Source of the DNA: Litoreibacter albidus
GTDB lineage: Bacteria > Pseudomonadota > Alphaproteobacteria > Rhodobacterales > Rhodobacteraceae
Assembly: GCF_900107015.1 (NCBI RefSeq)
Contig: NZ_FNOI01000001.1
Location: 746,501-810,500 of the forward strand
Reading direction: 5' to 3'
Length of the DNA: 64,000 bases
The notes beneath the pieces are model-generated. The model worked only from the letters and a program-made list of their open reading frames with translations. It searched no databases and was not told the DNA's origin. Positions 1 through 64,000 of this stretch are shown here, piece by piece. The first letter of the stretch is position 1; the number at the start of each line of letters is the position of its first letter. A program made the translations under genes and the position numbers.

Positions 1-439
1 GCACAACGAAGGGCAGCCCCAGCTTTTGGAGGAGCGGGATACGCGCATCATTTACCAAGGGGCCATGCACGATCACACCGTCCACGGTTCCGGTGTTGGC
101 CAACCGCTCGTAGGCGGCGGCTTCTTGGGAATCGTCGACCACGGATACCCGCATGTCATAGCCTTCACGGGCGTAAGCCTCGCCAGCGCCGGCGATAAAG
201 TCCGAAAACACCAAGTTGACCATTTCATGCTGGTTTGACAGCGGGATCACGTGCCCGATTGACATAGTGCGGCCCGTCGCTAGGCTTTTGGCGCGGGTGT
301 TTGGCTGATAGTTGTGGGCCAAGGCGGCCTCCGCGACCCTGATGCGGGTGGCTTCTTTGACCTCGGGGTAGCCGTTTAACGCGCGGCTGACCGTTGTTTG
401 GGACAGGCCGAGCAGGTCCGACAGCTCTCGTAAATTCAT
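1..439 (-). CDS. aglR: LacI-family transcriptional regulator, AglR-like (C-terminus cut by window edge)
   Basis: Only the N-terminal 146 or so residues are present; the rest lies left of the window. The start at 439 gives MNLRELSDLLGLSQTTVSRA, a typical LacI helix-turn-helix, followed by the hinge region and the start of a periplasmic-binding-protein-like sensor domain (around FSDFIAGAGEAYAREGYDMR). It is transcribed away from aglE, and a perfect 16-bp palindrome sits 22 bp upstream of its start. Divergent placement beside an alpha-glucoside ABC operon is the arrangement of AglR in rhizobia and roseobacters, so it probably represses agl and itself until an alpha-glucoside binds. The LacI family call is firm; the AglR name rests on context. 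Confidence 0.85.
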   Translation of the reverse strand, partial: MNLRELSDLLGLSQTTVSRALNGYPEVKEATRIRVAEAALAHNYQPNTRAKSLATGRTMSIGHVIPLSNQHEMVNLVFSDFIAGAGEAYAREGYDMRVSVVDDSQEAAAYERLANTGTVDGVIVHGPLVNDARIPLLQKLGLPFVV

Positions 440-461
440 CCGGTTTTCCCTCCCCAGATCT

Positions 462-477
462 CCCAAAGCGCTTTGGG
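462..477. promoter_or_regulatory. LacI-type operator in front of aglR
   Basis: Perfect palindrome CCCAAAGCGCTTTGGG with the central CG step usual for LacI-family operators. It lies just upstream of the divergent regulator gene and shares the 12-bp core CAAAGCGCTTTG with the site at 643-654. It probably mediates autoregulation of the regulator. The site is seen directly; the binding protein is inferred. Confidence 0.75.
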
Positions 478-642
478 TGACTGCGGTAATTCTTACGGGC
501 AGTTTCGAGGGGCGTCAAAGGGGATTTTAAACTAGATGGTGCAGTTATTCAGTATGCAGGTGCAGAAAAGATAAGGAAAACCGTACCTCAGCTTTGCGAT
601 TTGTTGACAGGCGGGTTTGTCTGCTGCACGTTCACATTCATC

Positions 643-654
643 CAAAGCGCTTTG
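643..654. promoter_or_regulatory. LacI-type operator in front of aglE
   Basis: CAAAGCGCTTTG, the same core as the site 179 bp to the left, placed 64 bp upstream of the aglE start. A TTGACA at 604-609 could be the -35 element of the agl promoter; no convincing -10 is visible at the right distance, but the palindrome lies where RNA polymerase would bind or clear. Two identical cores 179 bp apart would allow looping between the divergent genes. Confidence 0.75.
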
Positions 655-718
655 AAAAACGATTCTCGACGCGCAAAAGATACTTGGGCGCAGTACGCGC
701 CAAAACTGGGAGGATATC

Positions 719-2074
719 ATGAAGATTAGCTTGTACACCTCGGCCGCTATTGTCGCGCTGAGCACTGCGTCTGCCATTGCGGACGGTCATCTTGCGTTCG
801 GCACCGACGGCGGTGACTTCACGTGGGACAGTTACAATGAATTTGCAGCCGCCACGGATTTGAGCGGCCAAACGGTGTCGATCACCGGCGCTTGGACGGG
901 GAACGAAAAGGAAAAGGTGGAAAAAGTGTTCGCCTATTTCACAGCAGCCACCGGCGCTGAGGTGAACTACTCGGGTTCCGACAGCTTCGAGCAAGATATC
1001 GTGGTTTCCGCGCGCTCCGGCTCCGCGCCGAACTTGGCGGCTTTCCCTCAACCTGGTCTTGCGGCCGATATGGCCAGCCAAGGCCTGCTGACGCCATTGG
1101 CCGAGGGCAGCGACGCATGGGTGCGCGACAACTTCGCGGCGGGCCAGTCGTGGGTTGATCTGGGCACTTATGCGGACAAGGACGGGGCCGACCAGCTATA
1201 CGGCTTGTTCTACCGCGTCGACGTGAAATCCTTGGTTTGGTACGTGCCGGAAGCCTTTGACGAAAGCGGCTACGACATTCCAGAGACGATGGAAGAGCTG
1301 AAGGCGCTGACCGATCAGATCGTGGAAGACGGCGGCACCCCTTGGTGCATCGGTCTGGGATCAGGGGCGGCGACGGGCTGGCCTGCAACCGACTGGGTTG
1401 AAGACATGATGCTGCGCACCAACACGCCTGAGGATTACGACGCGTGGGTGAAGAACGAGATGAAGTTCGACGATCCCAAGGTTATTGCTGCGATTGAAGC
1501 CTTCGGCGAGTTCGCCCGCAATGACGCCTATGTAGACGGCGGCGCGGCGGCCGTCGCCAGCACCGACTTTCGTGACAGCCCTGCGGGCCTGTTCACGATT
1601 CCGCAAAAATGCTACATGCACCGTCAGGCGTCCTTTATTCCTGCCTTCTTTCCAGAGGGCACCGAAATGGGCACAGACGTCGATTTCTTCTACTTTCCGG
1701 CGTTTGAAGAGAAAGACTTAGGCAAGCCGGTTCTTGGGGCAGGGGCGCTCTTTGCGATCACCAACCCGTCCGAAGCGGCGAACGCGATGATCGAGTTCAT
1801 GAAACTCCCAATCGCGCATGAGTTGTGGATGACGCAAGGCGGCTTCCTTACGGCCCACGCGGGCGTCAATTTGGCGGCCTATGCGGACGACAGCCTGCGC
1901 GCGCAAGGCGAAATTCTGCAAAACGCCACGACGTTCCGCTTCGACGCGTCTGACCTGATGCCGGGTGAAATCGGCGCAGGGGCGTTCTGGACCGGCATGG
2001 TCGACTACGTCACCGGAACCGAAGCCGCAGACGTGGCCAAAGGTATTCAGGATCGCTGGGACGCAATTCAATAA
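719..2074 (+). CDS. aglE: Alpha-glucoside ABC transporter, periplasmic substrate-binding protein
   Basis: 451 residues beginning with a Sec signal peptide (MKISLYTSAAIVALSTASAI, cleavage likely near ADG). The mature part is a family-1 extracellular solute-binding protein, with regions such as YSGSDSFEQDIVV and GGFLTAHAGVNLAAY that match the AglE branch of the MalE superfamily. It should capture alpha-glucosides (maltose, sucrose, trehalose type) in the periplasm and deliver them to AglFG. First gene of aglEFGAK, behind a LacI-type operator. A strong hairpin follows the stop codon before aglF. The family is clear; the exact sugar range is not readable from sequence. Confidence 0.93.
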   Translation: MKISLYTSAAIVALSTASAIADGHLAFGTDGGDFTWDSYNEFAAATDLSGQTVSITGAWTGNEKEKVEKVFAYFTAATGAEVNYSGSDSFEQDIVVSARSGSAPNLAAFPQPGLAADMASQGLLTPLAEGSDAWVRDNFAAGQSWVDLGTYADKDGADQLYGLFYRVDVKSLVWYVPEAFDESGYDIPETMEELKALTDQIVEDGGTPWCIGLGSGAATGWPATDWVEDMMLRTNTPEDYDAWVKNEMKFDDPKVIAAIEAFGEFARNDAYVDGGAAAVASTDFRDSPAGLFTIPQKCYMHRQASFIPAFFPEGTEMGTDVDFFYFPAFEEKDLGKPVLGAGALFAITNPSEAANAMIEFMKLPIAHELWMTQGGFLTAHAGVNLAAYADDSLRAQGEILQNATTFRFDASDLMPGEIGAGAFWTGMVDYVTGTEAADVAKGIQDRWDAIQ

Positions 2075-2081
2075 AATCAAG

Positions 2082-2112
2082 GGTCTGCGGCATGTATGTC
2101 ATGTCGCAGACC
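2082..2112 (+). terminator. Hairpin between aglE and aglF (mRNA processing or partial termination)
   Basis: GGTCTGCG-G-CATG (2082-2094), loop TATGT, CATG-T-CGCAGACC (2100-2112): a 13-pair stem with one G-U pair, starting 8 nt after the aglE stop codon. No U-run follows, so it is more likely a 3' stabiliser or processing site that keeps binding-protein mRNA more abundant than permease mRNA, as for malE-malF, than a full terminator. Confidence 0.7.
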
Positions 2113-2141
2113 GTCCTTAACTGGCTTGGGGAGGGCTAGAG

Positions 2142-3119
2142 ATGTCGCCGCTGCTACAGGGTGTCTTAACGATCATTATCGGTGTTGGCGGATGCGTGGG
2201 GTACTTCTTCGCGTCGAACCTGATCCTTGATAAAATCATCTTCCCGCCCCAGACCGTGAACCCCGGAAAGAACATCAACCGCGCCAACATGGTGCGCCCG
2301 TGGTTGTTCCTGCTGCCCGCACTTTCGGCGTTGTCGCTGTATTTGCTCTATCCGGTGGTTGGCTCTTTCTATCGCTCATTGTTCAACCGCAGCGGTGAGG
2401 AATTCATCGGCTTTGGCAATTACCGAACAATGTTTGCCGATGACGGATTTCAAACCGCGTTGCTCAACAACTTCCTGTGGGTCTTGTTTGTGCCGGCTGC
2501 GGCCACGTTCCTAGGCCTGCTGGTGGCGCAGCTGACAGACAGGCTGGCGTGGGGGAATATCGCCAAGTCGATTATCTTCATGCCTATGGCGATCTCGTTT
2601 GTGGGTGCATCGCTGATCTGGAAGTTTGTCTATGCCAACAACCCAGACATCGGGTTAATCAACGCGATCAGGGACAGTTTCGGCGCGGCACCGCTGGACC
2701 CGCTACAGTTGCCGTTCTGGAACAACTTTTTCCTGATGTTCATCCTTGTGTGGATCCAAACGGGCTTCGCCATGGTGATCCTCAGCGCCGCGTTGCGCGG
2801 CATTCCGGAGGAGACGGTCGAGGCCGCCATCATCGACGGCGCGAACCCGTTTCAGGTTTTTTTCCGCATCAAGGTGCCGCAGATCATGGGCACGATTGTG
2901 GTGGTGTGGACCACCATCACCATTCTGGTGCTGAAGGTGTTCGATATTGTCTACACGATGACAGGCGGCAACTTTGGCACGGAAATCCTGCCCAGCTACA
3001 TGATGGCCTATATGTTCCGCGATGACGGGCGCGCTACGGCGGTGGCCTTTGTGATCATGATCATCGTCTTGCCGGTGATGATCTGGAACATACGCCAAGC
3101 CCGCGCGGAGATGAGATAA
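2142..3119 (+). CDS. aglF: Alpha-glucoside ABC transporter permease AglF
   Basis: 325-residue inner-membrane permease of the MalF type. An N-terminal membrane helix (about residues 4-30) is followed by a short charged stretch, then the usual six-helix core starting at MVRPWLFLLPALSALSLYLL. The EAA loop that docks on the ATPase is visible near residues 218-235 (ETVEAAIIDGANPFQVFFRI). It pairs with AglG, with which it overlaps by one base (TAATG). Downstream of aglE after a 67-bp gap holding a hairpin. Confidence 0.93.
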   Translation: MSPLLQGVLTIIIGVGGCVGYFFASNLILDKIIFPPQTVNPGKNINRANMVRPWLFLLPALSALSLYLLYPVVGSFYRSLFNRSGEEFIGFGNYRTMFADDGFQTALLNNFLWVLFVPAAATFLGLLVAQLTDRLAWGNIAKSIIFMPMAISFVGASLIWKFVYANNPDIGLINAIRDSFGAAPLDPLQLPFWNNFFLMFILVWIQTGFAMVILSAALRGIPEETVEAAIIDGANPFQVFFRIKVPQIMGTIVVVWTTITILVLKVFDIVYTMTGGNFGTEILPSYMMAYMFRDDGRATAVAFVIMIIVLPVMIWNIRQARAEMR

Positions 3120-4243
3120 TGGACAATATTGCTGGCACAAAACCCGCGCTGACGTGGGTGGTGCATATTTCGGTCGTGCTTTTGGTGGTGCTGTGGCTCA
3201 TCCCGACGGTCGGGTTGCTGGTGTCGTCGTTCCGCGACCGTGACCAGATCAGCGCCACGGGTTGGTGGCTGTCGCCGTTTCCGGTGGAGCAGAACTATCA
3301 GGTGAAAGCGCCTGCGGGCGACGTGACGGTGGACGGGGACCGCAATGTTATCGAAGGGAACGTATTCGGGGACGGTGAGGGTACGGTGTCGCGCTTCGGC
3401 GGCAAGCGCGCCGCGCCCACCGAATTCAAGGCGGGGGATACCGCGCAACTTAGAAAGGACAGAACCCTTAGCGTGCAGCGGGATGGCAGCTACGTTTATA
3501 CATCCCCTGCGGCGATCAAACGTGATCCGTCGATCTACTTTGCCGCTGAAAGCCCGCCGGACTTTTCGCTCGACAATTACCGCACCATCATGGCGTCCGA
3601 TAACATGGACCGCGCGTTCATCAACACGTTGACGGTGACTATTCCGGCCACGATTATCCCGATCCTGATCGCGGCCTTCGCGGCCTACGCTTTGGCGTGG
3701 ATGGATTTTCGCGGGCGGGGTTTTCTGATAGCACTGGTCGTGGGCCTACTGGTGGTGCCGTTGCAGCTGGCTTTGGTGCCGTTGCTGACACTGCATAACA
3801 AGGTGGGCATCGGGCAAAGCTTCCTTGGGATCTGGATGGCGCATACCGGTTTCGGGCTGCCTCTGGCGATATATCTGCTTAGAAACTACATGGTTGGCCT
3901 TCCGCGCGACATCATCGAAGGCGCCAAGGTCGACGGGGCCACGGATTTTCAGGTGTTCACAAAAATCGTGCTGCCGCTGAGCTTCCCTGCGCTGGCTAGT
4001 TTCGCAATCTTCCAATTTCTTTGGACATGGAACGATCTGCTGGTGGCAAAGGTGTTTCTGCCCTCCAATTCGGAGTCTTGGGTGATGACCGTGAAAATCG
4101 CCGATGACCTGCTGGGCTCCAAGGGCGGCGATTGGGGTATCCTTGCGGCGGCGGCCTTTATCTCCATCGCTGTTCCGCTGATCGTTTTCTTTACAATGCA
4201 ACGCTATCTGGTGCGCGGCCTGCTGGCTGGCTCCGTCAAGTAA
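3119..4243 (+). CDS. aglG: Alpha-glucoside ABC transporter permease AglG with long periplasmic insert
   Basis: 374-residue MalG-type permease. The first membrane helix (about residues 12-35) is separated from the others by a hydrophilic stretch of roughly 110 residues (about 40-150) containing TVDGDRNVIEG and GSYVYTSPAAIKRDPS, absent from ordinary MalG proteins of 280-300 residues but found in AglG relatives. The EAA loop (PRDIIEGAKVDGATDFQVFT, about residues 262-281) is intact. The insert probably sits in the periplasm and may contact AglE. The start overlaps the aglF stop codon. Confidence 0.92.
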   Translation: MDNIAGTKPALTWVVHISVVLLVVLWLIPTVGLLVSSFRDRDQISATGWWLSPFPVEQNYQVKAPAGDVTVDGDRNVIEGNVFGDGEGTVSRFGGKRAAPTEFKAGDTAQLRKDRTLSVQRDGSYVYTSPAAIKRDPSIYFAAESPPDFSLDNYRTIMASDNMDRAFINTLTVTIPATIIPILIAAFAAYALAWMDFRGRGFLIALVVGLLVVPLQLALVPLLTLHNKVGIGQSFLGIWMAHTGFGLPLAIYLLRNYMVGLPRDIIEGAKVDGATDFQVFTKIVLPLSFPALASFAIFQFLWTWNDLLVAKVFLPSNSESWVMTVKIADDLLGSKGGDWGILAAAAFISIAVPLIVFFTMQRYLVRGLLAGSVK

Positions 4244-4268
4244 CTTCGTCAAATAACACGAGACCGAT

Positions 4269-5921
4269 ATGACCAAAATCGACGTAAACCTGACTTCTGT
4301 TCCCGCCGTGGATGCCGATTGGTGGCGCGGTGCGGTGATCTACCAGATTTATCCGCGTAGCTTCCAAGACAGCAACGGTGACGGGGTCGGCGACCTTCCG
4401 GGCATCACCTCGCGCATTCCCTACATTGCGTCGCTTGGGGTGGATGCGATCTGGATTTCGCCGTTCTTCACCTCGCCGATGAAAGACTTTGGCTATGACG
4501 TCAGCGACTATTGCGACGTGGACCCGATGTTCGGCAAGCTTGGCGATTTTGATACGCTGGTTGAGGCGGCCCATAGCCACGGGCTGAAAGTGATGATCGA
4601 CTTGGTGCTGTCGCATACCTCCGACCAGCACCCGTGGTTCAAGGAAAGCCGCGCCAGTCGCGACAATGATAAGGCGGATTGGTACGTCTGGGCCGACCCA
4701 AAGCCGGACGGCACACCGCCCAACAACTGGCTGTCGATCTTTGGCGGGCCTGCGTGGCATTGGGACGCGCGGCGCGAGCAGTACTATTTGCACAACTTCC
4801 TCGCGACCCAACCTGACCTGAACTTCCACAACCCTGACGTGCAAGACGCTTTGCTCGACGCCACACGGTTCTGGTTGGAGCGGGGGGTGGACGGCTTCCG
4901 GTTGGACACCATCAACTTCTACTTCGCCGACAAGCAACTGCGCGACAACCCCGCGTTGTCACCAGAGAAGCGCAACGCGTCCATCGCGCCCTCGGTCAAT
5001 CCGTATAACCACCAAGAGCATCTCTACTCCAAAAACCAGCCGGAGAACCTTGCGTTTCTGAAGCGCTACCGTGCGCTGCTGGATGAATACCCCGCCGCCA
5101 CCTGTGTGGGCGAGGTCGGTGATGCGCAGCGCGGTCTTGAGCTTTTGGGTGAATACACGGCGGGCGATGAGCGTGTGCACATGTGCTACGCATTCGAGTT
5201 TCTGTCGCCCGAGATCCTGACCGCCACCCGCGTGGTGGAGACGATGACCCGCCTAAAGGAGATGGCACCGGACGGTTGGGCGTGTTGGGCCTTCTCCAAC
5301 CACGACGTGGTCCGGCACACGACGCGCTGGAACCTGTCGCCAGAGGCGCACCGCGGCTACACCACAATGATGGGCGCGTTGCGCGGCTCTTTGTGCCTCT
5401 ATCAGGGGGAGGAGTTGGGCCTGCCGGAGGCAGACGTCGCATTTGAGGACTTGCAAGACCCTTACGGGATCGAGTTCTGGCCGGAGTTTAAAGGCCGTGA
5501 CGGTTGCCGCACGCCGATGGTGTGGGGCGGGTCGAACCAGAACGGCGGCTTTAGCGAGGGCGCACCTTGGCTTCCCGTGAGTGGCGCGCATATCTCACGC
5601 TCCGTCGCTGTGCAGGAAACCGACCCCGACGCGCCGCTGCACCATTACCGCAAAGTTCTGGCGTTTCGCCGAGCCCATCCCGCCCTTGTGAAGGGCGCGC
5701 AGTCCGCGATGCGGGCTGAGGGTGATGTGCTAAGCTTCCAACGCATGCAGAATGGCGAGACGATGTTTTGCGCCTTCAACCTGTCGGATGCGCCCGTCAC
5801 AGTGGACATGCCGTCGGGCAATTGGGATTTGACAGGCGGCGAACTTGGGGCGACCGCGACGCCGGTTGACGGCAAACTGCAACTAGAGCCGTGGCAGCCA
5901 TGCTTCGCGCTGAAACGCTAA
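4269..5921 (+). CDS. aglA: Alpha-glucosidase, glycoside hydrolase family 13
   Basis: 550 residues without signal peptide, so cytoplasmic. It hydrolyses imported alpha-glucosides to glucose. The opening WWRGAVIYQIYPRSFQDSNG is typical of the oligo-1,6-glucosidase/alpha-glucosidase branch. Catalytic residues are in place: nucleophile Asp213 (DGFRLDT), acid/base Glu282 (CVGEVGD) and Asp346 (SNHDVV). Located between the permease genes and the ATPase gene in the order E-F-G-A-K known from Sinorhizobium agl. No glucokinase gene is visible in this window, so phosphorylation of the released glucose must be encoded elsewhere. Confidence 0.95.
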   Translation: MTKIDVNLTSVPAVDADWWRGAVIYQIYPRSFQDSNGDGVGDLPGITSRIPYIASLGVDAIWISPFFTSPMKDFGYDVSDYCDVDPMFGKLGDFDTLVEAAHSHGLKVMIDLVLSHTSDQHPWFKESRASRDNDKADWYVWADPKPDGTPPNNWLSIFGGPAWHWDARREQYYLHNFLATQPDLNFHNPDVQDALLDATRFWLERGVDGFRLDTINFYFADKQLRDNPALSPEKRNASIAPSVNPYNHQEHLYSKNQPENLAFLKRYRALLDEYPAATCVGEVGDAQRGLELLGEYTAGDERVHMCYAFEFLSPEILTATRVVETMTRLKEMAPDGWACWAFSNHDVVRHTTRWNLSPEAHRGYTTMMGALRGSLCLYQGEELGLPEADVAFEDLQDPYGIEFWPEFKGRDGCRTPMVWGGSNQNGGFSEGAPWLPVSGAHISRSVAVQETDPDAPLHHYRKVLAFRRAHPALVKGAQSAMRAEGDVLSFQRMQNGETMFCAFNLSDAPVTVDMPSGNWDLTGGELGATATPVDGKLQLEPWQPCFALKR

Positions 5922-5940
5922 CGCCGGAGGGATTTATACC

Positions 5941-7038
5941 ATGGCAGACCTGAAACTTACGGGCGTCGGCAAAACATACGGCGGCTCTGTGGAGGTACTC
6001 AAGGACATCGACCTTGACATCACCACAGGTGAATTGATCGTTTTCGTAGGCCCGTCCGGTTGCGGCAAGTCCACGCTATTGCGCATGATCGCGGGGCTGG
6101 AGAAGATCACCGCAGGCGAGTTGCAAATCGACGGGGACGTGATGAACGACGTCCCGCCGGCGCAGCGCGGTATCGCCATGGTGTTCCAAAGCTACGCGCT
6201 GTACCCGCATATGACGGTCCGCGACAACATGGCCTTCGCGCTGAAACTGGCGAAGAAGTCGCCACAGGAAATTGAGGCCGCCGTGGGGCGCGCTGCCAAA
6301 GTGTTGCAGCTAGAGGAGTATCTTGACCGCCTGCCCAAAGCGCTGTCTGGCGGGCAGCGCCAGCGGGTAGCCATCGGGCGCAGTATCGTGCGGGATCCGA
6401 AGGTTTACCTGTTCGACGAGCCGCTTTCCAACCTCGACGCAAGCCTGCGCGTGGCAACGCGGATCGAGATCGCACAACTCAAGGAATCGATGCCGAATTC
6501 CACGATGATCTATGTTACGCATGATCAGGTGGAGGCGATGACGCTGGCCAGCCGTATCGTCGTTTTAGCGGACAAAGGCATCGCGCAGGTGGGCAGCCCG
6601 CTGGAGCTTTATGAAACGCCGGAGAACGAATTCGTGGCGCAATTCATCGGCTCCCCCGCGATGAACCTGATGGCGGGGGAGGTCGTTGGCACTGGTGAGG
6701 TCACAACTGTCGCGCTGCCCGAAGGGGCGGGCACGATCACGGCCAATATCCCGACCAACGCGGACGACATGGGCCTCAAGGTCAATGTGGGTATCCGGCC
6801 GGAGGACATGACCGTCACCGACGGCGACATCTACGCCTATGCCGGCACGGTGAATATTGTGGAAGCCTTGGGCGAGGTGACGCAGCTTTACTTTGCGAAA
6901 TCAGCGCCGGAGCATGAGCCGGTGATTGCCAAGCTACAGGGCATCCATACCGATGTGCGCGGACGGGTGATGAAAATGACAGCCGACCCGTCAAAGGTGC
7001 ATTTGTTCGCGGACGGGCGTTCGTTGTTGTACCGATAG
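5941..7038 (+). CDS. aglK: Alpha-glucoside ABC transporter ATP-binding protein
   Basis: 365-residue MalK/UgpC-type ATPase. Walker A GPSGCGKST (about residues 38-46), Q-loop VFQSYALYP, signature LSGGQRQRVAIGR, Walker B VYLFDEPLSN and the switch His in YVTHDQ are all present, followed by a C-terminal TOBE/regulatory domain (about residues 235-365). It energises AglFG. Last gene of the agl operon; the next gene, edd, is 101 bp away behind its own operator, so agl and edd need not be one transcript. Confidence 0.93.
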   Translation: MADLKLTGVGKTYGGSVEVLKDIDLDITTGELIVFVGPSGCGKSTLLRMIAGLEKITAGELQIDGDVMNDVPPAQRGIAMVFQSYALYPHMTVRDNMAFALKLAKKSPQEIEAAVGRAAKVLQLEEYLDRLPKALSGGQRQRVAIGRSIVRDPKVYLFDEPLSNLDASLRVATRIEIAQLKESMPNSTMIYVTHDQVEAMTLASRIVVLADKGIAQVGSPLELYETPENEFVAQFIGSPAMNLMAGEVVGTGEVTTVALPEGAGTITANIPTNADDMGLKVNVGIRPEDMTVTDGDIYAYAGTVNIVEALGEVTQLYFAKSAPEHEPVIAKLQGIHTDVRGRVMKMTADPSKVHLFADGRSLLYR

Positions 7039-7091
7039 ATAGTCGCGGCGAGGATTTGCGTGCGCCGAAGCAGTCGGGCTTGGGGGCTTTA

Positions 7092-7107
7092 CTGTTAGCG
7101 CTAACAG
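7092..7107. promoter_or_regulatory. LacI-type operator upstream of edd (CceR/PckR-like site)
   Basis: Perfect 16-bp palindrome CTGTTAGCGCTAACAG ending 32 bp before the edd start. Its 12-bp core GTTAGCGCTAAC recurs only upstream of zwf (28146-28157) in this window. LacI-family global carbon regulators of alphaproteobacteria (CceR in Rhodobacter, PckR in Sinorhizobium) control Entner-Doudoroff genes, so a regulator of that type is the likely binder; this is inference from family knowledge. Confidence 0.75.
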
Positions 7108-7139
7108 GCGTATATGGGCGATAACCAAAGGAGGACGCC

Positions 7140-8945
7140 ATGCCGCTCAATTCCACAATTCAAGACGTCACCCAACGCATTATCGACCGCTCCAAAGGCG
7201 CACGTACAACCTACATGGAGCGTATGCGCCAAGCCGCCGAGGAAGGCCCGCGTCGCGGCCACCTGACTTGTGGCAACCAAGCCCATGCTTATGCAGCGAT
7301 GGAGGAAGACCAAGCCCCGATGTTGGAGGGGACCGGCGGCAACATCGGTATCGTGACGGCTTATAATGACATGCTGTCTGCGCATCAGCCGTTCAAAGAT
7401 TACCCCGACCTGATCAAAGCGACCGCACGCGCCAATGGCGGCACCGCGCAAGTGGCGGGGGGCGTTCCGGCGATGTGTGACGGTGTCACGCAAGGGCAGG
7501 TGGGTATGGAGCTATCCCTGTTTTCGCGCGACGTGATTGCCCTGTCTGCGGGTGTAGCGCTCAGCCACAATACCTTTGACGCGGCGGTTTACTTGGGCGT
7601 CTGTGATAAGATCGTACCAGGCCTGATCATCGCGGCGGCCACGTTTGGCTACCTGCCGGGTATTTTCTTGCCAGCGGGGCCGATGGCATCGGGCTTACCG
7701 AACGATGAAAAAGCCAAGGTTCGCCAAAAGTTTGCGTCCGGTGAAGTGGGCCGCGATGCGTTGATGGCGGCTGAAATGGCGTCCTACCATTCGCCCGGAA
7801 CATGTACGTTTTACGGGACAGCCAACTCCAACCAGATGCTGATGGAGTTCATGGGGCTGCATTTGCCCGGCTCCAGTTTCGTGAACCCGAACACCGAAAT
7901 GCGCGATGCGTTGACCAGCTACGGCGCCAAACGGGCGCTGGAGATTACGGCCCTCGGGTCCGACTACACGCCTGTTTGCGATATCCTCGACGAGAAGACA
8001 TTCGTAAACGGGCTTGTCGGGCTGATGGCGACAGGTGGCTCCACCAACCTCGTGATCCACATTATGGCGATGGCGCGGGCTGCGGGCGTTATTCTTGATC
8101 TGCAAGACCTGTCCGACCTGTCCGACGCGACGCCGCTGATGGCGCGGGTTTACCCGAACGGCTTGGCCGATGTGAACCACTTCCACGCCGCTGGCGGCTT
8201 GACCTACATGATCGGTGAGTTGCTCGACGCGGGGCTGCTGCATCCCGACACGCGCACGGTGATGGGCGACGGGCTTGGCCTTTACGCGCGGGATCCGAAG
8301 CTGCGCAACGGGGAGCTGACGTGGGAAGACGCGCCGCGCGAGACACAAAATGACCGGATTTTGCGGCCTGTCAGTGATCCCTTCGCCCCCGAAGGCGGCT
8401 TGAAGCAGCTGAACGGCAATCTTGGGCGCGGGGTGATCAAAGTCTCCGCCGTTGCGCCGGAGCGACGTTTCATTGAGGCGCCAGCACGAATTTTCCACAG
8501 CCAAGACGCGGTGAAGGCCGCCTTCAAGGCGGGTGAATTTACCACGGACACAGTGGTGGTGGTGCGCTTTCAAGGGCCAAAATCCAACGGCATGCCAGAA
8601 CTTCACGGCCTGACGCCGGTCTTGGCCGTGTTGCAGGACCGTGGGCTGAAGGTCGCCTTGGTCACCGATGGGCGTATGTCGGGCGCGTCGGGCAAGGTGC
8701 CCGCAGCGATCCACGTGTGTCCGGAGGCCGTCGATGGCGGATTGATCGGCAAGCTGCAGGACGGCGACATTGTGCGGTTGGACGCGACGGCGGGCACCTT
8801 AGAGGTGCTGACCGAAGGCGTGGAGGCCCGCAGCGCGGCCACCCCAAACCTCAGCGACAATTCCCACGGCATCGGGCGCGAACTGTTCTCCATGTTCCGC
8901 CAAAACGCGGGTATTGCGGCAGATGGCGCAGGGGTGGTGGTCTAA
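7140..8945 (+). CDS. edd: 6-phosphogluconate dehydratase
   Basis: 601 residues, the usual length for Edd. It converts 6-phosphogluconate to 2-keto-3-deoxy-6-phosphogluconate in the Entner-Doudoroff pathway. IlvD/Edd family signatures are present: CDGVTQGQVGMELSLFSRD, the CDKIVPGL cysteine region that ligates the iron-sulfur cluster, and GRMSGASGKVPAAIHVCPEA near the C-terminus. An AGGAGG ribosome binding site precedes the ATG. Followed by eda after 64 bp; controlled by the palindrome immediately upstream. Confidence 0.96.
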   Translation: MPLNSTIQDVTQRIIDRSKGARTTYMERMRQAAEEGPRRGHLTCGNQAHAYAAMEEDQAPMLEGTGGNIGIVTAYNDMLSAHQPFKDYPDLIKATARANGGTAQVAGGVPAMCDGVTQGQVGMELSLFSRDVIALSAGVALSHNTFDAAVYLGVCDKIVPGLIIAAATFGYLPGIFLPAGPMASGLPNDEKAKVRQKFASGEVGRDALMAAEMASYHSPGTCTFYGTANSNQMLMEFMGLHLPGSSFVNPNTEMRDALTSYGAKRALEITALGSDYTPVCDILDEKTFVNGLVGLMATGGSTNLVIHIMAMARAAGVILDLQDLSDLSDATPLMARVYPNGLADVNHFHAAGGLTYMIGELLDAGLLHPDTRTVMGDGLGLYARDPKLRNGELTWEDAPRETQNDRILRPVSDPFAPEGGLKQLNGNLGRGVIKVSAVAPERRFIEAPARIFHSQDAVKAAFKAGEFTTDTVVVVRFQGPKSNGMPELHGLTPVLAVLQDRGLKVALVTDGRMSGASGKVPAAIHVCPEAVDGGLIGKLQDGDIVRLDATAGTLEVLTEGVEARSAATPNLSDNSHGIGRELFSMFRQNAGIAADGAGVVV

Positions 8946-9009
8946 ACCCGCGCACTGTTCTAAAAGCTCGGCGACCCCGATTTCTTCACGCTTCCTAAAG
9001 GACTTTTCC

Positions 9010-9651
9010 ATGACACCCATTCAAGCCAGCCAACTTGCCCGTGAAATCTGCGAGCTTGCGCCAATCGTTCCCGTTCTGGTGGTTGACGATGCCGCCCACG
9101 CGCAGCCGTTGGCGCAAGCTTTGGTGACCGGCGGCTTGCCTGCGCTAGAGGTCACGTTGCGGACGCCCGCTGCACTCGAAGTCATTGCGGAGATGGCCAA
9201 GGTCGAAGGCGGCGTTGTGGGTGCGGGCACATTGCTCACGCCAGAGGACGTGCACGCGGCGATCGACGCGGGCGCGAAATTCGGCGTCTCGCCGGGGGCG
9301 ACGGATCGGCTTTTGGACGCCTGCGAAGAAGCGGGCCTTCCGCTGTTGCCAGGGGTGGCGTCGGCCACCGAAGCCATGCGCCTGCTGGAACGCGGCTACA
9401 CCATGTTGAAGTTCTTCCCAGCAGAAGCCGCTGGCGGCGCACCTGCTGTCAAAGCCATTGGCGCGCCAATCCCGCAGGTCAGCTTTTGCCCGACGGGCGG
9501 CGTAAGCCCCGCCAACGCGAATAGCTATCTGAGCTTGCCCAATGTGGTGTGCGCGGGCGGCTCTTGGGTGGCATCGAAAGACAAGATGCAGGCTGGCGAC
9601 TGGGACGGCATCACCACCATTGCGAAAGCCGCGGCAGCACTGTCTCGCTAG
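9010..9651 (+). CDS. eda: 2-dehydro-3-deoxyphosphogluconate aldolase
   Basis: 213 residues. It cleaves KDPG to pyruvate and glyceraldehyde-3-phosphate. The Schiff-base lysine is Lys134 in LKFFPAEA; GAGTLLTPEDV and CPTGGVSPANANSYL are standard KDPG/KHG aldolase motifs. The start at 9010 was chosen over an in-frame ATG 96 bp upstream because AAGGA stands at the right distance and the extra 32 residues do not resemble the family. It completes the lower Entner-Doudoroff branch with edd. Confidence 0.95.
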   Translation: MTPIQASQLAREICELAPIVPVLVVDDAAHAQPLAQALVTGGLPALEVTLRTPAALEVIAEMAKVEGGVVGAGTLLTPEDVHAAIDAGAKFGVSPGATDRLLDACEEAGLPLLPGVASATEAMRLLERGYTMLKFFPAEAAGGAPAVKAIGAPIPQVSFCPTGGVSPANANSYLSLPNVVCAGGSWVASKDKMQAGDWDGITTIAKAAAALSR

Positions 9652-9673
9652 AATTTAGCGCGGTGGCCTATGT

Positions 9674-10180
9674 TCAACCGTGGGCCGCCGCGTGGGCTTG
9701 CAGCACATTTTGCAACGCATCGCTGGCGATTGGGCCACGCACGATTTCCACCATCTCCCCACGGCGATCAAACAGCAACAGTGTCACATGGGGTACGCCA
9801 TATTGCGCCGCGAACTCCGCCCCTCTGGGCGTTTTGATGTTGGCGACCAAGAAAGTGAATTCATCTTCCTCAAACGATTTCAAAGCTTTGCGAGTTTGCT
9901 TTTGCAATGTCCGGCAGAGCGGGCATTGCGGGTCATGAATTTGCACGACGGATAGCTTGCCACCACCGATCTTTGACAAGTCGGCTTCCGCCGCCGACGC
10001 CTGCACGCTGTCCATCACCAGATAGCCCGCGATCCCTAGGATTGGCACAGCGATTGCCGCGTTGCGCATCAGGCGCAAGACATTGCGGCGGCTATGCGCT
10101 TTGGCCTTTTGGGCGGCGGGCGCAGGGTCCGGTTGGGAATGCGTGCGTTTGGGGGGCGTTTTTCTGGTTTTCTTTTTCAT
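9674..10180 (-). CDS. Membrane-anchored thioredoxin-like protein with CPLC motif
   Basis: 168 residues. A very basic N-terminus (MKKKTRKTPPKRTHS) precedes one membrane helix (about residues 40-62, AIAVPILGIAGYLVMDS) and a periplasmic thioredoxin-fold domain with HDPQCPLCRTLQK, where CPLC takes the place of the CxxC redox site, then a VPHVTLL segment with the usual cis-proline context. It is probably a thiol-disulfide or thiol-sensing protein in the periplasm; partner unknown. The start was taken at the KKKT methionine rather than 11 codons upstream. Convergent with eda, 22 bp apart. Confidence 0.75.
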   Translation of the reverse strand: MKKKTRKTPPKRTHSQPDPAPAAQKAKAHSRRNVLRLMRNAAIAVPILGIAGYLVMDSVQASAAEADLSKIGGGKLSVVQIHDPQCPLCRTLQKQTRKALKSFEEDEFTFLVANIKTPRGAEFAAQYGVPHVTLLLFDRRGEMVEIVRGPIASDALQNVLQAHAAAHG

Positions 10181-10265
10181 CGTGTAGCGTCCGCTTAGAT
10201 AGGTGAACACCACAGGTCGCGCGTCCAGCGCGCAGCTTCAAATCACGTTCCCTTGAGGCACACGC

Positions 10266-11828
10266 CTATGGCGGCAGGTGAATGGTGAACCGCGCGCGGA
10301 TGGCGCTGTCCAATGCAGGGTTAAACGCAGCTGACGACGGAGCGGCAAGAAGCTCCAGCTTGCGGGCCGTGGCTTTCTGCAACAGGTCGGGCTTGTCCTT
10401 TTCCGCCCATTCTTTCGGGGACATCCGGTCACCTAGAGTGGGGTACACGTAGTCACTTTCCATGCGCGTCAGGGTTTGCGCGGCACCCAGATAGTGACCG
10501 ACGCCGGCCTTATCGCCGTCACCCAGACAGGTGGTGCGCATCACATCAAGCGCCAGCGTTTCCTCCGTCACCTCAATACCGCGCACGCAGCGCAAAGCCT
10601 GCCCGATCAGGTCGTCGCCCAAGATCAGGCTTTCGTGGCAAAAGCCCAGCAGGGAGGCATGCATGCCCGCTGCCTCGTAAACCATGTTGAGGCCGGAAAG
10701 ACCTGCCATCACATTAGAGCACATCTGCTCCCATCCGGCTTGCATGTCGGGCAGTTTGGCGTCGGACGCACCCGCGGCCGCGCCGCCGGGTATGCCGTAG
10801 AAATGGTGCATCTGGGCGCAGCCTGCCGTGAGCAATGCCTGCTCGCCTGAGCCCACCGACATAGCACCCGTACGCAGGTCTAATCCGAATGGCCATGTCC
10901 CAAAGATGGCGGGATGGCCGGGCTTGATGGCGTTCACATAGACCACCCCTGCAAGACACTCCGCCACGGCCTGCACAATTGCGCCCGCGATGGGCGATGG
11001 CGCGGTAGCGCCCGCCATGCCAGCCGACAGCAGAAGCACAGGCATGCCGCCCTCTATGCAGGCCTCCATGACGCGGCAGGCGTCTGTGGCAAATTTCATG
11101 GGAGGGACCACAAAGCAGTTGGTGTTGGACACGAAAGGCCGTGCGCGCCACGTGTCCTCATCTCCGGCGATCATATGGAGCATCTCTAACGCGCCCGCGA
11201 CGTAGTCAGCCTCCGTAAAGGACACACCGATGTGCTTGGTCGTGCCGCGCGTGCAGGCATAAACGGTGTTCAGGTCCATCTCGTAGTTGTCGGCGATGTC
11301 GCGGCAGACCATCGGGCGTTGCAAGAAGTGCAGGTTGTCCAGTTGGTCGGTGATGCGGGCGGCGTCATAGAGGTCCTGCACCGTGCTTTCGCGGTAGTTG
11401 CGCCCCTCGACGTCGACCATGTGCACGGCCGCACCCGCAGTGCCGTAATGCACCTTCGTCCCCTGAAGATGCAGGTCGTTTCCGGGATCGCGGCCGCACA
11501 ATGTGACGTCCTTGCAGGCGACGGCCAGCATGTCTTCCACCAGCGCGCGCGGGAAGCGTATGCGGCCATCCTCCCCTAGGATCGCGCCTGCGCGGGTCAG
11601 GATCTCGATGCCACTTGGCGGCGCGTCGGCGAGACCTATGTGTTCCAGCGCAGTCAGCGCGGCTTCGTGGATGTTGGCAATGTCGAGGTCGCTTAAGACG
11701 CGCAATTGGCCGCCGCGCAAACCGGCATGTACGGGGCGTTTGTCGGTGGCAAGCGGGGCGGCACGCAACGCACGGCGCGCGGCGCGACCGCCAGAACGGC
11801 GGGGCGAGGAAGGCGATTGATCTGTCAT
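10266..11828 (-). CDS. MttB-family (trimethylamine methyltransferase-like) corrinoid methyltransferase, non-pyrrolysine type
   Basis: 520 residues, full length for the MttB/COG5598 family, which transfers a methyl group from a methylated (often quaternary) amine to a corrinoid protein. The body carries family features such as CTRGTTKHIGVSF, GATAPSPIAGAIVQAVAE and GIPGGAAAGASDAKLPD. There is no in-frame TAG inside the gene; TAG occurs only as the terminal stop, so it is a pyrrolysine-free member like the glycine betaine enzyme MtgB. The N-terminal 40 residues are Arg/Ser/Gly-rich (SPRRSGGRAARRALRAAP) and look disordered. Substrate unknown. No corrinoid protein gene lies beside it; possible partners are the C1 genes at 32.5-38.3 kb. 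Confidence 0.88.
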   Translation of the reverse strand: MTDQSPSSPRRSGGRAARRALRAAPLATDKRPVHAGLRGGQLRVLSDLDIANIHEAALTALEHIGLADAPPSGIEILTRAGAILGEDGRIRFPRALVEDMLAVACKDVTLCGRDPGNDLHLQGTKVHYGTAGAAVHMVDVEGRNYRESTVQDLYDAARITDQLDNLHFLQRPMVCRDIADNYEMDLNTVYACTRGTTKHIGVSFTEADYVAGALEMLHMIAGDEDTWRARPFVSNTNCFVVPPMKFATDACRVMEACIEGGMPVLLLSAGMAGATAPSPIAGAIVQAVAECLAGVVYVNAIKPGHPAIFGTWPFGLDLRTGAMSVGSGEQALLTAGCAQMHHFYGIPGGAAAGASDAKLPDMQAGWEQMCSNVMAGLSGLNMVYEAAGMHASLLGFCHESLILGDDLIGQALRCVRGIEVTEETLALDVMRTTCLGDGDKAGVGHYLGAAQTLTRMESDYVYPTLGDRMSPKEWAEKDKPDLLQKATARKLELLAAPSSAAFNPALDSAIRARFTIHLPP

Positions 11829-11969
11829 GTGAGGGACTTTCGCGAAGATGTCAGGGCAAGGTTTGCGGCTCAAACCTGCCTTGGACGCCCCCGTGCAGCG
11901 CGGCCCCTGCGGGCCCCGATGGTGCGGGCCACAAGAACTGTCTTGTATCCGTACTTCTGCATCACACTC

Positions 11970-12000
11970 CTCCGTGGGGCCAGTTTTGGGCCCCACGGAG
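11970..12000. repeat. 12-bp inverted repeat between the TPM gene and the MttB-family gene
   Basis: CTCCGTGGGGCC (11970-11981), 7-nt loop, GGCCCCACGGAG (11989-12000): a perfect stem downstream of the minus-strand TPM gene and 142 bp upstream of the MttB-type gene. No T-run follows on either strand, so it is not a classical terminator; it may be a Rho-assisted terminator or a leader structure of the methyltransferase mRNA. The remainder of 11829-12051 shows nothing else recognisable. Confidence 0.55.
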
Positions 12001-12051
12001 GGTCATTCTGTTCTATTTGCGCCAATCGCGTCTGTTTGCGTCATCAAAACG

Positions 12052-13209
12052 CTACCAACTGCCCGATGCGCCGCCGCCAGAGGAGCTTCCGCCACCAAAA
12101 GACCCACCGCCGCTTGATCCAGAGAAGCTGGTACCGCTGGAGTTATTCTCTGGGCGTTTGGGGATGGTGACGGTCTCCGACGCGCTGTGGTCACAGTTTT
12201 TGCAGTGGTGATCCAGCTGGGCGACGCCCATGCTTGTTGTCGTCGCGGGGGTGCGGACGGTGCGCTCGGTTTCATAGGTGTGGTAGGTGCAATTCGGGCA
12301 GGCCGCATGGCGAGAGAACATCTTGGGGTAGCCGATCACCGTGATGTGTTCGTCCTTGGTGCAGAACCAGACGCCGTAATCCTTGGATTTGACACGTTCC
12401 TCCACCAATTGGCCGTGGTCCAGATATTGATCCTCTTGGGCGTCGCCAAGGCGCAGCATCAAGTCGCCGCACTGTGGGCATTTGCGGGGACGGCGGCGTT
12501 GGGCTTCTCGCAACCCGAAGAAGCCAGCCACAGCGGCGGCCGCCGCGAGGAGCATGGATATAATGGGGGAAGACTGGAACGCTTCCCACGCGCGGTTGAG
12601 GACGCCGACGCTGCGCGGCGTAGGCTCCTGCTCCAGGACACGCGGGGCGGGGGGCACGGCCGTTTGGGGCTGCGTTTGAGGTTGCGGGCGCGGGGCCGCA
12701 GCGATTGGCTTGTCGTCAGGGTGCTGGATTTGGCGCAGCGCGGCGCGGGTGCCTGCAAGAATGCCGTCTGCCACACGGCCCTCTTGGAAGGCGGGGATAA
12801 TCTGGGTCTGAATGATGCGCGCGGCGACGCCGTCTTGGCGGGCCGGATAGCCCGCGCCGAGTGCAATGCGCACTTCGCGGTCTTCAATCGCGACCAGCAA
12901 AAGCAGCCCGTCGTTGCGCTCTGCATTGCCAATGCCCCAGCCGTTGAACAGGTCTTTCGCAAAGCCCACAATGTCGGTCGAGGGCAGGTAATCATCGCGC
13001 GACCGGATGGTCACGACGGTCATTTCGCGGCCACGCTCCGTGCGGGCGGCTTGCAACTCTGCGTTGATCTGCGCCTCGGCTTCGGGGCTCAGGATATCAG
13101 CAAAATCGTTCGTCAGTACGGAGTAATGCTGCGGATAGGGCAGCTTCTCCTGCGCGATTGCCATTCCGCAAAAGGCCGCCAGAACAAGCGCCAACAGATA
13201 ACGAACCAT
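12052..13209 (-). CDS. TPM-domain (YgcG-like) membrane protein with C-terminal zinc ribbons and Gly/Ser tail
   Basis: 385 residues. Signal peptide (1-19), TPM domain (about 27-160, with NDFADILSPEAEAQINAEL and NAERNDGLLLLVAIEDREVR), a Pro/Gln linker (165-195), one membrane helix (about 214-233), then cytoplasmic zinc-ribbon-like Cys pairs at 244/247 (CPQC), 304/307 (CPNC) and 336/339 (CKNC), and a Gly/Ser-rich end (355-385) finishing in SGSW. TPM proteins are linked to photosystem II repair in plants and to membrane-protein quality control in bacteria; the job here is unknown. No LemA gene, the frequent neighbour, is present. Single gene. Confidence 0.85.
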   Translation of the reverse strand: MVRYLLALVLAAFCGMAIAQEKLPYPQHYSVLTNDFADILSPEAEAQINAELQAARTERGREMTVVTIRSRDDYLPSTDIVGFAKDLFNGWGIGNAERNDGLLLLVAIEDREVRIALGAGYPARQDGVAARIIQTQIIPAFQEGRVADGILAGTRAALRQIQHPDDKPIAAAPRPQPQTQPQTAVPPAPRVLEQEPTPRSVGVLNRAWEAFQSSPIISMLLAAAAAVAGFFGLREAQRRRPRKCPQCGDLMLRLGDAQEDQYLDHGQLVEERVKSKDYGVWFCTKDEHITVIGYPKMFSRHAACPNCTYHTYETERTVRTPATTTSMGVAQLDHHCKNCDHSASETVTIPKRPENNSSGTSFSGSSGGGSFGGGSSSGGGASGSW

Positions 13210-13251
13210 TAAATTACCCTCGTCAAAATTACTTTGACGCGGTGATGCCCT

Positions 13252-14046
13252 TTATCCGAGCAGCTTGTCCACCTCTGTGCTGGAAATTCCATGGCTCAGG
13301 CCAGTGAAATCCCCGTCGCCCAACATCGCGCGGCCCATGTCGTGGATCACGCGATGTGTGGTGCGTGCTAATGCAGATCCTACAGAGATCCGCGCCGCGC
13401 CAAGGGCTGCGAAATCCGCCAGTGTGTGCTGGGCATAGCGGCCCGCGGCCAGCACGTTGACCGGCTTGTCGGTGGCGTCGATCACGCGCTTCAGGTCATC
13501 CATGGTCCTTGGCATGGGCACGTAAAGCCCGTCCGCACCCGCCGCGTCAAACGCGCGAATGCGGCGCAGGGCTTCCTCAATATCGTAAGCACCTGTCATC
13601 ACACCGTCGGCGCGCGCGATAAACACGAAGTCTTGGGGCAGGGCGCGGGCGGCGCTTGCGGCGGCGCGGACACGCTCTACGGCAAGGTCGAAGTCATACA
13701 CGCGGTTCGATGCCTCGATGGTGTCCTCAATACAAATGCCCGCCAGCCCGATTTCGCCGGACAGGCGCACGGTGTCCGCGCACGCGTCGGGTGCCGCGCC
13801 AAAGCCGTCTTCAAAGTCGCCCGATACGGGAACCTTTACGGCGGCGATCAAGTCTTGCGCGTGGGCCAAGGCCTCGTCGCGCGTTACATGGCCGCCGTCC
13901 GGTCTGCCCAAGGTAAAGGCATGCGCGGCGGAGGACGTGCCAATAGCCTGCGCGCCCAAGCCCGCCAGCATTTTGGCAGACCCCGCATCCCACGCGTTGG
14001 CGAGGATAACGGGGTTTCCCCGTTGGTGCAGGTCGCGGAAACTCAT
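13252..14046 (-). CDS. Isocitrate lyase/PEP mutase superfamily protein
   Basis: 264 residues with the PEP-mutase TIM-barrel pattern: LANAWDAGSAKMLAGLGAQA at the start, SGDFEDGFG (metal and active-site loop region), GICIEDT and FIARADGVM. Members cleave or rearrange 2-3 carbon oxoacids (methylisocitrate, oxaloacetate, phosphonopyruvate); this short subfamily is uncharacterised, so only the fold-level function is safe. It is the second gene of a two-gene unit, overlapping the upstream aminotransferase by ATGA, which suggests an oxoacid/amino acid pair of reactions. Confidence 0.85.
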   Translation of the reverse strand: MSFRDLHQRGNPVILANAWDAGSAKMLAGLGAQAIGTSSAAHAFTLGRPDGGHVTRDEALAHAQDLIAAVKVPVSGDFEDGFGAAPDACADTVRLSGEIGLAGICIEDTIEASNRVYDFDLAVERVRAAASAARALPQDFVFIARADGVMTGAYDIEEALRRIRAFDAAGADGLYVPMPRTMDDLKRVIDATDKPVNVLAAGRYAQHTLADFAALGAARISVGSALARTTHRVIHDMGRAMLGDGDFTGLSHGISSTEVDKLLG

Positions 14047-15215
14047 GGGCGAATCTCCTTGGCAAAATCTACAAGCGTTTGCAGGGTGACCTCAAACGCG
14101 CTGTCCTCCACCGTCATTGCAACGCGCACGTGGCCCGCCGCAGATGCGCCGAAGCTTTCGCCGGGCATCACCGCGATATGGTGCGCCTCAAGCAGTTTGT
14201 CCGCGAAGTCGTCACCGCTAAGACCTGTGGCGCGTATGTCCAGCATCATATACATCGCGCCCGACGATGGCACCAAGCCGACCACGTTTTGTTTGGCCAG
14301 TATGGCTTGTCCCAAGGCCCGCCTGCGCCGGAACGGTGCGCCGACCTTCTCCTCCAGCGCCAGACCTTGCGCCAAGGCAAAGGTGGCGGCGTCCTGAATG
14401 TAGCCCGGAACCCCGTATGTGGTGTGTGTCGCGAGGTTGATCAGGTGCTCAATCGCCTCTGTCGGCCCCGCAATCCAGCCGACGCGGCTGCCAGTCATGG
14501 CGTGGCTTTTTGACATGGAGCCGATGACCAAGGTGCGCGCTTCCATGCCGTCGATGGTGCGCGGGCTGATATGTGTGCCATCCCAAATCTGGGTGTCGTA
14601 CACCTCGTCTGAAATGCACCACAGGTCGTACTCTTGGCAGGCGCGGGCGATGCCTTCCACGGTGTCGCGGGAGTAGACAACGCCCGTGGGGTTGTTAGGC
14701 GTGTTGACCAGCAGCGATTTCGCACCGTCCGCCTTGGCGGCGATGTCGTCGTAGCTGGGCTGGAACGCGTTTTCCGGCAGGCAGGCGATGGAGCGCGGGA
14801 CCGCGCCGACACCGCGCAGGGTGCCGGGGTAGGTGGCGTAGTAGGGATCGCAGTAAAGTGCCACATCGCCCTCGTCGCAGACCGCATGATGCGACGCGAA
14901 CAGCGCCGATTGCCCGCCGGGGGTGATCAATACGTTGTCGCGGCTGGTTGGCACGCCGGTGCGCGCGGTCAGGCGGGCGGCGACAGCATCGCGCAACGCA
15001 TCGGTGCCCGGAACCATCGCATAGCCGGTGTGCCCGTTGCTGGCGGAGCGGTGCATGGCGTCCAGAATGCTTTGGTCCGTGCTGATGTCATGCTCGCCGA
15101 TGGTCAGCTCTGTCACCGCTTGGCCTGCGTCGATCATACCGCGGGCCTTGATGAACAAGTCCCATCCATCCGATCCGCCACCCGTCAAACCTGTTATCCG
15201 CTTCGACAATTTCAT
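14043..15215 (-). CDS. PLP-dependent aminotransferase (class I/II)
   Basis: 390 residues of the aspartate-aminotransferase fold. NTPNNPTGVVYSRDTVEGIA is the cofactor-binding Asn region, and SMSKSHAMTGSRVGWIAGP contains the PLP lysine and the phosphate-binding arginine. The start at 15215 (MKLSKRITGLTGGGSDGWDL) is preceded by GAGGAG; the upstream in-frame ATG is less likely. Translationally coupled to the PEP-mutase-like gene. Substrate not determinable. Confidence 0.88.
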   Translation of the reverse strand: MKLSKRITGLTGGGSDGWDLFIKARGMIDAGQAVTELTIGEHDISTDQSILDAMHRSASNGHTGYAMVPGTDALRDAVAARLTARTGVPTSRDNVLITPGGQSALFASHHAVCDEGDVALYCDPYYATYPGTLRGVGAVPRSIACLPENAFQPSYDDIAAKADGAKSLLVNTPNNPTGVVYSRDTVEGIARACQEYDLWCISDEVYDTQIWDGTHISPRTIDGMEARTLVIGSMSKSHAMTGSRVGWIAGPTEAIEHLINLATHTTYGVPGYIQDAATFALAQGLALEEKVGAPFRRRRALGQAILAKQNVVGLVPSSGAMYMMLDIRATGLSGDDFADKLLEAHHIAVMPGESFGASAAGHVRVAMTVEDSAFEVTLQTLVDFAKEIRP

Positions 15216-15323
15216 GCATCGCTCCTCATTGATATTGGGGCGAAGAGGGAATGGCAAAGCCCGCCCTTGTCAAATCGAATCTTGTGATGGTCACCATCGC
15301 TGACCTAAATCCACGCTCGACCA

Positions 15324-15455
15324 ACCCGCCTGCGCCTGCTAACGAGGGGCCATGACGACACGCACCATCATTATTTGTTGCTGCATTACCATCTGAGAAG
15401 TCTCAGGCGGGTCGTTTTGCGTTTTCCAATCTAGGTCAGTTTCGCTAAACCCGCC
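15324..15455 (+). promoter_or_regulatory. Putative cysteine attenuator in the cysS 5' leader
   Basis: Three segments of the leader can pair in exclusive ways: A = ACCCGCCTG (15324-15332), B = CAGGCGGGT (15404-15412) and C = ACCCGCC (15449-15455). A-B gives 9 pairs and B-C 7 pairs. B also overlaps a local hairpin CTGAG-aagt-CTCAG (15393-15406), which contains the leader-peptide stop codon and is followed after 6 nt by TTTTGCGTTTT. A 14-codon ORF with three consecutive Cys codons lies between A and B. This is the layout of amino-acid attenuators. Whether termination or translation initiation is switched cannot be read from the sequence. Confidence 0.6.
15352..15396 (+). CDS. Cysteine-codon leader peptide of cysS (MTTRTIIICCCITI)
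   Basis: A 14-residue ORF with an excellent ribosome binding site (GAGGGG at 15345-15350, close to the ATG). It encodes three isoleucines followed by three consecutive cysteines (TGT TGC TGC at 15376-15384) and ends 83 nt before cysS, the cysteinyl-tRNA synthetase gene. Cysteine is rare, so a Cys-Cys-Cys run in a 14-codon peptide directly ahead of cysS is unlikely to be chance. The ribosome would stall here when charged tRNA-Cys is scarce, altering pairing of the downstream segment at 15404-15412. Too short for normal gene finders. Confidence 0.7.
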   Translation: MTTRTIIICCCITI

Positions 15456-15479
15456 GCAACACCTGCGCGCGAGGGCGAT

Positions 15480-16880
15480 ATGACGATCAAGCTGTACAAC
15501 ACCAAGACCCGCAAGAAAGAGGTCTTCGAGCCAATCAATCCGGGCCACGCCAGCATGTATGTCTGCGGCCCCACGGTCTATGAGCGCGCGCACCTCGGCA
15601 ACGCCCGCCCCGTGCTGGTGTTCGATATTCTGTACCGTCTGCTGCGTCACGAATACGGGGCAGAGAATGTGAAATATGTGCGCAATTTCACCGATGTGGA
15701 CGACAAGATCAACGCCCGTGCGGCCCAAACGGGGCGGCCCATCTCGGAGATCACCGACGAGACAATCGGCTGGTTCCTGGATGACATGGGGGCCTTGGGT
15801 GCGCTGCCACCGACCGACGCCCCCCGCGCCACGGCCTACATCGGCCAGATGATTGCGATGATAGAAGACTTGATCGCCAAGGATCACGCCTACGCGGCGG
15901 AGGGTCATGTGCTCTTCAAGGTGCGCAGCTACACCGACTACGGCGCGCTCTCCGGCCGCTCCGTCGATGATATGATCGCAGGCGCTCGGGTGGAGGTGGC
16001 CCCCTACAAAGAAGACCCGATGGACTTCGTGCTATGGAAGCCGTCGTCTGATGATCTGCCGGGTTGGGATAGCCCGTGGGGCAAGGGGCGTCCGGGCTGG
16101 CACATCGAATGCTCCGCCATGGCGTATGAGCTTCTGGGCAGCGCGTTCGACATCCACGGCGGCGGCAACGACCTGACGTTCCCGCACCACGAGAACGAGA
16201 TCGCCCAGTCGAAATGCGCGGGCCACGACTTTGCCAACGTCTGGATGCACAACGAGATGCTACAGGTGGAAGGCAAGAAGATGTCCAAATCCTTGGGCAA
16301 CTTTTTCACCGTACGCGACCTGCTGGACCAAGGCGTCCCGGGTGAGGTGATCCGGTTTGTGGTGCTGAGCACGCATTACCGCAAGCCGATGGACTGGACA
16401 GAGAAGAAGCGGGAGGAGGCGGAGAAGACGCTAAGGAAGTGGCGTGAGCTGACCGATGGCGTAACTCCCGCATCCGAACCTTTGAGCCAAGTTCTTGACC
16501 CGCTGCGTGACGATTTAAATACCCATGGCGCGATCGCGGAGTTGCAACAACTCGCGCTGGCTGGCGATGCGCCAAACCTACTGGCGTCTGCTCATGCTTT
16601 GGGCTTCCTGACGAACGAGATGGGAGCTTGGGCGGAGACAGGACCGGCTGATGGTGCTGATGTTTCCAGATTGCATGATATCGCTCGCTGGTTTGCAGCT
16701 GCACGTAAGAAGGCGATGGAAACCAAGGACTTCTCGACTATAGATGACTACAAGGCGCAACTTTCTGCCGCAGGCATTGACGTGAAGATGTCTAAAGATG
16801 GGGTAGATCTTGAACCAAATGCGAAGTTTGACAGCGGCCTTCTGTGGAAGATTGAGCGCGATGTGGAGGCCGAGCTTTGA
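15480..16880 (+). CDS. cysS: Cysteinyl-tRNA synthetase
   Basis: 466 residues, normal length. It charges tRNA-Cys in the cytoplasm. The zinc cysteine lies in MYVCGPTVY (about residue 24) with further ligands in the [12 protein letters not shown] / HHENEIAQS region; the HIGH-type motif is AHLGNAR and the KMSKS loop is [15 protein letters not shown] precedes the ATG. A cysteine-rich leader ORF and alternative RNA pairings lie upstream. Its TGA overlaps the TTG start of cimA, so the two are co-translated, linking Cys-tRNA supply and branched-chain amino acid synthesis in one transcript. Confidence 0.96.
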
Positions 16881-18493
16881 CCCGCGAACGCCTCACCCTG
16901 TTCGACACGACCCTCCGCGACGGGCAGCAGACGCAGGGCGTACAGTTCTCGACGCCTGAAAAGGTTGAGATCGCCCAGATGCTCGACGGCATCGGCATTG
17001 ACTATATCGAGGGCGGTTGGCCCGGTGCGAACCCCACGGACAGCGAGTTTTTCTCAAACGTCCCAAGAACTTCCGCGACGATGACCGCCTTCGGGATGAC
17101 CAAGCGGGCGGGGCGCTCGGCTGAGAATGATGATGTGCTCGCCGCCGTTCTAAACGCCAACACGCCTGCGGTCTGCCTTGTGGGCAAGACGCATGACTTC
17201 CACGTTGAAACGGCGCTTGGCATCTCTCTCGAAGAGAACCTTGAAAACATTGAGAAAAGTTTTCAGCACATCGCCGCGCAAAACCGCGAGACGCTCTTTG
17301 ATGCGGAGCATTTTTTCGACGGCTACAAATCCAACCCCGACTACGCGCTGTCCTGCATTCATGCGGCTTACGGCGCGGGGGCGTTGATCGTTTTGTGCGA
17401 CACCAACGGCGGCACACTTCCGGCGGAAATATCTGAAATTGTTGGTAAAGTCATCGACAGCGGCATCCCCGGTGCACGTCTGGGCATCCATACCCACAAC
17501 GACACGGAAAACGCGGTGGCGGGATCACTGGCGGCGGTGGACGCAGGTGTGCGCCACATCCAAGGAACTCTGAACGGGCTGGGGGAGCGGTGTGGCAACG
17601 CCAACCTTACCTCGATCATCCCGACGCTGCTGCTAAAAGAGCCTTACAAATCGCGCTACGCCATTGGGGTGAAACAGGAAAACCTGACGCGCCTGACTTA
17701 CGCATCGCGCAAACTGGACGATATCCTGAACCGTGTCCCGAACAAGCACGCCGCCTACGTCGGGGTGTCGGCTTTCGCGCATAAGGCGGGGCTGCATGCC
17801 TCTGCGATCCTGAAGGATCCAACCACCTACGAACACATCGATCCCGCAATCGTCGGCAACACCCGCATCATCCCGATGAGCAATCAGGCGGGACAGTCCA
17901 ACCTGCGAAAACGTCTTGCCGAAATGGGATTGAAAGACATTGATAGCAATGCCTTACCGCGCATACTTGATGTGATTAAGCAGCGCGAAGACGACGGCTA
18001 TTCCTACGACACCGCGCAAGCCTCTTTCGAACTTCTGGCGCGGCGTGAGTTGGGGCTCTTGCCCAAGTATTTCGAGGTGAAGCGCTACAAAGTCACCGTG
18101 GAGCGGCGCAAAAACAAATACGACAAGATGATCAGCCTTTCGGAGGCGGTCGTTGTGGTGAAAGTCGGCGAGGACAAGATGCTCTCCGTCTCGGAAAGCC
18201 TTGATGAAACCGGCTCGGACCGTGGTCCGGTGAACGCACTGTCAAAAGCGCTTGCCAAGGATTTGGGGCCGTATTCGGCGCTGATCGAGGACATGCGGCT
18301 GGTTGACTTCAAAGTGCGTATCACTCAAGGCGGCACCGAGGCCGTGACCCGCGTGATCATCGACAGCGCCGACAAACAGGGGCGCAGGTGGTCCACCGTG
18401 GGTGTGTCCCCAAACATCGTAGATGCCTCCTTCGAGGCATTGCTGGACGCGATCAACTGGAAGCTTGTGCAAGAGGGCGCCAATGTCACTTGA
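16877..18493 (+). CDS. cimA: (R)-citramalate synthase
   Basis: 538 residues, of the CimA rather than LeuA type by length and sequence. It condenses pyruvate and acetyl-CoA to citramalate for threonine-independent isoleucine synthesis. [20 protein letters not shown] is the metal/active-site start of the HMGL-like barrel, [14 protein letters not shown] supplies the second metal ligands, and a C-terminal LeuA-type allosteric domain follows (about 400-538). The start codon is TTG inside the cysS stop (TTTGACC). The 3' end overlaps the next gene by 11 bp. Confidence 0.93.
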
Positions 18494-19235
18494 GGCGTGC
18501 CGCGCCTTGGTGGAACGCGCTGATCCTGACAGGTTTGTCGCTGCGCAACTGGGCACCGAGGCCGCCCAGCAGGTGCTCTGGCCGCTTTATGCGATGAACA
18601 TAGAGGTCAGCCGCGCGCCGTGGGTGACGCAAGAACCGATGATCGCGGAGATGCGCCTGCAGTGGTGGCGCGACGCGCTGGAGGAGATTGCGCAAGGCAA
18701 ACCCGTGCGCGCGCATGAAGTCACGACGGCCCTTGCCAGCGCAATCGGTGCGCCGGAGGCCACGGATTTGGACCGACTGGTTCAAGCGCGCCGCTGGGAC
18801 ATCTACAAAGACGCTTTTGAGGATGAGGCAGATTTGCTGTCCTACCTGGACGACACGGCAGCGCTGCTGATGTGGGCCGGTGCGGCGGCGCTTGGCGCGC
18901 CTTCCACTGTGCGGGCGGATGTGATCCGCTATGGCCGTGCATGTGGTTTGGTGCGCTTCCTACAGGCCGCACCGGAGCTGGAGTCCCGTGGCCGCCGCCC
19001 GCTGGTTGATGGACGCCCGCACGCCATCAAGGAGTTGTGCGCGCGTGTCTTGGCAGAAATGCCGTCGCGGGGGGCTTTGAAGCGGCAACTGGGTACGGAC
19101 GCAGCCTGCGTCCTCACAGAAGGCTGGCAAACGCGTGCATTGCTCAAGCAAGTGATCGCCAACCCGACACGCGTGGCGGACGGCGCATTGGGCCTAAGCG
19201 AGTTTGGCAAACGCTGGCGGTTACTGCTGGCTTAG
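18483..19235 (+). CDS. Squalene/phytoene synthase-family protein, NDUFAF6-like
   Basis: 250 residues with the isoprenoid-synthase fold pattern (QVLWPLYAMNIEVSRAPWVT, MRLQWWRDALEEI, DEADLLSYLDDTAALLMWAG). The two Asp-rich diphosphate-binding motifs of true squalene/phytoene synthases are not seen. This matches the short alphaproteobacterial relatives of mitochondrial NDUFAF6, a complex I assembly factor, so a non-catalytic assembly role is more likely than terpene synthesis. The start at 18483 was chosen because it overlaps cimA and begins the conserved region. Ends convergent with the MFS gene, 4 bp overlap. Confidence 0.75.
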   Translation: MSLEACRALVERADPDRFVAAQLGTEAAQQVLWPLYAMNIEVSRAPWVTQEPMIAEMRLQWWRDALEEIAQGKPVRAHEVTTALASAIGAPEATDLDRLVQARRWDIYKDAFEDEADLLSYLDDTAALLMWAGAAALGAPSTVRADVIRYGRACGLVRFLQAAPELESRGRRPLVDGRPHAIKELCARVLAEMPSRGALKRQLGTDAACVLTEGWQTRALLKQVIANPTRVADGALGLSEFGKRWRLLLA

Positions 19236-20464
19236 CGCACCGATTTCGGACGCAGTGCCAGCCAGATCAACGCGCCGCCAGCGAGTGTCAGGAACGGGAT
19301 CATTGCGATGTTCACCGCATTCCACCCCTCAACCGGAGATCCACCGGAGCAATTCATCAATCCGCCGGACGCCAAGGACGCCAGCGTCACGCAACCGAAG
19401 ACGATGGTGTCATTCATCCCCTGAACCACGCCGCGCTCTGCCACGCTGTGCGACGACGCCAGCATTGTGGTGGCCCCGATGAAGCCGAAGTTCCAGCCGA
19501 TGCCCAGCAGAATGAGCGCCGCGAAGAAGTTGCCAAGCGTCACGCCCGTCAGGGCCACAATGCCCGCAAGGCCAAGGATGGCGAGGCCACAGGCCAAGAT
19601 GCGCTCCACCCCGAAACGGTTGATCAAATGGCCGGTGAAGAACGAGGGAACAAACATCGCCAGCACGTGTGCAGACACAATGTCGTTCGCGTTGGCGGAG
19701 GTGTACCCGCACCCCATGACCGCCAGCGGCGTGGAGGTCATCACGAGGTTCATCAACGCGTAAGAGACCATGCCGCAAATGATCGCGACAGCAACATGGG
19801 GTGTCTTCAAGAGCTCCATCTTGCTACGGATGGTTTCGGTGGTTCGAGAGGCCGCCATAGCGGCCGCATTGGGCAGATCCAGCAAGAAAAACAGCAGCAT
19901 GCCAACGAGGTTAAGGACGACAATCGCGATATAGCTGCCCAAGAATGGGATCACGCTGAAATCAAACATCACCTTATTGAGCTGCGGTCCAACGATTGCG
20001 GACAACAGGCCACCCGCCATGACGTAAGAAATCGCTTTGGCGCGAAATTGCTCTGACGCGCCATCGGCGGCGGCGAAGCGGTAAAAACCCTGCGCCGACA
20101 TGTAGATGCCACTGATGTAGCTGCCCAAGAGCAGCAACAAGAACGACCCGAAGTACAGCCCGAACCCAGCGACCGTTGCGCCCAACGCCCCTGCGAGCGC
20201 ACCAATGACGAAGCCAGCGCGCCGCCCGCGCTTCTGCATAAGCGGGCTGATCCACGGGGCGGTGGTCATGGACCCGAACACAATCATCGAGATAGGAAGC
20301 GTGGCGAGGCAAGGGTTTGGCGTCAGCGTGTTGCCAACGAGGCCGCCCACCACAAAGAGCATTGGCATCTGGCTGCCCAAAATGGCTTGGGCGGCAACCA
20401 ACACAGCCACATTGCGGCGGGTGCGGGGATCGGAACGGGCGGGGGCAATTGTGGCGTCGGTCAT
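19232..20464 (-). CDS. MFS transporter in the cobalamin gene unit
   Basis: 410 residues with 12 predicted membrane helices; the loop between helices 2 and 3 has MQKRGRRAGFVIGALAG, in the position of the MFS signature. It lies 15 bp downstream of cobB on the same strand, so it is probably transcribed as cobA-cobB-MFS. Context suggests a substrate tied to tetrapyrrole or cobalt metabolism, but nothing in the sequence identifies it; a generic drug/metabolite exporter is equally possible. Confidence 0.8.
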   Translation of the reverse strand: MTDATIAPARSDPRTRRNVAVLVAAQAILGSQMPMLFVVGGLVGNTLTPNPCLATLPISMIVFGSMTTAPWISPLMQKRGRRAGFVIGALAGALGATVAGFGLYFGSFLLLLLGSYISGIYMSAQGFYRFAAADGASEQFRAKAISYVMAGGLLSAIVGPQLNKVMFDFSVIPFLGSYIAIVVLNLVGMLLFFLLDLPNAAAMAASRTTETIRSKMELLKTPHVAVAIICGMVSYALMNLVMTSTPLAVMGCGYTSANANDIVSAHVLAMFVPSFFTGHLINRFGVERILACGLAILGLAGIVALTGVTLGNFFAALILLGIGWNFGFIGATTMLASSHSVAERGVVQGMNDTIVFGCVTLASLASGGLMNCSGGSPVEGWNAVNIAMIPFLTLAGGALIWLALRPKSVR

Positions 20465-20479
20465 GCCCTATCGCTACGC

Positions 20480-21760
20480 CTAGTCGGCAGGGGTGTCCAG
20501 ACTGTCAATGACATGCGTGAAGGAGCCGCAGACCCGACCCTTCCGCAACCCCATCGGAGGCAGGGTCGTGCCCTCGGCATCGGTCGTATGAAACAGCGGT
20601 TCTCCCTCGGCCCTGAGAGTGGTGGCGTAGTGGAATTCATGCCCCTTGAACGCACCTTTGAACGGGGGCCCATCGGCGGTAAGGTTTCGGTAACCGAGGT
20701 GAAGCTTTCGTTGCGCGAAACTGGTCTCCAGATCCAGCAATCCGGCCATCTTGTGGGATGTGCCATCAGCGTCGACTATTGACTGCCCGAGGGTCATGTA
20801 TCCCCCGCATTCACCATATATATCAGATGATTGAGAGGTATTTCTAAGGCTATCCATAAAATTGGAATTACCTGCCAATCTGGCGGCGTGCAGTTCAGGG
20901 TAGCCGCCGGGCAAAAATACCATATCGCAAGGGGGCACGGGCTCGTTCATCAACGGGGAGAACGTCGTGACTTTCGACCCACCAGCGCGCCAATCATCCA
21001 GCAGGTGGGGGTATGCAAACGCGAAGGCTTCGTCCTGCGCGATGGCGATGCGGGCGTAGGGTAAGCTTTTGGCTAAATGTGGCTTTGGTCGCGCAATCGT
21101 GGAGGATGGCAATGCGTCTAGATCAACATGCGCCTCAATAAGGTCGCCGACCTGATCTAGCCATGTTTCCAAGTCCGGACGTTCCGACGCCTGAACCAGA
21201 CCAAGATGGCGCGAAGGGTGTGCCAGATCAGGCCGTCTGGGTATCGCGCCAAGGACGGGCAGGTGGTCGGGGAAATGCTTGCGCAGCATCGCCTCATGAC
21301 GTGCGCTAGCGACTTTGTTTAAGATCACACCTGCCACGCGAACGCCGTCGCGGTGGCGAGCAAACCCTTCGGCAATCGCCGCCGCGCTTTGCCCCATGCC
21401 GGAGCCGTCGATCACTAATACTACCGGAATTCCAAGGATTTCAGCAACATCAGCGGCGGAGCCTTTGCCGTCCGGCATAGCGCCGTCGAACAGCCCCATC
21501 GCGCCCTCGACAAGCAAGAAACTATCGCTGGCTGCCACCAAGCTGCGTATGCGGTTTGGCTGCATCGCCCAAGCGTCAAGGTTGTAGCAGGGTTGGCCGC
21601 AAGCGGCTTCGTGGAACCGCGGGTCGATGTAGTCGGGGCCGGATTTTGCGCCGCGCACTGCACCGCGTCGCGACAGCGCGCGCAGCAACCCCAGCGTCAC
21701 GGTTGTTTTGCCAGTGCCGGAGGAAGGTGCGGCGATCAACAGCCCGTGGCGCGGCGTCAT
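20480..21760 (-). CDS. cobB: Cobyrinate/hydrogenobyrinate a,c-diamide synthase
   Basis: 426 residues. It amidates the a and c side chains of the corrin ring using glutamine and ATP. An N-terminal dethiobiotin-synthetase-like domain with P-loop APSSGTGKTT (10-19) and SGPDYIDPRFHE is followed by a C-terminal class I glutaminase domain with the nucleophile cysteine in YGECGGYM and the histidine in GHEFHYA. The region around 20800-20860, encoding SLRNTSQSSDIY, is noticeably AT-richer than the rest. Overlaps cobA by ATGA. Confidence 0.94.
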   Translation of the reverse strand: MTPRHGLLIAAPSSGTGKTTVTLGLLRALSRRGAVRGAKSGPDYIDPRFHEAACGQPCYNLDAWAMQPNRIRSLVAASDSFLLVEGAMGLFDGAMPDGKGSAADVAEILGIPVVLVIDGSGMGQSAAAIAEGFARHRDGVRVAGVILNKVASARHEAMLRKHFPDHLPVLGAIPRRPDLAHPSRHLGLVQASERPDLETWLDQVGDLIEAHVDLDALPSSTIARPKPHLAKSLPYARIAIAQDEAFAFAYPHLLDDWRAGGSKVTTFSPLMNEPVPPCDMVFLPGGYPELHAARLAGNSNFMDSLRNTSQSSDIYGECGGYMTLGQSIVDADGTSHKMAGLLDLETSFAQRKLHLGYRNLTADGPPFKGAFKGHEFHYATTLRAEGEPLFHTTDAEGTTLPPMGLRKGRVCGSFTHVIDSLDTPAD

Positions 21761-22608
21761 GCGCTTTCGGCCGGACGGCCTCGGCCTAGGGGATCCAGAT
21801 TGCGGGGCTTCTCGCCTGCGATTTGGCCTTGCCAGTCAAGGACTTGGCGCATTGCCACGGCGCGACCGACGCAGATGATAGCGGGCGGCTCTGCACCGGC
21901 GGCGGCAATATCCGCGACACAGGTGCCAAGGGTGGTTTCCAGCACCTGCTGGTCCTTGGTGGTGGCGGTCGTGACAATCGCCACAGGCTCCGACGCGGGG
22001 CGGCCAGCCTCCATCAATTGCGCCGTGATATGGGCGATATGCTTCATGCCCATATAGATCACGATCACCTGAGATCCTTTTGAAATTGCGGACCAATCTA
22101 GGCTTTCGGTGGCGTTACCGCTTTGATCGTGGCCCGTCACGAAGGTGACAGATTGGTTCACGTCGCGGTGGGTGACGGGGATGCCCGCATAGGCCAAGCC
22201 ACCGATCCCCGCACTGATGCCTGGGATGATGCGAATGGGTACGTTGTGCTGCACCAAGGTTTGTGCTTCTTCACCGCCACGCCCGAACACAAACGGGTCG
22301 CCGCCCTTGAGGCGCAACACCCGTTTGCCTGCGCGGGCCAGATCGACCAGCCGCAGCGATATATCGCGCTGCTTGGCAGAGGGTTTGCCGCCGCGTTTGC
22401 CTGCGTAGATGTGCTCCGCCTGCGGGGCCCAGTCCAAGATCGCCTCTTGAACCAAGGCGTCGTAGATCACCACGTCCGCTTGCCGCAGCGCGTTCAAGGC
22501 GTGCAAGGTCAACAAGCCGGGATCGCCGGGGCCTGCGCCGCACAGCCAGACCCAGCCGGGCTCTAGGGTTGGCCATTGGCCTTGGGGAAGGGGCATCGAG
22601 TCGCTCAT
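21757..22608 (-). CDS. cobA: Uroporphyrinogen-III C-methyltransferase (SUMT)
   Basis: 283 residues. It makes precorrin-2 by two SAM-dependent methylations, the entry step of the corrin branch. VWLCGAGPGDPGLLTLHAL and RLKGGDPFVFGRGGEEAQTL are the two SUMT signatures, and TPVTHRDVNQSVTFVTGH-type sequence follows. Single-domain form without CysG dehydrogenase/chelatase. Divergent from cbiD with a 96-bp gap; no cobalamin riboswitch fits in that space. Confidence 0.95.
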   Translation of the reverse strand: MSDSMPLPQGQWPTLEPGWVWLCGAGPGDPGLLTLHALNALRQADVVIYDALVQEAILDWAPQAEHIYAGKRGGKPSAKQRDISLRLVDLARAGKRVLRLKGGDPFVFGRGGEEAQTLVQHNVPIRIIPGISAGIGGLAYAGIPVTHRDVNQSVTFVTGHDQSGNATESLDWSAISKGSQVIVIYMGMKHIAHITAQLMEAGRPASEPVAIVTTATTKDQQVLETTLGTCVADIAAAGAEPPAIICVGRAVAMRQVLDWQGQIAGEKPRNLDPLGRGRPAESA

Positions 22609-22704
22609 ACCCCTTTATGACCTGTAACCCGCCTACACAAAAGCGAAAGAGCGGCACCGCAATCGCCATTGGCGGCGGCAAGGCGTGGGGGTAAGGTCGG
22701 CGCT

Positions 22705-23748
22705 ATGAGTGATCAGACGCCCCCTCAATTGCGCCGTGGCTGGACCACTGGCGCCTGCGCCACGGCTGCCGTGAAGGCAGGGTTGCAGATGTTGTGGGGC
22801 GGCGACGTGCCCTCAACTGTAGGGATTACCTTGCCTAAGGGCGAAACGCCCGTCTTCGCGTTGGCGTTCACCGCGCAGGGCGACGGTTGGGCGGAGGTAG
22901 GGATTGAGAAAGACGCGGGCGACGATCCCGATGTGACACACGGCGCGCTTATCAAGGCGAGGGTAGCGGCGTCGGACGGCGGCGTGGTGTTTCGTGCAGG
23001 CGACGGCGTTGGCACGGTGACCAAGGCGGGGTTGCCCATCGGCGTGGGGGAGCCCGCGATAAACCCAGTGCCGCGCGCGATGATGGACGAGGTCGTGGCA
23101 GAGATGGCCAGCGAATATGGCCGCATGCCGGATGTGGAGATCACGGTGTCGGTTGAGAACGGCGCGCAGATTGCGCTGAAGACATGGAACCCGCGCTTGG
23201 GGATCGTCGGCGGGCTGTCCATTTTGGGGACGACCGGCGTGGTGCGGCCATTTTCATGCGCGGCTTGGATTGCGTCCATCCACCGTGGGATAGATGTGGC
23301 GCGGGCCGATGGGTTAACGCATGTCGCGGGCTGCACGGGCGCGACGTCAGAGAGGGTCGTGCAGGAGATGCTGGGGCTTGCCGATCATGCCATGTTGGAT
23401 ATGGGGGATTTCGCGGGCGGGTTGCTGAAGTACCTGTCGCGCAATCCTGTTGACCGGATCACGATAGGCGGTGGTATCGGCAAGATAACGAAGCTGGCGC
23501 AGGGGGCGCGGGATTTGCACTCCAAAAGGTCTAAAGTGGACTTTACGGCGCTAAATGAATGGGTTGAGGTAGATATCTCAGGTGCGAATACGGCGCTGGA
23601 AGCCGTGACGATTGCGCCGGAGCTGGCCGACCGCGTGGCGCAGGAAGCATTACGTCACGTGCGCCTGATCCTGAAGGATGCCCCCGTCGAGCCAAGTATT
23701 GTTGTGATAGATCGGGCGGGCAAGGTGCTCGCGAAGGTTGGGGTATGA
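22705..23748 (+). CDS. cbiD: Cobalt-precorrin-5B C1-methyltransferase (CbiD)
   Basis: 347 residues. RRGWTTGACATAAVKAGLQ is the CbiD signature near the N-terminus, with GAAAGDGVGTVTK-like and GGISILGTTGV-like blocks in the body (here FRAGDGVGTVTKAGLPIG and VGGLSILGTTGVV). CbiD methylates C1 in the oxygen-independent corrin pathway, where aerobic organisms commonly use CobF. The start at 22705 drops 12 unlikely residues of the longer frame. Followed by cobK with an ATGA overlap. Confidence 0.94.
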   Translation: MSDQTPPQLRRGWTTGACATAAVKAGLQMLWGGDVPSTVGITLPKGETPVFALAFTAQGDGWAEVGIEKDAGDDPDVTHGALIKARVAASDGGVVFRAGDGVGTVTKAGLPIGVGEPAINPVPRAMMDEVVAEMASEYGRMPDVEITVSVENGAQIALKTWNPRLGIVGGLSILGTTGVVRPFSCAAWIASIHRGIDVARADGLTHVAGCTGATSERVVQEMLGLADHAMLDMGDFAGGLLKYLSRNPVDRITIGGGIGKITKLAQGARDLHSKRSKVDFTALNEWVEVDISGANTALEAVTIAPELADRVAQEALRHVRLILKDAPVEPSIVVIDRAGKVLAKVGV

Positions 23749-24476
23749 GGATATTACTGCTGGCAGGCACAAGCGAGGCGCGCGACCTCGCGGCGACGCT
23801 GGTCGCAAAGGGCCATAGCGTGACGGCCTCGCTCGCGGGGGCCACGCGCGCGCCGCGCGATCTAGGGTGCAACACACGCACGGGCGGGTTCGGTGGCGAG
23901 CAAGGGTTCCGCGACTGGATCACGCAAAACCCCGTCGATCTGGTCATAGATGCCACGCACCCGTTCGCGGTGAATATAACGGCACGGAGCGCGCGAGTTT
24001 GCGGCGAGATGAACCTGCCATATTTGCAGGTTTTGCGTGAGGAGTGGTCAGCAAGTACAGGTGATAAATGGACATTTATCGATGAGCCGGAGCAATCAGA
24101 GACGGTGATCCCAGATAATTCACGCGTCTTTCTGGCGACGGGGCGTCAGACGCTGGAACGGTTCTCAGGCCTGTCATCGTGCTACCTGTTTTGCCGCCAG
24201 ATTGATCCACCGAACGGTCCTTTCCCGCTCAGCAACGGGGAGTTCATTGTCGGGCGGCCGCCTTTTTCCGTGGAAGATGAAGTGGCGCTATTCACAAAGC
24301 TGAAAATCGACTGGCTGGTGGTGAAGAACGCAGGCGGGGATATGTCGCGCTCCAAGCTAGACGCGGCGCGCCAGATGGGAATGCCCGTACTCATGATCAA
24401 CCGTGCCCAGCGACCTGTGGGGCCAAAGGTGGCAACGGTCGGTGCCGCATTGGAGTGGCTAGATGCGCATTATTAA
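23745..24476 (+). CDS. cobK: Precorrin-6A reductase
   Basis: 243 residues beginning MRILLLAGTSEARDLAATL, the CobK/CbiJ nucleotide-binding start; VIDATHPFAVNITARSARVC and WLVVKNAGG are further family blocks. It reduces precorrin-6A with NADPH. The stretch at about 24040-24130 (EEWSASTGDKWTFIDEPEQS) is AT-richer than its surroundings. It overlaps cbiD at its start and the glycosylase gene by 14 bp at its end. Confidence 0.92.
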   Translation: MRILLLAGTSEARDLAATLVAKGHSVTASLAGATRAPRDLGCNTRTGGFGGEQGFRDWITQNPVDLVIDATHPFAVNITARSARVCGEMNLPYLQVLREEWSASTGDKWTFIDEPEQSETVIPDNSRVFLATGRQTLERFSGLSSCYLFCRQIDPPNGPFPLSNGEFIVGRPPFSVEDEVALFTKLKIDWLVVKNAGGDMSRSKLDAARQMGMPVLMINRAQRPVGPKVATVGAALEWLDAHY

Positions 24477-25086
24477 GGGCGACGCCTGCGTTGAAGAAGG
24501 TGCCCTGTGGCTGGCCGCAGCGGAGCCGCGCTTTGCCCGCGCCTTAGGTCAGGTGGGGCCACTGCCGTTGCGCTTGAAGCCGGAGGGTTTTGGGGAGTTG
24601 TTGTCTGCGATCATGGGCCAGCAAGTGTCCATCGCGTCAGCCGCCGCGATCAATGGCCGGTTAAGGGATGCGGGACTGGTAACCGAAAAGGCCGTGGCGG
24701 CGGCAAGCGAGGAGGAGTTGCGCGCCTGCGGGTTGTCGCGCCAAAAGATACGCTATGCGCACGCTTTGGCGAACTCGGGTATTGATTTCAGCGCATTACG
24801 CGGCAAACCTACTGTGGATGTGATCAAGACATTGACCGCTGTGCCAGGCATCGGCTCTTGGACAGCCGAGATTTACGCGATGTTCTCCCTTGGACATGCG
24901 GATGTGTTCGCGTCTGGTGATTTGGCCTTGCAGGAAGCCGCGCGCATCTTGTTTGAATTGCCCGCACGCCCTAAAGAAAAAGAGATGCGCCAGATGGCGC
25001 TAGATTGGTCACCGTGGCAAAGCGTTGCCGCGCGCATATTGTGGGCCTATTACCGAGTAGAAAAAGACCGAGAGGGGATCACATGA
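24463..25086 (+). CDS. DNA-3-methyladenine glycosylase II-type (AlkA-like) HhH-GPD glycosylase
   Basis: 207 residues, the compact form of AlkA. It removes alkylated bases from DNA. The helix-hairpin-helix LTAVPGIGSWTAEIYAMFSL is followed by the catalytic aspartate in FASGDLALQEA. It lies in the cbiD-cobK unit by overlap on both sides (14 bp with cobK, ATGA with the esterase), so it is co-expressed with cobalamin genes without an obvious functional reason. Confidence 0.88.
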   Translation: MRIIKGDACVEEGALWLAAAEPRFARALGQVGPLPLRLKPEGFGELLSAIMGQQVSIASAAAINGRLRDAGLVTEKAVAAASEEELRACGLSRQKIRYAHALANSGIDFSALRGKPTVDVIKTLTAVPGIGSWTAEIYAMFSLGHADVFASGDLALQEAARILFELPARPKEKEMRQMALDWSPWQSVAARILWAYYRVEKDREGIT

Positions 25087-25754
25087 CACGGGTTTTGGAA
25101 AGCGGCCGTAAGGCGTCGAAATCAGGCGAGGACAGCTCGCTGGTGATCTTCTTGCACGGCTATGGTGCGGATGGCGCCGATCTGCTGGGGTTGGCCGATC
25201 CGCTGTCGGAGCATTTGCCTGACACGGTTTTCGTGGCCCCCAACGCGCCGGAGCAATGCACGGGCAACCCGATGGGGTTCCAGTGGTTTCCAATCCCTTG
25301 GATTGACGGCTCTTCTGAAGAAGAGTCGGAGCGCGGCATGATGCAGGCCGTTGACGATCTGAACGCCTACGTCGATGCCGTGATGGAAGAAGAGGGTGTG
25401 TCCGAGGCGGAGACGATCCTTGTGGGCTTTTCGCAAGGCACGATGATGGCGCTGCATATTGCGCCGCGCCGTGAGGATCAATTTGCGGGCGTTGTCGCGT
25501 TCTCTGGCCGTCTGCTGCGGCCTGAGTTGCTGGCGGATGAGGCGAAATCCAAGCCGCCGGTTGTGTTGATCCATGGCGATCAAGACGACGTCGTGCCGCC
25601 GATCTCCATGCCGGAGGCTGGCGACGCGCTGCAAGAAGCAGGGTTCCCCGTGTACGGCCACGTTATGAAGGGCACCGGCCATGGTATTGCACCCGACGGG
25701 TTGGGTGTGGCGCTGTCGTTTATCGGGCAGCAACTGGGCTTGGATCTTGGCTAA
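25083..25754 (+). CDS. Carboxylesterase/phospholipase-family alpha/beta hydrolase
   Basis: 223 residues of the acyl-protein-thioesterase/YpfH type. FLHGYGADGADLLGLADPL is the oxyanion-hole region; the catalytic triad is Ser in VGFSQGTMM, Asp in IHGDQDDVVPP and His in GTGHGIAPDG. No signal peptide, so cytoplasmic. The start at 25083 overlaps the alkA-like stop. Its 3' end overlaps the convergent neighbour by 35 bp. Natural substrate unknown. Confidence 0.9.
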   Translation: MTRVLESGRKASKSGEDSSLVIFLHGYGADGADLLGLADPLSEHLPDTVFVAPNAPEQCTGNPMGFQWFPIPWIDGSSEEESERGMMQAVDDLNAYVDAVMEEEGVSEAETILVGFSQGTMMALHIAPRREDQFAGVVAFSGRLLRPELLADEAKSKPPVVLIHGDQDDVVPPISMPEAGDALQEAGFPVYGHVMKGTGHGIAPDGLGVALSFIGQQLGLDLG

Positions 25755-26235
25755 GGCGACGCACGGCCCCTTTTAGCAAAGCGCGGGCGTATAGGTTGTG
25801 CAGTGGCGCTAACGCATGAAACAGCGCGCCTTGATGCCCCGTTTTTGGGTCCGCAATAACCGCGGATCCAAAGTAGAGCTGGGTGCTGCTCGAAGTCGCT
25901 CGGATCTTAAACCATGATCTTGTTTTTGACGCCATATCGCACATCAACAGCTGCGTGTCGCTGCGGTCCTCGACCGTCCATGCCGCGAATTTTTGCGTTC
26001 GACCGTGGGCGACATCGGCCGCGTCTTGGTCGGTGGACGGGCGACGCACCGCGAGTTTCAAGATGACCCGTTCGCAGCGAAACAGTGGCGCGGTGTAGAA
26101 GGCGGTCACATATTCCCCAAGGCTGACAGTGCCCGCCACGGTCACCATGTAACAATCGGTGTGGTTGCCAGTGCCCGCCGCGTAGCGGCCAAGTAGCGCG
26201 TCATCGGGTAGGGGCGGTGTCGAGATGTCTATCAT
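25720..26235 (-). CDS. Conserved hypothetical protein, about 171 residues
   Basis: Starts at 26235 behind AAGGAG; nine residues upstream in the same frame are probably not translated. Begins MIDISTPPLPDDALLGRYA and contains NHTDCYMVTVAGTVSLGEYV, then a segment (WFKIRATSSSTQLYFGSAV) and a C-terminal LHNLYARALLKGAVRRL. No signal peptide or membrane segment is evident. It resembles small soluble ligand-binding or heme-linked proteins of alphaproteobacteria in general look only; function not assigned. The 3' end overlaps the convergent esterase gene. Confidence 0.7.
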   Translation of the reverse strand: MIDISTPPLPDDALLGRYAAGTGNHTDCYMVTVAGTVSLGEYVTAFYTAPLFRCERVILKLAVRRPSTDQDAADVAHGRTQKFAAWTVEDRSDTQLLMCDMASKTRSWFKIRATSSSTQLYFGSAVIADPKTGHQGALFHALAPLHNLYARALLKGAVRRLSQDPSPVAAR

Positions 26236-26461
26236 CACGATCTCCTTCGGGACGGTTACCACAGTGTAGCACCGGTTAATGCGCCATGACCCTGCGCAGA
26301 ATCGTCACATAGCATTTACCTAGCGCGGGCATATTTGCCGCATGAGGCGCTACATATCTGGGTTGTCAGGTGAGAATAACGATATATAGTTTTTCATGAC
26401 TGGGGCGGGGCTCCCCGCTCTGGTGTTCTAATTGCACGACAGAGCAGGAGACTTCTTCTCT

Positions 26462-27046
26462 ATGGACGGCGACTTTAGGCAAGATTTTGTACATGAACCG
26501 GGCAGCTTGAAGCACAACCCGGCATTGGTCCTGAACGCGGACTACCGACCCTTATCCTATTTACCGCTCTCTTTATGGACGTGGCAGGAAGCCGTGAAGG
26601 CGGCATTTCTGGACCGCGTCACCATCTTGAGCGAATACGACGAGGTCGTGCGCTCCCCGACGATGGAAATCCGAATTCCCAGCGTGGTGGTGCTGAAAGA
26701 CTACGTGAGGCCGCAAAAGAAGGTGGCATTCACGCGGTTTAACCTGTTTTTACGCGACGAGTTTTGTTGCCAGTATTGCGGCGCACGCGGGGATTTGACC
26801 TTTGACCATGTGGTGCCCCGTGCGCACGGCGGCGTGACGTCATGGGAAAACGTGGTGGCGGCGTGCTCAAAGTGCAATTTGCGAAAGGGATCGCAGTGGT
26901 TGCACAAATCTGGAATGGCGCTGCGCAAGCCGCCGGGGCAGCCAAGCGCGGGGCAATTGATGAATTTGGGCCGTAAGTTTCCGCCGAACCATCTCCATGA
27001 CAGCTGGATCGACTTTCTGTACTGGGACGCGGAACTGGAGCGTTAA
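26462..27046 (+). CDS. HNH endonuclease family protein
   Basis: 194 residues. The C-terminal half holds an HNH domain: two Cys pairs (CCQYCGARG and ACSKCNLRKG) around DLTFDHVVPRAHGG and SWENVV. The N-terminal LNADYRPLSYLPLSLWTWQE is highly conserved in alpha- and cyanobacterial chromosomal HNH proteins, which do not belong to phages. Possible nuclease or DNA-repair role, not established. Convergent with the radical SAM gene (4-bp overlap). The 226-bp upstream gap has a small GC hairpin at 26405-26418 and nothing else clear. Confidence 0.85.
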   Translation: MDGDFRQDFVHEPGSLKHNPALVLNADYRPLSYLPLSLWTWQEAVKAAFLDRVTILSEYDEVVRSPTMEIRIPSVVVLKDYVRPQKKVAFTRFNLFLRDEFCCQYCGARGDLTFDHVVPRAHGGVTSWENVVAACSKCNLRKGSQWLHKSGMALRKPPGQPSAGQLMNLGRKFPPNHLHDSWIDFLYWDAELER

Positions 27047-28002
27047 GCGGAGCAGCTTGCCCCGCCTAGAACACAGAATTTCGCGCAGTGCGGATGGTTC
27101 AGCTGCACGTCTTTCTCCGCGTCCTCCAGCGATGTGCCCAGCTCGAATTCGGGGGCGTAGGCAAGAAGCGTGCAGGCAAGCACAGCGGGTTTGTCCGCGC
27201 CCTTGCGCTTCACCACCATGCGCGAGGAGGAGCACATAACGGCGTCGGGCGACTTGTTTAAGATGCCCCAGCAGTCTGTGGTGATTTCTGGAACCTCGAC
27301 ACCTTCGTCCATTTCTGGAAAAAGGACAGTCATTGCGGGGTTTTGCGGGTCGATATTGAAGTTGTGTTTGGCGAAAATCTCGCCGTACCCCTCGCGGGCT
27401 GCTGCATCGCTCTCCGCCCAGACGGAGCGGCCTGCGACGGCCATTGTGGCCCCCTGATCACGCAGCCATTCCATCCCCTCGATCGTTTTGGAGAATGCGT
27501 CCTTGCCGCGTTCCTTGTCGTGTACTTCCGGCGACCAATGGTCGAGCGAAATGCGGAATGTCAGCTTGCTGCCGTAAGTTGCGATCAACTCTTCCAACTG
27601 GGCGCGGACGGATTTGCGCATCATCGGGCGCATGGCGTTGGTGAGGATCAGCACGTCGTAGCCACGCGCCAGTGATGCCCGTGCCATGTCGCACATATCG
27701 GGGTTCATGAACGGCTCACCGCCGGTAAAGGCGATCTCTTTGACACCCCAGTTGCGGGTTTCCAACTGGTCCAGATAGTCCTCAACCTCCGCAGTGGTGA
27801 TATAGACCAGCGCGTCATTCGACGGGGACGACAGGATGTAGCAGTTCTCACACTCAATGTTGCACAGCGTGCCAGTGTTGAACCAAAGCGTTTGCGGATT
27901 GCTGAGCGCCACAGAGGCCCGACGATCACCCTTGGCTGTCACAAATGGATCGGAAAACTTGCCGATGTTTGCGGTGGCTTGGGTGCTTAGTTGGTCTTTC
28001 AT
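27043..28002 (-). CDS. Radical SAM protein with C-terminal cysteine cluster
   Basis: 319 residues. The 4Fe-4S/SAM motif is CNIECENCY (CxxxCxxC, about residues 48-55), followed by EIAFTGGEPFMNPD (SAM-binding GGE). The C-terminal third has more cysteines (CWGILN, MCSSSR, ACTLL, HPHCAKFCVLGGASCS), suggesting auxiliary iron-sulfur ligation of the SPASM/twitch kind. Such proteins often modify peptides or small metabolites; no precursor peptide was recognised nearby. Divergent from zwf across 192 bp. The substrate cannot be assigned. Confidence 0.85.
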   Translation of the reverse strand: MKDQLSTQATANIGKFSDPFVTAKGDRRASVALSNPQTLWFNTGTLCNIECENCYILSSPSNDALVYITTAEVEDYLDQLETRNWGVKEIAFTGGEPFMNPDMCDMARASLARGYDVLILTNAMRPMMRKSVRAQLEELIATYGSKLTFRISLDHWSPEVHDKERGKDAFSKTIEGMEWLRDQGATMAVAGRSVWAESDAAAREGYGEIFAKHNFNIDPQNPAMTVLFPEMDEGVEVPEITTDCWGILNKSPDAVMCSSSRMVVKRKGADKPAVLACTLLAYAPEFELGTSLEDAEKDVQLNHPHCAKFCVLGGASCSA

Positions 28003-28145
28003 GCGGTCTGCTCCGTTGGCTGCTTGCCTTGGCTATCGCTTTGTGGTGCGAAGAGAAAGTGTTTCGAGTATCATCTGACACGCTTGTGACTGATCCGTGT
28101 GATGCTAGGATGCATTTAAATTATTTCCACTGGAAATACGTCGTC

Positions 28146-28157
28146 GTTAGCGCTAAC
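28146..28157. promoter_or_regulatory. LacI-type operator upstream of zwf (same core as edd)
   Basis: GTTAGCGCTAAC, identical over 12 bp plus the right flank AG to the edd-proximal site at 7092-7107. It lies 37 bp before the zwf start in the divergent zwf/radical SAM gap. It groups zwf-pgl-pgi with edd-eda under one regulator, most likely a CceR/PckR-type LacI protein. Confidence 0.75.
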
Positions 28158-28194
28158 AGGGCGGTGACTTGACGGCAGTAGGAAGGGTAAAATC

Positions 28195-29646
28195 ATGGTC
28201 TCACGCGTCATCCCAGTAGAGAGCTTTGATCTGGTGATCTTTGGCGGCACTGGCGATTTAGCCCGCCGTAAAGTGTTGCCGGGATTGTATCGGCGCTTTT
28301 TGGCCGGGCAAATGCCCGAAGACGCGCGTATCATCGGCGCGGCCCGCAGTGATCTGGATGACACCGGCTTCCGCGACATGATCCGCGAGGCGATTGACGA
28401 ATTCGTCTCCGACGACAAGCGCGATCCGAAGGTGATTGACGCCTTTCTTGCGCAGCTTCACTACACTCCGATTGATGCCAAAGGCGAAGACGGCTGGGAT
28501 ACGCTGGCCAAGCTGGTCCGCAAAGATGTGGTGCAGGCGTTCTACTTCTCGGTCGGGCCAAGCCTGTTTGGCGATCTGGCAACGCGGTTGCACAAGCACA
28601 AGATCGCCAATGCGGAAAGCCGCATCGTGGTTGAAAAGCCGTTCGGGCGTGACCTGGAAAGCGCCAAGGCGCTGAACGCGGTGCTGGCGGACAGCTTTGA
28701 TGAGCATCAGATTTACCGCATCGACCACTATCTGGGCAAAGAGACCGTCCAGAACCTGATGGTCGTGCGGTTTGCCAACATGCTGTTTGAGCCGATCTGG
28801 AACGCGCAATACATCGACCATGTGCAGATCACCGTCGCGGAGACCGTCGGCGTTGGCGGGCGCGGGGGGTATTACGATAAGTCCGGCGCGATGCGCGACA
28901 TGATCCAGAACCACCTGATGCAGCTGTTGTGCCTCACGGCGATGGAACCACCGTCGGACTTTGAGCCGGATGCAGTGCGCGACGAAAAGCTCAAGGTGAT
29001 CCGCGCGCTTGATCCAGTGAAGCCCGACAGCATCGTGCGCGGTCAGTACAACGCTGACGAGGACCAAGACTCCTACATCGCGCACTCCGAAAACCCCGAG
29101 AGCAAGACCGAAAGCTATATCGCAATGAAGGTCGATATCTCCAACTGGCGCTGGAAAGGCACACCCTTTTACTTGCGCACGGGTAAGCGCCTGAAAGGCC
29201 GCATGTCGGAGATCGTCGTGCATTTCAAAGAGGTGCCGCACTCCATCTTTGGCGAGGAGGCGGGCAGCAAGGCCAACGTGTTGGCGATCCGCTTGCAACC
29301 AGACGAGGGCATGGACCTGCGTGTCACCATCAAGGAACCGGGGCCGGGCGGGATGCGTCTGGTGGACGTGCCCCTCGACATGACATTCGCGGACGCACTT
29401 GGACCGGAGGGCGCGGATGTGCCCGACGCCTACGAGCGGCTGATTATGGACGTGATCCGTGGCAACCAAACCTTGTTCATGCGCGGCGACGAGGTAGAGG
29501 CGGCATGGGCGTGGACCGATCCGATCATCAACGGCTGGACCAGCCGTGGTGACAAACCGGTACCCTATGATCCGGGAACCAGCGGGCCGGAGGATGCGTT
29601 GATGCTACTACATCGCGACGGGCGTCGCTGGCGGGAGATAAAATAA
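28195..29646 (+). CDS. zwf: Glucose-6-phosphate 1-dehydrogenase
   Basis: 483 residues. It oxidises glucose-6-phosphate to 6-phosphogluconolactone, the first committed step of the Entner-Doudoroff and pentose phosphate routes. The nucleotide-binding start is IFGGTGDLARRKVLPGLY and the active-site signature RIDHYLGKETVQN is intact. First gene of zwf-pgl-pgi; its TAA overlaps the pgl ATG by one base. Preceded by the LacI-type operator shared with edd. Confidence 0.97.
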   Translation: MVSRVIPVESFDLVIFGGTGDLARRKVLPGLYRRFLAGQMPEDARIIGAARSDLDDTGFRDMIREAIDEFVSDDKRDPKVIDAFLAQLHYTPIDAKGEDGWDTLAKLVRKDVVQAFYFSVGPSLFGDLATRLHKHKIANAESRIVVEKPFGRDLESAKALNAVLADSFDEHQIYRIDHYLGKETVQNLMVVRFANMLFEPIWNAQYIDHVQITVAETVGVGGRGGYYDKSGAMRDMIQNHLMQLLCLTAMEPPSDFEPDAVRDEKLKVIRALDPVKPDSIVRGQYNADEDQDSYIAHSENPESKTESYIAMKVDISNWRWKGTPFYLRTGKRLKGRMSEIVVHFKEVPHSIFGEEAGSKANVLAIRLQPDEGMDLRVTIKEPGPGGMRLVDVPLDMTFADALGPEGADVPDAYERLIMDVIRGNQTLFMRGDEVEAAWAWTDPIINGWTSRGDKPVPYDPGTSGPEDALMLLHRDGRRWREIK

Positions 29647-30293
29647 TGGAATTTATTGAATATCCTGATCGTGATCTGATGATGATCGACCTTGCCAACC
29701 ACTTGGCAGGGGAGTTGAACGAGGCCTTGATGACGCATGATCAGGCGAGCATCGCGGTCCCAGGCGGCTCCACCCCCGGCCCGGTATTCGACGCACTATG
29801 TGCGGCAGACATCGACTGGTCGCGGGTGACGATATTGGTCGGCGATGAGCGGCGCGTGCCTGCAGACCATGAGCGCTCCAACGAGCGGATGATCCGTGCG
29901 CGGTTGCTGACATCGCGGGCGGCGGCGGCTAACTATGTCTCCATCCGTCCGGACGGCGAAACGCTTCCTGATATTTCGGCGCACCTCCCTTTGTCGGTGC
30001 TGGTGGTCGGCATGGGCGCGGATATGCACACCGCGTCGCTGTTCCCTGGATCGGCTGATCTGGAGGCCGCACTAGCGGATGACGCCCCCGATCTGATGCT
30101 GGTCGAAGCCGCCGACGGGCTGGAGCCGCGCATCACCATGACGGGCCGCGTTCTGTCCGAGGCGATGAGCACACATGTGTTGATCGCGGGGCAAGAGAAA
30201 CGCGACGCGCTGGAACAGGCGGCCAACTTCACCCGAATGGAAGCCCCGATCCGAACCGTCCTCGCAAACGCAACCGTACACTGGGCTCCCTGA
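29646..30293 (+). CDS. pgl: 6-phosphogluconolactonase
   Basis: 215 residues of the DevB type. It hydrolyses 6-phosphogluconolactone. [33 protein letters not shown] and [15 protein letters not shown] are the family blocks. It overlaps zwf by one base and pgi by one base, so the three enzymes are translated in series. Confidence 0.95.
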
Positions 30294-31888
30294 TGAACTG
30301 GACTGACCTGAAGACCCGCGCCGACGCACGCCAAACACTCGCATCCCTGTTTGCGCAGAACCCGAACCGCGCCGAAGAATTCTCCGCGCGGCACGGTGAC
30401 ATGCTGTTCGACTACTCCAAAACCCACATCGGCGAAGACGACCGCGCGTTGCTTATCCAGATGGCATCGGACGCAGGTCTGGAAGACCGCCGCGCGGCGA
30501 TGTTTGGTGGACAAAAGATTAACGAGACCGAGGACCGTGCGGTGCTCCACACTGCGCTGCGCAACCTGAGCGATGATGCGATTTTGGTCGACGGTAAAGA
30601 CGTCATGCCCAGCGTGCGCGACACGCGTGACCGTATGGCCGCCTTCAGCGAAGCGGTGCGCACGGGTGCGTTGCAAGGGCAGGGTGGCGCGATTACCGAC
30701 GTCGTGAATATCGGTATTGGCGGTTCCGACTTGGGGCCTGCAATGGCGGTGCTGGCCTTGGCCCCGTACCACGATGGCCCACGGGTGCATTTCGTGTCCA
30801 ATGTCGACGGTGCAGATGTCGCAGACACTTTGCGCGGGCTGGATCCGGCGACGACCTTGGTGATCGTTGCCTCGAAAACATTTACCACGATTGAGACCAT
30901 GACCAATGCGCGCACCGCGCAGGCGTGGATGGCCAAGGACGTCAAAGACACCGGCGCACAGTTCGCAGCCTTGTCCACCGCTGAGGAAAAGACCGCAGAG
31001 TTCGGCATTCCCTCCGCGCATGTCTTCGGGTTCGAAGACTGGGTCGGCGGACGTTATTCCCTGTGGGGGCCCATTGGCCTGTCGCTGATGATCGCCATCG
31101 GTGCCGATGATTTCACCGACTTCCTGCGCGGCGCATATGACATGGATTGCCATTTTCGCGACGCGCCGCTGGCGGATAACCTGCCAGTGCTGCTGGCGCT
31201 TGTCGGTGTCTGGAACAACCAAGGGTGCGGTCATGCCACACGCGCTGTTTTGCCGTACGATCAACGCCTTACGCGCCTTCCTGCCTATTTTCAGCAGTTG
31301 GAGATGGAAAGCAACGGCAAGTCCGTCGCGATGGATGGCACTAGTCTTGAGGTGAATTCCGGCCCCGTCGTTTGGGGGGAGCCGGGTACCAACGGGCAGC
31401 ACGCGTTCTACCAACTGATCCATCAAGGCACGCGGGTGATCCCGTGTGAATTCATGGTCGCGCGTGCAGGGCACGAGGCCGATCTGGGGCATCAGCACGA
31501 GCTTCTCGTCGCCAACTGTCTGGCTCAGTCAGAGGCGTTGATGGTCGGTCGCTCCCTTAAGGAAGCCACTGATATCATGGCGCAACGCGGTTTATCAGGT
31601 GATGAGTTGGACCGCCAAGCGCGCCACCGTGTCTTCCCCGGTGATCGCCCGTCAACCACGCTTGTATACCCGAAGCTGACGCCGTTCGTTTTGGGGCAGA
31701 TCATCGCGCTCTATGAGCACCGTGTCTTCGTGGAAGGGGTGATGCTGGGCATCAACTCCTATGACCAATGGGGCGTGGAGCTGGGCAAAGAACTCGCCAA
31801 CGCGCTGACGCCGGTTCTGCGTGGCGAAGCGTCTGACGCGGAGAAGGACAGCTCCACACGGTTGTTGCTGGATTATCTACGCAGCTAA
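30293..31888 (+). CDS. pgi: Glucose-6-phosphate isomerase
   Basis: 531 residues. It interconverts glucose-6-phosphate and fructose-6-phosphate, feeding triose and fructose carbon back into the Entner-Doudoroff cycle. [18 protein letters not shown] and [11 protein letters not shown] are Pgi signatures; [16 protein letters not shown] contains catalytic residues. Last gene of zwf-pgl-pgi; ends 15 bp before a convergent thioesterase gene. Confidence 0.96.
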
Positions 31889-31903
31889 GCAGCGGCGCCG
31901 ATG

Positions 31904-32377
31904 CTAGATGTCTTCGGCGCCGTCTTTCTCTTTCAGTAAGGCTCTGAGCGCTGGTGAAATCGGGCGCTTGGTGCCGTCAGAATTCAGCAGCACGATAATC
32001 GCGTGCGACGTGGTGCGCAGGCTGCCGCCAGCCCAAACCGCGTAATCCATCTTGAAGCTTGATGTGCGGAGTTTGGAGGCGCGGCCGGTGACGATGTAAT
32101 CCTCATCCAGTTTCATCTCGCGCAGGTAGTCGACCTGCACCTGACGCAAAACCAACTGCGCCGCATCATCGCCGACATATGCGATGCCGTAGGCCTTCAT
32201 ATACTGAATGCGGAAGTTCTCGAACCAACCCAGATAGGACGTATTGTTCACATGCCCGAGCGGATCCAACTCGGCAAACCTCGTACGGTCCGCGACGCCA
32301 AAGCCCCAAGGTTCCGGAATGCCCAAAGCACGCAGGGTGCCGGCGTCAAGCGCGGTATGGTAGGGGATTGTTTTCAT
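31904..32377 (-). CDS. Acyl-CoA thioesterase-like hotdog protein
   Basis: 157 residues of the 4HBT/FatA-like hotdog fold. FAELDPLGHVNNTSYLGWFE has the Asp-x-x-x-His arrangement of the active site. It likely hydrolyses an acyl-CoA thioester; substrate unknown. Located between pgi (convergent) and a tRNA gene 6 bp upstream on the same strand. Confidence 0.85.
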   Translation of the reverse strand: MKTIPYHTALDAGTLRALGIPEPWGFGVADRTRFAELDPLGHVNNTSYLGWFENFRIQYMKAYGIAYVGDDAAQLVLRQVQVDYLREMKLDEDYIVTGRASKLRTSSFKMDYAVWAGGSLRTTSHAIIVLLNSDGTKRPISPALRALLKEKDGAEDI

Positions 32378-32383
32378 AAATTT

Positions 32384-32457
32384 TGGAGCGGGTAACGAGA
32401 ATCGAACTCGTAACTAAAGCTTGGGAAGCTGCCGTGATACCTTTTCACCATACCCGC
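32384..32457 (-). tRNA. tRNA-Gly (anticodon CCC)
   Basis: Reading the minus strand gives a 74-nt cloverleaf: acceptor GCGGGTA/TACCCGC, D-arm GTGA...TCAC, anticodon loop TTCCCAA with CCC, T-arm ACGAG-TTCGATT-CTCGT, discriminator T and encoded CCA. The lower anticodon stem has one mismatch and one G-U. Single tRNA between the thioesterase and the ASKHA gene. Confidence 0.93.
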
Positions 32458-32492
32458 TGATGCGTCTGAATTAAGTGAGCCGCAGGGCGGCG

Positions 32493-34526
32493 TCAAGAGC
32501 GTCTGCGTCTGCGGCGACCACCTTCTTTATCGCCGCCGCCGGTGTTGAAGTTCACATCGGGCAGGGTGACGATACTGGACAGGATCGGGAAGGGTTCCAC
32601 CGCGTTGGGGATGTTGGAGGCATTCACGAAGTGCTCTTGAAAGCGCGGCTCTATGGCGGTTTCGATCTTGTGGATGTTGTGAACGGTGTGCTCAATCTCG
32701 GCGCGGGTCTTGGTGTTCAGCAGCGCAATCCGCGCGCCAGTCCCTGCCGCGTTGCCGGCGGAGGTCACTTTGTCGAGCGGCGCGTCGGGGATCATGCCCA
32801 GAACCATCGCGTGTTTGGGCGAGATATGCGCGCCGAAAGCGCCTGCCAGAACCACGCGGTCCACGGTGTCGACATTGAACTTGTCCATCAATAGACGTGC
32901 GCCAGAATAGAGCGCGGCCTTGGCCATCTGGATTTCGCGGATGTCGCGGTTGGTCACGGTAATTTTGCGCTCCGTGTCTTCATAAACCAAATAACTGTAG
33001 GTTCTTCCGTCTAGAAAACAGCGGGTTGTGCCGGTTTGTTCAGGCGATCCGATCAGGCCTGGCCCGTCTACGATCCCTGCCATGCGCATTTCCGCAACCA
33101 TCTCGATGATGCCGGATCCGCAAATTCCGGTGATGCCCGTGCTGGCAACAACCGCGTCAAAGCCGTCCTCGTCCGACCACAGGTCGGAGCCGATCACGCG
33201 AAAGCGCGGCTCTTTGGTGATGGGGTCAATTTCCACGCGCTCGATCGCGCCAGGGGCGGCACGTTGGCCGGAGCTGATCTGCGCGCCCTCGAACGCGGGG
33301 CCTGTGGGGGAGGAACACGCGAGTACTTTGTCTTTATTGCCCAGCAGGATTTCCGCGTTGGTGCCGACGTCGACCACGAGGACGAGGTCGTCGGATTTAT
33401 CCGGTGCCTCCGACAGGGCGACGGCGGCCGCATCCGCGCCTACATGGCCCGCAATGCAGGGCAGCAGATAGACGCGCGCGGCGGGGTGCAATGCCAAGCC
33501 CAGTTCTGCCGCACGCAGGTTCATGGCGTTCGAAGTGGCCAGCGCGAAGGGCGCTTGCCCCAATTCGAAGGGATCAATGCCCAAAAACAGGTGGTGCATC
33601 ACAGGGTTGCAAACGAACACGGCGTCGACGATGAGGCCGGCGTCAATTCCGGCCTCTGCGGATATCTGGTCAAACAACGTATTCATGCCGTCGCGGACGG
33701 CGTTGGTCATCTCGTCGGCACCGCCTGCGTTCATCATTGAATAGCTGACGCGGCTCATCAGGTCTTCACCGAACCGGATTTGCGGGTTCATGATGCCGGA
33801 GGAGGCAACGACCTCGCCTGTGGCCAGATCGCACAGGTGACCAGCGATAGTCGTGGAGCCAAGGTCAACCGCGAGGCCGTAAACCGTGCCTTCATAAAAG
33901 CCGGGCCAGACCTGCATAATCTGCGCCCCGTGACGATCATCGCCCAGATGCACGGCGCAGGTGACTTTCCACTCGCCCTTGCGCAAGATCGGTTGCAGGG
34001 TTTTCAGCAGCGCCAGATCGGCCTCCAGCTCTGGCAGGTTCCAGTCTTTGCGCAAGGCCTTGATCAATCGCTCTAGATCGCCGGAGGGTTCATGCATGTC
34101 CGGTTGCTCCACCTCGACATAGTAGAGCTTGGTGGACGGGTTCAGCGTGATGTCGCGGGCCTCCACCCGTTTGCGCACCACCTGTTTGTGGACTTGGCTG
34201 CTTTCGGGGACGTCGATCACGATGTCGCCCTGCACCTGTGCCTGACACCCAAGGCGGCGGCCCTTGGTCAATCCGCGTTTGTCGTCGTAGCGCTGCTCCA
34301 CGCTATTCCACTCGGACAATGCGCCGTCACGCACGGTCACACCGTGCTTGGGGAACTCGCCGTAGGACGGCGTGATCTGGCATTTGGAGCAGATACCCCG
34401 CCCGCCGCAAACGCTATCAAGATCCACCCCAAGTTGGCGCGCGGCTGTCAAAACGGGCGTGCCCTTGGGGAAATGCCCCCGCTTGCCGGAGGGGGTGAAA
34501 ATCACGAGTGGATCAAGGTCGGACAT
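32493..34526 (-). CDS. Corrinoid-activating ASKHA ATPase with N-terminal 2Fe-2S domain (RamA/RACo-like)
   Basis: 677 residues. The N-terminal ferredoxin domain has cysteines at 40, 46, 49 and 94 (VCGGRGICSKC ... LGCQ); a linker follows, then a C-terminal ASKHA (acetate/sugar kinase-Hsc70-actin) domain with GLAVDLGSTTIAGHL and LVVDVGTNAEILL. Proteins of this type use ATP to reduce Co(II) corrinoid to active Co(I). The start at 34526 removes 27 residues that do not fit. The end is an arginine run (EGGRRRRRRS). Upstream of it on the same strand lie the methyltransferase and metF, so it is the last gene of a corrinoid C1 block. Confidence 0.9.
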   Translation of the reverse strand: MSDLDPLVIFTPSGKRGHFPKGTPVLTAARQLGVDLDSVCGGRGICSKCQITPSYGEFPKHGVTVRDGALSEWNSVEQRYDDKRGLTKGRRLGCQAQVQGDIVIDVPESSQVHKQVVRKRVEARDITLNPSTKLYYVEVEQPDMHEPSGDLERLIKALRKDWNLPELEADLALLKTLQPILRKGEWKVTCAVHLGDDRHGAQIMQVWPGFYEGTVYGLAVDLGSTTIAGHLCDLATGEVVASSGIMNPQIRFGEDLMSRVSYSMMNAGGADEMTNAVRDGMNTLFDQISAEAGIDAGLIVDAVFVCNPVMHHLFLGIDPFELGQAPFALATSNAMNLRAAELGLALHPAARVYLLPCIAGHVGADAAAVALSEAPDKSDDLVLVVDVGTNAEILLGNKDKVLACSSPTGPAFEGAQISSGQRAAPGAIERVEIDPITKEPRFRVIGSDLWSDEDGFDAVVASTGITGICGSGIIEMVAEMRMAGIVDGPGLIGSPEQTGTTRCFLDGRTYSYLVYEDTERKITVTNRDIREIQMAKAALYSGARLLMDKFNVDTVDRVVLAGAFGAHISPKHAMVLGMIPDAPLDKVTSAGNAAGTGARIALLNTKTRAEIEHTVHNIHKIETAIEPRFQEHFVNASNIPNAVEPFPILSSIVTLPDVNFNTGGGDKEGGRRRRRRS

Positions 34527-34649
34527 GGGCGCACCGGAGCAGTTGTTTCTGCTTCGAGTTGTAGGGCTTTCATCCCCGGCCGCAATGGCTGTCTGCGACC
34601 TGATCATGCAAGAATACGCATGGTTTTCATGAATGGATCAGCACTTGGC

Positions 34650-35792
34650 CTATTTCGCTTCGGGCACCTTCTTCTTGGTGAACGGGTGCAGGAACTGCTT
34701 CACGAAGCCGCGCGGAACCTGCTCGCCTGCGACGCCGTAACGTTTGGGCCAACGGCCTTCGGGCATGTGGTAGGTGCCAAAGATGCGGTCAAAGATCGGG
34801 AAGTGGATGGCGTAATTGACGTCAATCGCCTCGCGCTCCGCGCCGTGGTGCCAGTGGTGGAAGCGTGGCGTAGCAAAGGTGCTTTCAATCGGCTTCAGGT
34901 TCCAGCCGATGTTGGAATGGATGAAGTGGGAATAGAAATAGACGATTAGCACATAGGCTTGGATAGCCGCCGGATCGAAGCCCAAGGTGAACATCGGGAT
35001 TGCGGTGAAGCCCCTTAGGATAGCGATTTCGATGAAGTGCATGCGGGAGCCGGCCAACCAGTCCAGATGCTTGGCGGAGTGGTGAACCGCGTGGAACCGC
35101 CAGAGCGCGGGGACCGTGTGAAACGTGCGGTGGACCCAGTATTGCACGAAGTCGGAGAACACCAAGATGATGAAAAGCTGAACGATGAAGGGCAGGGCGA
35201 AAACCCATTCTTGTATCGGCCCCATGTCGATATAGCCGGTGATCAGGTTTGACGGCATCAGCGTCAGGAAGGTCAGAACCTGCACCATCAAGGATGACAC
35301 AAGGTAGTAGAACATATCTTCCTGCCACTCGGGGCGAAAGACGGTCTGGTCGTTGTCTTGCGGGAAGTAACGCTCCAACGGCACAAACAGGAAACCCAGA
35401 AACACGACGTTCAGGATAAAGAAATCCAGCCCGAAGTACATCGGCGCAGTCAGGGTGGAGCCGTCATCCGGTGTGCCGATCAAGGACGCGATTACGATCA
35501 TGAACAGCGCGGTCCACCCCAGTATTTTGTCGCGGGACAACAACAACGACAGCAGCGCGAAGGCGTAACCGAGCAGCAGCACCACCTGCAAAAGCAGTTG
35601 CAGATTGGCGGGGGTCATCACGGTAGCAAGATCAGGCGTCGAAAACAGTCCGGGGTAGTGCATCACAGCCAGCAAGGCGACTGCAGTTATACCCGCAAGC
35701 AACGCACCGCCGCCTGACAGCCAGCCGCTGCCGAATGGGCGGTCTTCACGTGGGCGCTCTAACTCGGTTTTTATGCGGCGGATGAAGGACAT
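34650..35792 (-). CDS. Sterol desaturase/fatty acid hydroxylase family membrane protein
   Basis: 380 residues. Several membrane helices (about 28-50, 60-85, 88-108, 130-150) precede the di-iron histidine motifs: WVHRTFHTVPALWRFHAVHH and RFHHWHHGAEREAIDVNYA. The family hydroxylates or desaturates lipids. The ATG at 35792 was preferred over a TTG two codons earlier because AGGAG is at proper distance only from the ATG. It sits inside the corrinoid C1 block between the activator and the methyltransferase, with 113 and 123 bp gaps, so it may be an independent gene. Confidence 0.88.
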   Translation of the reverse strand: MSFIRRIKTELERPREDRPFGSGWLSGGGALLAGITAVALLAVMHYPGLFSTPDLATVMTPANLQLLLQVVLLLGYAFALLSLLLSRDKILGWTALFMIVIASLIGTPDDGSTLTAPMYFGLDFFILNVVFLGFLFVPLERYFPQDNDQTVFRPEWQEDMFYYLVSSLMVQVLTFLTLMPSNLITGYIDMGPIQEWVFALPFIVQLFIILVFSDFVQYWVHRTFHTVPALWRFHAVHHSAKHLDWLAGSRMHFIEIAILRGFTAIPMFTLGFDPAAIQAYVLIVYFYSHFIHSNIGWNLKPIESTFATPRFHHWHHGAEREAIDVNYAIHFPIFDRIFGTYHMPEGRWPKRYGVAGEQVPRGFVKQFLHPFTKKKVPEAK

Positions 35793-35842
35793 AAACAAAA
35801 CTCCTGACTAAAATATTGCCGGAGTATGCCCAGTGTATGTGT

Positions 35843-35872
35843 GCGGGCATAGCCATTTCTGGCTGTGCCCGC
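35843..35872. terminator. Hairpin between methyltransferase and sterol desaturase genes
   Basis: GCGGGCATAGCCA (35843-35855), loop TTTC, TGGCTGTGCCCGC (35860-35872): 13 pairs with one G-U. It follows the minus-strand methyltransferase gene by 33 bp. The T-run (GGTTTTT) lies on the plus-strand side only, so on the transcribed minus strand it is probably a weak or Rho-assisted terminator or an mRNA end stabiliser. Confidence 0.55.
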
Positions 35873-35905
35873 TGGTTTTTCGTGGCGTGTGGGGATTAGT
35901 CCCGA

Positions 35906-36988
35906 CTAGCCCCGACGGCGGCGGCCACCCGCACGCCCGCCGCGCGCTGCGGCGGTCGACCCGTCAGCGTTTTTGGGCTTGTTGAAGTTAATCCAAGCTG
36001 CACCCGACGGATCTTGGTCCATCAGGAAGTTAGCGGCGCGAATGGCTTCCATCTCCTTGCCGGGCTGTGGTTTGGTGGAGCCGAGGCCAGTGAGTTGCGC
36101 CAGCAACTCCGGATCAATGTCGTCAGGCACGATGATGCCCGCCTTCGCCAGCGCATCCAGCTTTTCTTGCAGCTTTTTCGGGCCTACGGGCAGGGCCACA
36201 GGGTTCATGATCGCGGAGGTCATGCCCGCGGCCATCGCCATGGGCAGGAAGGCGTTGTTGATGCCGTGGCGATTGGGCAGCCCGAAGCTGATATTCGACG
36301 CCCCGCAGGTGGTGTTCACGCCAAGCTCTTCGCGCAAGCGGCGCACAAGGGTGTAGACCTGCAAGCCCGCAGTGCCCATCGCGCCGATTGGCATAACCAG
36401 CGGATCGACCACGATGTCATGGGCGGGGATGCCGAAATCAGCGGCGCGCTCCACGATCTTTTTGGCGACGGCAAACCGCACATCAGGGTCTTCGGAAATG
36501 CCGGTGTCATCGTTGGAGATGGCCACGACGGGGACGTTGTATTTCTTGACGAGCGGCAGCACCAACTCAAGGCGCTCCTCCTCGCCCGTGACAGAGTTCA
36601 AAAGCGGGCGGCCTTCGGCGGCGGCAAGCCCGTTTTCCAGCGCGCCGGGAACGGAGCTGTCGATGCACAGCGGAATGTCGGTCACTTTCTGGACCCGCTC
36701 CACAAGATCCTTCATCAACATCGGTTCAACGAAGTTGTTGTCGGCGTAGCGGGGATCTTCGGCCATCTTGTTGGAGAACACCGCGCCGGAGTTCACGTCG
36801 AGAATGTTGGCACCGGCCAGCGTTTGCGCGATGGCGTCGGCCTCTACCCGTGAGAAATCGCCGCGCTCCAACTCCTCGTTGAGGATTTTGCGCCCGGTCG
36901 GGTTGATCCGCTCCCCGATCACACAGAACGGTTGGTCAAAGCCGATGATGGCGGTTTTGGTTTTGGATTCGACGATGGTGCGAGTCAT
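35906..36988 (-). CDS. Methyltetrahydrofolate:corrinoid methyltransferase (pterin-binding domain protein)
   Basis: 360 residues. The TIM-barrel pterin-binding fold shows VIGERINPTGRKILNE, ANILDVNSGAVFS, LCIDSSVPGALENGLA and LNSVTGEEERLELVLPLVK, as in AcsE and the MetH folate domain. It should move methyl groups between a corrinoid protein and tetrahydrofolate. The last 18 or so residues are Arg/Gly-rich (AAARGGRAGGRRRRG). It follows the metF-like gene by 13 bp in the same unit. No corrinoid-binding protein gene occurs in the window. Confidence 0.9.
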   Translation of the reverse strand: MTRTIVESKTKTAIIGFDQPFCVIGERINPTGRKILNEELERGDFSRVEADAIAQTLAGANILDVNSGAVFSNKMAEDPRYADNNFVEPMLMKDLVERVQKVTDIPLCIDSSVPGALENGLAAAEGRPLLNSVTGEEERLELVLPLVKKYNVPVVAISNDDTGISEDPDVRFAVAKKIVERAADFGIPAHDIVVDPLVMPIGAMGTAGLQVYTLVRRLREELGVNTTCGASNISFGLPNRHGINNAFLPMAMAAGMTSAIMNPVALPVGPKKLQEKLDALAKAGIIVPDDIDPELLAQLTGLGSTKPQPGKEMEAIRAANFLMDQDPSGAAWINFNKPKNADGSTAAARGGRAGGRRRRG

Positions 36989-37001
36989 TAAGTGATCTTT
37001 C

Positions 37002-37925
37002 TTATGTTTGGTCTGCCGGAACGCCAGAGGCGCCGCCATTGGCAATGGCCCAGTTAGCGTTCGTTTTGATACCGCCAAGCGGGAAGAAGTGCACGGATTC
37101 AATGTTGAAGTCGGGGTTGTTGGCTTTGTGCGCGGCGAGGAAGGTGAGCACCTCTGTCGGCTCATAGGGGAGCAACAGCTTGGTGACATCCATCGCCCGC
37201 TTTTGCAGCACTTTAAGGGACGGGCCGACGCCGCAAGCGATGGCGAATTTGATCAGGGTTTGCAGCTTCGCAGGGCCCGCGATGCCGATGTGAACGGGCA
37301 GATCAATGCCCGCGGCTTTGATAGAGTTGGCCCATGCGATAATCGGCTCCGCGTCAAAGGCAAACTGGGTCGCCAGCGCCATTTGTGCGTCAGATGTTTC
37401 AGAAAACTTCTGTTTCCAAAGAAGGGCTTCGTCGACGTTTTTCATGCCGCCATCAGGGTCGATATCACGGTTGCCTTCGGGGTGGCCTGCCACGTGCAGT
37501 CTCTCGAAGTCACCGAACGCACCGGTTTCAAGCAGTTGCATCGAGCTGTCGAAGTCGCCATGTGGCTCCGTCACACCGCCAGCCAGCAGCAGCGCTTGTT
37601 TAACGTCGGCTTCACCTTGGTAGCGCGCGACCCAATCCACAAGCGTTGCGCGATCCTTGATGATGCGCGCGGGGAAGTGCGGCATGACCTTGTAGCCGTC
37701 GGCGTTCAGGCGGGCGGCGGTGGCGACCATGTCCTCAATCGGCGTCCCGTCGATATGGGCCACGTAGACGCGGGTGCCTTCGGGCAGCAGGGCGCGAAAA
37801 TCTTCGACCTTCTCCGCGGTGCGGGGCATCACCTCAATGGAATAATCTTGCAGGAAGCTTTCCACCTGCGGATTCACCGTGACCGCGTCTGTCGCTGGCT
37901 TACGTTTGAAGTTTAGCAAGGCCAT
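37002..37925 (-). CDS. Methylenetetrahydrofolate reductase-family protein
   Basis: 307 residues of the MetF flavoprotein fold, lacking a partner domain. YVAHIDGTPIEDMVATAARL, GYKVMPHFPARII and VHIGIAGPAKLQTLIKFAI match the MetF-like proteins that accompany corrinoid C1 genes. Working in the oxidative direction it would turn methyl-THF, formed by the neighbouring methyltransferase, into methylene-THF. The start at 37925 follows GGAGGGG. Placed 31 bp downstream of the PF13769 gene. Confidence 0.85.
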   Translation of the reverse strand: MALLNFKRKPATDAVTVNPQVESFLQDYSIEVMPRTAEKVEDFRALLPEGTRVYVAHIDGTPIEDMVATAARLNADGYKVMPHFPARIIKDRATLVDWVARYQGEADVKQALLLAGGVTEPHGDFDSSMQLLETGAFGDFERLHVAGHPEGNRDIDPDGGMKNVDEALLWKQKFSETSDAQMALATQFAFDAEPIIAWANSIKAAGIDLPVHIGIAGPAKLQTLIKFAIACGVGPSLKVLQKRAMDVTKLLLPYEPTEVLTFLAAHKANNPDFNIESVHFFPLGGIKTNANWAIANGGASGVPADQT

Positions 37926-37956
37926 GAGCCCCTCCCTAATGCGCGTTGCGATCGTA

Positions 37957-38256
37957 TCAGGTGGCATTGCCATCATTCGCGATCAGCTGCTTGATCCTCT
38001 CGCCGTCGTATTCAGCTTCCAGCCGCGCCGCTTCGTTTTTTGCGACCTCTTGGGCGTCACCATCGACGTTGTAGGGCGTGGCTTTGCGCCAGTCGGCCAG
38101 ATAGGCGTCGGCGTCCTTGGCCCCGACCTTCATTGCCGCGCGGTCGATGGCTTGCTCGAACCGTTCGGGCAACTGGACCTTATTGGCGCGGCGACCTTTG
38201 CCCACGATGACCTGCGCGGGGATGTCGCGCCAGTAAACTATTGTCACATCAGGCAT
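37957..38256 (-). CDS. PF13769 'virulence factor' family small protein
   Basis: 99 residues, starting MPDVTIVYWRDIPAQVIVGK. The pattern (VIVGKGRRANKVQLPERFEQ ... AYLADWR) matches the small family named virulence factor, which in Rhodobacteraceae regularly precedes metF-like C1 genes. Soluble, charged, no cofactor motif seen. It is the first gene of the corrinoid C1 unit, so it may be an accessory or regulatory protein of that pathway; the molecular role is unknown. The 263-bp gap to its right (38257-38519) holds promoters for this unit and ppx but no recognisable motif. Confidence 0.75.
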   Translation of the reverse strand: MPDVTIVYWRDIPAQVIVGKGRRANKVQLPERFEQAIDRAAMKVGAKDADAYLADWRKATPYNVDGDAQEVAKNEAARLEAEYDGERIKQLIANDGNAT

Positions 38257-38519
38257 AGGATCGATTCCTTTGGTTGGCGGCCGTTCCGAAAAGACTAGGC
38301 GTCCGGTTTCTGCCGCCGAGGTGCATTATCGACATTTGAACAAGGCAGAGCGACCTTGCAGCGCCGCCGCCCTTGCTAAGCGGCTTTGTGGCGCGGGACC
38401 AGCGGGCAGGTGCCTCATATTTCTCATGGTTTTTATGAGCTTGGGACAAGGTCTGTGCTTGCTTCAAGGCGATTGCGCTCCTAGGTTGGGGATAACCCAT
38501 ATTTAGGAGGCCCTGCGCC

Positions 38520-39662
38520 ATGGCGAAACGTCCGCCACACAGCGCGGGCCCGTTCGTCACACCGGCCCTAGTGCCGACCGCGCGGCCCGCGACCAACCCT
38601 GCTCCGGCGGGAAAACCAGACCCGGCAGACCTGTACGCAGCGCTGGATCTTGGCACGAACTCTTGCAGGATGCTGATTGCCCAACCCAAAGGCAGCCAGT
38701 TTCACGTTGTTGATAGCTTCTCTAAGTCCGTTCAGCTTGGGGCAGGTTTAGAGAGCAGCGGCAAGCTGTCGCGCAACTCTATGGCGCGCACAGTGGGCGC
38801 GTTGAAAATCTGCCAGAAGAAACTGCGTCACCATGAGGTGAAACGGATGCGGCTGGTCGCAACGGAGGCCTGCCGCCGCGCGACCAACTCTGCCGAGTTT
38901 TTGAAGCTCGTGACCCGCGAGACGGGGCTGGACCTTGAAATCATCAAGCCCGAGGAGGAAGCGCGTTTCGCCGTCATCTCCTGCGCGCCCTTGGTGTCGG
39001 TCAACACCGAGCAATTGCTGGTGGTCGACATCGGCGGCGGCTCGACGGAACTTGTCTGGATTGATCTGAGCCGCGTGCCAAAGGTGGACCGCCCAAGGGC
39101 GATTATGCGCCTGCACACGGGCTTTGACAGCAAAGACAGCGAGTTTCCGGCGGCCAAGGTGGTTGACTGGATTTCGGTGCCCTTGGGCGTTGCCACGCTG
39201 CGTGATCAGTTCAATGACGTGGACGACGATGGCGCGCGGTTTGCGCTGATGTCATGGTTCTTTGAGGAAAACCTAGCGGAGTTCACGCCCTACATCGACG
39301 CCGATCAGGTGCGCGCAGGGTTCCAGATCGTGGGCACGTCGGGAACGGTTACGACCGTTGCGGCGTCCCATCTGGGGTTGAAGCGCTACGACCGCAACAA
39401 GGTCGACGGGTTGCGTATGACCTCGGACCAGATTGACCACGTGATCCAAGGCTACCTGCATATGGGGCCTGAGGGACGTCGCGCGGACCCGCGGATTGGC
39501 AAGGACCGCCATGCGTTGATCATGTCGGGCGCTGCCATTTTGCAAGCCCTGCTGCGGGTTTGGCCTACCGACCGCTTGTCTGTGGCGGATCGTGGCTTAC
39601 GTGAGGGGCTTCTTTACGCGCAAATGTCGAGTGACGGCGTGTTGGAGGAGGGACCTTACTAG
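38520..39662 (+). CDS. ppx: Exopolyphosphatase/guanosine pentaphosphate phosphohydrolase family (Ppx/GppA)
   Basis: 380 residues. After a Pro/Ala-rich N-terminal stretch of about 38 residues, AALDLGTNSCRMLIAQP and LVVDIGGGSTELVWI form the actin-like ATP/phosphate-binding motifs. It hydrolyses polyphosphate or pppGpp. An AGGAGG site precedes the ATG. Followed by rlmE after 73 bp, a pairing common in this family. Confidence 0.92.
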   Translation: MAKRPPHSAGPFVTPALVPTARPATNPAPAGKPDPADLYAALDLGTNSCRMLIAQPKGSQFHVVDSFSKSVQLGAGLESSGKLSRNSMARTVGALKICQKKLRHHEVKRMRLVATEACRRATNSAEFLKLVTRETGLDLEIIKPEEEARFAVISCAPLVSVNTEQLLVVDIGGGSTELVWIDLSRVPKVDRPRAIMRLHTGFDSKDSEFPAAKVVDWISVPLGVATLRDQFNDVDDDGARFALMSWFFEENLAEFTPYIDADQVRAGFQIVGTSGTVTTVAASHLGLKRYDRNKVDGLRMTSDQIDHVIQGYLHMGPEGRRADPRIGKDRHALIMSGAAILQALLRVWPTDRLSVADRGLREGLLYAQMSSDGVLEEGPY

Positions 39663-39735
39663 GCTGGCCTTTACGGGCGTAGCAGCGTAGGGAAGCCTCC
39701 GGCGGGAATATTTTTACCAAGATGAAGTTGAGAGC

Positions 39736-40479
39736 ATGGCCAAATCACCAACCGGACCAAAAGGCAGCAAGGGCGGCAACACCTCCGGCCGTGGGCAACG
39801 CGACCTGAAGGTAAAGGTGAAGTCTGCGCGCGGGCGCACGATGTCTTCAACGCTGTGGCTGCAACGTCAGTTGAACGATCCTTACGTGAAACGCGCCAAG
39901 GCTGACGGCTTGCGTGGCCGCGCTGCCTATAAGATTTCGGAGACGGACGACAAATACCGCTTCCTGACGCCGGGTAAGCGCATCGTTGACCTCGGCTGTG
40001 CGCCGGGGGGCTGGTGCCAGATTGCGGCCAAACGCGTCAATGCGTTGGGGGAGCGGGCTGGTAAAGCGCAGGGCTTTGTTCTTGGCGTTGACCTGCAAGA
40101 GGTCGAGGCGATCCCGGGCTGCGAGCTGCATGTGCTCGATTTTCTTGAGGAGGGCGCGGACGACAAGGTCAAGGAATGGCTTGGTGGTACAGCCGACGTC
40201 GTGATGAGCGACATGGCTGCGGCGTCTTGTGGCCATAAGCAAACCGACCACCTGCGCATCATCGCGCTGTGCGAGGCGGCGGCGTATTTTGCCTTCGACG
40301 TGCTCGAAGAGGGCGGCGTTTTTGTGGCCAAGGTTCTGGCAGGCGGCGCGGAGGGCGAGTTGCAGCATATGCTGAAACAGCGCTTCAAGAAGGTGGCCAA
40401 CTTTAAACCAGGTGCGAGCCGGTCTGATAGCTCCGAGAAGTTCGTGGTGGCGCAAGGGTTTAAGGGGCGTGACGCTTAG
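39736..40479 (+). CDS. rlmE: 23S rRNA (uridine-2'-O) methyltransferase
   Basis: 247 residues, FtsJ/RrmJ family. It methylates U2552 of 23S rRNA. The SAM site is [13 protein letters not shown]; the K-D-K-E catalytic set is seen in the N-terminal [33 protein letters not shown] and [11 protein letters not shown]. The N-terminal 35 residues are Lys/Gly-rich and probably contact rRNA. Downstream of ppx on the same strand. Confidence 0.95.
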
Positions 40480-40545
40480 GGTTTAGCTTCAAAGCCCAAG
40501 CAGATTGTGACAGATAAAGGTCAGCTTCGAGCTTAAAGTTGTCAA

Positions 40546-41052
40546 TCAAAACAAGACTTGGGAGCACTCAAACTCGGTCACGCTAAGTCCGGACCGGCCC
40601 CACCCAACCTCCGACGCTGGGCGAACGTAGAATAACGGCCCATCGGCACCAATCGGCACTCGTGCGGTGTCGTTTGCGATCCAGCCACGTAGACCACCGC
40701 GCTTGATCGCTTCGCCGATCATTTCGGCCCGAGACGATTTTAATGAAACGATTATTGGTTCGATCTTGTGAAATATACCGCCCCCTGCGCCGGAAACGAT
40801 CGGACCAATCGCAAACGTATCCATCTGATATGATCGACTTCCCAAGCTAAAGTGTTCGACTTCTGCGAAATGGGCGCGGTAGTTTGTGTCCACGCTCGAG
40901 CCATCCTCGAACTCTGTTTCCAGCGAGATGCAAGCGAAAACTACAGCCATTCCGCGATCTTCGGCACTAACCATTCCCGCTGTAGATATCGAGCCGATTA
41001 AAGCGGCGGCGAATGCGACCAACCTTGCCATCTGAAATTTGCAATCACCCAT
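40546..41052 (-). CDS. Hypothetical secreted protein
   Basis: 168 residues. A hydrophobic N-terminus (FQMARLVAFAAALIGSISTA) with a likely cleavage near VSA-ED marks it as exported. The mature part has VVFACISLETEFEDGS and ends FECSQVLF, with two cysteines that could form a disulfide. No family recognised. The gene is AT-richer than its neighbours and flanked by gaps, which suggests later acquisition. The ATG at 41052 was chosen; a GTG one codon earlier is also possible. Confidence 0.6.
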   Translation of the reverse strand: MGDCKFQMARLVAFAAALIGSISTAGMVSAEDRGMAVVFACISLETEFEDGSSVDTNYRAHFAEVEHFSLGSRSYQMDTFAIGPIVSGAGGGIFHKIEPIIVSLKSSRAEMIGEAIKRGGLRGWIANDTARVPIGADGPLFYVRPASEVGWGRSGLSVTEFECSQVLF

Positions 41053-41174
41053 CACTAGCTTTGCCTCTCCACTGTTTTTTTCGTATAGAGCTTAAGAGCG
41101 AAAGCTAGATAGATCAACGAATGTCAGCTTCGTCCGCAAAGCAGAAATCGGTCTTTTTTGAAGAGCTTAAACAC

Positions 41175-41630
41175 TCAACTTCCCTCGCGCTTCAACCTCT
41201 GCAACTCGCGGTCCAATGCGTTCAAAAACTGCGAGCGGTCTTTGTTGGAGAACGGGGCGGGGCCGGAGGTTTGCTCTAGGCCGGCCCGTAGGTCTGCCAT
41301 GATCGCGCGCGTGGCGATGGCGCCGCCGATGTTGGAGGAGTTGAACGGTTTTCCAGTCGGGGCCAGAACCGTGGCGCCTACCTCGATGCAGCGTCCAGCC
41401 AACAAGATATCGGCGGTGATAACGACGGACGCAGGCGTGGCGCTCTCGGCGATCCAGTCGTCGGCAGCGTCAAATCCGTCCGACACCACCTGCATGGAAA
41501 TCAACGGATGGTTCGGCGTGCGCAGGTAGCTGTTGGCCACCAAGGTGACGGGGGTGTTCAGGCGGTAAGCCACCTTAAAGACCTCCTCCTTCACGGGGCA
41601 GGCGTCGGCATCGACAAGAATACTGGGCAT
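41175..41630 (-). CDS. YaiI/YqxD family (DUF188) protein
   Basis: 151 residues starting MPSILVDADACPVKEEVFKV, the family signature with conserved Asp and Cys. SSVVITADILLAGRC-like (here ASVVITADILLAGRCIEVGA) and NSSNIGGAIATRAIM follow. The fold is PIN-like, and a nuclease role has been suggested but not shown. The start at 41630 gives the standard family length; the long N-terminal extension in the same frame is not coding. Confidence 0.92.
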   Translation of the reverse strand: MPSILVDADACPVKEEVFKVAYRLNTPVTLVANSYLRTPNHPLISMQVVSDGFDAADDWIAESATPASVVITADILLAGRCIEVGATVLAPTGKPFNSSNIGGAIATRAIMADLRAGLEQTSGPAPFSNKDRSQFLNALDRELQRLKREGS

Positions 41631-41706
41631 ATTTAGGGCTCCTGACGGGGTTGGCCCCCTTTGCCACAAAATCTGCCCTTTCGCATCCGCGAAATCCATG
41701 AAATAG

Positions 41707-43191
<1,485 letters not shown>

Positions 43192-44364
43192 ATGACACCC
43201 GCGGCACGGTTATCGGCAGCGATTGAGGTGCTTGACGTTTACCTGTCAGGCACCGCCGCTGAGAAGGCCTTAACCAATTGGGCGCGCCGGTCTCGGTTCG
43301 CGGGGTCGAAGGACCGCGCCGCCGTGCGCGACATCGTGTTCGAGTGCCTGCGCAAGCGGGGTACATATGCGCGCCTTGGGTTGACGGGGCGCGGGCTGGT
43401 GTTGTGCTACAGTACTGAAAATGCGGCCTTAGTTGATGACATGACCGCGTTGTTTTCGGGTGAAGGTCACGCGCCCGCACCCCTCAGCGAGGCTGAGGAG
43501 GCCGGCTTAGTTCAAACGCGTGACACTGCATCGGATGAGATGACATACAACATGCCGGATTGGTTGTCCGGCGCGTTGAAGTCGTCACTGGGAGATGAGG
43601 CGGTGGACGTCGCGCAGGCGCTGACGGAGCGGGCGGGCGTCTACCTGCGCGTGAACAGCTCCAAGGGCTCGGTTGAGGGGGCGATCACCTCCTTGGCGAA
43701 AGACGGTGTTATCGCCGTCGCGCATGACGTGTCCAACCTCGCCTTGCATGTTGTTGAAAATCCAAGAAAAGTGTCCGCCAGTGAGGCTTACACTTCGGGC
43801 CTTGTCGAGTTGCAGGACGCCGCGTCGCAAGCGCTTTGCGCGGGGCTGCCGGCGGCGAAACGCATGCTGGACTACTGCGCGGGCGGCGGCGGCAAGGTGC
43901 TCGCCTACGGTGATTTGAACGACGCCGCGTTGTTCGCCCATGACGCCAACCCACAGCGGTTGCGCGACCTGACCCCACGGGCAAAACGGGCGGGCGTTAA
44001 GGTGGAAATTTTAACGACCAAAGGATGCCGCAAGGCCGCACCGTTTGATTTGGTCTTATGCGATGTTCCATGCTCTGGAAGCGGGTCGTGGCGGCGCTCT
44101 CCGGAAGGAAAGTGGTCGCTGACGCAGGCGGCGCTCATTGACCTGATGGAAGTGCAACAGAACATCTTGCGCGAAGCCGCTGATTTAGTTTGTGAAAACG
44201 GCGTTTTAGCATACGCTACCTGCTCTCTATTCAGGCAAGAGAACGAAGATCAAATCGCACAATTTTGCGATGACAACCCAAGCTGGAGCTGCACCTTCGA
44301 GCGCCGCTTCTCTCCGCTTGACGGCGGCGACGGGTTCTATATCGCGTACTTGACCCAAAAATAG
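43192..44364 (+). CDS. RsmB/NSUN-family RNA (cytosine-5) methyltransferase
   Basis: 390 residues. The SAM-binding motif is LDYCAGGGGKVLAYG, and the two catalytic cysteines lie in LCDVPCSGSGSWRRSPEGKW and LAYATCSLFRQENEDQI. An N-terminal NusB-like/helical part covers about 1-130. It modifies rRNA or tRNA cytosines; the exact target is not readable. Directly abuts guaB. Confidence 0.92.
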   Translation: MTPAARLSAAIEVLDVYLSGTAAEKALTNWARRSRFAGSKDRAAVRDIVFECLRKRGTYARLGLTGRGLVLCYSTENAALVDDMTALFSGEGHAPAPLSEAEEAGLVQTRDTASDEMTYNMPDWLSGALKSSLGDEAVDVAQALTERAGVYLRVNSSKGSVEGAITSLAKDGVIAVAHDVSNLALHVVENPRKVSASEAYTSGLVELQDAASQALCAGLPAAKRMLDYCAGGGGKVLAYGDLNDAALFAHDANPQRLRDLTPRAKRAGVKVEILTTKGCRKAAPFDLVLCDVPCSGSGSWRRSPEGKWSLTQAALIDLMEVQQNILREAADLVCENGVLAYATCSLFRQENEDQIAQFCDDNPSWSCTFERRFSPLDGGDGFYIAYLTQK

Positions 44365-44456
44365 TTCTCCCAATAGTTAATCGGACCTAATGCGTTAAGG
44401 GCTGGTTAATCGTTTTGCCGGATGGTTTTAGGACTGATTCTGTTGGGAGTGTGGGA

Positions 44457-46763
44457 GTGAACCAGCTGGTAGACGCGACGGGGCTTGTGGCGCGACTTAA
44501 AAGTGCCTTTTCGTGGCGTCTTGGTGTTCAGCTCTTGATTGTATTTGTCGCGGGGGACGCGTTTTTGCACGTCTCGGAGATGCGGACGGGCGCATTGGTC
44601 GCTGCGGCCACGATGCTGGCGTTGGCCCTATCCTTTTACATGCCCGCGACGCCTATGCCCCTCGCCGTGACATCCATGCCATGGGACGATCTGATTACCC
44701 ATGACGAACGCGCAATTTTCGTGACGGATCCTTCCGGCGAAATCCTGTCTCAAAATTCTGCGGCCGACAGGCTTGTCCCGCACAGCGACAGCAATGCGCT
44801 GGATCAGGCGCTGTCCCATCTCATGACCAACGCCAGTGCCATCGTGTTTCGGCTACAGGCGAAGGCGCAGAAAGCGGACGCCGCGCATGAAGATGTGGTG
44901 ACACGTCAGGGAAACTTTCGGATTTCGACCCACCGCATCGCCAACTCGGAAAACTTGCTATGGCGCATGCATGCGCAGCAGGAGCAATCCAGCGCCGGCC
45001 ACGCGGCGGAGCGACTTTCATTGCCGATGTTCACGGCAGGTGGCTCCGGATCGATCTTGTTCATGAACGATGCGATGCGCAAACTGGTCGGGGGGCGACC
45101 GAAAAACCTGAACAACATTTTTGTCGATGTGCCACTCACTTCAGGCGGCACCACAACCGTCAGCGCCGCAGACGGGCCGGTCGATGTTATGGTGGTGATC
45201 GTCGAAGGCGCGATGGGGCGAACGGAATACTTCCTCGCGCCCGCGCTACAAACCTCACCCGCGCCTCCGCCCATGGCGCAGCTCGAGGACTTTCCGATCG
45301 CGCTGCTGGAACTGGACATGAGGGGACGGATTGCGGACTCCAATAAGATCGCGAGGTCGTTACTCGGCCTCGACACCAACCCAGCAAACACGATGGGCGA
45401 CCTTATCGAGGGGCTGGGCCGCCCGATTGCAGATTGGCTAAATGACGCGACGGAGGGTAAAGGGTTGCACCGGCCGGAGGTGCTGAAGTGCAAGCGCGGA
45501 CCGGATGAGATGTACGTCCAAGTCACGCTTGGACGCGTTATAAGTGGCGGGGAAATTTCACTCATTGTGCTGCTCAATGACGCGACCGAGCTCAAGTCAT
45601 TGGAGAAGCAGTTTGTCCAGAGCCAGAAGATGCAGGCCATTGGTCAACTCGCGGGGGGCGTCGCCCATGACTTCAACAACCTTCTGACCGCGATTTCTGG
45701 TCATTGCGACCTGCTCATGCTCCGTCATGATCGTGGCGACAACGACTATTCCGACCTTGAGCAAATTAACCAAAACGCGAATAGGGCCGCGTCTTTGGTG
45801 GGGCAACTGTTGGCATTTTCCCGCAAGCAGAACCTGCAGTTGGAGGCCTTGGACATGCGCGATACATTGTCGGATCTGACGCACCTTCTTAACCGTTTGG
45901 TGGGCGCACAAATTTCGCTGTCGTTATCGCATGACCCGAATTTGATGGCGGTACGGGCAGATCGACGACAGTTGGAGCAAGTGTTGATGAATCTGGTCGT
46001 GAACGCGCGCGATGCGTTGGGCGGACAGGGCGAAATCAGTATCGAAACCCGCAACGCCAAGCTGACGTCGGAGTTGAAACGCGACAGGGCAACGGTGCCC
46101 GCAGGCGATTATGTTTTGGTTAAAGTCAGCGACGACGGCTGCGGTATTCCCGTTGAAAAACTGCCCAAGATTTTCGAGCCGTTCTACACCTCCAAGAAAA
46201 CCGGCGAGGGCACCGGGCTGGGGTTGTCGACAGCTTACGGAATCATCAAACAGTCGGGTGGCTTCATTTTCGCCGACAGCGAGTTAGGGCGTGGCAGTGT
46301 GTTCACCATATATTTCCCAACCCACGATAAACCCGTGGTGCCAGCTAAGCCAATTGAGGCCAAGGTCGAGCAATTCTCCATTGGACCAAACGGCGGCATG
46401 GTTTTGCTGGTCGAGGACGAAGCGCCGGTCCGCGCCTTTGCCAGTCGGGCGTTGCAATATCGCGGGTTTCAAGTGGTCGAGGCCGATTGCGGCGAGACGG
46501 CCTTGGACCTGCTAAGTGATGGCACGCTTAATATCGACATCGTCTTGACGGATGTCATTATGCCAGGAATGGACGGCCCAACGTGGGTAAAAGAGGCCCG
46601 AAAAAACAACCCCAAATTGCGGGTGGTTTTTATGTCCGGGTACGCGGACGGGAGCGCGGTGGAGGAGCAACTCACGGTGCCGGAATCTGTGTTTTTGCCG
46701 AAGCCTTTCTCGCTGGATGAGTTGACCTCAACGGTAAGAAAACACTTGAGCGCGGCCGCGTAG
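44457..46763 (+). CDS. cckA: Hybrid sensor histidine kinase CckA
   Basis: 768 residues from the GTG at 44457, chosen because TTGGGAG lies 7 nt upstream; a TTG 14 codons earlier is the alternative. Two membrane helices near the N-terminus (about 22-37 and 45-62), PAS-like segments (about 80-390), HisKA with the phospho-accepting His404 (GGVAHDFNNLLTAISGHCD), HATPase (N-box MNLVVNARDALGGQ, GTGLGLSTAYGI) and a C-terminal receiver with Asp699 (VLTDVIMPGMDGP). CckA drives the ChpT-CtrA relay controlling motility, gene transfer agent and cell cycle functions in Rhodobacteraceae. Confidence 0.94.
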   Translation: MNQLVDATGLVARLKSAFSWRLGVQLLIVFVAGDAFLHVSEMRTGALVAAATMLALALSFYMPATPMPLAVTSMPWDDLITHDERAIFVTDPSGEILSQNSAADRLVPHSDSNALDQALSHLMTNASAIVFRLQAKAQKADAAHEDVVTRQGNFRISTHRIANSENLLWRMHAQQEQSSAGHAAERLSLPMFTAGGSGSILFMNDAMRKLVGGRPKNLNNIFVDVPLTSGGTTTVSAADGPVDVMVVIVEGAMGRTEYFLAPALQTSPAPPPMAQLEDFPIALLELDMRGRIADSNKIARSLLGLDTNPANTMGDLIEGLGRPIADWLNDATEGKGLHRPEVLKCKRGPDEMYVQVTLGRVISGGEISLIVLLNDATELKSLEKQFVQSQKMQAIGQLAGGVAHDFNNLLTAISGHCDLLMLRHDRGDNDYSDLEQINQNANRAASLVGQLLAFSRKQNLQLEALDMRDTLSDLTHLLNRLVGAQISLSLSHDPNLMAVRADRRQLEQVLMNLVVNARDALGGQGEISIETRNAKLTSELKRDRATVPAGDYVLVKVSDDGCGIPVEKLPKIFEPFYTSKKTGEGTGLGLSTAYGIIKQSGGFIFADSELGRGSVFTIYFPTHDKPVVPAKPIEAKVEQFSIGPNGGMVLLVEDEAPVRAFASRALQYRGFQVVEADCGETALDLLSDGTLNIDIVLTDVIMPGMDGPTWVKEARKNNPKLRVVFMSGYADGSAVEEQLTVPESVFLPKPFSLDELTSTVRKHLSAAA

Positions 46764-46773
46764 AGACGAAGGT

Positions 46774-47388
46774 TCAGGACACCGACAAAGGGCCATCCTG
46801 AAGGGCTGCGAAAATCTCAAAGTCGAGCGCATGACGTTCATGCAATTCCTGCTGCAATTCACGCGACAGGACTAAATCTCGTTTTGGTGACTGATTGACT
46901 GGCTTTAGAGAGATTTCGCAGTTAAGGCGCTGCTCCAAAAAACGGACGGCTGCGGGGAAGTCGCCATATGAGAACACGTGGTTTACGAGTAGATCCCCGC
47001 CGCTATCCGTGAGGAAGCGTGCTTGGCTCCCAACGTCGGCATAGGGCGGTTGATCTGCGCGAAGATAGGCCGCGACGAAATCATCGAAGCTTATCCCGTC
47101 TGTACTGTTCTGGTGGCCGTTCAGCGCGGGGCGTTGTCGGTACCGATACCAACTCCCTAACCAGTCCACGGGTTCGCGCATAAGCGCCATTGTCTCCAGT
47201 GGTGCGAGGTTTCCACGCTCGAATAGCTTGCGGTATTTTCGCTCAAATCCGCGTGCGTTCGTGTGCTTCATGCCGGGCGGGTCACGGAAAACAGCCGACG
47301 CCTTTGGCGACAGTGCGCGTTCCAGCGCGGATGTTCCCGTCTTGGGAACCGCCAGAAATGCCAGCCGTTCGTGAAAAAAGATCATCAT
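46774..47388 (-). CDS. Sulfotransferase-family protein
   Basis: 204 residues. LAFLAVPKTGTSALERAL is the 5'-phosphosulfate loop of PAPS-dependent sulfotransferases, and LMREPVDWLGSWYRYR carries the 3'-phosphate-binding Arg/Ser pattern. It may sulfate a carbohydrate or lipid; acceptor unknown. ATG at 47388 or 47385. Convergent with cckA (10 bp apart). Single gene. Confidence 0.85.
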   Translation of the reverse strand: MMIFFHERLAFLAVPKTGTSALERALSPKASAVFRDPPGMKHTNARGFERKYRKLFERGNLAPLETMALMREPVDWLGSWYRYRQRPALNGHQNSTDGISFDDFVAAYLRADQPPYADVGSQARFLTDSGGDLLVNHVFSYGDFPAAVRFLEQRLNCEISLKPVNQSPKRDLVLSRELQQELHERHALDFEIFAALQDGPLSVS

Positions 47389-47475
47389 TTCGGGCCAGCC
47401 CAACTGTTTTTGTTCAGTTTTAAACTAAACTTTAACCCGCGGTCTGAGAAGGTGCTGAAACATTTTACTTGATAT

Positions 47476-47518
47476 GTTCTCATTTTGTGCTCATAGATAC
47501 CTGGAACATATTGAGAAC
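47476..47518. promoter_or_regulatory. SOS (LexA) boxes in the recA promoter
   Basis: GAAC-ATATTGA-GAAC at 47504-47518 is an exact match to the alphaproteobacterial LexA site GAAC-N7-GAAC. A second, imperfect copy in the other orientation, GTTC-N7-GTGC, lies at 47476-47490. A possible promoter, TTGATA (47469-47474) and TAGATA (47494-47499), overlaps both, so LexA would block polymerase directly. The first box is 50 bp before the recA start. Confidence 0.88.
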
Positions 47519-47568
47519 ATAAGCAGTCATTGCCGCAGTCTAGGTGGTGTGAAATAAGGGACTAAATC

Positions 47569-48675
47569 ATGGCAACAGCAGAACTCCTTAAAATGAACCC
47601 AAAAGATCAAAACAATAAGCAAAAAGCACTGGATTCGGCGCTCGCACAGATCGAGCGCCAGTTCGGCAAGGGCTCGATCATGAAGCTGGGTGACGAAAAC
47701 TCCATCCAGCAAGTGGAAGCTTCGTCGACAGGTTCTTTGGGCTTGGATATCGCGCTCGGGATAGGGGGCTTGCCTAAAGGGCGGGTCATCGAAATTTTCG
47801 GGCCGGAATCCTCCGGTAAAACGACACTGACGTTGCATTGCGTGGCAGAAGCGCAAAAGAACGGTGGCGTTTGTGCGTTCGTCGATGCGGAGCATGCGCT
47901 GGACCCACAGTACGCACGCAAGCTGGGTGTTGATCTGGACGAGCTGCTGATTTCGCAGCCAGATACAGGTGAACAGGCACTTGAGATCGTCGACACGTTG
48001 GTGCGGTCCGGCGCCGTGAGCATGGTTATCGTCGATTCCGTTGCCGCCCTGACACCGAAGTCCGAACTGGAAGGCGATATGGGCGATAGCTCCGTCGGGG
48101 TGCACGCACGTCTGATGAGTCAAGCGATGCGTAAACTGACGAGTTCTATTTCGCGTTCCAACTGCATGGTGATCTTCATTAACCAGATCCGGATGAAGAT
48201 TGGCGTGATGTTTGGCAGTCCAGAGACAACGACCGGTGGGAATGCCCTCAAGTTCTATTCCTCGGTTCGTCTTGATATTCGCCGCATCGGTGCGTTGAAG
48301 GATCGCGACGAGGTTGTTGGCAACCTGACCCGCGTGAAAGTTGTGAAGAACAAAGTCGCCCCGCCGTTCAAGCAGGTCGAATTCGATATCATGTATGGCG
48401 AAGGCATTTCCAAGATGGGCGAGCTGCTCGATCTTGGTGTGAAAGCCGGTGTGGTTGAGAAATCCGGCTCTTGGTACAGCTACGGCGATGACCGGATCGG
48501 GCAGGGGCGTGAGAACGCGAAATCCTTCCTGAAGGAAAACTCCCACATTGCGCTAAGCATTGAGGATAAGGTTCGTGCCGCGCACGGATTGGACTTCGAG
48601 ATGCCAGAAGGTGAGAAAGCCGCCGCGAAGAAGGACGAGGCCAAAGATGAGACTGATGGTCTGATTGAAGGCTGA
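47569..48675 (+). CDS. recA: Recombinase A
   Basis: 368 residues. It catalyses strand exchange and LexA cleavage. Walker A is GPESSGKTT (78-86), [16 protein letters not shown] is the RecA signature, and [20 protein letters not shown] covers loop L2. The C-terminal tail is acidic/lysine-rich ([17 protein letters not shown]). SOS boxes lie upstream and a hairpin terminator downstream. Next gene alaS, the usual order in Rhodobacteraceae. Confidence 0.98.
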
Positions 48676-48717
48676 TTTGTCGCGGAGCACCGCACATTTG
48701 ATCTGGAAATCGGTTGG

Positions 48718-48740
48718 GGGCGGCTTTTGGGCCGCCCTTT
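48718..48740 (+). terminator. recA terminator
   Basis: GGGCGGC, loop TTTTGG, GCCGCCC followed by TTT. A 7-pair GC stem 42 bp after the recA stop codon, with a short T-run, consistent with a rho-independent terminator before alaS. Confidence 0.75.
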
Positions 48741-48830
48741 CCCGTTTCATGTGGCCATTTCCAAGGCGATGGCTTTACCTGCACGGCGCGGGGGGATATT
48801 TGCTGATGCAAACAAAGCAAAGTGAGCCTC

Positions 48831-51479
48831 ATGCCCAGCCTGAACGACATCCGCTCGACATTCCTGCGTTACTTCGAAGCGCAGGGCCATTCCGTGCAAC
48901 CTTCCAGCCCGTTGGTTCCGCGCAACGACCCGACATTGATGTTCGCCAATTCGGGGATGGTGCAGTTTAAAAACCTGTTCACCGGCGTCGAGACACGCGA
49001 CTACAAACGTGCAACGACCGCACAAAAATGCGTGCGGGCCGGAGGCAAACACAATGATCTGGACAATGTGGGCTACACCGCGCGCCACCACACGTTCTTT
49101 GAGATGCTGGGCAACTTCAGCTTCGGCGATTACTTCAAAGAAGAGGCTATTGCCTTCGCTTGGGAGCTGATCACCAAGGACTTTGGCATCGATAAAGACC
49201 GCTTGTCGGTGACCGTTTACCATACTGATGACGAAGCCTATGACATCTGGAAGAAGCTTGGCGTGCCGGAAGAGCGGATCATCCGGATCGCGACGTCGGA
49301 CAACTTCTGGCAGATGGGGCCAACCGGCCCATGCGGCCCATGCACCGAGATTTTCTACGATCACGGGGATCACATCTGGGGCGGCCCTCCCGGTAGCCCA
49401 GAGGAAGACGGCGATCGGTTCATTGAGATCTGGAACATTGTTTTCATGCAGAATGAACGGTTCGAAGACGGGTCCATGCGGGCGTTGGAGATGCAGAGCA
49501 TCGACACGGGTATGGGGTTGGAGCGGATTGCGGCTTTGCTGCAAGGTAGCCACGACAACTATGACACCGACCTGTTCAAAGCGTTGATTGAAGCGTCGGC
49601 GAACGCGACGTCGACCGACCCGTTTGGCGATCAGAACGTGCATCATCGCGTCATTGCGGACCACCTGCGCTCCACCACGTTTCTGATCGCGGATGGTGTG
49701 ATGCCATCGAACGATGGTCGTGGCTATGTGTTGCGCCGGATCATGCGGCGCGCGATGCGCCATGCGCATTTGCTGGGTGCGAAAGATCCCGTGATGCACC
49801 AATTGGTGCCGTCATTGGTGACCCAGATGGGCGCGGCCTACCCTGAATTGGGGCAGGCCCAAGCGCTGATTGAGGAGACGCTGCGCGCAGAGGAAACCCG
49901 CTTCAAGCAAACACTGGAACGCGGGTTGCGCCTGCTCGACGATGAGATGTCGGGTTTGGCTGACGGCGCGGAACTGCCGGGCAAGGCTGCGTTCAAGCTC
50001 TATGACACCTTTGGCTTCCCGTTGGATTTGACGCAAGATGCGCTGCGCGAAAAGGGTCGCACGGTTGACGTGGAAGGCTTTGACGCGGCCATGGCGGAGC
50101 AAAAAGCATTGGCCCGCGCCGCATGGTCTGGGACGGGCGAAGCCGCGGACAGCACGATCTGGTTCGACATTGCGGACAAGCACGGCACCACGGATTTCCT
50201 AGGCTACGACACCGAAGTGGCCGAAGGCCAGTTGGTGGCTATCTTGAAAGACGGGGCCGAGGTCGAGGTGGCATCGAAGGGCGACGCGGTTCAGTTGGTG
50301 TTCAACCAGTCGCCATTTTACGCCGAAAGCGGCGGGCAAGTCGGCGACAGCGGCACCGTCAAAACCGACGCGGGCGCCGGCACGGTGACCGAAACACGCA
50401 AGGCCGCCGGAGTGTTCATCCACTTTGCGGAAATCACCGAGGGCGAACTACGCGTTGGCGCGGGGGCGGAGTTGGCCGTGAATCACGCGCGCAGAAGCGC
50501 CATTCGCGCCAACCACTCCGCCACGCACCTGTTGCACGAAGCGTTGCGGGTTGCCTTGGGCGACCACGTGGCGCAGCGGGGATCGTTGAATGCCGATGAT
50601 CGTTTGCGGTTCGATTTCAGCCACAACAAAGCGCTGACTCTGGATCAGCTGCGGCAGGTGGAGGCGGACGTTAACCGCTTCATCCGCCAGAACAGCACCG
50701 TTGAAACCCGCATTATGACCCCCGACGACGCGCGCGCCATTGGTGCACAAGCGCTGTTCGGTGAGAAATACGGCGATGAGGTTCGTGTGGTCTCGATGGG
50801 CAAGGACGCGACGGGCAAAGGCGCTGACGGCCAGACATATTCGCTTGAACTATGTGGCGGCACCCACGTGAAGCAAACCGGTGATATCGGGATGTTCGTG
50901 ACCTTGGGCGACAGCGCATCCAGCGCTGGTGTGCGCCGGATAGAGGCCCTGACGGGGCAGGCGGCGTTCGACTACCTCAGCAGCCAGGACGCACGTTTGG
51001 CCGATGTGGCGTCGACGCTTAAAGCCTCCGCGGAGGACGTTCCAGCACGGGTGAAAGCGTTGCAGGATGAGCGCAAAGCGCTTAGCAACGAAGTAGCCCA
51101 ATTGCGCCGCGAATTGGCGATGAGCGGCGGCGCGGCACAAGTGGCGGACGAAGACGTCGGCGGCACAGCTTTCTTTGCGCAGGTTCTGTCCGGCGTCTCG
51201 GGTAAGGATTTACCAGCACTGATCGACGAGCATAAGGCGCGTATGGGGTCTGGTGCGGTGTTGTTGATTGCAGATGCGGACGGTAAAGCCGCAGTAGCGG
51301 CGGGCGTGACGGATGATTTGACAGGACAGCTGTCAGCGGTTGATCTGGTACGTGCAGCGGTCGCTGAACTGGGTGGTAAGGGCGGCGGCGGCCGTCCCGC
51401 GATGGCCCAAGGCGGCGGCGCAAGCGCAGAAAACGCGGATGCAGCAATCAACGCGGCCAAAGCCGTTATCGGAGGATAG
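48831..51479 (+). CDS. alaS: Alanyl-tRNA synthetase
   Basis: 882 residues, normal length. Aminoacylation domain at the N-terminus ([40 protein letters not shown]), editing domain with [12 protein letters not shown] and the zinc motif [15 protein letters not shown], and a C-terminal C-Ala domain rich in Gly/Ala. The start at 48831 is the standard AlaS start; a GTG three codons upstream is possible. DUF1330 gene begins 1 bp after its stop codon. Confidence 0.97.
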
Positions 51480-51480
51480 A

Positions 51481-51771
51481 ATGCCAACAGCCCTATGGAT
51501 CGCCCATGTGAAGGTCACAGACCCGGAGCGTTATGCCAAATACGCGGCAGGCGCGACTGTCGCGATTGCGGATCATGACGGCGTGTTTCTAGCCCGCAAC
51601 GGCGCATATGAGCAGCTGGAGGGCAACGACCGTGCCCGCAATGTTGTGGCGCGGTTTCCGTCACTGAAGCGCGCGCATGAATGTTATTATTCAGACGCTT
51701 ATCAGGCAGCTCTAAAGTTCGCCGAAGGTGCTGCGGAGCGCGACTTGATGATCGTGGAGGAGTTGGAGTAG
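51481..51771 (+). CDS. DUF1330 domain protein
   Basis: 96 residues of the dimeric alpha-beta barrel (DUF1330) type: MPTALWIAHVKVTDPERYAK, GVFLARNG, NVVARFPSLKRAHECYYSDA. Small cytoplasmic protein of unknown function, co-transcribed with alaS (1 bp apart). A strong terminator follows 80 bp downstream. Confidence 0.9.
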   Translation: MPTALWIAHVKVTDPERYAKYAAGATVAIADHDGVFLARNGAYEQLEGNDRARNVVARFPSLKRAHECYYSDAYQAALKFAEGAAERDLMIVEELE

Positions 51772-51848
51772 GCGCATAGTCTGCGCTCGGTCTCGGTGCG
51801 TGATTAGCTCGGGGCACTAAAGCACGGTCATTAGCGTACGAAAACGAA

Positions 51849-51889
51849 AACGGCGCGGCGCGGGTTTCCCCACGCCGCGCCGTTTTTTT
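51849..51889. terminator. Bidirectional terminator between the alaS unit and the liv operon
   Basis: AACGGCGCGGCG-CGGG-tttcc-CC-A-CGCCGCGCCGTT followed by TTTTT on the plus strand; the minus strand has TTTTCGTTTTCG after the stem. Very GC-rich stem of about 14 pairs between convergent genes, ending the alaS/DUF1330 transcript and the livM end of the liv operon. Confidence 0.9.
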
Positions 51890-51907
51890 GTTATCAGGCC
51901 TGTCGTG

Positions 51908-53212
51908 TTACCGCTCTGGGATCAAACCACGTGGGCTGAACCGCAAGACCAGCAGCAAGACAACGCCCATGGTTAGCAGACGCATGTGCGCGGCGCTCTC
52001 AATCAGGTGATCTTTCAACCAGTAGCCGTCGCTCATCCCGGACGTAATCAGGCCCATCAAGGCAAGCCCCATAGGCTCAACCTGAACCCATAAGAACCAA
52101 ATCAGGAAGCCGCCCAAAACGGAGCCGAAGTTGTTGCCGGAGCCACCCACGATGACCATCACCCAGATCAGGAAGGTGTAGCGCAACGGCTGGTAGCTGG
52201 TTGGCGTTAGCTGCCCGTCAAGCGTTGTCATCATCGCGCCTGCGATGCCGCAGATGGCGGAGCCGAGGATGAAGATTTGCAAATGCCGTGCGGTGACGTC
52301 TTTGCCCATCGCTTCCGCCGCAACCTCATTGTCACGGATCGCGCGCATCATACGACCCCAAGGGGAGTTCAACGCCTTCTGCGCGAGCCACAGCAAGACG
52401 ACCAAGACTACAGTGAACAATAGGGAGTACCCGAGCTTCACATAGAGCGTTGATGCGGTGGACGCGTCCAACCCGAAGCCCGCTGCCTTCTCGACAAAGC
52501 TGGCGCTGTTTTGCAGGTCGATCTCGTAGGGGACACCTGTTGGACGTGGCAGGCCGACGACGTTTTTCACGCCGCGTGACAGCCATTCCTCGTTCTTCAT
52601 GACGGAGATGATGATCTCCGCAATGCCGAGCGTTGCGATGGCGAGATAGTCCGACCGCAGGCCAAGGGCAGTTTTGCCGATGATCCATGCCGCACCTGCC
52701 GCGAACAGGCCGCCGACAGGCCATGCAACCAGAACAGGCAGGCCTAGGCCGCCTAGATACCCCGTCGAGGCTGGGTTCACGGCTTCAACAGCCTCAACAC
52801 CCGCGTCGAAGACATAGCGAAACAGGAAGAAACCGCCGATCAGGATGGCCACCATCGTCAGCCCCCGTGTGCGGCCCTTCGGCAAACGCTGATAGGCCAT
52901 GATCGCCGCGATAATGGTGCCCGCCCCGAGGAGCAGACCCGCGAGCACTTGAAAGCCACCGGCGCTCCATTCCTCTGCGTTGGCCGGCATGGATGTGATC
53001 ACCGCCGCAAGGCCGCCAAGCGCCACGAAGCCCATGATCCCGACGTTAAACAGCCCCGCGAGGCCCCATTGAAGGTTCACGCCGAGCGCGAGGATGGCAG
53101 AGATTAACCCCATGTTGAGGATATACAGCGCAGAGTTCCACGACTGCGCAAAGCCCGTCACAAGGATCAGCAGGCCAACGAAAACGAATAGAAGTGCGTC
53201 ACGGCGGGTCAT
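51908..53212 (-). CDS. livM: Branched-chain amino acid ABC transporter permease LivM
   Basis: 434 residues, with about 10 membrane helices and a longer N-terminal half than E. coli-type LivM. Permease motifs IATLGIAEIIISVMKNEEW and GRMMRAIRDNEVAAEAMGKD (ATPase contact) are clear, as is TTLDGQLTPTSY near the end. Overlaps livH by ATGA. Last gene of the operon. Confidence 0.93.
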   Translation of the reverse strand: MTRRDALLFVFVGLLILVTGFAQSWNSALYILNMGLISAILALGVNLQWGLAGLFNVGIMGFVALGGLAAVITSMPANAEEWSAGGFQVLAGLLLGAGTIIAAIMAYQRLPKGRTRGLTMVAILIGGFFLFRYVFDAGVEAVEAVNPASTGYLGGLGLPVLVAWPVGGLFAAGAAWIIGKTALGLRSDYLAIATLGIAEIIISVMKNEEWLSRGVKNVVGLPRPTGVPYEIDLQNSASFVEKAAGFGLDASTASTLYVKLGYSLLFTVVLVVLLWLAQKALNSPWGRMMRAIRDNEVAAEAMGKDVTARHLQIFILGSAICGIAGAMMTTLDGQLTPTSYQPLRYTFLIWVMVIVGGSGNNFGSVLGGFLIWFLWVQVEPMGLALMGLITSGMSDGYWLKDHLIESAAHMRLLTMGVVLLLVLRFSPRGLIPER

Positions 53213-54219
53213 ACGGATTTTCCTTTAAACAGGCCTGTCGGCTTAAACAAAAGCACGATGATCAGGATCGAGAAGGACACGGCGAACTTGTAATCCGTGC
53301 TCATGAGTTGGGCCAACCCGTCCGGTGCTAAGGCGTCGGGCAGCACGTAGTTGGCAACTTTCTTGAACGCGTAGGTTACCGTTACTTCGGAAAAGGCGAT
53401 GACAAAGCCGCCCGCGATGGCACCCAAAGGGTTGCCAAGCCCGCCGACGATTGCAGCGGCGAAGATTGGCAGCAGCAGTTGGAAGTAGGTGAACGGTTTG
53501 AACGATTTGTCCAACCCATAGAGCGTGCCTGCAACGGTCGCCAGGGCGGCCACGATTAACCAAGTATAAAGGACCACACGCTCCGGGTTGATGCCCGAGA
53601 GGAGCGCAAGATCTTCGTTGTCGGAATAGGCTCGCATGGACTTGCCGGTGCGGGTGCGGTTCAGGAACCAGAACAACACGGCCACAACGATGACGGCTGT
53701 GACGACGGTTAGGCCTTGGCTGGTTTTGATCGCCAGACCCTCTTTCAGACCTGTCATGGCCTTAAACTCGCGTGCGGAGATGATGAAACGTTCGCCATCT
53801 GCAAACCGCTGATCACCCGGTCCGATGATAAAGCGCGTAAGGCCGTTCATGATGAACATGACGCCCAAGCTGACCATCACCATGACCACGGGCTTCACTT
53901 TTCGCTGTCGGTAGAACTGATAAACCATCTTGTCCGTGCCGATCAGCAATAGCCCCGTCAACGCGATGCCAAAGGGCAGGGCGAGCAGGGCGGTTGGCAA
54001 CGGACCAAAGCTGATACCAGCGCTTTGAAAGCCCCATGTGATCAAGATCACAAACATGGTGCCCATCGCCATGGTGTCCCCATGGGCGAAATTAGAAAAG
54101 CGCAAGATGCCGTAGATCAGCGTCACCCCAAGCGCCCCAAGCGCCAGTTGCGCGCCGTAGGCCATGCCCGGAACGATGACGAAGTTTGCCAGGGCCACAA
54201 TGGCGTTTAAGAAATCCAT
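53209..54219 (-). CDS. livH: Branched-chain amino acid ABC transporter permease LivH
   Basis: 336 residues, membrane permease. GVTLIYGILRFSNFAHGDTM is the LivH signature, MRAYSDNEDLALLSGINPER the coupling region, and AAIVGGLGNPLGAIAGGFVI is typical near the C-terminus. Its ATG shares one base with the stop codon of the small secreted-protein gene (TAATG), so translation of the two is linked. Confidence 0.93.
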   Translation of the reverse strand: MDFLNAIVALANFVIVPGMAYGAQLALGALGVTLIYGILRFSNFAHGDTMAMGTMFVILITWGFQSAGISFGPLPTALLALPFGIALTGLLLIGTDKMVYQFYRQRKVKPVVMVMVSLGVMFIMNGLTRFIIGPGDQRFADGERFIISAREFKAMTGLKEGLAIKTSQGLTVVTAVIVVAVLFWFLNRTRTGKSMRAYSDNEDLALLSGINPERVVLYTWLIVAALATVAGTLYGLDKSFKPFTYFQLLLPIFAAAIVGGLGNPLGAIAGGFVIAFSEVTVTYAFKKVANYVLPDALAPDGLAQLMSTDYKFAVSFSILIIVLLFKPTGLFKGKSV

Positions 54220-54581
54220 TAGTCTGCCCCTTCGCAGTTGCCGAGGTAGCTGACGACCATCGGCCCTTCATAGAGATGTGTGGAGTAGCGGGCGGTGCCG
54301 TCCGCGGCGCGGCTCATCAGGTGAAACGCGCTGTCGGTGACCCCGACGTAGACGCGCACGGTGTCACTGCCGCCAACGCTGGCCGTCACGGTTTCTGCGT
54401 CACTGACGAGGGCCGTTTTGCCCTCGGTTTGCTCGATCGCCATCGAAAAACTGGTGTCGGTGCAGCTCTCGGACTCGAAGCATTCGGTGGTGAAGGTGCA
54501 CTGCGTTGTCTGCGCGGCGAGCGGCAGGGCCAGCAGTGCGGCCAGCGCCGCTGTGGTGGCTGTTATTTTACGGGATATCAT
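54219..54581 (-). CDS. Small secreted four-cysteine protein embedded in the liv operon
   Basis: 120 residues starting MISRKITATTAALAALLALP, a signal peptide cleaved near LAAQ. The mature part of about 95 residues has four cysteines (TTQC, TTEC, SESC and GNC), enough for two disulfides, and a beta-rich pattern. No family recognised. It lies between livF (1 bp away) and livH (1-base overlap), so it is firmly part of the operon, unusual for a Liv system. Longer in-frame starts further upstream overlap livF and lack signal-peptide logic. Confidence 0.75.
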   Translation of the reverse strand: MISRKITATTAALAALLALPLAAQTTQCTFTTECFESESCTDTSFSMAIEQTEGKTALVSDAETVTASVGGSDTVRVYVGVTDSAFHLMSRAADGTARYSTHLYEGPMVVSYLGNCEGAD

Positions 54582-54582
54582 C

Positions 54583-55419
54583 TTATCCTCCCAAGAAGCT
54601 TTTGCGGACTTCGGGGTCATTGAGCAACGCTTGCCCTGTGTCTGTGAAGCGATTGGCGCCTTGCACAAGCACATAGCCTTTGTCAGCGATTTCAAGTGCT
54701 TGTCTGGCGTTCTGCTCAACCATCAAGATAGAGATTCCGGTGCGAGCGACCTCGATAATCCGGTCAAACAGCTCATCCATTACGATAGGCGAAACCCCTG
54801 CGGTTGGCTCGTCCAGCATCAAGACTTTGGGCTGTGTCATCAGCGCGCGCCCGACGGCCACCTGCTGACGTTGCCCCCCTGACAACTCGCCTGCGGCTTG
54901 GTTGCGCTTCTCTTTAAGGATCGGGAACAGGTCGTAGATCTGCTCAATCGTGCCTTGCAGATCGTCGCGGCGCAGGAAGCCGCCCATCTCCAGATTCTCC
55001 TCAACGCTCATCGACGTGAAGATGTTGGAGGTCTGCGGCACAAACGCCATGCCCTTGGCCACGCGGGCTTGCGGGGTCAGGTTGGTGATGTCTTCGCCGC
55101 CCAAACGCACGGCGCCTTGGCGTACGTTAAGCATGCCGAAGACGGCCTTCATCGCGGTGGATTTGCCCGCGCCGTTGGGGCCGACGATGACGGCGATTTC
55201 GCCTTCATTCACCGCGATTGTGCAGTCGTGCAGGATGTCAGGCCCTTGGCCGTAGCCACCCGACATGGCGTCGCCGATCAGATACGGCTCCCCCGCAACG
55301 CCTTTGGTCGGGGCGTGCTTGGTCTTTTGGGTCTCAATCGCGCCACCGACAGCTCTGGTCGGGTCTTTGCCCAAGGACGCATCCTTGTTGCCGCGCGCGT
55401 CATAGCTGTTGTTACTCAT
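54583..55419 (-). CDS. livF: Branched-chain amino acid ABC transporter ATP-binding protein LivF
   Basis: 278 residues. The ATPase core starts near residue 45 and has Walker A GPNGAGKST, signature LSGGQRQQVAVGRAL and Walker B VLMLDEPTAG. The first 40 or so residues (MSNNSYDARGNKDASLGKDP...) are a hydrophilic extension not found in ordinary LivF of about 235 residues. Overlaps livG by ATGA. Confidence 0.93.
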   Translation of the reverse strand: MSNNSYDARGNKDASLGKDPTRAVGGAIETQKTKHAPTKGVAGEPYLIGDAMSGGYGQGPDILHDCTIAVNEGEIAVIVGPNGAGKSTAMKAVFGMLNVRQGAVRLGGEDITNLTPQARVAKGMAFVPQTSNIFTSMSVEENLEMGGFLRRDDLQGTIEQIYDLFPILKEKRNQAAGELSGGQRQQVAVGRALMTQPKVLMLDEPTAGVSPIVMDELFDRIIEVARTGISILMVEQNARQALEIADKGYVLVQGANRFTDTGQALLNDPEVRKSFLGG

Positions 55420-56195
55420 GCCGATGCCACCTTGTTCTTTAGTCCGGTGCCCAGATAAGCTTCGATCACCTGTTCGTTGGCCTTGATCTCGTCAAGCGTG
55501 CCTTCTGCAAGCACGCGGCCCTCGGCCATGCAAATCACGGGGTCGCAGAGGCGGCCGATGAAATCCATGTCGTGCTCGATCACCACGAAGGTGTAGCCGC
55601 GTTCCTTGTTCAGACGGATGATTGCGTCGCCGATGGTGTTCAGCAGCGTGCGGTTCACGCCTGCGCCAACTTCGTCCAAAAACACAATTTTGGCGTCGAC
55701 CATCATGGTGCGGCCCAGTTCGAGCAGTTTCTTTTGTCCGCCGGAAATGTTGCCTGCGCGCTCATCACTGATGTGGTCGATGGTCAGGAACTCAAGCACC
55801 TCGTCGGCCTTCGCCGCCAGCGCACGTTCCTCATCGGCGATGCGTTTACGCCCGAACCATGTGTTCCACAGCTTCTCACCGGCTTGGTCAGCGGGCACCA
55901 TCATCAGGTTTTCACGCAAACTCATGGAGGAGAACTCATGCGCGATCTGAAACGTGCGCAGCAGCCCTTTGCCAAATAGCGTGTGCGGCGGCAGGCCTGT
56001 GATGTCCTCGCCGTCCATGATGACTTTACCGGAGGTTGGTTGAAGAACGCCAGCTATCACGTTGAAAAGTGTGGTTTTTCCTGCGCCATTCGGCCCAATC
56101 AATCCGGTGATTGACCCTTGCTTGATGGTCAGGGTTGAGCCGTCAACGGCGTGAAACCCGCCGAAATGCTTATGGAGATCGTGAACTTCGATCAT
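55416..56195 (-). CDS. livG: Branched-chain amino acid ABC transporter ATP-binding protein LivG
   Basis: 259 residues. Walker A GPNGAGKTT, signature NISGGQKKLLELGRTMM, Walker B IVFLDEVGAGVNRTL and switch VVIEHDMDFIG are all present. It pairs with LivF. It lies 72 bp downstream of the binding-protein gene, the gap filled by a strong hairpin. Confidence 0.94.
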   Translation of the reverse strand: MIEVHDLHKHFGGFHAVDGSTLTIKQGSITGLIGPNGAGKTTLFNVIAGVLQPTSGKVIMDGEDITGLPPHTLFGKGLLRTFQIAHEFSSMSLRENLMMVPADQAGEKLWNTWFGRKRIADEERALAAKADEVLEFLTIDHISDERAGNISGGQKKLLELGRTMMVDAKIVFLDEVGAGVNRTLLNTIGDAIIRLNKERGYTFVVIEHDMDFIGRLCDPVICMAEGRVLAEGTLDEIKANEQVIEAYLGTGLKNKVASA

Positions 56196-56214
56196 TTTAT
56201 ACGCCCCTTTGCAA

Positions 56215-56250
56215 AGCAGCCCGAGGTGCGGACACCTCGGGCTGCTTTTT
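56215..56250. terminator. Strong hairpin between livK and livG
   Basis: AGCAGCCCGAGGTG, loop CGGA, CACCTCGGGCTGCT (56215-56246): a perfect 14-pair stem. The T6 run is on the plus-strand side; on the transcribed minus strand the stem is followed by TTTGC. Sitting directly after the binding-protein gene, it likely causes partial termination or protects the livK mRNA 3' end, giving more binding protein than transporter. Confidence 0.8.
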
Positions 56251-56267
56251 TAGGTTTTCAAGAGAGA

Positions 56268-57464
56268 TTAGCGGTACTTGATGGTGGAGTAGACGCCATC
56301 CGAGAACTCGATCTCTTGGTAGTTACCAGCGGATTCACCGGCACCGACCAACTCAACCGCAGAGGCGCCGACGTAGTCCACGTCTTGGCCTTCAGCGATC
56401 AGCTTGAGCGCTTTGTCCAGCTCGCCAGGGAAAATTTTCTCGCCCGGTGCGTTTGCCACGTCGAAGATGTGGTCCTTGAAGTCAGCGGAGGCGGAGGACT
56501 TCGCCGCTTGCATGGCCAGCATGATCAGCGCCGCTGCGTCATAGGATTCAGCAGAGAACGCCGATGTGCCATCGTAGCCCGCGGCCTTCGCCATTTCGCC
56601 GTACGTCGCAGCGCCTTCGCTGTCGGTGCCAGGATAGGCGCCGAAGGAGCCGTTCAACTCCTCACCGAATACGTCATTCAGCTTCGTGCCGACCATGCCG
56701 TCTGGCAGGTAGAACGTGTCGAAGGCACCGGAGTCGATAGCACCGCGAATAACGCCGGAGCCGCCTTGGTCAACGTAGCCTGCAACAACCAGAACCTCGC
56801 CACCTGCGGATGCAAGTGCGCCAACTTCTGCGGAGTAGTCGGCTTTGCCGTCTTCATGCGCGGCGGAGATGGTTACTTCGCCGCCAGCGGCTTCGAACTC
56901 GGCTTGGAACGCGTCCGCCAGACCTTTGCCGTAGTCGTTGTTTGTGTAGGTCAAGGCCACGGAGTTCACACCGCGATCTTGCAAGATGTTGGTCACAATC
57001 ACGCCCTGGCGCGCATCGGATGGCGATGTGCGGAAGAACAGGCCGTCGTCTTCAGCCGTGGACAAGCCAGGGGAAGTGGCCGATGGCGACACCATAACAA
57101 TGCCGTTTGCACGAGCCACGTTTTGCAGGATCGCGCCGGTTACGCCGGAGCAGTCGGCGCCCATGATCGCGTTCACCTTGTCGGATGTGACCAGACGTTC
57201 GGCGGCGGCTGTCGCAGCACCCGCGTCAACGCATGTGCTGTCGCCGCGTACGGATTCAACGGTCGCGCCGTCCAGCAGCAAGCCGGAGTCGGTGACTTCC
57301 TTCATCGCCAGCTCTGCGCCGTCCGCCATTTGTGGCGTGATGGATTCAAGTGGGCCGGTGAAGCCCAGAATGACGCCGATTTTGACCGTGTTGGCGTGGC
57401 CGTCAGCAAATGCGGCACCCGTCATAAGGGCGGTCGCAGTTGTCGCGAGTAGCAGCTTTTTCAT
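56268..57464 (-). CDS. livK: Branched-chain amino acid ABC transporter substrate-binding protein
   Basis: 398 residues, type I periplasmic binding protein. Signal peptide MKKLLLATTATALMTGAAFA. The mature part begins TVKIGVILGFTGPLESITPQ and includes VNAIMGADCSGVTGAILQNV and NSVALTYTNNDYGKGLADAF. The ligand is probably branched-chain or related amino acids. First gene of livK-G-F-(small protein)-H-M. It is divergent from a PQQ dehydrogenase gene across 196 bp that contain the odd dyad TTGCCG-TAA-CGGCAA (57544-57558). Confidence 0.93.
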   Translation of the reverse strand: MKKLLLATTATALMTGAAFADGHANTVKIGVILGFTGPLESITPQMADGAELAMKEVTDSGLLLDGATVESVRGDSTCVDAGAATAAAERLVTSDKVNAIMGADCSGVTGAILQNVARANGIVMVSPSATSPGLSTAEDDGLFFRTSPSDARQGVIVTNILQDRGVNSVALTYTNNDYGKGLADAFQAEFEAAGGEVTISAAHEDGKADYSAEVGALASAGGEVLVVAGYVDQGGSGVIRGAIDSGAFDTFYLPDGMVGTKLNDVFGEELNGSFGAYPGTDSEGAATYGEMAKAAGYDGTSAFSAESYDAAALIMLAMQAAKSSASADFKDHIFDVANAPGEKIFPGELDKALKLIAEGQDVDYVGASAVELVGAGESAGNYQEIEFSDGVYSTIKYR

Positions 57465-57660
57465 TGTTGATCTCCCTGATCTTAACTTTTTATAGGCGAA
57501 GTCTACGCAGCGATTCTCTAAAAGAAAAGGGGGCTTAGTTGGCTTGCCGTAACGGCAAAGGCCGCTGTCTTGGCACGTTGAGGGAATGCTGGGTCGGTTG
57601 GGCCTTTAGCTGCCTCGCACGCCTGTGCTAACTTCGCGCGAAACCTTGCAGGACTGCCTC

Positions 57661-58752
57661 ATGACGACAACGAAATCTTTGCTGGCGACCGCCTTTATGC
57701 TTGCCAGCCCCGCCACCGCGATGACCTCCAGCGCCGGCGATATCGCGGTGCGCCTGATCGCCGACGGCTTTGACGAGCCTTGGGCGGTTGAGCCGCTGCC
57801 GGACGGCGGCATTTTGGTGAGTGAGCGCGGCGGGACATTGACCCATTTGCGCCCCGACGGCACCCGCACCACAGTGAGCGGTGTACCAGAGGTGGAGGAT
57901 CGAGGGCAGGGCGGTTTGCTTGATATTATGATCCCGCGCGACTTCGAGACCAGCCGAGAGGTGTACCTGAGCTATGCCAACCGCAAGGACGACAGCTACG
58001 GCACCGCCTTGGGGCGCGGCAAGCTCACCACCGAAGGGAGCGAGCTGACAGGGTTCAAACGTATCTTCCAGCAAGCGCGTGGCAGCGATAATGCCAAGCA
58101 CTTTGGCTCCCGCATTGTGGAGGCGCGTGACGGCACGATCTTCCTGACCATAGGGGAACGTGGAGAGCGCGACACGGCGCAAGACCTGCAAAATCACAAT
58201 GGCACGGTTGTGCGCCTACGCCGTTCCGGCGTTGTGCCGCCGGATAACCCGTTCATCGGCATGCCAGGTGCGGAGCCTGAGATATTTTCTTACGGGCACC
58301 GCAACCCGCAAGGGGCAGCGCTGGATTTGAACGGCAACCTGTTTGTGGTGGAGCACGGTGCGCAGGGCGGCGATGAGGTGAACGCCGTCGTGGCCGGTGC
58401 GAACTATGGCTGGCCGGTGATCAGCTATGGCCGCCATTACTCCGGTTTCAAAATCGGGGAGGGCACCGCCAAAGAAGGTATGGAGCAGCCCGTGCATTAC
58501 TGGGATCCATCCATCGCGCCGTCCGGCATGATGATCTATTCGGGCAAGCTGTGGCCGGAATGGGCTGGCGACATCTTTGTTGGCTCCTTGAAGTCGGACT
58601 TCTTGTCCCGCCTAGACGGCGAGACCTTTGCTGAGGAGCGGTTGCAGTCTGACGAGACAGGCCGCGTGCGCGATGTCGTGGAAGCACCGAACGGTGAAAT
58701 CTGGTTCCTGTCCGTGTACGACGGCGCGCTCTACGCCTTAACCCCTAGGTAA
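57661..58752 (+). CDS. PQQ-dependent sugar dehydrogenase (soluble aldose dehydrogenase type)
   Basis: 363 residues. The start at 57661 gives a signal peptide (MTTTKSLLATAFMLASPATA), so it is periplasmic. Six-bladed propeller sequence: FDEPWAVEPLPDGGILVSER, GGLLDIMIPRDF, SRIVEARDGTIFLTIGERGE, FSYGHRNPQGAALD and VEHGAQGGDEVN, as in E. coli YliI and the sorbosone/glucose dehydrogenase family. It would oxidise aldoses in the periplasm using PQQ. Ends 2 bp before the convergent dctM gene. Confidence 0.9.
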   Translation: MTTTKSLLATAFMLASPATAMTSSAGDIAVRLIADGFDEPWAVEPLPDGGILVSERGGTLTHLRPDGTRTTVSGVPEVEDRGQGGLLDIMIPRDFETSREVYLSYANRKDDSYGTALGRGKLTTEGSELTGFKRIFQQARGSDNAKHFGSRIVEARDGTIFLTIGERGERDTAQDLQNHNGTVVRLRRSGVVPPDNPFIGMPGAEPEIFSYGHRNPQGAALDLNGNLFVVEHGAQGGDEVNAVVAGANYGWPVISYGRHYSGFKIGEGTAKEGMEQPVHYWDPSIAPSGMMIYSGKLWPEWAGDIFVGSLKSDFLSRLDGETFAEERLQSDETGRVRDVVEAPNGEIWFLSVYDGALYALTPR

Positions 58753-58754
58753 CG

Positions 58755-60155
58755 CTATCCGGCGAGGGATGGCAGCCACAGCACGATACTTGGGAATGCC
58801 ACCAGCGCCGCGATGGTCAGACCATCTGCGATGAAGAACGGTGTGACGCCCTTGAACACGTCTTGCACGCTCAGGTCGTCGCGCACACCGGCGACCACAA
58901 AGCAGTTCAGACCAATCGGCGGCGTGATCAGGCAGAATTCGGCCATCTTGACGACCAGGATACCAAACCAGATCGCGCACATAGGGCCGGACATCCCGAA
59001 GGTGCTTTCCGCCGCGCTCACCGCTTCGCCACCGTTCAACGCCATCACGGCGGGGTAGACGACGGGCAGGGTCAGCAGCAACATCCCGATGGCGTCCATA
59101 AACATGCCCAAGACGGCATAGGCCAGCAAGATGCACACCAAGATCAGCATGGGCGACATCTCCAGCGCGGTGATCCAATCGGAAAACGCGCCGGGCAGGT
59201 CGGCGAACCCCAAGAAGCGCACATAGATCAGCACGCCCCAGATAATGGTAAAGATCATCACGGTCAGCTTGGCGGTGTCGATTAACGCGTCTTTCAACTG
59301 CCCCCAGCGCATCCCACGGTACAGCGCCATGAGGAAGACGATGAATGCGCCCACGGCGCCGCCTTCCGTCGGGGTGCCCCATGCGTCACCGAAAGGATTG
59401 TAGACGAAGAAGATGATGATCACCACAACGGCCACGATCGGCAGCGCAGGCGGCAAAGACACAAAGCGCTCGCGCCATGTGAAGCCAGAGACCGGCGGAC
59501 CGACGTTCTTGAAAATGACGGCGATGCCGATGATCAGCACCGCGTAGATGATCGCGGAAAATGCCCCCGGCACGAAGCCCGCGAGCAGCAGTTTGCCCAC
59601 GTCCTGCTCCACGATGATGGCATAGATCACCAAGATGGCGGAGGGCGGGATCAGCGACGCCAACGTCCCGCCAGCGGCCACGACACCGGCCGCGAACTGC
59701 TTGTTGTAGCCGACTTTCAGCATTTCCGGGATCGCGATGCGCGCGAAAACGGCAGCCGTCGCCACGGATGCACCGGACACGGCGGCAAAACCCGCGGTGG
59801 CAAATACCGTGGCCACCGCAAGGCCACCCGGCACCCAAGCGATCCAACGCTTGGCGGCCTCGAATAGGGCGGTCGTTAGCTTGGCGTAATAGGCCAGATA
59901 GCCGATCAGAATAAATGTGGGGATCAGGCTCAGCGCTTGCGACGACACTTTGGAGTGCGGAACTTGGCCTGCGATCTTTACACTGATCTCGATGGATTTC
60001 CAAAGCCGGTCGGGGGCGTAATCAAATCCGTTCCAGCGCAGCCAGATAAGGCCCAGCATCCCTGCCATAGCAGCCGCAAAAGCGACACGCATGCCAAGCA
60101 CAACCATGACCAGCATGAAGCCCGAGACCCACAGGCCAATTGTAATTTCATCCAT
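58755..60155 (-). CDS. dctM: TRAP transporter large permease subunit
   Basis: 466 residues, longer than the usual 425-430, with about 12 membrane helices. GFAAVSGASVATAAVFARIA and GGTLASLIPPSAILVIYAII are the DctM signatures; FGILVVKMAEFCLITPPIGL lies near the C-terminus. It forms the transporter with DctQ, whose gene shares one base with its start. The long form belongs to the subfamily often tied to hydroxy- or oxo-acid or aromatic uptake. Confidence 0.93.
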   Translation of the reverse strand: MDEITIGLWVSGFMLVMVVLGMRVAFAAAMAGMLGLIWLRWNGFDYAPDRLWKSIEISVKIAGQVPHSKVSSQALSLIPTFILIGYLAYYAKLTTALFEAAKRWIAWVPGGLAVATVFATAGFAAVSGASVATAAVFARIAIPEMLKVGYNKQFAAGVVAAGGTLASLIPPSAILVIYAIIVEQDVGKLLLAGFVPGAFSAIIYAVLIIGIAVIFKNVGPPVSGFTWRERFVSLPPALPIVAVVVIIIFFVYNPFGDAWGTPTEGGAVGAFIVFLMALYRGMRWGQLKDALIDTAKLTVMIFTIIWGVLIYVRFLGFADLPGAFSDWITALEMSPMLILVCILLAYAVLGMFMDAIGMLLLTLPVVYPAVMALNGGEAVSAAESTFGMSGPMCAIWFGILVVKMAEFCLITPPIGLNCFVVAGVRDDLSVQDVFKGVTPFFIADGLTIAALVAFPSIVLWLPSLAG

Positions 60156-60784
60156 TAGTCAGATCCCTCAAGCTGCTCGGCTTCCAGACGGGCTTGTTCT
60201 GCCACAGTCAAGATCAGTGGCACGGCCACGGGGTTTTCCAACCCGAGTATGAAAGCGCGGGCATAGCCCCATGCTTGTAAGACCAGCCGCAATGCCAGCA
60301 CGCTAAAGGCAACAGGGACCAGCAGCTTGGACGGCCAGATCGGCAACCCGATGTCGATGGAGCTGTCACGGCTCCACAGTGGTTTGCTCATGTCGAAGCT
60401 ACGGTCGAAATGGGACCAGCTGCCCCAGATAAGCGCAAGGATCAGCGCCAGAATGAGAAGGACTGAGATGAGTTCGAACAGCCACATGGCACGGCCTTTG
60501 AGCGCGGATATGACGATATCCATGCGGATGTGCCCGCCTTCGCGCTGCACGTAAGACACGCCCATGAAGGCAATCAGCGGCATCGCGGCCTCGATATAGT
60601 CAACGTAGCCCGACAGGGGCATGTTGAAGAATTTGCGCCCACCCACGGAGTAGGCGGCGAGAAACATCAAAGAGAAGACCGCAAGTCCGGAAAGCAACGC
60701 AAACAAGCGCTCTAGTGGAACCAACGCGCGGTCAAGCCGGCTAAGTAGGCTGGAATCCTCCAGCACGGCTGCGGTGCCTGCCAT
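60155..60784 (-). CDS. dctQ: TRAP transporter small permease subunit
   Basis: 209 residues with four membrane helices (about 30-52, 67-80, 100-122, 155-175). MPLIAFMGVSYVQREGGHIR is the DctQ pattern. A long C-terminal tail is rich in Glu/Ala (TVAEQARLEAEQLEGSD). Overlaps dctM by one base. Confidence 0.9.
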   Translation of the reverse strand: MAGTAAVLEDSSLLSRLDRALVPLERLFALLSGLAVFSLMFLAAYSVGGRKFFNMPLSGYVDYIEAAMPLIAFMGVSYVQREGGHIRMDIVISALKGRAMWLFELISVLLILALILALIWGSWSHFDRSFDMSKPLWSRDSSIDIGLPIWPSKLLVPVAFSVLALRLVLQAWGYARAFILGLENPVAVPLILTVAEQARLEAEQLEGSD

Positions 60785-60812
60785 GGTCTGCTCCCCTGTG
60801 GTCGAAGTTGAT

Positions 60813-60836
60813 GCGGCGCCCTCACTGGGGCGCCGC
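60813..60836. terminator. Hairpin between dctP and dctQ
   Basis: GCGGCGCCC, loop TCACTG, GGGCGCCGC: a perfect 9-pair GC stem starting 15 bp after the dctP stop codon (minus strand) and ending 29 bp before the dctQ start. No T-run on the transcribed strand. As for agl and liv, it follows the binding-protein gene and probably sets its expression above that of the permeases. Confidence 0.7.
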
Positions 60837-60850
60837 TTGTGGGTTTGGCC

Positions 60851-61864
60851 TTAGCCGCCGCGCTTTTCAGCCAGCGTTTTCACGACAAGGTCGTAAAGCT
60901 CTTGGCCAGGCAGGCCTTGGGCTTCCATGTCCGCGATCCACTCTTCACGGGCTGGGTCAGCCGCCTTGGCGCGGAAGTCGGCCAGCACCTCGTCGCTAAT
61001 CTCGACCTTGGTGACGCCTTTTTCTTCCAGAACCGAGTCCCATTTCTTCAGCAGCTCACCGTAGTTGGCGAGGTAGTGATCCAGCGCCTCAGGGATGGAG
61101 CTGTCGAGCGCTTCGCGCTCCGCATCAGACAGCGACTCGTACGCGTCGATGTTGACCACAACGGGGCAATTCACAGTGCCAGGGTTCAGGTTGGCGGTCC
61201 ACCACTCGGCTTGGTTGATCGTACCAAAGGACAAATGCGCATGCTGCGCGAATGCCACCGTGTCCACAACGCCGGATTCCATCGCTTGGTAAGCCTCGGT
61301 CGCGGTCACAGATGTCGGGACCGCACCCACGGCTTCAAACGCCTTGCCCAGACCGCCCGTTGCACGCACGCGCATGCCGTTCATCTTTTCAAGCGTGTCA
61401 CGCGGTTCGCCGGTGCCGACGATGTTGTACTGCGGCATTGGCGAAGTCATCAGCAGCTTTGCGTTCCACTGGGCCATTTCCTCGGCAGCAGCAGGGTGCG
61501 CGTAAACAGCTTGGGATACGGCAACTTCTTCTTCCAGATTGGTAACGCCAAGGAACGGAAGCTCCAGTACGGTCACAACACGGTTTTTGTCGCGGTGGTA
61601 GCCCGCACAGAACTGCGCCATCTCGAACGCACCGATGGAGATACCATCAAGGTTTTCGCGGTTCTTGGACAGCCCGCCGTAGCTGACGTTCATGGTAAAT
61701 TCGCCGTTGGTCTTCTCGGAAACCAGCTCGGCCAATTTCTCCACGTGTTCCGTGAAGGCGCGGCGTTTGCCCCATACGGACACGTTCCATTCAGTCGCCG
61801 CAGCTTCGCCAACGAATGCAAAGGTAAGGGCCACCGCCGAGGTGGTTTTCAGTAGTTTATTCAT
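60851..61864 (-). CDS. dctP: TRAP transporter solute-binding protein
   Basis: 337 residues. Signal peptide MNKLLKTTSAVALTFAFVGE (cleavage near AAA-TEW). DctP fold: VEKLAELVSEKTNGEFTMNV, PRDTLEKMNGMRVRATGGLG (the Arg that pairs with the ligand carboxylate lies here), then FAQHAHLSFGTINQAEWWTA. It binds an organic acid. It is divergent from an HpcH-type aldolase gene, so the ligand may be a precursor of that aldolase's hydroxy-oxo-acid substrate. Confidence 0.92.
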   Translation of the reverse strand: MNKLLKTTSAVALTFAFVGEAAATEWNVSVWGKRRAFTEHVEKLAELVSEKTNGEFTMNVSYGGLSKNRENLDGISIGAFEMAQFCAGYHRDKNRVVTVLELPFLGVTNLEEEVAVSQAVYAHPAAAEEMAQWNAKLLMTSPMPQYNIVGTGEPRDTLEKMNGMRVRATGGLGKAFEAVGAVPTSVTATEAYQAMESGVVDTVAFAQHAHLSFGTINQAEWWTANLNPGTVNCPVVVNIDAYESLSDAEREALDSSIPEALDHYLANYGELLKKWDSVLEEKGVTKVEISDEVLADFRAKAADPAREEWIADMEAQGLPGQELYDLVVKTLAEKRGG

Positions 61865-61966
61865 AGAGTCCTCCCAGACAGGATGTATTTCATCCGATTT
61901 TATGTGACAGATGATGTGATTATTTTTGATCAGGTACAACCGTTATTGTCTTGAAAGGACCGACTA

Positions 61967-62722
61967 ATGTCATCGCTAAAAACACATCTCCTTGCTGGTA
62001 AGGTTCAACGCGGGTTGTGGTTGGGGCTGGGCAGCGCCGCCAGTGCGGAAATTGCCGCGACCTCCGGTTTGGACTGGTGTTTGATTGACGGTGAGCACGG
62101 CGCATACGACATCGCCAACATCGCAGAGCAAGCGCGCGTCTTGGGGCCTGATGCCTGCGTGCGTATCCCCAAAGCGGAGGACTGGATGATCAAGCAGGTG
62201 CTTGATCTGGGGCTTCATACGGTCGTTGTTCCTATGGTTGATACCGCCGAGCAGGCCCACGCCTTAGCCTGCGCCATGCGCTACCCGTCGAAGGAATTTC
62301 CACAGGGCACCCGTGGGATAGGGGCAGCGATTGTGCGGGCCTCCGGCTACGATCAGGACACCGCGTATTTGGCCGAAGCCAACGACCGCGTTTGCCTGAT
62401 GGTTCAGGCGGAGACGGTGACGGCGCTGGAGAATCTGGACGAAATCTGCGCAGTGGACGGCGTGGACGGCGTGTTTATCGGCCCCGCTGATCTGGCGGCC
62501 TCCATGGGGTATCTGCACGATCTAGATGCGGCCCCTGTGCAGGCGGCCATTGACGCTGCGTTACGCAAGATCGCAGCGTCCGGCAAGATCGCAGGGTGCC
62601 TTAGCTTTGACGCAAAACGCGCCGCGCATTACGTCGACATGGGCGCGCGCTTCGTGGCTGTTGCCTCGGATGTGGCGGTGCTGTCGGCGGGGCTGCGCAC
62701 GGTGTCGACGGATTTGCAATAG
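61967..62722 (+). CDS. HpcH/HpaI-family aldolase
   Basis: 251 residues. LIDGEHGAYD, VRIPKAEDWMIKQVLDLGLH, MVQAETVTALENLDEI (metal ligand Glu) and VFIGPADLAASMGYL (metal ligand Asp) are the class II pyruvate-aldolase motifs of HpaI. It splits 4-hydroxy-2-oxo acids to pyruvate and an aldehyde. Divergent from the TRAP operon with a 102-bp shared control region, which suggests a common uptake and catabolism function. Confidence 0.9.
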   Translation: MSSLKTHLLAGKVQRGLWLGLGSAASAEIAATSGLDWCLIDGEHGAYDIANIAEQARVLGPDACVRIPKAEDWMIKQVLDLGLHTVVVPMVDTAEQAHALACAMRYPSKEFPQGTRGIGAAIVRASGYDQDTAYLAEANDRVCLMVQAETVTALENLDEICAVDGVDGVFIGPADLAASMGYLHDLDAAPVQAAIDAALRKIAASGKIAGCLSFDAKRAAHYVDMGARFVAVASDVAVLSAGLRTVSTDLQ

Positions 62723-62784
62723 CATTGCGCCACGGCGTAGGGGGCTTTACGGCTAAAGCGCAACAGTGACATCCGGAGGCCCCC

Positions 62785-63540
62785 ATGCTGCAAATCCACC
62801 AGTTCCCGCATCCGCCACTTCAAAACTACGGGGTGCTGATTCACGATCCTGACACGGGTGAGACCGCGGCAATCGACGTGGGCGACGGGCCGTCCTACAT
62901 GGCGGCGATCAAGGAAACCGGCTGGACGCCCACGCAAATCTGGGTGACGCACCACCATCACGACCACGTCACCGGCTTGCCGGAAGTCAAAGCCGCCAGC
63001 GGCGCCACTGTTTATGGCCCGTCGGGCATTGCTGGTGTGGATAGGGTGCTCGAAGGCGGTCAGACGTTTGAGTTCGCGGGGCGCACTGTAGGTGTCATCC
63101 ACACCCCCGGTCACACGATGGATATGCTTAACTTTCATGTTGCATCGGAAGGTATTGTTTTTACAGGGGATACGCTCTTCGTGATGGGCTGTGGTCGGCT
63201 GTTTGAGGGGGCGCCTGCGGATATGTGGGCCAGCTTGCAAAAACTGATGAAATTGCCCGCGCAGACGACAATCTATTGCTCCCATGAGTACACACAGGCG
63301 AACGCGGCGTTCGCCCTGTCCGTTGATCCCAGCAACATGGTCTTGAAAAACCGCGCAATTGAGGTCGACCAGCTCCGCGATCAAGGCGACCCGACCGTGC
63401 CAACAACGCTGGAGGCAGAGCTGGCAACAAACCCCTTCCTGCGCTGCAACGACCCAGCTATCCGCGCAGGCCTTGGCATGGAAAACGCGAGCGAAGGCGA
63501 AGTCTTCGCGGAACTGCGACGTTTGAAGGATGAGTTTTGA
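62785..63540 (+). CDS. gloB: Hydroxyacylglutathione hydrolase-like metallo-beta-lactamase protein
   Basis: 251 residues. The binuclear metal motif THHHHDHVTGL, then HTPGHTMDMLNFH, FTGDTLFVMGCGRLFEG and YCSHEYTQANAAFAL match glyoxalase II, including the C-terminal glutathione-binding region (FLRCNDPAIR). It hydrolyses S-lactoylglutathione. Last ordinary chromosomal gene of the window; the region beyond changes character. Confidence 0.92.
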   Translation: MLQIHQFPHPPLQNYGVLIHDPDTGETAAIDVGDGPSYMAAIKETGWTPTQIWVTHHHHDHVTGLPEVKAASGATVYGPSGIAGVDRVLEGGQTFEFAGRTVGVIHTPGHTMDMLNFHVASEGIVFTGDTLFVMGCGRLFEGAPADMWASLQKLMKLPAQTTIYCSHEYTQANAAFALSVDPSNMVLKNRAIEVDQLRDQGDPTVPTTLEAELATNPFLRCNDPAIRAGLGMENASEGEVFAELRRLKDEF

Positions 63541-63584
63541 GGTAAGGTGTGTGGCGGAGAGACAGGCTGAAGCACTTCTGGCCT

Positions 63585-63628
63585 AATATATTGATTATTA
63601 ATCGATATCAGGGCGATAATCAAATATT
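63585..63628. repeat. AT-rich 13-bp inverted repeat downstream of gloB
   Basis: AATAT-A-TTGATTAT (63585-63598) and ATAATCAA-ATATT (63616-63628) are complementary apart from one extra A, separated by 17 bp. Found in an AT-rich stretch unlike the flanking chromosome. It could be a protein-binding or recombination site at the edge of an accessory element. The 324-bp gap from gloB to the next gene holds this repeat and the large hairpin at 63697-63760, and no other clear feature. Confidence 0.6.
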
Positions 63629-63696
63629 AACTGCCATTCTATCCCACATTGAGATCCCAAGTCCATTTGGCAAGGTGAACTGAGCCGATCAATAGC

Positions 63697-63767
63697 AGTT
63701 CTGGACGGACGGACACCCCGCCCCCTATGGGGCGGTGTGGGTGTCCGTCCGCCCAGAACTTTTTTTG
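63697..63767 (+). terminator. Very long hairpin with T-run
   Basis: Outer arms 63697-63718 and 63739-63760 pair over 22 positions with one A-C mismatch; an inner GC stem (CGCCCC/GGGGCG, loop CTAT) continues it, with a TGT bulge. The 3' arm runs into T7 (63760-63766). It would be an exceptionally strong rho-independent terminator for plus-strand transcripts, about 160 bp after gloB and 100 bp before the next gene. Confidence 0.8.
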
Positions 63768-63864
63768 CGGTTTCATTTTGGTCCGGTCACCTCCGGAACA
63801 ATGTCTTCTTCAGGAGGGAGAGGCGCGGTGCCGATCTTGACTTACTCAAAATGAAAGAATGACT

Positions 63865-64000
63865 ATGAACATCACATCCCCAAAATCTAAATATAGCTCT
63901 GCACCTGCCGTAACCAAGGCTGGTGAGTTTCGCCCCCAACTTAACGCACCCTTTGTTGTGAAGAACCTTTTCAAACCCGGCGAGGTTTCGATGATTGCGG
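63865..64000 (+). CDS. N-terminus of an AAA-ATPase/RepA-like protein (cut by window edge)
   Basis: 45 residues are visible: MNITSPKSKYSSAPAVTKAG, then FRPQLNAPFVVKNLFKPGEV and SMIA at the edge. The pattern of a short variable start followed by 'FVVKNLFKPGEVSMIA' is what precedes the Walker A loop in RepA-like AAA ATPases of phages, plasmids and integrated elements. An ATG two codons earlier (63859) is also possible, and a mini-ORF ATGAAAGAATGA overlaps it. The call rests on this short stretch only. Confidence 0.5.
   Translation, partial: MNITSPKSKYSSAPAVTKAGEFRPQLNAPFVVKNLFKPGEVSMIA

Follow-up and report, generated by a model that had tools for sequence, protein, structure and literature searches.

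Upstream of cysS in Litoreibacter albidus lies a short open reading frame with three Cys codons in a row, and the locus raises the question of whether this ORF controls the genes behind it, by what means, and in answer to which amino acid. The window analysed here, i.e. a stretch of 64,000 nucleotides of contig NZ_FNOI01000001.1, had previously been read from its letters alone as holding a candidate cysteine attenuator. Comparison with relatives indicates that the cysS-cimA operon is likely to be preceded by a ribosome-dependent attenuator, identical with the published motif uORFC-8-2, whose leader ORF is probably leaderless; the element would sense Cys-tRNA and possibly Ile-tRNA too.

The leader ORF and the genes behind it

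15352-15396, + strand: leader ORF MTTRTIIICCCITI-stop, 14 codons as read in the window; predicted to be leaderless, with +1 at the A of the ATG
15376-15384, + strand: three Cys codons, -6 to -4 counting back from the stop (across the family, Cys is commonest at -5 and -4)
15480-16880, + strand: cysS, cysteine--tRNA ligase (TIGR00435, 418 bits, cut-off 340)
16877-18493, + strand: cimA, citramalate synthase, isoleucine biosynthesis (TIGR00977, 575 bits, cut-off 450)

The start of cimA overlaps the end of cysS, and both genes score above their NCBIfam cut-offs. A squalene/phytoene-synthase-like ORF (18483-19235, + strand) overlaps the end of cimA in turn, its HpnD match lying far under the cut-off. 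The leader region gave no Rfam match at gathering scores, to a T-box or to any other leader. The only Rfam matches in the window are one tRNA and PYLIS_3, both away from the leader. PYLIS_3 (pyrrolysine insertion, mttB) was matched at 10670-10769 (- strand) with a score of 45.2 against a gathering score of 38, and it falls inside the ORF at 10266-11996 (- strand), an uninterrupted frame of 576 amino acids that is perhaps an MttB-family gene without pyrrolysine.

Judged by comparison of relatives, the 14-codon leader ORF is real and conserved. The sample comprised 80 named cysS loci, 100 further loci of the family (one per genome; the best 100 by E-value after the window, which lean to closer CysS relatives) and the window itself, giving 181 loci, nearly all from Rhodobacteraceae, of which 175 remained after six duplicates were dropped. 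The ORF with its three Cys codons is present in the window as first read, and a uORF with at least two Cys codons was found upstream of cysS in at least 137 of the 175 loci, its start lying a median of 134 nt before cysS (5-95% range 123-164 nt, n=137). The class was CC in 107 loci, CxC in 12, two separate Cys codons in 18 and one Cys in 6; the script found no uORF in the other 32, at least three of which (L012, L125 and L145) carry a CC uORF, those of L125 and L145 having been translated by eye. The script demanded CGGG or GCGG within 28 nt after the stop and preferred about 13-14 codons and Cys patterns, so the presence of the downstream segment B in uORF loci is partly selected; the promoter played no part in choosing uORFs.

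Short ORFs rich in both Cys and Ile occur in 126 of the 175 upstream regions, as against a mean of 0.2 in 30 Markov-1 simulations. A covariance model, R1, was built from 65 family sequences (alignment A1, i.e. 65 of the first 75 of the 97 leaders retained for structural comparison below, ten having been removed by hand for long insertions or N). R1 matched 254 of 292 genomes sampled across the order, in 104 of 112 genera, the listed genomes all belonging to the window's family; these matches are not independent evidence, since the model was itself built from family members. A chance ORF accompanied by chance repeats would fit the accidental look of one pairing first proposed here (A:B, below), but it would have to yield both the 126 Cys+Ile-rich regions where 0.2 are expected and the breadth of the R1 matches, and it deserves hardly any credence. 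The window's own genome holds six R1 matches at E <= 10, a single one of them strong (82.6 bits); the second-best (E 0.057) was rejected, as by eye it falls in an apparent groES-groEL gap with no such ORF.

The cysteine part of the element proved to be published already, although the sequence-only reading had known of no description in Rhodobacteraceae. According to the text of PMC8632094 (RNA Biol 2021), the motif uORFC-8-2 has 145 examples exclusively upstream of cysS in Rhodobacterales, and ribosome-mediated attenuation by the Cys codons is proposed for it, Cys alone serving to explain the motif. It is described there as a uORF that starts with AUG and has a tandem pair of Cys codons, for the most part at positions 14-15, together with two stems, the first holding the Cys codons, then a U run. 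The present element likewise lies upstream of cysS, most named relatives bearing Rhodobacteraceae names, and likewise has tandem Cys codons (the CC run of 107 of 175 loci, CCC in the window). Numbered from the start, its Cys codons stand mostly at 9-11 (family maximum 9-10, window 9-11) rather than at 14-15, a mismatch that is probably a difference of numbering or start, because locus, order and codons agree. The main text of PMC8632094, figures and supplement aside, makes no mention of leaderless starts, isoleucine, cimA or citramalate. In the literature searched, no second published account of uORFC-8-2 or of cysS leader attenuation was found, and no title among the best-matching papers concerned a Cys+Ile leader or the regulation of a cysS-cimA operon. 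The Ile codons and the likely absence of a 5' leader are undescribed in the literature found, and the analysis corrects and extends the published motif.

Predicted promoters and the start of the leader transcript

15317-15322, + strand: predicted P1 -35 element, TCGACC (family consensus near TTGACC/TTGGCC)
15337-15345, + strand: predicted P1 extended -10 element, TG-C-TAACGA (hexamer 15340-15345; spacer 15323-15339, 17 nt)
15423-15451, + strand: predicted second promoter P2, TTTCCA (15423-15428)-N17-TAAACC (15446-15451)

When the 137 loci were aligned at the uORF ATG, T was found at -35 in 91% and at -12 in 62%, position -11 was A in 71% and position -1 was C in 84%, and the pattern TTG-N15-19-xTA occurred upstream of the uORF in 111 of the 137. 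A leave-one-out promoter matrix scored above 5 at 81% of the 137 uORF ATGs and at none of the 384 remaining ATGs in these regions, with P1 of the window scoring 10.8. The promoter is locked to the uORF start, and therefore the ATG is most likely also the 5' end of the transcript: a sigma70-like promoter would have its +1 on the A, and the leader ORF is probably leaderless. The GAGGGG (15344-15349) formerly taken for a Shine-Dalgarno sequence overlaps the P1 -10 element, and anti-Shine-Dalgarno pairing before the uORFs (-3.78 kcal/mol) is weaker than in shuffles (-4.60 kcal/mol), while that of cysS reaches -6.57 kcal/mol; the promoter register and the weak pairing together make GAGGGG an unlikely ribosome-binding site.

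Canestrari is said to have described, in 2020, leaderless polycysteine short ORFs of mycobacteria, which a leaderless start here would parallel. Both systems would share a leaderless, poly-Cys leader ORF, but the mycobacterial leaders belong to another phylum and, in the text of PMC1262725, have no conserved terminator hairpin, whereas here a stop-codon hairpin is supported. Among the Alphaproteobacteria the element would be a second example beside trpL of Sinorhizobium meliloti, whose rnTrpL RNA starts at the trpL ATG (PMC7298713); that system likewise has a 14-residue leader peptide, an RNA that begins at the ATG and ribosome-dependent attenuation, and differs in its Trp codons and in serving trpE(G).

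A second promoter-like block lies behind the leader ORF. The distance between TTTCCA and TTGCTAAGCC is constant, with a 17-nt spacer, and two positions have T in 98% (n=121). The block around segment C was anchored by the best match to a 16-base consensus, so conservation inside these 16 bases is inflated, while the upstream T's and the B:C test given below are unaffected. A looser P2 pattern was present in 78 of the 137 loci with a uORF and in 16 of the 32 classed as without one (shuffles, 2.5 and 0.7), although some of these 16 seem to hold a degenerate uORF. The -35 element of P2 is unlike the TTGAC of P1. P2 is read as a candidate basal promoter of cysS, which would supply a transcript without the attenuator. 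Conservation of segment C has two possible causes, because C overlaps the P2 -10 region; by eye, its CCCGC core has drifted in several loci without the uORF and B.

Pairings around the stop codon

15324-15332, + strand: segment A, ACCCGCCTG, in the P1 spacer and most likely untranscribed from P1
15389-15410, + strand: stop-codon hairpin (T arm:B), putative terminator stem, from the window fold and family covariation
15406-15412, + strand: segment B, GGCGGGT, within CAGGCGGGT (15404-15412), pairing with the T arm or with C
15413-15425, + strand: T-rich tract CGTTTTGCGTTTT after B, from T enrichment in the family
15449-15455, + strand: segment C, ACCCGCC, alternative 7-bp partner of B

The sequence-only reading had placed ACCCGCCTG, CAGGCGGGT and ACCCGCC correctly in the window and had proposed that B pairs either with A or with C, overlapping a hairpin that holds the stop codon. 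For comparison, 16 of the 137 loci without a clear B or C were dropped, leaving 121, and a further 24 at >=80% identity were dropped, leaving 97. Pairing of A with B was rejected: cognate pairs are no better than permuted ones (z = -0.47, n=97), the 9-bp run occurs in the window only, and A lies within the 17-nt promoter spacer. The alignment of relatives upholds the short Cys ORF and B:C, but not A:B.

Segment B has, on comparative evidence, two mutually exclusive partners. The first, the T arm, consists of the last two uORF codons (CCYGC), which pair with GCGGG of B. Duplex energies are better than those of permuted pairs (z = -9.7, n=121), all five base pairs persist, each in 75-96 of 95-97 sequences (alifold), and cognate hairpins outdo those with swapped halves (z = -11). 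The stem extends through the stop codon, the next base and its partner being Watson-Crick in 61 of 93 sequences where 30 are expected. The second partner, C, pairs with B (GGCGGGC with GCCCGCC) far better than permuted sequences do (z = -6.75, 0/5000, n=121), and two-sided changes occur in 26 cells, a count attained by 4 of 500 shuffles; this half of the original proposal stands. A control pairing of the T arm with C gave z = -2.0 (101/5000), and therefore some background relatedness is present.

The stop-codon hairpin with its T-rich stretch was found where it had been described and gains comparative support, but its 5-bp base, taken by itself, does not: although paired in 90.8% of A1 cells, with changes mostly one-sided, it is not above shuffles in A1 for pairing (89/500) or covariation (41/500). 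Folding of single full-length leaders (n=97) gave T arm:B in 51, B:C in 16 and other structures in 30. Fold energy up to B is little below that of mononucleotide shuffles (family mean z = -0.95), and the fold of the window's leader is only slightly better than shuffles (z = -1.6). At least five T's in the best 8-nt window after B were found in 55 of 97 members (background 7%), T runs there being mostly 3-4 long (76 of 97), and a strict scan of 15200-15600 returned no intrinsic terminator. Set against the two stems of uORFC-8-2, the stop-codon hairpin and T-rich tract are supported here, while a stem on the Cys codons amounts to 3 pairs (alifold).

What comparison shows is that the uORF is conserved, that the promoter keeps its register, that Cys holds fixed positions, that B has two partners and that cimA is linked; where the RNA starts, whether it terminates, the stalling of the ribosome, the activity of P2 and the sense in which expression changes are inferred. 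The most likely first nucleotide of the P1 transcript is the A of the uORF ATG. With Cys-tRNA plentiful, the ribosome would finish the leader and depart, the T arm:B hairpin containing the stop codon would form, and transcription would probably end in the T-rich tract. With Cys-tRNA scarce, the ribosome would stall on the tandem Cys codons with its leading edge over the T arm; the hairpin would then not form, RNA polymerase would read on, and B would pair with C. The footprint of a ribosome extends roughly 12 nt downstream from where its A-site codon starts. Cys is found at -5 in 107 and at -4 in 104 of the 137 leaders, and a ribosome stalled there would just cover the T arm, which would explain the fixed position. 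A weak point is that a ribosome paused on the stop would mask the hairpin too. Furthermore, since C comes only after the putative end of transcription, B:C would not form in time to act as a classical antiterminator. The cysteine attenuator as first proposed is supported by the conserved ORF, by the Cys codons held at -5/-4 and by the exclusive pairings of B, while its segment A and Shine-Dalgarno sequence are not borne out.

The position of C bears on an alternative in which control is mainly translational: the choice between T arm:B and B:C would set whether C pairs near the cysS ribosome site, so that stalling at Cys would free translation of cysS rather than its transcription. Such a switch would account for the keeping of B:C with C beyond the putative terminator, and it agrees with the lack of a terminator in the strict scan of the window. 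C also pairs better with its own Shine-Dalgarno region than with those of others (z = -3.8, 0/5000), while B with the Shine-Dalgarno region and C with the cysS start are not better than permuted. The C pairing is, by eye, short and lies beside the Shine-Dalgarno sequence rather than on it; the T-rich tract directly after the hairpin is what termination would lead one to expect, and conservation of C may partly reflect P2. Mainly translational control is, on balance, judged unlikely, and transcriptional attenuation remains the preferred reading.

Isoleucine codons, cimA and leaders of other families

The leader Ile codons outnumber the Cys codons and cimA is in the operon, a point that the sequence-only reading did not take up. 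The 137 leaders hold 523 Ile and 408 Cys codons, with at least three Ile in 120 of them, and Ile makes up 30% of leader codons as against 18% expected from the position-specific base composition of the ORFs themselves. Counted from the stop, Ile stands at -3 in 130 of the 137, at -7 in 102 and at -8 in 75. Nearly all of the Ile codons at -3 are ATT (128 of 130), while -7 and -8 carry either ATT or ATC. A Trp-leader control for Ile content, from 28 Rhodobacteraceae trpE loci, yielded no conserved Trp-run uORF; short ORFs with W.W or WW at 5 of the 28 are mutually unlike, partly in the wrong direction and by eye judged to be chance.

In all 50 named loci with a CC, CxC or two-Cys uORF and enough sequence, cimA follows cysS, five further named uORF loci ending too early to judge; in the other 25 named loci it follows in 16 and is absent there in 9. 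Eight genomes without an adjacent cimA were searched, six having no match at E <= 1e-60 and two having cimA elsewhere, and no leader-like ORF was seen by eye upstream of these two unlinked genes. The association of uORF and cimA is confounded by kinship.

Beyond the window's family, a class survey found cysS in 143 of 144 genomes, 140 of them outside the family, and 107 of these 140 were examined. A short ORF rich in Cys and Ile precedes cysS in 5 of the 107 (null mean 0.26, maximum 2 in 100); the five come from five other alphaproteobacterial families, are unlike in sequence, and all have cimA adjoining cysS. The criterion was fixed after 27 of the 107 loci, three of them qualifying, had been viewed; among the 80 loci fetched afterwards, two qualify (null mean 0.15, P 0.013). 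Whereas uORFC-8-2 is given as exclusive to Rhodobacterales in the text of PMC8632094, Cys+Ile leaders of unlike sequence thus stand before cysS in five other families. In the 107 cysS regions of other families (L233-L339), cimA adjoins cysS in 47, and therefore the linkage is not confined to Rhodobacteraceae.

When further genomes of these families were sampled with a relaxed criterion (two or more Cys, two or more Ile; counts including the first genome), the leader was found in 4 of 4 genomes of one family, ending CICCTIIIS or CICCAIIIS, in 3 of the 3 with a cysS match (of 4 genomes) in another, and in 2 of 2 in a third; a fourth family is represented by a single genome. A second cysS copy in the third family has no cimA and no leader, in a genome marked as 10% contaminated. 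Regardless of Ile, ORFs with a Cys run were found at 10 of the 107 loci (null 3.5, maximum 8), four with cimA. An ending of IIC, IIIC or III near the stop is shared by 9 of 10 leaders compared across families. A stop-spanning hairpin was not above shuffles at 10 loci of other families (sum 46 against 38.6, P 0.14; P 0.19 with one locus per family), so that an RNA structure is not established there.

These findings bear on whether the leader senses Ile as well as Cys supply and couples cysS with cimA. The Ile excess, its hold on -3, the constant company of cimA in the 50 named uORF loci and the recurrence of Cys+Ile leaders with cimA in five more families argue for such coupling. The geometry within Rhodobacteraceae argues against it: the Ile codons lie mostly before the Cys codons, where a stall would leave the T arm free, which predicts termination rather than induction. 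The near-invariant ATT at -3 further suggests that an RNA-level constraint may contribute, and kinship clouds the cimA link. With recurrence in other families for it and the Rhodobacteraceae geometry against it, the coupling is put forward tentatively, as a possibility falling somewhat short of probable.

Covering of the T arm by a stalled ribosome leaves the Ile run before Cys unexplained, and the run might instead be an AU-rich unstructured spacer or a nascent-chain feature in a switch that answers Cys alone. The fixed ATT at -3 and the placing of the Ile run fit this, and Cys only is the account given in the text of PMC8632094. Against it, -7 and -8 change between ATT and ATC yet still encode Ile, which is a codon-level pattern, and leaders of other families again have Ile close to the stop, in a different order. 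A Cys-only switch is judged nearly, though not quite, an even prospect.

The thr and ilvGMEDA leader peptides of E. coli each abound in codons for more than one amino acid; here, by contrast, a single leader would serve two genes concerned with unrelated amino acids, one for a tRNA ligase and the other biosynthetic. The fullest form of the coupling, likewise held only tentatively, is a bifunctional leader that would answer Cys-tRNA and Ile-tRNA and couple cysS to cimA in at least six alphaproteobacterial families with unlike sequences, being leaderless in Rhodobacteraceae with a second, unattenuated promoter behind it. Should the leader indeed answer to both amino acids, one short ORF would tie together two otherwise unrelated amino acid supplies within a single operon, and the lasting neighbourhood of cysS and cimA in many Alphaproteobacteria would be easier to understand.

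In a search of 385 genomes across the class, R1 had matches at E <= 0.001 in 11: five strong ones, all from the window's own family, and six weak ones. Of three weak matches inspected (L198-L200), only L198 precedes cysS; this locus (also L337), from another family, has an Ile-rich ORF, MTVFGIIIDIIISGCRLARRSSVMLT, with one Cys, before cysS-cimA.
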